A stretch of DNA of 10,783 nucleotides, from contig CP070709.1 in the NCBI GenBank assembly GCA_020350305.1, forward strand, positions 793,913-804,695, in the 5' to 3' direction. The DNA is from Candidatus Bathyarchaeota archaeon (GTDB lineage: Archaea; Thermoproteota; Bathyarchaeia; Bathyarchaeales; Bathyarchaeaceae). The first letter of the stretch is position 1. Every line of letters begins with the position of its first letter. Below the pieces are notes generated by a model. That model searched no databases, was not told where the DNA came from, and saw nothing but the letters and a program-made list of their open reading frames with translations. Of this stretch, positions 1 to 10,783 are shown in pieces. The position numbers and the translations under genes were made by a program.

Positions 1-1
1 G

Positions 2-1018
2 TTCTTGAGTCAGTTAGGGGTTTCTAAAGATGGCAAACCCGGTCTGAAGACAATGGGGTTTCAAGATTTTAGAGAACTGCAGGACTTCTTTGAAGAACAC
101 TGCCCCAGATTGAACGAGGAGATGCAAGGATTTGCCGATAGCATGGGAATAGAAGTTGACGAAGTACCTTTCTATGGTGCCACCTATCATGTTCCCAAGA
201 ATTGTAGCCAAGTGGCAGTGCTTTCATCTATGACAAATGACAAACATGTGTATGTTGGAAGAAGTTATGAATGGACGCATACAAAAGAAGACCTTCTATT
301 ATGTACAACAAGGGTGAAGGGAAAGGCGAAACACACCGGCTTCTCGACATTTCTCTTCGGCCGCGCTGACGGTCTAAACGAACATGGCGTCAGCGTGACA
401 TTCACTGGGGGAGGAATCTTTGGAGTCCCGCACAAACAACAAGGCTTCGGAGACCATCTGGTTATCCGATCCATACTAGACAGCTGTGAATCCGTTGACG
501 ATGCAATAGAGCTTGTCCAAAAGATACCTATATTCGGGTTTTTCAACCTCCTGATCGCGGACAGAAGCAGCAATGCTGCACTAGTGGAATTTGCAGATGG
601 GACTTGTGACATTAAGCAAATTAGCGACAACTCAGAGGACAAATGCCTCTTTTCAACTAATCACTATACTTTGCCTGGAACGATAAAGTCCAACGAACTC
701 AACTGCGGCATTATAGGGCAATCACGGAAACGTTATCAACTACTTGCCTCAAACTTGTGCGCCGCATCAGAAGTCAAAAGGGAAGCACTAAGAACCATCT
801 TATCCAGAAAATTCCCGAAAGGCCTCTGTGATCACTACTATTCCGAGGGCTTTGGCACTGTCTGGTCCTTGATATTCGATTTGACCTCTATAAAAGCTGA
901 TGTCTGCTTTGGTGCGCCCACGCACAATAAATGGCGCTCGTTCTCTATTGATGAACCCATTGGTGTTAAGGAATATCCTGCAGTCTTTCCAGATGCCATA
1001 GGCAAATGGCCTTATTGA
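2..1018 (+). CDS. C45-family amide hydrolase/acyltransferase (Ntn hydrolase), 5' end cut by window
   Basis: The reading frame is open to the left edge, so the N-terminus is probably missing; a TTG at base 5 is only the first possible start inside the window, and family members usually carry a few dozen more residues before this point. Counting from that TTG, the visible part is 337 residues. Cys67, in NCSQV, is the expected N-terminal nucleophile exposed by self-cleavage, followed by the family-typical GRSYEW (GRNYDW-like) motif near residue 85 and a glycine-rich FTGGGIFGVP stretch. This fold belongs to the acyl-CoA:6-aminopenicillanate acyltransferase-like / linear amide C-N hydrolase group (peptidase family C45), which cleaves or transfers acyl groups on amide bonds; the natural substrate cannot be read from the sequence. 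There is no signal peptide in the visible part. The family call is fairly sure, the substrate unknown. Confidence 0.8.
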   Translation, partial: FLSQLGVSKDGKPGLKTMGFQDFRELQDFFEEHCPRLNEEMQGFADSMGIEVDEVPFYGATYHVPKNCSQVAVLSSMTNDKHVYVGRSYEWTHTKEDLLLCTTRVKGKAKHTGFSTFLFGRADGLNEHGVSVTFTGGGIFGVPHKQQGFGDHLVIRSILDSCESVDDAIELVQKIPIFGFFNLLIADRSSNAALVEFADGTCDIKQISDNSEDKCLFSTNHYTLPGTIKSNELNCGIIGQSRKRYQLLASNLCAASEVKREALRTILSRKFPKGLCDHYYSEGFGTVWSLIFDLTSIKADVCFGAPTHNKWRSFSIDEPIGVKEYPAVFPDAIGKWPY

Positions 1019-1029
1019 CATACTGAAGC

Positions 1030-1110
1030 TTACACAGGTTTCGAGTATGCGCGCGCAAAGACTTCTTCCACAAAATCTGAAAACTCCAAAAGAGCGATTT
1101 TTCCAAGCAT
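1030..1110 (-). CDS. possible 26-residue peptide or gene remnant
   Basis: A minus-strand ATG at 1110 opens a 26-codon frame ending in TAA. It reads with protein-like composition (MLGKIALLEF, then SDFVEEVFARAYSKPV), and its ARA codons are supplied by the TGCGCGCGCA tract at 1048-1057. There is no convincing ribosome site, only a weak GGG, and no homology that I recognise. It could be chance or the tail of a degraded gene, since it lies between two alternating purine-pyrimidine tracts. Confidence 0.15.
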   Translation of the reverse strand: MLGKIALLEFSDFVEEVFARAYSKPV

Positions 1111-1248
1111 CGCCCTATTACTATATTTACGTGCACATCACCCTGCATGCGTGCATTCGGTTCATCTAAGAACTTCTTAAGCAAGCCGCGAGGGTTCTTA
1201 AGAGATCCTCAGAAGAGATGGCAGGCACTCTTCGCGGGTTTCGGTAGC

Positions 1249-1683
1249 CTAGCCCTTCCAGGTCTTGAAGATCGGGATGAACTCTGTATCAACCACATCG
1301 GGGATTCCCCTAGCCTTCAGGATAACTGACCGCAACCTGCTTAAGTTTTTGGCCGCTATCTTCACGATGAGGTCCTCTGATCCGTGGACCTCATGGACCT
1401 CGCTGACCCTGGCGATCTCGCAAAACTGCCTAGAGACGTCCTTCACGGCACCGGGCTTCACATTCACGAGTATGAAGCCGCGGGTCCTTTTCTCTAGGGC
1501 GGCGTCGTCGACCTCTATGGTGAACCTCTTTATGACACCCATCTCCGTGAGGCGCTTCACTCGGTTGTAGACCGTGGCGTCGGAGATGTCCAGAGCCTTG
1601 CCGATGCCCACGAAGGTCATTCGAGCGTTATCCCTGAGATACCGTATGATTTCCCGGTCGATTTCATCCAATTTCTCACTCAA
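1249..1683 (-). CDS. Lrp/AsnC-family transcriptional regulator
   Basis: This 144-residue protein has the full family layout: an N-terminal winged helix-turn-helix (about residues 5-55, with LDEIDREIIRYLRDNARMT and then SDATVYNRVKRLTEMGVI) and a C-terminal RAM/AsnC ligand-sensing domain (about 65-140, including EVHEVHGSEDLIVKI). Such proteins form dimers or octamers that bind DNA in response to amino acids or related metabolites and often repress their own gene. The start is TTG at 1683; a GAGTGAT ribosome-site-like stretch lies five bases before it, and no better start is visible. The gene looks visibly richer in G+C, mostly at third codon positions, than the genes around it. It is transcribed away from the small zinc-ribbon cluster, with which it shares an upstream region. 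The ligand and targets are unknown. Confidence 0.93.
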   Translation of the reverse strand: MSEKLDEIDREIIRYLRDNARMTFVGIGKALDISDATVYNRVKRLTEMGVIKRFTIEVDDAALEKRTRGFILVNVKPGAVKDVSRQFCEIARVSEVHEVHGSEDLIVKIAAKNLSRLRSVILKARGIPDVVDTEFIPIFKTWKG

Positions 1684-1713
1684 CGCTTATCACTCTGTAT
1701 ATAAGAGGTACCC

Positions 1714-1781
1714 CTTCTTAATATACTTGCTTTTAGGAGCTCTTAATGTCCTCCGATAAGCTTATTAAGATGCTCTTAAGC
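1714..1781. promoter_or_regulatory. possible operator: repeated TCTTAA elements between divergent genes
   Basis: TCTTAA occurs at 1716, 1741 and 1775 between the Lrp-type gene and the small-gene cluster, the last two inside the repeated octamer GCTCTTAA. Two more copies lie beyond the other end of the Lrp gene (1175-1180, and the palindrome TCTTAAGA at 1196-1203). Lrp proteins often bind several spaced, loosely palindromic AT-rich sites near their own gene, so autoregulation is a reasonable guess. The motif is short and AT-rich, so chance cannot be excluded. Confidence 0.3.
1718..1728 (-). promoter_or_regulatory. TATA box of the Lrp-type gene
   Basis: On the minus strand this reads AAGTATATTAA, preceded by the purine-rich AAAAGC (BRE-like). 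A transcription start about 25 bases on, near 1697, would leave a leader of about 14 bases containing GAGTGAT before the TTG start. Confidence 0.5.
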
Positions 1782-1786
1782 CCAAG

Positions 1787-1794
1787 CTATATAG
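1787..1794 (+). promoter_or_regulatory. TATA box for the small zinc-ribbon/lysine-rich cluster
   Basis: CTATATAG is centred about 27 bases before the GTG at 1818, which fits a leaderless start on that codon. A second AT-rich box (GCTTATTAAG, near 1760-1769) could give a longer leader that includes the GGAGGG at 1805-1810. Confidence 0.5.
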
Positions 1795-1817
1795 GCAAAG
1801 CATGGGAGGGAAGAGTT

Positions 1818-1889
1818 GTGATTGAAGAAGAGGAAGAATGGGAAGAGGAAGACGACGACAAAGATGAAGATTGGGGAGCCTGGGAATAG
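1818..1889 (+). CDS. 23-residue strongly acidic peptide
   Basis: GTG at 1818 follows a GGAGGG ribosome site (1805-1810) at good spacing and also sits at the predicted transcription start. The peptide (MIEEEEEWEEEDDD, then KDEDWGAWE) has 14 acidic residues and three tryptophans and ends in TAG. No family is recognised. It leads a cluster whose other members are lysine-rich or zinc-binding, so a charge-neutralising or DNA-mimic role could be imagined, but that is speculation. The same DNA read one base later gives a lysine-rich frame (TTG 1822), so only one of the two may be real; position relative to promoter and ribosome site favours the acidic frame. Confidence 0.4.
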   Translation: MIEEEEEWEEEDDDKDEDWGAWE

Positions 1890-2034
1890 ACCGCTGAAGA
1901 AGAAGAGGAGTTACATAGTCACAATTCGCCGCGAAAGAAAAAGGCGAACGCAGAATGACAAATCGGCGGAGGTGACCAACATGGGCAAGAAGAAGGGAAA
2001 GAAAAAATCTAAGAAGAAGGGCGAGGAGCGGTAA
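1864..2034 (+). CDS. lysine/arginine-rich small protein, start uncertain (1822, 1864 or 1981)
   Basis: The frame ends in TAA at 2032-2034. The best-supported start is ATG 1981, which follows a perfect GGAGGTGA at 1968-1975 with five bases of spacing and gives a 17-residue peptide, MGKKKGKKKSKKKGEER. The frame is open further upstream, to ATG 1864 (57 residues) and TTG 1822 (70 residues), and the upstream part (LKKKRSYIVTIRRERKRR) has protein-like composition, so a longer product or two nested products are possible. About half the residues are Lys or Arg, suggesting nucleic-acid binding. A ribosome-site-like GAGGAG near its end, followed by a zinc-domain frame without a start codon, suggests the two frames may be expressed as one protein. 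Confidence 0.5.
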   Translation: MKIGEPGNRPLKKKRSYIVTIRRERKRRTQNDKSAEVTNMGKKKGKKKSKKKGEER

Positions 2035-2035
2035 G

Positions 2036-2326
2036 CTAGCACCCGGCTTCTGCCGGATCTGCGGAAGGATCGTTGGGGGGCTTTCCGGGTTAACTGTTTG
2101 GTGGTGCCCACGCTGCTGCAAACTTCTCTGCAAGGACTGTTGCCCAGTTGGCTCAGCAACCAAGAAATCGGTGTGCCCCGAATGTGGAACCGAGGTCCAG
2201 CCTATGAGGCGGAAAAAGCCTTCCAAATACCCTGTTTTTATTCCAAAACTCAAACTCGTTGAGAAAAAGGTGATTATTGGTGCCAAAATGTCCGATCTGT
2301 GGAAAAGAAGCAGAAACGCCAGTTAA
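2036..2326 (+). CDS. eight-cysteine cross-brace-type zinc protein with no canonical start codon
   Basis: Counting from CTA 2036 the frame gives 96 residues. The cysteines run C6-x2-C9-x14-C24-x2-C27-x4-C32-x2-C35-x11-C47-x2-C50, the spacing expected of a two-zinc cross-brace (FYVE/RING/treble-clef type), followed by a basic tail of about 46 residues (MRRKKPSKYP...). No ATG, GTG or TTG precedes the first cysteine in this frame. Possible explanations are a +1 shift at the CGG TAA G end of the preceding lysine-rich gene (AGGAG lies just upstream at 2024-2028), initiation at CTA 2036 placed about seven bases after that same GAGGAG, or a base error in the assembly. The cysteine pattern makes a coding frame very likely; how it is started is open. 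It overlaps the next gene by 47 bases. No enzyme function can be read. Confidence 0.6.
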   Translation, partial: LAPGFCRICGRIVGGLSGLTVWWCPRCCKLLCKDCCPVGSATKKSVCPECGTEVQPMRRKKPSKYPVFIPKLKLVEKKVIIGAKMSDLWKRSRNAS

Positions 2327-2408
2327 GGAGTGGAATCTACGCAAGACACGCATCAAGCAGTATGAGTGCTGTGGAAAGAAGTTCCGTGAGTACGTAAAGA
2401 TGATCTAG
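2280..2408 (+). CDS. 42-residue single zinc-ribbon protein
   Basis: GTG at 2280 follows AGGTGAT (2268-2274) with five bases of spacing. The product starts MPKCPICGKEAETPVKEW and ends YECCGKKFREYVKMI. C4-x2-C7 is a normal first zinc knuckle; the second side is an adjacent pair, C30-C31, before GKKF, where C-x2-C would be usual, so one ligand is moved or missing. Small ribbons of this shape are common among archaeal nucleic-acid-binding proteins. The gene begins inside the end of the preceding zinc gene, suggesting translational coupling. Confidence 0.65.
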   Translation: MPKCPICGKEAETPVKEWNLRKTRIKQYECCGKKFREYVKMI

Positions 2409-2429
2409 GAGTCGAGGAGGTGCTGCCTC

Positions 2430-2579
2430 ATGGGTCTGCTTGACTGGTTTAGAAGGAGAAGAAAAGAGAAGATAGGTGAAGAGAAGTGGTCGAGCGCACA
2501 TCAGAAGTTGCAAACCGAAATCGAAAAGCGTGTGAAAAAAGAACCGAAGAAGAGGAAAAGGAAGAAGGAGCGTGCATAG
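2430..2579 (+). CDS. 49-residue basic small protein
   Basis: ATG 2430 follows GAGGAGGTG (2414-2422) with seven bases of spacing. The product begins MGLLDWFRRRRKEKIGEEKW and ends in a lysine/arginine block (KKEPKKRKRKKERA). The first seven residues form a short hydrophobic, possibly amphipathic, segment before the basic part. No family is recognised. It lies tightly between two zinc-ribbon genes in the same direction, and its TAG stop is next to the following ATG. Confidence 0.6.
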   Translation: MGLLDWFRRRRKEKIGEEKWSSAHQKLQTEIEKRVKKEPKKRKRKKERA

Positions 2580-2580
2580 A

Positions 2581-2925
2581 ATGGACTTTTGCCCAAAATG
2601 TGGAGCAAGGTTGACTCTAACTAAGAAGCAGGTGAGTAAGGCAGTTCTTCTGCTTTCATGCCAAAGGTGTGGCTACAAAAAGCGAGCAGTTGGTCTGATG
2701 CCCGCTATCCTCAAAAGCATAGATCATCCGCCCAAAGAGCGCATAGCAGTAATAGGGAAAGAGGAACAGAAACTGCGGACATCCCCCACAGCCAGAATAC
2801 AATGTTGTAGATGTGGAAATAAGCTGGCCTATACATGGATGGTTCAGACCAGAAAGTTGGAAGAATCCTCAACACAGTTTTTCAGATGCACAAAATGCAA
2901 TTACACTTTCCGCGAGAACAGCTAA
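2581..2925 (+). CDS. TFS/TFIIS-like protein with two zinc ribbons and altered hairpin tip
   Basis: The 114-residue product has an N-terminal ribbon (MDFCPKCGARL, second knuckle CQRCGY, residues about 4-40), a linker, and a C-terminal ribbon (CCRCG at about 79, CTKC at about 104) containing QTRKLEESSTQFF. This is the layout of archaeal TFS, which inserts its C-terminal hairpin into RNA polymerase and stimulates cleavage of backtracked RNA. The usual tip reads QTR-SADEP; here it reads QTR-KLEES, so the catalytic Asp-Glu pair is Glu-Glu and the proline is lost. It is probably a TFS paralogue; activity may be altered. ATG 2581 is preferred because GGAG (2567-2570) lies ten bases before it; the upstream GTG at 2572 would be too close. 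It sits inside a cluster of tiny basic and zinc-binding genes. Confidence 0.85.
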   Translation: MDFCPKCGARLTLTKKQVSKAVLLLSCQRCGYKKRAVGLMPAILKSIDHPPKERIAVIGKEEQKLRTSPTARIQCCRCGNKLAYTWMVQTRKLEESSTQFFRCTKCNYTFRENS

Positions 2926-2952
2926 CTGCACCTATGATTGGAGGTAAAATAA

Positions 2953-3084
2953 TTGGCCACCAAGAAGGGAAAGTGCCAAAAAGCAGAAAGGGCGAAGAGA
3001 CACACAGAGCACGTGAGAAGAAAGAAACAAGCAAAAAAGGAAAGCAAGAAGAAGCTTCAAGCACCCCAAAAGAGAAAAAGGTAG
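2953..3084 (+). CDS. 43-residue lysine-rich protein
   Basis: TTG 2953 follows a perfect GGAGGT (2940-2945) with seven bases of spacing; ATG 2935, in another frame, has no such support. The product begins MATKKGKCQKAERAKRH and continues as a Lys/Arg/Gln-rich chain ending in KRKR, with few hydrophobic residues, so it is probably disordered or helical on nucleic acid. No family is recognised. It follows the TFS-like gene by 27 bases and resembles the other basic peptides of this cluster in composition. Confidence 0.55.
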   Translation: MATKKGKCQKAERAKRHTEHVRRKKQAKKESKKKLQAPQKRKR

Positions 3085-3130
3085 AGCGTACGGAGTGACA
3101 TTCGACACATGTCTGATTGGTGGTTCTGGA

Positions 3131-3505
3131 ATGCAAGAAAACGAAAATGTTGAAATCAGCATTCGATCTATAAAAAAAATTGTTATCCTCAATTGCACAA
3201 GGTTTCAAATTGATGAGTTCTTTAAAAGGGTAGAAATGATGGCAATATCTGGAGATCAAGTAACGCTAAACTGGGCGGAAGGAATAGTGTTTCTTGCCTT
3301 GCCATATCAAGCCCATAATGACATAATAGTAGAACAAGCATTGAAAGGCACGAGATATTGGAGTGGAGTTATCTTTTCACAAATGCCCAAATATCAATCT
3401 ATCAAGAAAATCGGTGCACGAGAAATCCCAATAATCAATCAAACTGTTGACCCCCAACTAAGACAAGTCGCAAAAAAGCTAAGAAAAAGATTGGAATCCG
3501 AATGA
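3131..3505 (+). CDS. hypothetical 124-residue protein
   Basis: ATG 3131 is chosen because GGTGGT (3119-3124) precedes it by six bases; GTG 3095 would add 12 residues. The protein is soluble in character, mixed alpha/beta, with no signal peptide, no membrane segment and no zinc motif. A hydrophobic core run (EGIVFLALPYQ, about residues 60-70) and a basic C-terminal helix (RQVAKKLRKRLESE) are visible. I do not recognise a family. It is the last gene of the zinc-ribbon/lysine-rich cluster, 46 bases after the previous stop, and may be regulated with it. Confidence 0.7.
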   Translation: MQENENVEISIRSIKKIVILNCTRFQIDEFFKRVEMMAISGDQVTLNWAEGIVFLALPYQAHNDIIVEQALKGTRYWSGVIFSQMPKYQSIKKIGAREIPIINQTVDPQLRQVAKKLRKRLESE

Positions 3506-3970
3506 TGCTTCCTTCTACCGCCGCTTCCATGTGTAACCTTCTCAGTTTCAGACTATAATGTGAGGCAAGCTGACGCTATGGGCCGTGAAGTGATAGCAAC
3601 ATGGAACACTAGAATCAGAAAGAGGCAGTAGCATGAAAATAACTGCAAATTTCGTCAAAATGTACCTAGATTTCGCGGATTTCGCAGTCGAGTGGAGATA
3701 TCCCCCGCATTTCCCCCCTTTTTTCATGACGCTACATGCACGCCTAAAGACTATAGTTTCAGGTTTCGCTATAAGTGTATAGATTATTTTCTTAGTTTGT
3801 CAGGATTTGATACTTATAATTGTGCATGCATGGATAGGCAAGGAAACCGCAACTTTTCTGTTCATTATACATCGTCTATGCATTCAATTGTGATTTTTGA
3901 TAACAAAAGTGCATGTATGCAATTCTAATCCAACCAACCAATCAACTGGGGATGGCCAATGGACTGTGCA
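3506..3970. other. gene-poor stretch with purine-pyrimidine tracts and short weak frames
   Basis: No convincing gene is seen. Two short plus-strand frames were examined: GTG 3560 to TAG 3631 (23 codons, protein-like ADAMGREVIATWNTRIRKRQ at its end) and ATG 3633 to TAG 3782 (49 codons, aromatic and proline-rich, weak ribosome site). Either could be a gene remnant; neither has support beyond an open frame. Alternating purine-pyrimidine tracts occur at 3821-3832 and 3909-3921, and CTTATAAT (3813-3820) resembles a TATA box with no clear gene behind it. Confidence 0.5.
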
Positions 3971-3988
3971 TGCAACTTATAAGTTGCA
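3971..3988 (+). promoter_or_regulatory. TATA box inside a perfect 18-bp palindrome (likely operator)
   Basis: TGCAACTTATAAGTTGCA is its own reverse complement across all 18 bases. Its centre, CTTATAAG, is a good archaeal TATA box lying about 26 bases before ATG 4006, so the transcript would start at or next to the start codon. TGCATGCA (3967-3974) overlaps the left arm. A dimeric regulator bound here would compete directly with TBP. Confidence 0.6.
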
Positions 3989-4005
3989 GGATTGTATTTG
4001 TCTTC

Positions 4006-4965
4006 ATGAAAGTTGGACTTCAGATTCCCAATTTTACGTTTCCTAAAGGGTCCAAGGGCTTTGCTGATGACATAAAAGATATTGTCACCACGGCTGAAAG
4101 GGCGGGATTCTACAGTTTATGGGTAATGGATCATTTTTTTCAACTCGGGAGAGAAGGGGGTCTCCTTCTTGGACCAGCCGAGGATGATATGCATGAAGGC
4201 TATTCTCTGCTAAGTTACATTGCCGCGTTGACAAGAAAAGCCAAAATTGGCACGTTGGTTACTGGGAATATCTATAGACATCCTGGAGCTCTCGTAAAAA
4301 CCGTAACAACCCTAGATGTATTGTCTAAGGGGCGAGCTTACTTTGGTATCGGTGCGGGCTGGTTTGAGAGAGAGTCCGTTGGACTAGGTATCCCCTATTA
4401 TAACTGGAAAATTCGTTTCGAGATGTTGGAGGAAACCCTTCAAATCGCGAAGCAAATGTGGAGCAATAACAATGGAGAATTCATGGGTAATCATTACAAA
4501 ATGAAGGAGACCCTTTGCAGTCCTCAACCCCTTCAAAGACCTCACCCCCCTGTCCTCATTGGAGGGATGGGCCCGAAGAAGACTCTACGTCTTGTTGCCA
4601 AATATGCCGATGCCTGCAATCTGTTCACAAGGGGTGGACTAGGTCTTGTCAAAAATTCATTGACAATTCTTAAAAGGCACTGTGATGATGTTGGACGACC
4701 TTTTGGTCAGATTGAAAAGACAACTCTAGGATCAGTATATTTGGGTCATTCAGAATTACCAGGTTTCGTCGAATCAAAGAGAAGAGATGGCACCAGCTAT
4801 AGAACACCAATATTGAAGTCAGCAGAAAGCATCATTGAATATCTAAAAGAACTATCAAAAATCGGCATCGAGCACGCAATAGTTAATATGCGGAACCCCC
4901 TTGACAAATATAAGCCATTGAAGATATTCCAGAATGAAATAATCCCAGCAGTATCAGACTTGTAA
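4006..4965 (+). CDS. LLM-class F420-dependent oxidoreductase (Rv1855c-like family)
   Basis: From ATG 4006 the protein has 319 residues, the normal length for this family. It begins MKVGLQIPNFTFP and carries family blocks including ERAGFYSLWVMDHFF (near 32-46), a YRHPGALVKTVTTLDVLSKG block, GRAYFGIGAGWFERES, and RFEMLEETLQIAKQMW, followed by PPVLIGGMGPKKTLRLVAKYADACN. These are typical of luciferase-like TIM-barrel enzymes that move hydride to or from deazaflavin F420 (FMN is the alternative cofactor). The substrate cannot be deduced. ATG 4006 matches the usual N-terminus of the family; the frame is open upstream, but that part does not look like protein and contains the promoter. The transcript is probably leaderless and under control of the palindrome around the TATA box. 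It stands alone, with no partner gene in the same direction. Confidence 0.9.
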   Translation: MKVGLQIPNFTFPKGSKGFADDIKDIVTTAERAGFYSLWVMDHFFQLGREGGLLLGPAEDDMHEGYSLLSYIAALTRKAKIGTLVTGNIYRHPGALVKTVTTLDVLSKGRAYFGIGAGWFERESVGLGIPYYNWKIRFEMLEETLQIAKQMWSNNNGEFMGNHYKMKETLCSPQPLQRPHPPVLIGGMGPKKTLRLVAKYADACNLFTRGGLGLVKNSLTILKRHCDDVGRPFGQIEKTTLGSVYLGHSELPGFVESKRRDGTSYRTPILKSAESIIEYLKELSKIGIEHAIVNMRNPLDKYKPLKIFQNEIIPAVSDL

Positions 4966-5065
4966 TGCGCCCGCTGCATGCATTAGTAGCTCTAAATTTC
5001 GCTCCAAGTTTGACACCGAAGAGGATAGAATGACCTGCCCACCCTGATAAATGTTCTAATATAGG

Positions 5066-5079
5066 CTCTTTTTTCTCCT
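5066..5079 (+). terminator. T-rich terminator after the oxidoreductase gene
   Basis: CTCTTTTTTCTCC, with a run of six T, lies about 100 bases after the stop codon. Further T-rich stretches follow (5137-5141 and 5148-5155). Archaeal RNA polymerase commonly ends transcription at such tracts without a hairpin. Confidence 0.4.
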
Positions 5080-5192
5080 GTAAGACCTCATTAGACAGGA
5101 TGTAACTGTATACTAGAGTGCATTGTAGGAGTGGCGTTTTTGGCTTCGTTTTCTTCTACTTATTGCGACAAAGCTGTAGGGTTAGAGTTATT

Positions 5193-5786
5193 TCAGGTTG
5201 TCCTCCCATACTTCCTAAAAAACCAGATTATACCTATGATGGCACCGGGTATTCCAATGATGATTAGAGCCCAGATAAAAACGATAATCCAGGATTGAAT
5301 GAAATAGCTGAACGATAGGTTTTCAAATTTTGTTAACCAATTTCCATCAATCGCAACTTTGATGCACACGCCAATAAATAGTAAGAAACCGAATGCACCG
5401 CCACCACCACTCTTTTTTCCCGGCGATGGGCGCCGGAATCGTGTCTTAATTTCCTCTTTGACATCGGGAGGCAGGACAACAAACCATACGATAGCAACAA
5501 CTATCCCTCCCACTGCTAACGTAGGTAACACAACTATTAGTAGCATCCACAGTAACAAGAATATAAACCATACAACAACCTCCCCCAACGAAAAATCATT
5601 AAAAGTCCACGTACCATATCCGCCTATCGCTGAAGTTGTCACGAACCAATCCAACGTTAGGATAAAACCTATGATAGCACCGATTATGAGTAGACCAAAT
5701 ATCAAAACTATAGGCCAATAACGAACTACCAAATTCTTCCAAAATACTTCATCACTTATTTCAGTAGAACCTTCATCAATTGACAT
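5193..5786 (-). CDS. uncharacterised archaeal multi-pass membrane protein
   Basis: From ATG 5786 the protein has 197 residues. Hydrophobic segments lie at about 24-45, 68-104 (probably two), 131-147 and 163-190, giving four to five membrane passes, with a basic Pro/Gly linker (KTRFRRPSPGKKSGGGG) near 114-130 between the halves. The two halves look loosely related (LDWFVTTSAIGGYGTWTFND and IDGNWLTKFENLSFSY), suggesting an internal duplication. I have an impression that similar proteins recur as hypotheticals in several archaeal lineages; no function is known to me. The start could also be ATG 5795, adding MHA; the TGCATGCA at 5787-5794 touches the start codon where a ribosome site would be expected. 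It is transcribed away from the sulfur module. Confidence 0.75.
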   Translation of the reverse strand: MSIDEGSTEISDEVFWKNLVVRYWPIVLIFGLLIIGAIIGFILTLDWFVTTSAIGGYGTWTFNDFSLGEVVVWFIFLLLWMLLIVVLPTLAVGGIVVAIVWFVVLPPDVKEEIKTRFRRPSPGKKSGGGGAFGFLLFIGVCIKVAIDGNWLTKFENLSFSYFIQSWIIVFIWALIIIGIPGAIIGIIWFFRKYGRTT

Positions 5787-5804
5787 TGCATGCATTTTTA
5801 TTAC

Positions 5805-5814
5805 CACACGTGTG
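5805..5814. repeat. CACACGTGTG perfect palindrome in the leader of the membrane-protein gene
   Basis: A ten-base self-complementary and strictly alternating sequence lies about 20 bases before ATG 5786. It may be a protein-binding site in the leader or one of the alternating tracts found in most gaps of this window. Confidence 0.4.
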
Positions 5815-5850
5815 CTGATAAGAAGCACAGCCTCTTAAGTGCATGTGACT

Positions 5851-5860
5851 GTGATATAAC
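5851..5860 (-). promoter_or_regulatory. candidate TATA box of the membrane-protein gene
   Basis: GTTATATCAC on the minus strand would place transcription start near 5829, leaving a leader of about 40 bases. The box at 5871-5880, which also reads as ATATTTAAAG on this strand, is an alternative. Confidence 0.35.
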
Positions 5861-5870
5861 AGCAACATAA

Positions 5871-5880
5871 CTTTAAATAT
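5871..5880 (+). promoter_or_regulatory. TATA box before the desulforedoxin-like gene
   Basis: CTTTAAATAT is centred about 29 bases before GTG 5905, consistent with a leaderless or nearly leaderless transcript. No ribosome site is seen before either possible start of that gene. Confidence 0.45.
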
Positions 5881-5904
5881 CCAATACTTCGAAAGAGATT
5901 TTTT

Positions 5905-6057
5905 GTGATTGAATGCCCAAAAAAAGAAAAAACAAAGATGAAGAAATCTGAAAAAAACTGCGTATATGTCTGTGATGTCTGTGGTTGCGAGGTAGTGTGT
6001 ACAACACCTGGTAGAGGTCACCTCATCTGCTGCGATGAAATAATGTATTGCTGCTAG
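5905..6057 (+). CDS. desulforedoxin-like small Cys-rich protein (50 residues)
   Basis: From GTG 5905 the product has 50 residues; ATG 5938 would give 39. After a lysine-rich start it reads CVYVCDVCGCEVV, then PGRGHLICCDEIMYCC. The C-x2-C-G, a Gly-x-Gly turn, L-x-C-C and a nearby Met match the Fe(Cys)4 site of desulforedoxin and of the N-terminal domain of desulfoferrodoxin (compare C-x2-CG ... LxCCGexM). Four further cysteines, including a C-terminal CC, are unusual and could bind another metal or carry sulfane sulfur. The position, 66 bases before a DsrE gene in the same direction, suggests a redox or sulfur-carrier role in the sulfur module; that is inference. No catalytic superoxide reductase domain follows. 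Confidence 0.6.
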   Translation: MIECPKKEKTKMKKSEKNCVYVCDVCGCEVVCTTPGRGHLICCDEIMYCC

Positions 6058-6090
6058 TGCGAGCTCGATGAATATCTAAGTGAGTTGCGC

Positions 6091-6112
6091 TGCGCGCGTG
6101 TATACGTGTGTG
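6091..6112. repeat. 22-base strictly alternating pyrimidine-purine tract in the DsrE leader
   Basis: The stretch runs TGCGCGCGTG, TATACGTGTG, TG without a break in alternation. It ends at the ribosome site GAGGTGA (6112-6118). Alternating runs of this length favour left-handed DNA under negative supercoiling. The TATAC inside could also serve as a promoter element. Confidence 0.6.
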
Positions 6113-6123
6113 AGGTGAAAAGA

Positions 6124-6486
6124 GTGAAAGATGAGAAATTTATCTTGTATGTGCAGACTAGCGACAACCCGGAGAGACAATATTCGCCTTTAGTTCTGGC
6201 TCAAACCGCGAAAGCCATGGGTTTGAACCCCAGAGTATACTACTTGGGTTCGGCGCTGAGGATTTTGCTTCCTGGAGCAGCTGAAAAAATTAAGCTAGGG
6301 ACATTCCCGAGCGTTGCGGAAATGCTCCAAAAAACACTACAAATGGGAATCGAGATCGATGTTTGCGAAGCATCAAAACAAATGCTAGGATGGGAAAAAG
6401 TGAATTTGATTCCTGGCGTGAAGATCGTAGGTGCGGCCACACTGAACGATCTGGCTCTCGATGCTTCTGCAACGATGTGGTTCTAG
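6124..6486 (+). CDS. DsrE/DsrF-family sulfur-carrier-like protein
   Basis: GTG 6124 follows GAGGTGA (6112-6118) with five bases of spacing and gives 120 residues; the longer frame from TTG 6085 would include an odd Cys/Arg/Val-rich tail encoded by an alternating tract. The protein has the alpha/beta layout of DsrE proteins: MKDEKFILYVQTSD, a helix with PLVLAQTAKAMG, VYYLGSALRIL, and VCEASKQMLGW, where Cys81 is in the position of the conserved cysteine that carries persulfide in this family. A single cysteine is present. DsrE-like proteins pass sulfur between enzymes such as rhodaneses, TusA and persulfide-oxidising systems. The following gene encodes a rhodanese-containing fusion, which supports that role. 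Confidence 0.85.
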   Translation: MKDEKFILYVQTSDNPERQYSPLVLAQTAKAMGLNPRVYYLGSALRILLPGAAEKIKLGTFPSVAEMLQKTLQMGIEIDVCEASKQMLGWEKVNLIPGVKIVGAATLNDLALDASATMWF

Positions 6487-6503
6487 AAAAAATCAATATC
6501 TGA

Positions 6504-6515
6504 TGCGCGCGCGCA
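6504..6515. repeat. TGCGCGCGCGCA palindromic alternating tract
   Basis: A perfect 12-base palindrome of alternating pyrimidine and purine lies 18 bases after the DsrE stop codon. It marks the exact point at which a minus-strand glyoxalase-like remnant loses its family similarity. Confidence 0.6.
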
Positions 6516-6592
6516 AGCCCCATAACATCTCGATAGAAGCGAGAGCACTCATCAAACTTGGCAACCAATAACCTCACATAGTCTAGGCGCAT
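6515..6592 (-). pseudogene. N-terminal remnant of a VOC/glyoxalase-family protein
   Basis: A minus-strand ATG at 6592 opens 26 codons reading MRLDYVRLLVAKFD, then ECSRFYRDVMGL, a close match to the first beta-strand and helix of glyoxalase/bleomycin-resistance (VOC) proteins. After Leu26 the frame runs into the GCGCGCGC tract and then the antisense of the DsrE gene, where the similarity ends; a whole VOC domain would need about 90 more residues. It therefore looks like the stump of a gene removed by deletion or rearrangement. TGCATGCA (6596-6603) lies three bases before its ATG, much as in the membrane-protein gene. Confidence 0.6.
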
Positions 6593-6679
6593 TGATGCAT
6601 GCAGCTGTAGTATCCAACAGATTGTTGGAAGGAAATCTTTTATTCCACGGGATAGTGACAATGCCAAGAGGTATCTGGT

Positions 6680-8047
6680 ATGATTCTTGAAAAGGTTAAG
6701 GCAGAAGGTATAGCTCACATTTCATATTTTGTCGGTTCTGAAAATGAAGCTGTAGTCATAGATCCGCGACGTGACTGTCGAGTTTACATGGACATTGCTC
6801 AGCGAGAAGAAATGAAAATCAGATATATCATTGAAACTCATCGCAATGAGGATTATGTTATCGGTTCTCTGGAGTTGGCGCGTTTTGTTGGGGCAAAAGT
6901 CTACCATGGCTCTGGTTTGGCCTTTGAATATGGAGAAACGCTGAAAGACGGCCAGGAGCTTGGCTTTGGAAAAATGAAGATTACTGCCATTCACACGCCA
7001 GGGCACACAGATGAAAGCACATCTTACGCCCTGACTGATCTCAACGCAGGGGGTGAACCAATGACAGTTTTTACAGGGGATACCCTCTTTGTAGGCGATG
7101 TCGGACGTACCGATCTCTACGGACCCAAGGAAGCCCCTCGGATGGCAGAGAATCTTTACAACAGCATTTTCGATAAGCTCCTCCCCTTGGGAGATGCAGT
7201 TATGATTCACCCTGCTCATGGTGCGGGATCAGTCTGCGGTGGAGCTATCAGCCAAAGAGAAGAAAGCACATTAGGTTTAGAGAGAATTCTAAATCCTATC
7301 TTGCAAAGAAACAAGGAAGAGTTCATCAAGTTCAAGGTATCTGAACATCTTGAAAGGCCTCCATACTTTCGCAAGATGGAGCAATACAACCTGAATGGCC
7401 CGCCACTCTTAGGGCATATTCCGAATCCTGACCCACTTTCGCCAGAGGAACTCCAAGAACAGATGAAGTTTGGAGCAGTGGTTGTGGACACTCGTACACC
7501 TCCGGCTTTTGGCGGAGCCCACATCGGAGGTTCATATAGCATACGGTTGAACAGACTTCCAATGTATGCGGGGTGGGTGTTGCCTTATGACAAGCCGATC
7601 ATATTGGTGTTAGAAGACAGCGGATATCTAGAGATGGCGGTTCGTTTCCTCATTAGATTAGGGTATGATCAGATAGTTGGCTATCTGCGTGATGGGATAG
7701 ATGCTTGGTATAAAGAAGCCTTGCCGACGGAGCTGTTGGGCCTCCTTACAGTGCAGGAGCTGAAAAAACGACTAGAAAGAGGCGACAATTTGGTCGTGCT
7801 TGACGTGAGGGAGAAGAAAAAATGGAACGAAGGACACATCAAAGGAGCCCGCTACGTTTACGCTGGTCACGTTGAACGACATCTAGACAGTATACCTGCA
7901 GATTGCCCAATTGTTGTAGTCTGCAACACAGGGAACCACGCCAGCCTTGTAGCAAGCATTCTGCGCCGAGAAGGATATAGAGAAGTATATAACTTGTTGG
8001 GGGGTATGGCTGCTTGGCAAGACGCCGAATACAAGTTAGTCAAATAG
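6680..8047 (+). CDS. metallo-beta-lactamase fold / double rhodanese fusion (persulfide dioxygenase-like)
   Basis: The protein has 455 residues. Residues 1-200 form a metallo-beta-lactamase domain resembling persulfide dioxygenase (ETHE1). The usual THxHADH is replaced by THRNEDY (His54, Asn56, Asp58, Tyr59), with HTPGHT (His109), FTGD (Asp134) and HPAH (His180). In ETHE1 the single iron is held by the first His of the motif and the later His and Asp, and all three equivalents are present, so a mononuclear iron site is still possible. Residues about 250-350 are a rhodanese domain without its cysteine (ILVLEDSGYLE at the loop); residues about 353-455 are a rhodanese with an active-type loop CNTGNHA (Cys415). 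The predicted role is oxidation of glutathione-like or protein persulfide to sulfite, with sulfur transfer by the last domain. AGAGGTAT precedes ATG 6680. An AT-rich box (about 6635-6642) may be its promoter. Confidence 0.88.
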   Translation: MILEKVKAEGIAHISYFVGSENEAVVIDPRRDCRVYMDIAQREEMKIRYIIETHRNEDYVIGSLELARFVGAKVYHGSGLAFEYGETLKDGQELGFGKMKITAIHTPGHTDESTSYALTDLNAGGEPMTVFTGDTLFVGDVGRTDLYGPKEAPRMAENLYNSIFDKLLPLGDAVMIHPAHGAGSVCGGAISQREESTLGLERILNPILQRNKEEFIKFKVSEHLERPPYFRKMEQYNLNGPPLLGHIPNPDPLSPEELQEQMKFGAVVVDTRTPPAFGGAHIGGSYSIRLNRLPMYAGWVLPYDKPIILVLEDSGYLEMAVRFLIRLGYDQIVGYLRDGIDAWYKEALPTELLGLLTVQELKKRLERGDNLVVLDVREKKKWNEGHIKGARYVYAGHVERHLDSIPADCPIVVVCNTGNHASLVASILRREGYREVYNLLGGMAAWQDAEYKLVK

Positions 8048-8154
8048 TTCGTCCAAAGAACATCCCCTTCAGCCAATCAAAGCATCGATACACTCAGAGC
8101 CCGATTTCCTGCAGAGAAAACACTTATCTGCACTCAGAATCTCAAGTATAAAAC

Positions 8155-8616
8155 ATGTTTCCATTAGGTATCGTTCCATACGTAGTAGGCGGTATACTCA
8201 TAGGCGTCGGAGTCGGTTGCATATATGTCACAACGGGACTCCACGCAACGCAAAGTAGTTTCTTCAGTACAACACTTTCTTTCTTCTCAAAGAGACCACA
8301 TTTTCAACAGAAACAGTATCTCAATTCGAGAGGCTGGCGACTTACATTCGCAGTGGGGGTGATCTTGGGAGCTTTCATTTACGCGATTATTTTGTCTCCC
8401 GAAGGCTTCTTCACGACTTCAGTACAATGGTGGCGACTTGCATTGGGCGGTTTCCTTGTAGGCTTTGGCACCCGGCTTTCAAAAGGATGTACTTCCGGAC
8501 ATGGCATAAGTGGATTGGGTTCGCTCTCTACAACTTCTTTGTATGCGGTCATAACGTTTCTGAGTGTGGGAATACTGACAGCGATGATTGTTCAAGCTCT
8601 GGGGGTGATTCCGTAA
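8155..8616 (+). CDS. YeeE/YedE-family (TsuA-like) transporter, first half
   Basis: This 153-residue membrane protein has about four membrane segments (around 5-27, 63-81, 93-110 and 127-148). It carries Cys22 in VGVGCIYVTTG and the family signature GTRLSKGCTSGHG with Cys112. YeeE/YedE proteins include TsuA, the thiosulfate importer, in which conserved cysteines line the substrate path. In many bacteria the protein is a single chain with two related halves; here the halves are separate genes two bases apart. No ribosome site precedes ATG 8155; ACTTATCTG (8122-8130) lies about 29 bases upstream and could give a leaderless transcript. Its position after the persulfide enzyme supports import of thiosulfate or another sulfur compound. 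Confidence 0.85.
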   Translation: MFPLGIVPYVVGGILIGVGVGCIYVTTGLHATQSSFFSTTLSFFSKRPHFQQKQYLNSRGWRLTFAVGVILGAFIYAIILSPEGFFTTSVQWWRLALGGFLVGFGTRLSKGCTSGHGISGLGSLSTTSLYAVITFLSVGILTAMIVQALGVIP

Positions 8617-8618
8617 GA

Positions 8619-9017
8619 ATGAGGCATCTCTTTGTGTTCATCGGAGGTCTGCTGTTCGGTTTTGGATTAGCATTCGGTGGCATGGCAAAACAAGAAATAG
8701 TTCTAAGCTTTCTGCAACTCAAAGATCTGGGCTTGCTTATACTGCTCGGCGCATCTGCCTTCCTGACAGCGATTACCATTAACCTTGTGCCAAAGATCAT
8801 GAATAGACCATTCCTTGGAGGAGAATTCAAGAAAAGGAAGCGTACGCTGAGCAAGAGAACAATCATAGGCGCAATAATTTTCGGTGTAGGCTGGGGCATC
8901 TCCGGTCAGTGCCCAGGATCAGCTTGGGCAAGCTTAGGAGTAGGCAACATCCCTGTTCTAATCGGAATCGCTTCGATGTTCATAGGCGCCTACATGATGG
9001 GAAGGTTCTTCACTTAG
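8619..9017 (+). CDS. YeeE/YedE-family (TsuA-like) transporter, second half
   Basis: From ATG 8619 this is a 132-residue protein with about four membrane segments (around 3-22, 38-57, 82-100 and 111-128). It contains FGLAFGGMA near the N-terminus and GWGISGQCPGSAWAS with Cys98, the usual second-half signature. GGGTGAT (8603-8609), within the end of the first-half gene, is a plausible ribosome site and indicates coupled translation. Both halves should assemble into one channel; neither alone has the full set of cysteines. A longer open frame extends upstream to 8427, but it merely overlaps the first gene in another frame. Confidence 0.85.
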   Translation: MRHLFVFIGGLLFGFGLAFGGMAKQEIVLSFLQLKDLGLLILLGASAFLTAITINLVPKIMNRPFLGGEFKKRKRTLSKRTIIGAIIFGVGWGISGQCPGSAWASLGVGNIPVLIGIASMFIGAYMMGRFFT

Positions 9018-9052
9018 CAAGGGAAATTCCACTTTGCGAGATATCCTTGCTA
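9015..9052 (+). terminator. possible hairpin at the end of the transporter pair
   Basis: TAGCAAGG (9015-9022, including the stop codon) and CCTTGCTA (9045-9052) are exact inverted copies with 22 bases between them. No T-run follows, so it could be a processing or stability element rather than a terminator. Confidence 0.3.
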
Positions 9053-9110
9053 GTACTTAGGGAACTCTCTTAGGCTTATGGAAAGGATACCATGAACTGG
9101 AGGCAATTCG

Positions 9111-9173
9111 ATGTCTAGCAGTAGGCATTTGATGATTCTACAACTGAATGATAGTCAAGCGCGCGCGAATTAA
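9111..9173 (+). CDS. possible 20-residue leader peptide
   Basis: ATG 9111 follows GGAGG (9099-9103) with seven bases of spacing and encodes MSSSRHLMILQLNDSQARAN before TAA. Its last codons are supplied by the GCGCGCGCG tract at 9159-9167. There is no homology that I recognise. The gap lies before the exporter gene, so a short regulatory frame is conceivable; chance is equally likely. Confidence 0.2.
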   Translation: MSSSRHLMILQLNDSQARAN

Positions 9174-9220
9174 TAAAAGGGGAACCAAAATATCCAATAT
9201 ATGGATGATGATATATAACA

Positions 9221-10489
9221 TTGAAAACTAGTTTGATCACCCTGATAAAATCGGAAGATTGGTGGGCTTGCTGGTTAGGTATTTCCCTTTTTGCGATCAG
9301 TCTTCTCGGCATCATTGATACAGTGCCTAGGCCAACAATATGGTTCATAAATCCTTTCGACGCCTTATCCATAGATGCGCTACTTTCCTATCTTATGTTG
9401 ATGGTTCTTCTCGCAATCCTTTTTTCAATAGGTATCAGATTTATGGCGGGAAAGCCCTCATCTTATCTTCCCGCATTTGTACTATTTTCGATATTGGGAT
9501 TGGTTGCGCAGGTCATATCGAAACAATATTTTGTAGGTACCTATGGTTTGGAATATGTTCTTTGGGCGTTGGTAATTGGTTTAGTGATTAGTAATACGGT
9601 GGGTCTACCTGCTTTTCTGAAGCCCGCGATACGAACAGAGTTGTATATAAAAACAGGCTTGGTTTTGTTGGGTGCGGAAATATTGTTTTCTCGCATTTTA
9701 AATCTGGGAATTCAAGGATTAATTCTTGCTTGGGGAGTAACACCAATTGTGTTATTCTTGATGTATAGATATGGTACGTCGGTTTTGAGATTGGACAAAA
9801 CGCTTACTATCCTTATAGCTGCTGCAACCTCTGTTTGTGGTGTTTCCGCCGCGATTGCTGTTGCAGCAGCAACCAAAGCCAAGAAGGAACTCTTGACGCT
9901 CACGATATCTATCTCGTTGATATCTACCGTAATACTGTTGGTTGGTCTACCCGCTGTTGTGAAGATGGTGGGGATTGACTATATCGTGGGTGGCGCTTGG
10001 ATCGGAGGAACGGTTGATTCGACAGGTGCTGTGGTTGCTGCGGGTGAATTGCTAAATCAACAAGCAATGGAAGTGGCAACTGTAATAAAACTGATACAAA
10101 ACGTTTTGATTGGAGTAATCGCTTTTTTCGTCGCTTTGTTTTGGGCAACTACTATCGAGCGGCGTTCAAACGATAAACCAAGCCTAGTTGAAGTCTGGTA
10201 CAGGTTTCCGAAGTTCATTATAGCCTTTGCTTTTCTATCATTAATCTCATCTTCTGTAATGATGCCAATAATGGGCGAGGCGTTGTCAGCTAATACTCTA
10301 AAAGTAACTGGTGGCATACGCACATTTCTTTTTGCAATCGCTTTTTTGAGCATAGGACTGGAATCAGATTTTAAGATTTTGAAAAAGCAAATTTTAGGCG
10401 GTAAACCAGTACGCTTGTATATTGCAGGGCAATCACTAAATATCATTCTAACTTTGATCTTTGCATGGTTATTGTTTGGCCTATTATGA
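9221..10489 (+). CDS. YeiH-family putative sulfate/anion exporter
   Basis: The 422-residue protein has about ten to eleven hydrophobic segments. Family blocks (PF03601) are visible: NTVGLPAFLKPAIRTELYIK, TGLVLLGAEILFSRIL, a SVCGVSAAIAVAAATKAKKE block at the middle, and WIGGTVDSTGAVVAAGELL, followed by TVIKLIQNVLIG. Typical YeiH proteins are nearer 340 residues; the extra length is mostly an N-terminal region of two to three hydrophobic segments. The family name putative sulfate exporter is by annotation rather than strong biochemistry. In this place, after thiosulfate uptake and persulfide oxidation genes, export of sulfite or sulfate is a sensible reading. The start is TTG 9221, the first possible in the frame; TTG 9233 is an alternative, and neither has a clear ribosome site. 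An AT-rich box (AATATATGG, 9196-9204) lies just upstream. Confidence 0.82.
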   Translation: MKTSLITLIKSEDWWACWLGISLFAISLLGIIDTVPRPTIWFINPFDALSIDALLSYLMLMVLLAILFSIGIRFMAGKPSSYLPAFVLFSILGLVAQVISKQYFVGTYGLEYVLWALVIGLVISNTVGLPAFLKPAIRTELYIKTGLVLLGAEILFSRILNLGIQGLILAWGVTPIVLFLMYRYGTSVLRLDKTLTILIAAATSVCGVSAAIAVAAATKAKKELLTLTISISLISTVILLVGLPAVVKMVGIDYIVGGAWIGGTVDSTGAVVAAGELLNQQAMEVATVIKLIQNVLIGVIAFFVALFWATTIERRSNDKPSLVEVWYRFPKFIIAFAFLSLISSSVMMPIMGEALSANTLKVTGGIRTFLFAIAFLSIGLESDFKILKKQILGGKPVRLYIAGQSLNIILTLIFAWLLFGLL

Positions 10490-10503
10490 ATGCTGAAACG
10501 CAT

Positions 10504-10512
10504 CGCATGCAT
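10504..10512. repeat. CGCATGCAT alternating tract after the exporter gene
   Basis: A copy of the GCATGCA-type alternating motif lies 15 bases after the YeiH stop codon, in the gap between convergent genes. It continues the pattern of such tracts at gene borders in this window. Confidence 0.5.
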
Positions 10513-10595
10513 TGCATCATTGCTTCGGCCTTCAATAACGACAAAAGATGTTTCAACTATAATGCTAAAATTCGAATGGTGACCTCGCGCACACA

Positions 10596-10772
10596 CTAAA
10601 TATCTCTTATTGCGGCTTTAACCTTAGCAGCCATCTCTGGGGAGATCTCAGTCTAACCATGGACAGTTTTGGCGTGTTCTGCAACTTTCTTCATGAGTTC
10701 CTCTTCGGTTTCGGCGCGAATTACATGATCGCAATCGACTCCAACATCTCTACAACGTAGAATCTTTGCCAT
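10596..10772 (-). pseudogene. DUF1059 small protein gene interrupted by an in-frame TAG
   Basis: A minus-strand ATG at 10772, preceded by GAGGTGA (part of 10777-10783), opens a frame matching DUF1059, a family of roughly 55-60 residues often labelled small metal-binding protein. It reads MAKILRCRDVGVDCDHVIRA, then ETEEELMKKVAEHAKTVHG, an amber codon at position 40 (10653-10655), then TEISPEMAAKVKAAIRDI and a final TAG. Similarity and frame continue straight across the amber, and the total of 58 positions matches the family length, so one codon has changed to TAG. It may be a nonsense mutation, an assembly error or a readthrough site. TAG ends about half of the other genes here, which argues against general pyrrolysine decoding. 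The family's function is not established. Confidence 0.75.
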
Positions 10773-10783
10773 ACCTTCACCTC

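What the first reader, a model, noticed from the sequence alone, without database searches (positions are those of the whole stretch)
1787..3505. Compact operon of zinc-binding and charged microproteins around a TFS-like factor
At least seven very small genes lie in one direction: an acidic 23-mer, lysine-rich peptides of 17 to 57, 49 and 43 residues, a cross-brace zinc protein, a 42-residue ribbon and a TFS-like protein, then an unknown 124-residue protein. Several carry near-perfect ribosome sites (1968-1975, 2268-2274, 2414-2422, 2940-2945), which chance frames would not. Basic peptides alternate with zinc ribbons. Together with the TFS-like gene this suggests a set of accessory factors acting on RNA polymerase, nucleic acid or ribosomes. 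I know of no described system with this make-up; that it is one system is inference.
Basis: partly seen in the sequence, partly recalled or inferred. Interest (0 to 1): 0.75.

Follow-up and report, generated by a model that had tools for sequence, protein, structure and literature searches.

The report
Archaeal microprotein operon with TFS paralogue
A run of tiny acidic, lysine-rich and zinc-binding proteins next to an altered RNA-polymerase helper gene is conserved in several uncultured bathyarchaea, so it is a genuine gene set whose job is still untested.

Summary
The window is bathyarchaeal. The small genes at 1818-3505 recur in relatives, and most differ mainly at third codon positions. 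The "TFS-like" gene belongs to a supported paralogue clade, here called TFS2 (15 of 92 rows, 98/95). Its catalytic tip reads E-E in 11 rows, E-Q in 2, D-Q in 1; one keeps D-E. All 6 TFS2 loci whose DNA I could read have a 17-25 aa acidic Trp peptide and a 15-19 aa Lys-rich peptide upstream. Of 69 other TFS loci, none has the acidic peptide and 1 a basic one. A search of 201 genomes for the Lys-rich peptide gave 6 matches (2 already known); all 6 have an acidic peptide upstream. Four of six lie divergent from an Lrp-type gene with a shared promoter element. A similar 5' cassette elsewhere precedes Cpn60/proteasome or CdvA-like genes. Corrections: the 57-mer is not supported; the cross-brace gene lacks a standard start and resembles ribosomal aS34; the ribbon and 124-aa protein are wider families. 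Best reading: an Lrp-controlled module adjusting RNA polymerase, perhaps ribosomes. Mechanism is inferred.

The parts
1249..1683 (-). Lrp/AsnC-type transcription regulator, divergent from the operon
   Evidence: HTH_24, HTH_AsnC-type and AsnC_trans_reg above Pfam cut-offs; 72-74% identical neighbours in L001, L012 (100 residues each, the rest masked) and L146
1752..1795 (.). shared divergent promoter/operator-like element (TTATTAAG 1762-1769; CTCTTAAG 1773-1780; TATATAG 1788-1794)
   Evidence: TTATTAAG present in all 8 aligned loci, of both cargo kinds; binding not tested
1818..1889 (+). acidic, Trp-containing 23-aa microprotein (GTG start)
   Evidence: 74% identical in L001, differences 2,1,8 by codon position; upstream of TFS2 in 6 of 6 readable loci
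1981..2034 (+). Lys-rich 17-aa microprotein
   Evidence: 71% identical in L001, differences 2,3,9; pattern search gives 6 matches in 5 of 201 genomes, each with an acidic peptide upstream
1976..2326 (+). open frame with a cysteine-rich zinc domain (2048-2215), aS34-like; start codon unresolved (CTA at 2036 aligns with the ATG/GTG starts of stand-alone relatives)
2277..2408 (+). rib43: CxxC...CC zinc-ribbon microprotein (TTG start)
   Evidence: family across Bathyarchaeia; differences 15,11,22 against L001 and 6,5,11 against L146
2430..2579 (+). p49: MGLLDWFRRRR-type basic microprotein
   Evidence: 98 clusters of 41-69 aa in the protein search; 5 of 256 genomes
2581..2925 (+). TFS2: transcription factor S paralogue, tip LEESSTQ
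   Evidence: two Cys4 ribbons; TFS2 clade of 15 among 92 rows, 98/95
2953..3084 (+). p43: Lys-rich 43-aa protein (TTG start)
   Evidence: same family after TFS2 in L001, L012, L146; 9 of 256 genomes
3131..3505 (+). u124: 124-aa protein of unknown family
   Evidence: 56% identical in L001; matches in 192 of 256 genomes; AF2 pLDDT 90.9, no convincing PDB match; no Pfam match at E 0.1 for 16 of 16 members

Best explanation
The region is an operon under a divergent Lrp-type regulator. Its conserved core is acidic peptide - Lys-rich peptide - TFS2, usually with p43; zinc and basic microproteins and u124 are accessory. SHOWN: coding and selection signatures, co-occurrence, paralogue clade, altered tip, shared promoter element. 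INFERRED: under a metabolic or stress signal sensed by the Lrp protein, the operon is switched on. TFS2 enters the RNA polymerase secondary channel like TFS but, with E-E or E-Q in place of D-E at the tip, gives weaker or no transcript cleavage and so competes with or replaces the housekeeping TFS. The Lys-rich proteins bind nucleic acid or rRNA; the acidic Trp peptide is their soluble partner or competes with nucleic acid on polymerase; the aS34-like zinc protein acts at the small ribosomal subunit.
For: TFS2 clade 98/95 with 15 rows; tip letters differ from D-E in 14 of 15 (P0029 keeps D-E). Acidic + Lys-rich pair upstream in 6 of 6 readable TFS2 loci; other TFS loci 0 of 69 acidic, 1 of 69 basic (L023), 0 both. 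G001, G002 and G004 also hold an ordinary TFS elsewhere, so TFS2 is an extra copy there. Divergent Lrp and promoter element. Third-position excess in most small frames. Precedent that a tip change turns a TFS paralogue into a polymerase inhibitor: TFS4 (PMC5715097, passages read). aS34 likeness.
Against: No expression, binding or activity data. The tip is still acidic, unlike the three lysines of TFS4, so cleavage may be retained; the window, L012, L146 and L147 have E-E, and a carboxylate is lost only in L001, L250 and P0027. In G052 (L250) only one TFS match passed 1e-40, and it is TFS2, so it may not be an extra copy there. Loci behind the nine metagenome rows of the clade could not be read. 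A similar 5' cassette precedes other cargo. EEEEW-ending peptides occur without TFS2. p49, zinc, rib43 and u124 are absent from several TFS2 loci. The codon tests rest on 17-123 codons; where pS was above about 0.74 the script prints dN/dS 0.00 through saturation.
Confidence: 0.42

Rival explanations
1. Translated leader: the acidic and Lys-rich frames act in cis as attenuator peptides that set translation of whatever gene follows (TFS2, Cpn60, CdvA-like).
For: The cassette stays at the 5' end while cargo changes; poly-Glu and poly-Lys stretches are apt to slow ribosomes (recalled).
Against: 24 of 30 fetched EEEEW loci have a ribosome-site-led frame of 14-35 aa, and in the 15 neighbourhoods shown no Lys-rich frame follows and no constant downstream gene is evident; amino-acid identity and Trp are kept.
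Confidence: 0.2
2. Mainly a ribosome set: zinc protein, rib43 and Lys-rich peptides are ribosome-bound accessory proteins made under stress, and TFS2 is only co-regulated.
Against: The zinc model is weak (pLDDT 73), Foldseek's own E for aS34 was 0.23, and cysteine-rich profiles cross-match (eL43 E 1.6e-5, ZZ, RING); zinc and rib43 were not found in L012, L147 or L250, where acidic, Lys-rich and TFS2 remain.
Confidence: 0.2
3. TFS2 is a host-encoded polymerase brake against viruses, like Sulfolobus TFS4, and the peptides tune it.
For: Paralogue with altered tip; TFS4 precedent induced by virus.
Against: No lysine tip and no gap in the hairpin; the regulator is an ordinary Lrp type; no defence library was searched.
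Confidence: 0.08
4. Toxin-antitoxin-like pair: the Lys-rich peptide is toxic and the acidic peptide neutralises it.
For: Two tiny adjacent genes of opposite charge, found together at 6 of 6 Lys-peptide matches.
Against: Part of an operon with different cargo; EEEEW acidic peptides in 15 shown neighbourhoods have no Lys-rich partner downstream.
Confidence: 0.07
5. Chance frames in purine-rich DNA.
For: Glu and Lys codons overlap in shifted frames of GAA/AAG runs, so some frames are open by composition (the 57-mer is an example).
Against: Conservation, third-position excess, ribosome sites, and EEEEW-stop in 110 of 256 genomes against 4 of 256 for the pattern read backwards.
Confidence: 0.03

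Closest known systems
Archaeal TFS / eukaryotic TFIIS, RPB9, RPA12, RPC10
   Same: Two Cys4 zinc ribbons, TFIIS ribbon Pfam E 5.3e-12; best-scoring solved chain 1qyp
   Different: Tip E-E/E-Q in most rows instead of D-E; extra copy inside a microprotein operon
Sulfolobus TFS4 (PMC5715097, passages read)
   Same: TFS paralogue with changed catalytic tip
   Different: TFS4 has a shortened hairpin with lysines; TFS2 keeps length and acidity
Ribosomal protein aS34 of Saccharolobus (PMC11698992, passages read)
   Same: Profile and predicted-fold likeness of the zinc domain
   Different: The paper reports aS34 only in Thermoprotei orders; here Bathyarchaeia, with no proof of ribosome binding
Haloferax zinc-finger micro-proteins (PMC6562870, abstract and outline read; PMC11241148 and PMC10716476, search listing only)
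   Same: Archaeal one-domain zinc proteins under 70 aa
   Different: rib43 has one CPxCG and an adjacent CC pair; here in an Lrp-divergent cassette
Lrp/AsnC (LysM-like) divergent regulators
   Same: HTH plus ligand-binding domain; 103 bits to the LysM model, below its cut-off of 180
   Different: Presumed target is a microprotein operon

Membership tests
TFS/TFIIS transcript cleavage factor | two Cys4 zinc ribbons | tested here: met
   eight cysteines invariant; PF01096 45.8 bits over cut-off 21; TFS_arch 64.2 against 64.75, just below
TFS/TFIIS transcript cleavage factor | catalytic Asp-Glu at the C-ribbon tip | tested here: not met
   window E-E; of 15 clade rows 11 E-E, 2 E-Q, 1 D-Q, 1 D-E
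TFS/TFIIS transcript cleavage factor | stimulates RNA cleavage by polymerase | not testable with these tools
   needs biochemistry
TFS4 polymerase inhibitor | shortened hairpin with two or three lysines at the tip | tested here: not met
   LEESSTQ, no gap in the hairpin; definition
aS34 ribosomal protein | RING-like two-zinc fold and sequence likeness | tested here: inconclusive
aS34 ribosomal protein | bound to the 30S head | not testable with these tools
   needs a structure or sedimentation experiment
Haloferax-type C(P)XCG zinc micro-protein (for rib43) | under 70 aa with two C(P)XCG motifs | tested here: not met
   rib43 has CPICG and YECCG; among 13 aligned only L163 has CxxC twice
Lrp/AsnC regulator | HTH plus AsnC ligand-binding domain | tested here: met
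   PF13412, PF13404, PF01037 above cut-offs

The most novel reading that the evidence does not exclude
Bathyarchaeia carry an undescribed kind of regulatory cassette: a translated pair of oppositely charged microproteins (acidic Trp peptide plus Lys-rich peptide) under a divergent Lrp protein, which acts in trans on polymerase or ribosomes and is plugged in front of different cargo (TFS paralogue; zinc and basic microproteins; Cpn60/proteasome; CdvA-like), some genes of which start at CUG, AUA or CUA.
Probability: 0.35. Interest if true: 0.85.

Novelty: new variant of a known kind. Interest (0 to 1): 0.7.

Why it matters
Genes of 15-25 codons are easily skipped by gene finders, yet here a pair of them accompanies a polymerase-factor paralogue in every locus I could read. 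It gives a concrete test case for charged microproteins in archaeal transcription and translation control, adds a TFS paralogue lineage in Bathyarchaeia, and suggests an aS34-like protein outside the lineages where aS34 was reported.

Full report
WHAT THE WINDOW IS. No whole genome is held. The TFS protein at 2581-2925 is 59-84% identical to the 120 proteins listed (of 760 found); those whose name gives an organism are Bathyarchaeota/Bathyarchaeia, except one labelled Acidobacteriota (P0069). So the window is taken as bathyarchaeal. The window's own p49 is listed from a contig of 1,281,183 bases (P0143).

CHECK OF THE FRAMES. Relative L001 (bin695) keeps the order divergent Lrp, acidic peptide, 17-mer, zinc ORF, ribbon, TFS, 43-mer, 124-aa protein; p49 is missing there. 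L146 (G004, bin28) keeps Lrp, acidic, Lys-rich, zinc, ribbon and p49, then a 235-aa CdvA-like protein, an 86-aa protein, TFS and p43; no u124 match. Differences by codon position, window against L001: acidic 2,1,8; 17-mer 2,3,9; zinc 16,14,26; ribbon 15,11,22; TFS 24,22,51; 43-mer 14,12,22; u124 42,26,70. Against L146: zinc 14,9,23; ribbon 6,5,11; p49 13,12,16; TFS 18,20,38; Lys-rich 9,7,6. Against L012: acidic 4,4,10; TFS 26,23,53; 43-mer 10,9,14. So the excess is clear for most, weak for p49 and absent for the Lys-rich peptide against L146. The stretch 1890-1980 shows no periodicity (12,14,13), so longer forms of the Lys-rich peptide are not supported.

THE TFS IS A PARALOGUE. In a tree of 92 TFS rows (116 columns, few for so many rows) the window, L001, L012, L146, L147, L250 and nine metagenome proteins form one side of a branch with support 98/95 (14 rows at 100/97 before L250 was added). 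L250 has a long end branch, so its place is less sure. In one search, 77 of 91 rows carry D-E before SSTQ, P0029 among them. Of the 15 TFS2 rows 11 carry E-E, L001 and L250 E-Q, P0027 D-Q and P0029 D-E. G001, G002 and G004 also hold ordinary copies; for G052 (L250) only the TFS2 passed 1e-40. Sulfolobus TFS4 became a polymerase inhibitor through a lysine tip (PMC5715097, passages read).

THE CHARGED PAIR. With fixed criteria (ribosome site of 4 or more bases, 14-32 aa, at least 60% D/E, or at least 45% K/R with 30% K, within 1.9 kb upstream) 5 of 5 TFS2 loci have both; of 69 other TFS loci with enough upstream sequence 0 have the acidic one, 1 (L023) the basic one, 0 both. A search for M-x-KKKGKK over 201 genomes gave 6 matches in 5 genomes. 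Two (G001, G190:C25) were already known TFS2 loci. The four new ones (L250, L251, L253, L255) each have an acidic frame that starts 92-108 bases upstream and ends 30-49 bases upstream, and L250 has a TFS2 downstream that falls in the clade. That makes 6 of 6 readable TFS2 loci. L253 and L255 have no scored ribosome site before the Lys-rich peptide. p43 follows by profile in the window, L001, L012 and L146; L250 has a Lys-rich 42-mer at the same place that the p43 profile search did not report for G052; none was seen in L147.

WIDER OCCURRENCE. Glu4-Trp-stop occurs in 110 of 256 class genomes against 4 of 256 for the pattern read backwards. Of 30 loci fetched, 24 have a ribosome-site-led frame of 14-35 aa and 6 do not. 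Among 22 similar equal-length pairs the differences are 48, 32, 127 by codon position (pairs share sequences, so not independent). In the 15 neighbourhoods shown no Lys-rich frame follows; L213 and L226 show only overlapping shifted frames. The window's acidic peptide ends in WE, not EEEEW, so kinship with these is likely but not proved. rib43: matches in 119 of 256 genomes at 1e-3, with 33 matches below 1e-12. p49: 5 of 256 genomes and 98 protein clusters. Zinc profile: 53 of 256 genomes at 1e-4, but mostly longer frames; strong matches (1.6e-16 or better) in 6 genomes, four of them (G048, G063, G065, G185) with a short copy outside the cassette. p43: 9 of 256. u124: 192 of 256, so it is not specific to the operon.

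OTHER CARGO. In L151 (G143) and L152 (G066) a cassette acidic - basic - rib43 - p49, divergent from an Lrp gene 48-49% identical to the window's, runs directly into a Cpn60 chaperonin, followed in L151 by a proteasome alpha gene (L152's chaperonin by likeness only, and its ribbon has lost the first cysteine). L149 has the same cassette without a recognised partner gene, and L165 has it with a cut ribbon and no p49. In L146 p49 is followed by the CdvA-like gene (PF18822, E 7.6e-10). The promoter region aligns across eight loci of both kinds, TTATTAAG being common to all. It may be a TATA element, an operator, or both.

MECHANISM. Shown: real genes, co-occurrence, paralogue clade, altered tip, shared promoter. 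Inferred: Lrp-controlled induction; TFS2 as an altered secondary-channel factor; nucleic-acid or rRNA binding by Lys-rich proteins; the acidic peptide as partner or competitor; ribosome action of the zinc protein. The strongest rival is that acidic and Lys-rich frames are cis-acting leader peptides, since cargo varies; acidic peptides that stand apart from such cargo speak against it.

VERDICT. A real, partly modular microprotein operon with a TFS paralogue; the function is open. I saw no description of it in the search listings named under Tried and rejected, which cover open-licence papers only and were partly capped.

Noticed in passing
L211-L240 (30 loci): Acidic peptides ending EEEEW, often with GGAGGTGA-like sites; the pattern occurs in 110 of 256 Bathyarchaeia genomes.
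   Followed up: partly
L250 near 1614; L146 3787 (minus); window 2036: Apparent non-AUG starts: ATA for TFS2, CTG for p43, CTA for the zinc gene in window and L146.
   Followed up: partly
L151 6012-8733; L152: p49 abuts the start of a Cpn60 chaperonin gene, then (L151) proteasome alpha, in a similar Lrp-divergent cassette.
   Followed up: partly
L146 4457-5161 (minus): 235-aa protein with CdvA-like coiled coil (PF18822, E 7.6e-10) between p49 and TFS2.
   Followed up: partly
window 3131-3505: u124 family in 192 of 256 genomes, no Pfam match, confident model without a convincing PDB match.
   Followed up: partly
L154 5049-5168 (G060): rib43 copy with an in-frame TAA and ACG where ATG is expected: probably decayed.
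   Followed up: no
window 5905-6057: 50-aa protein matching the desulfoferrodoxin N-terminal domain (23.5 bits, cut-off 23).
   Followed up: no
window 6680-9017 and 9221-10489: Looks from memory like a beta-lactamase-fold/rhodanese protein, two YeeE/YedE-like membrane proteins and a YeiH-like membrane protein; not searched.
   Followed up: no
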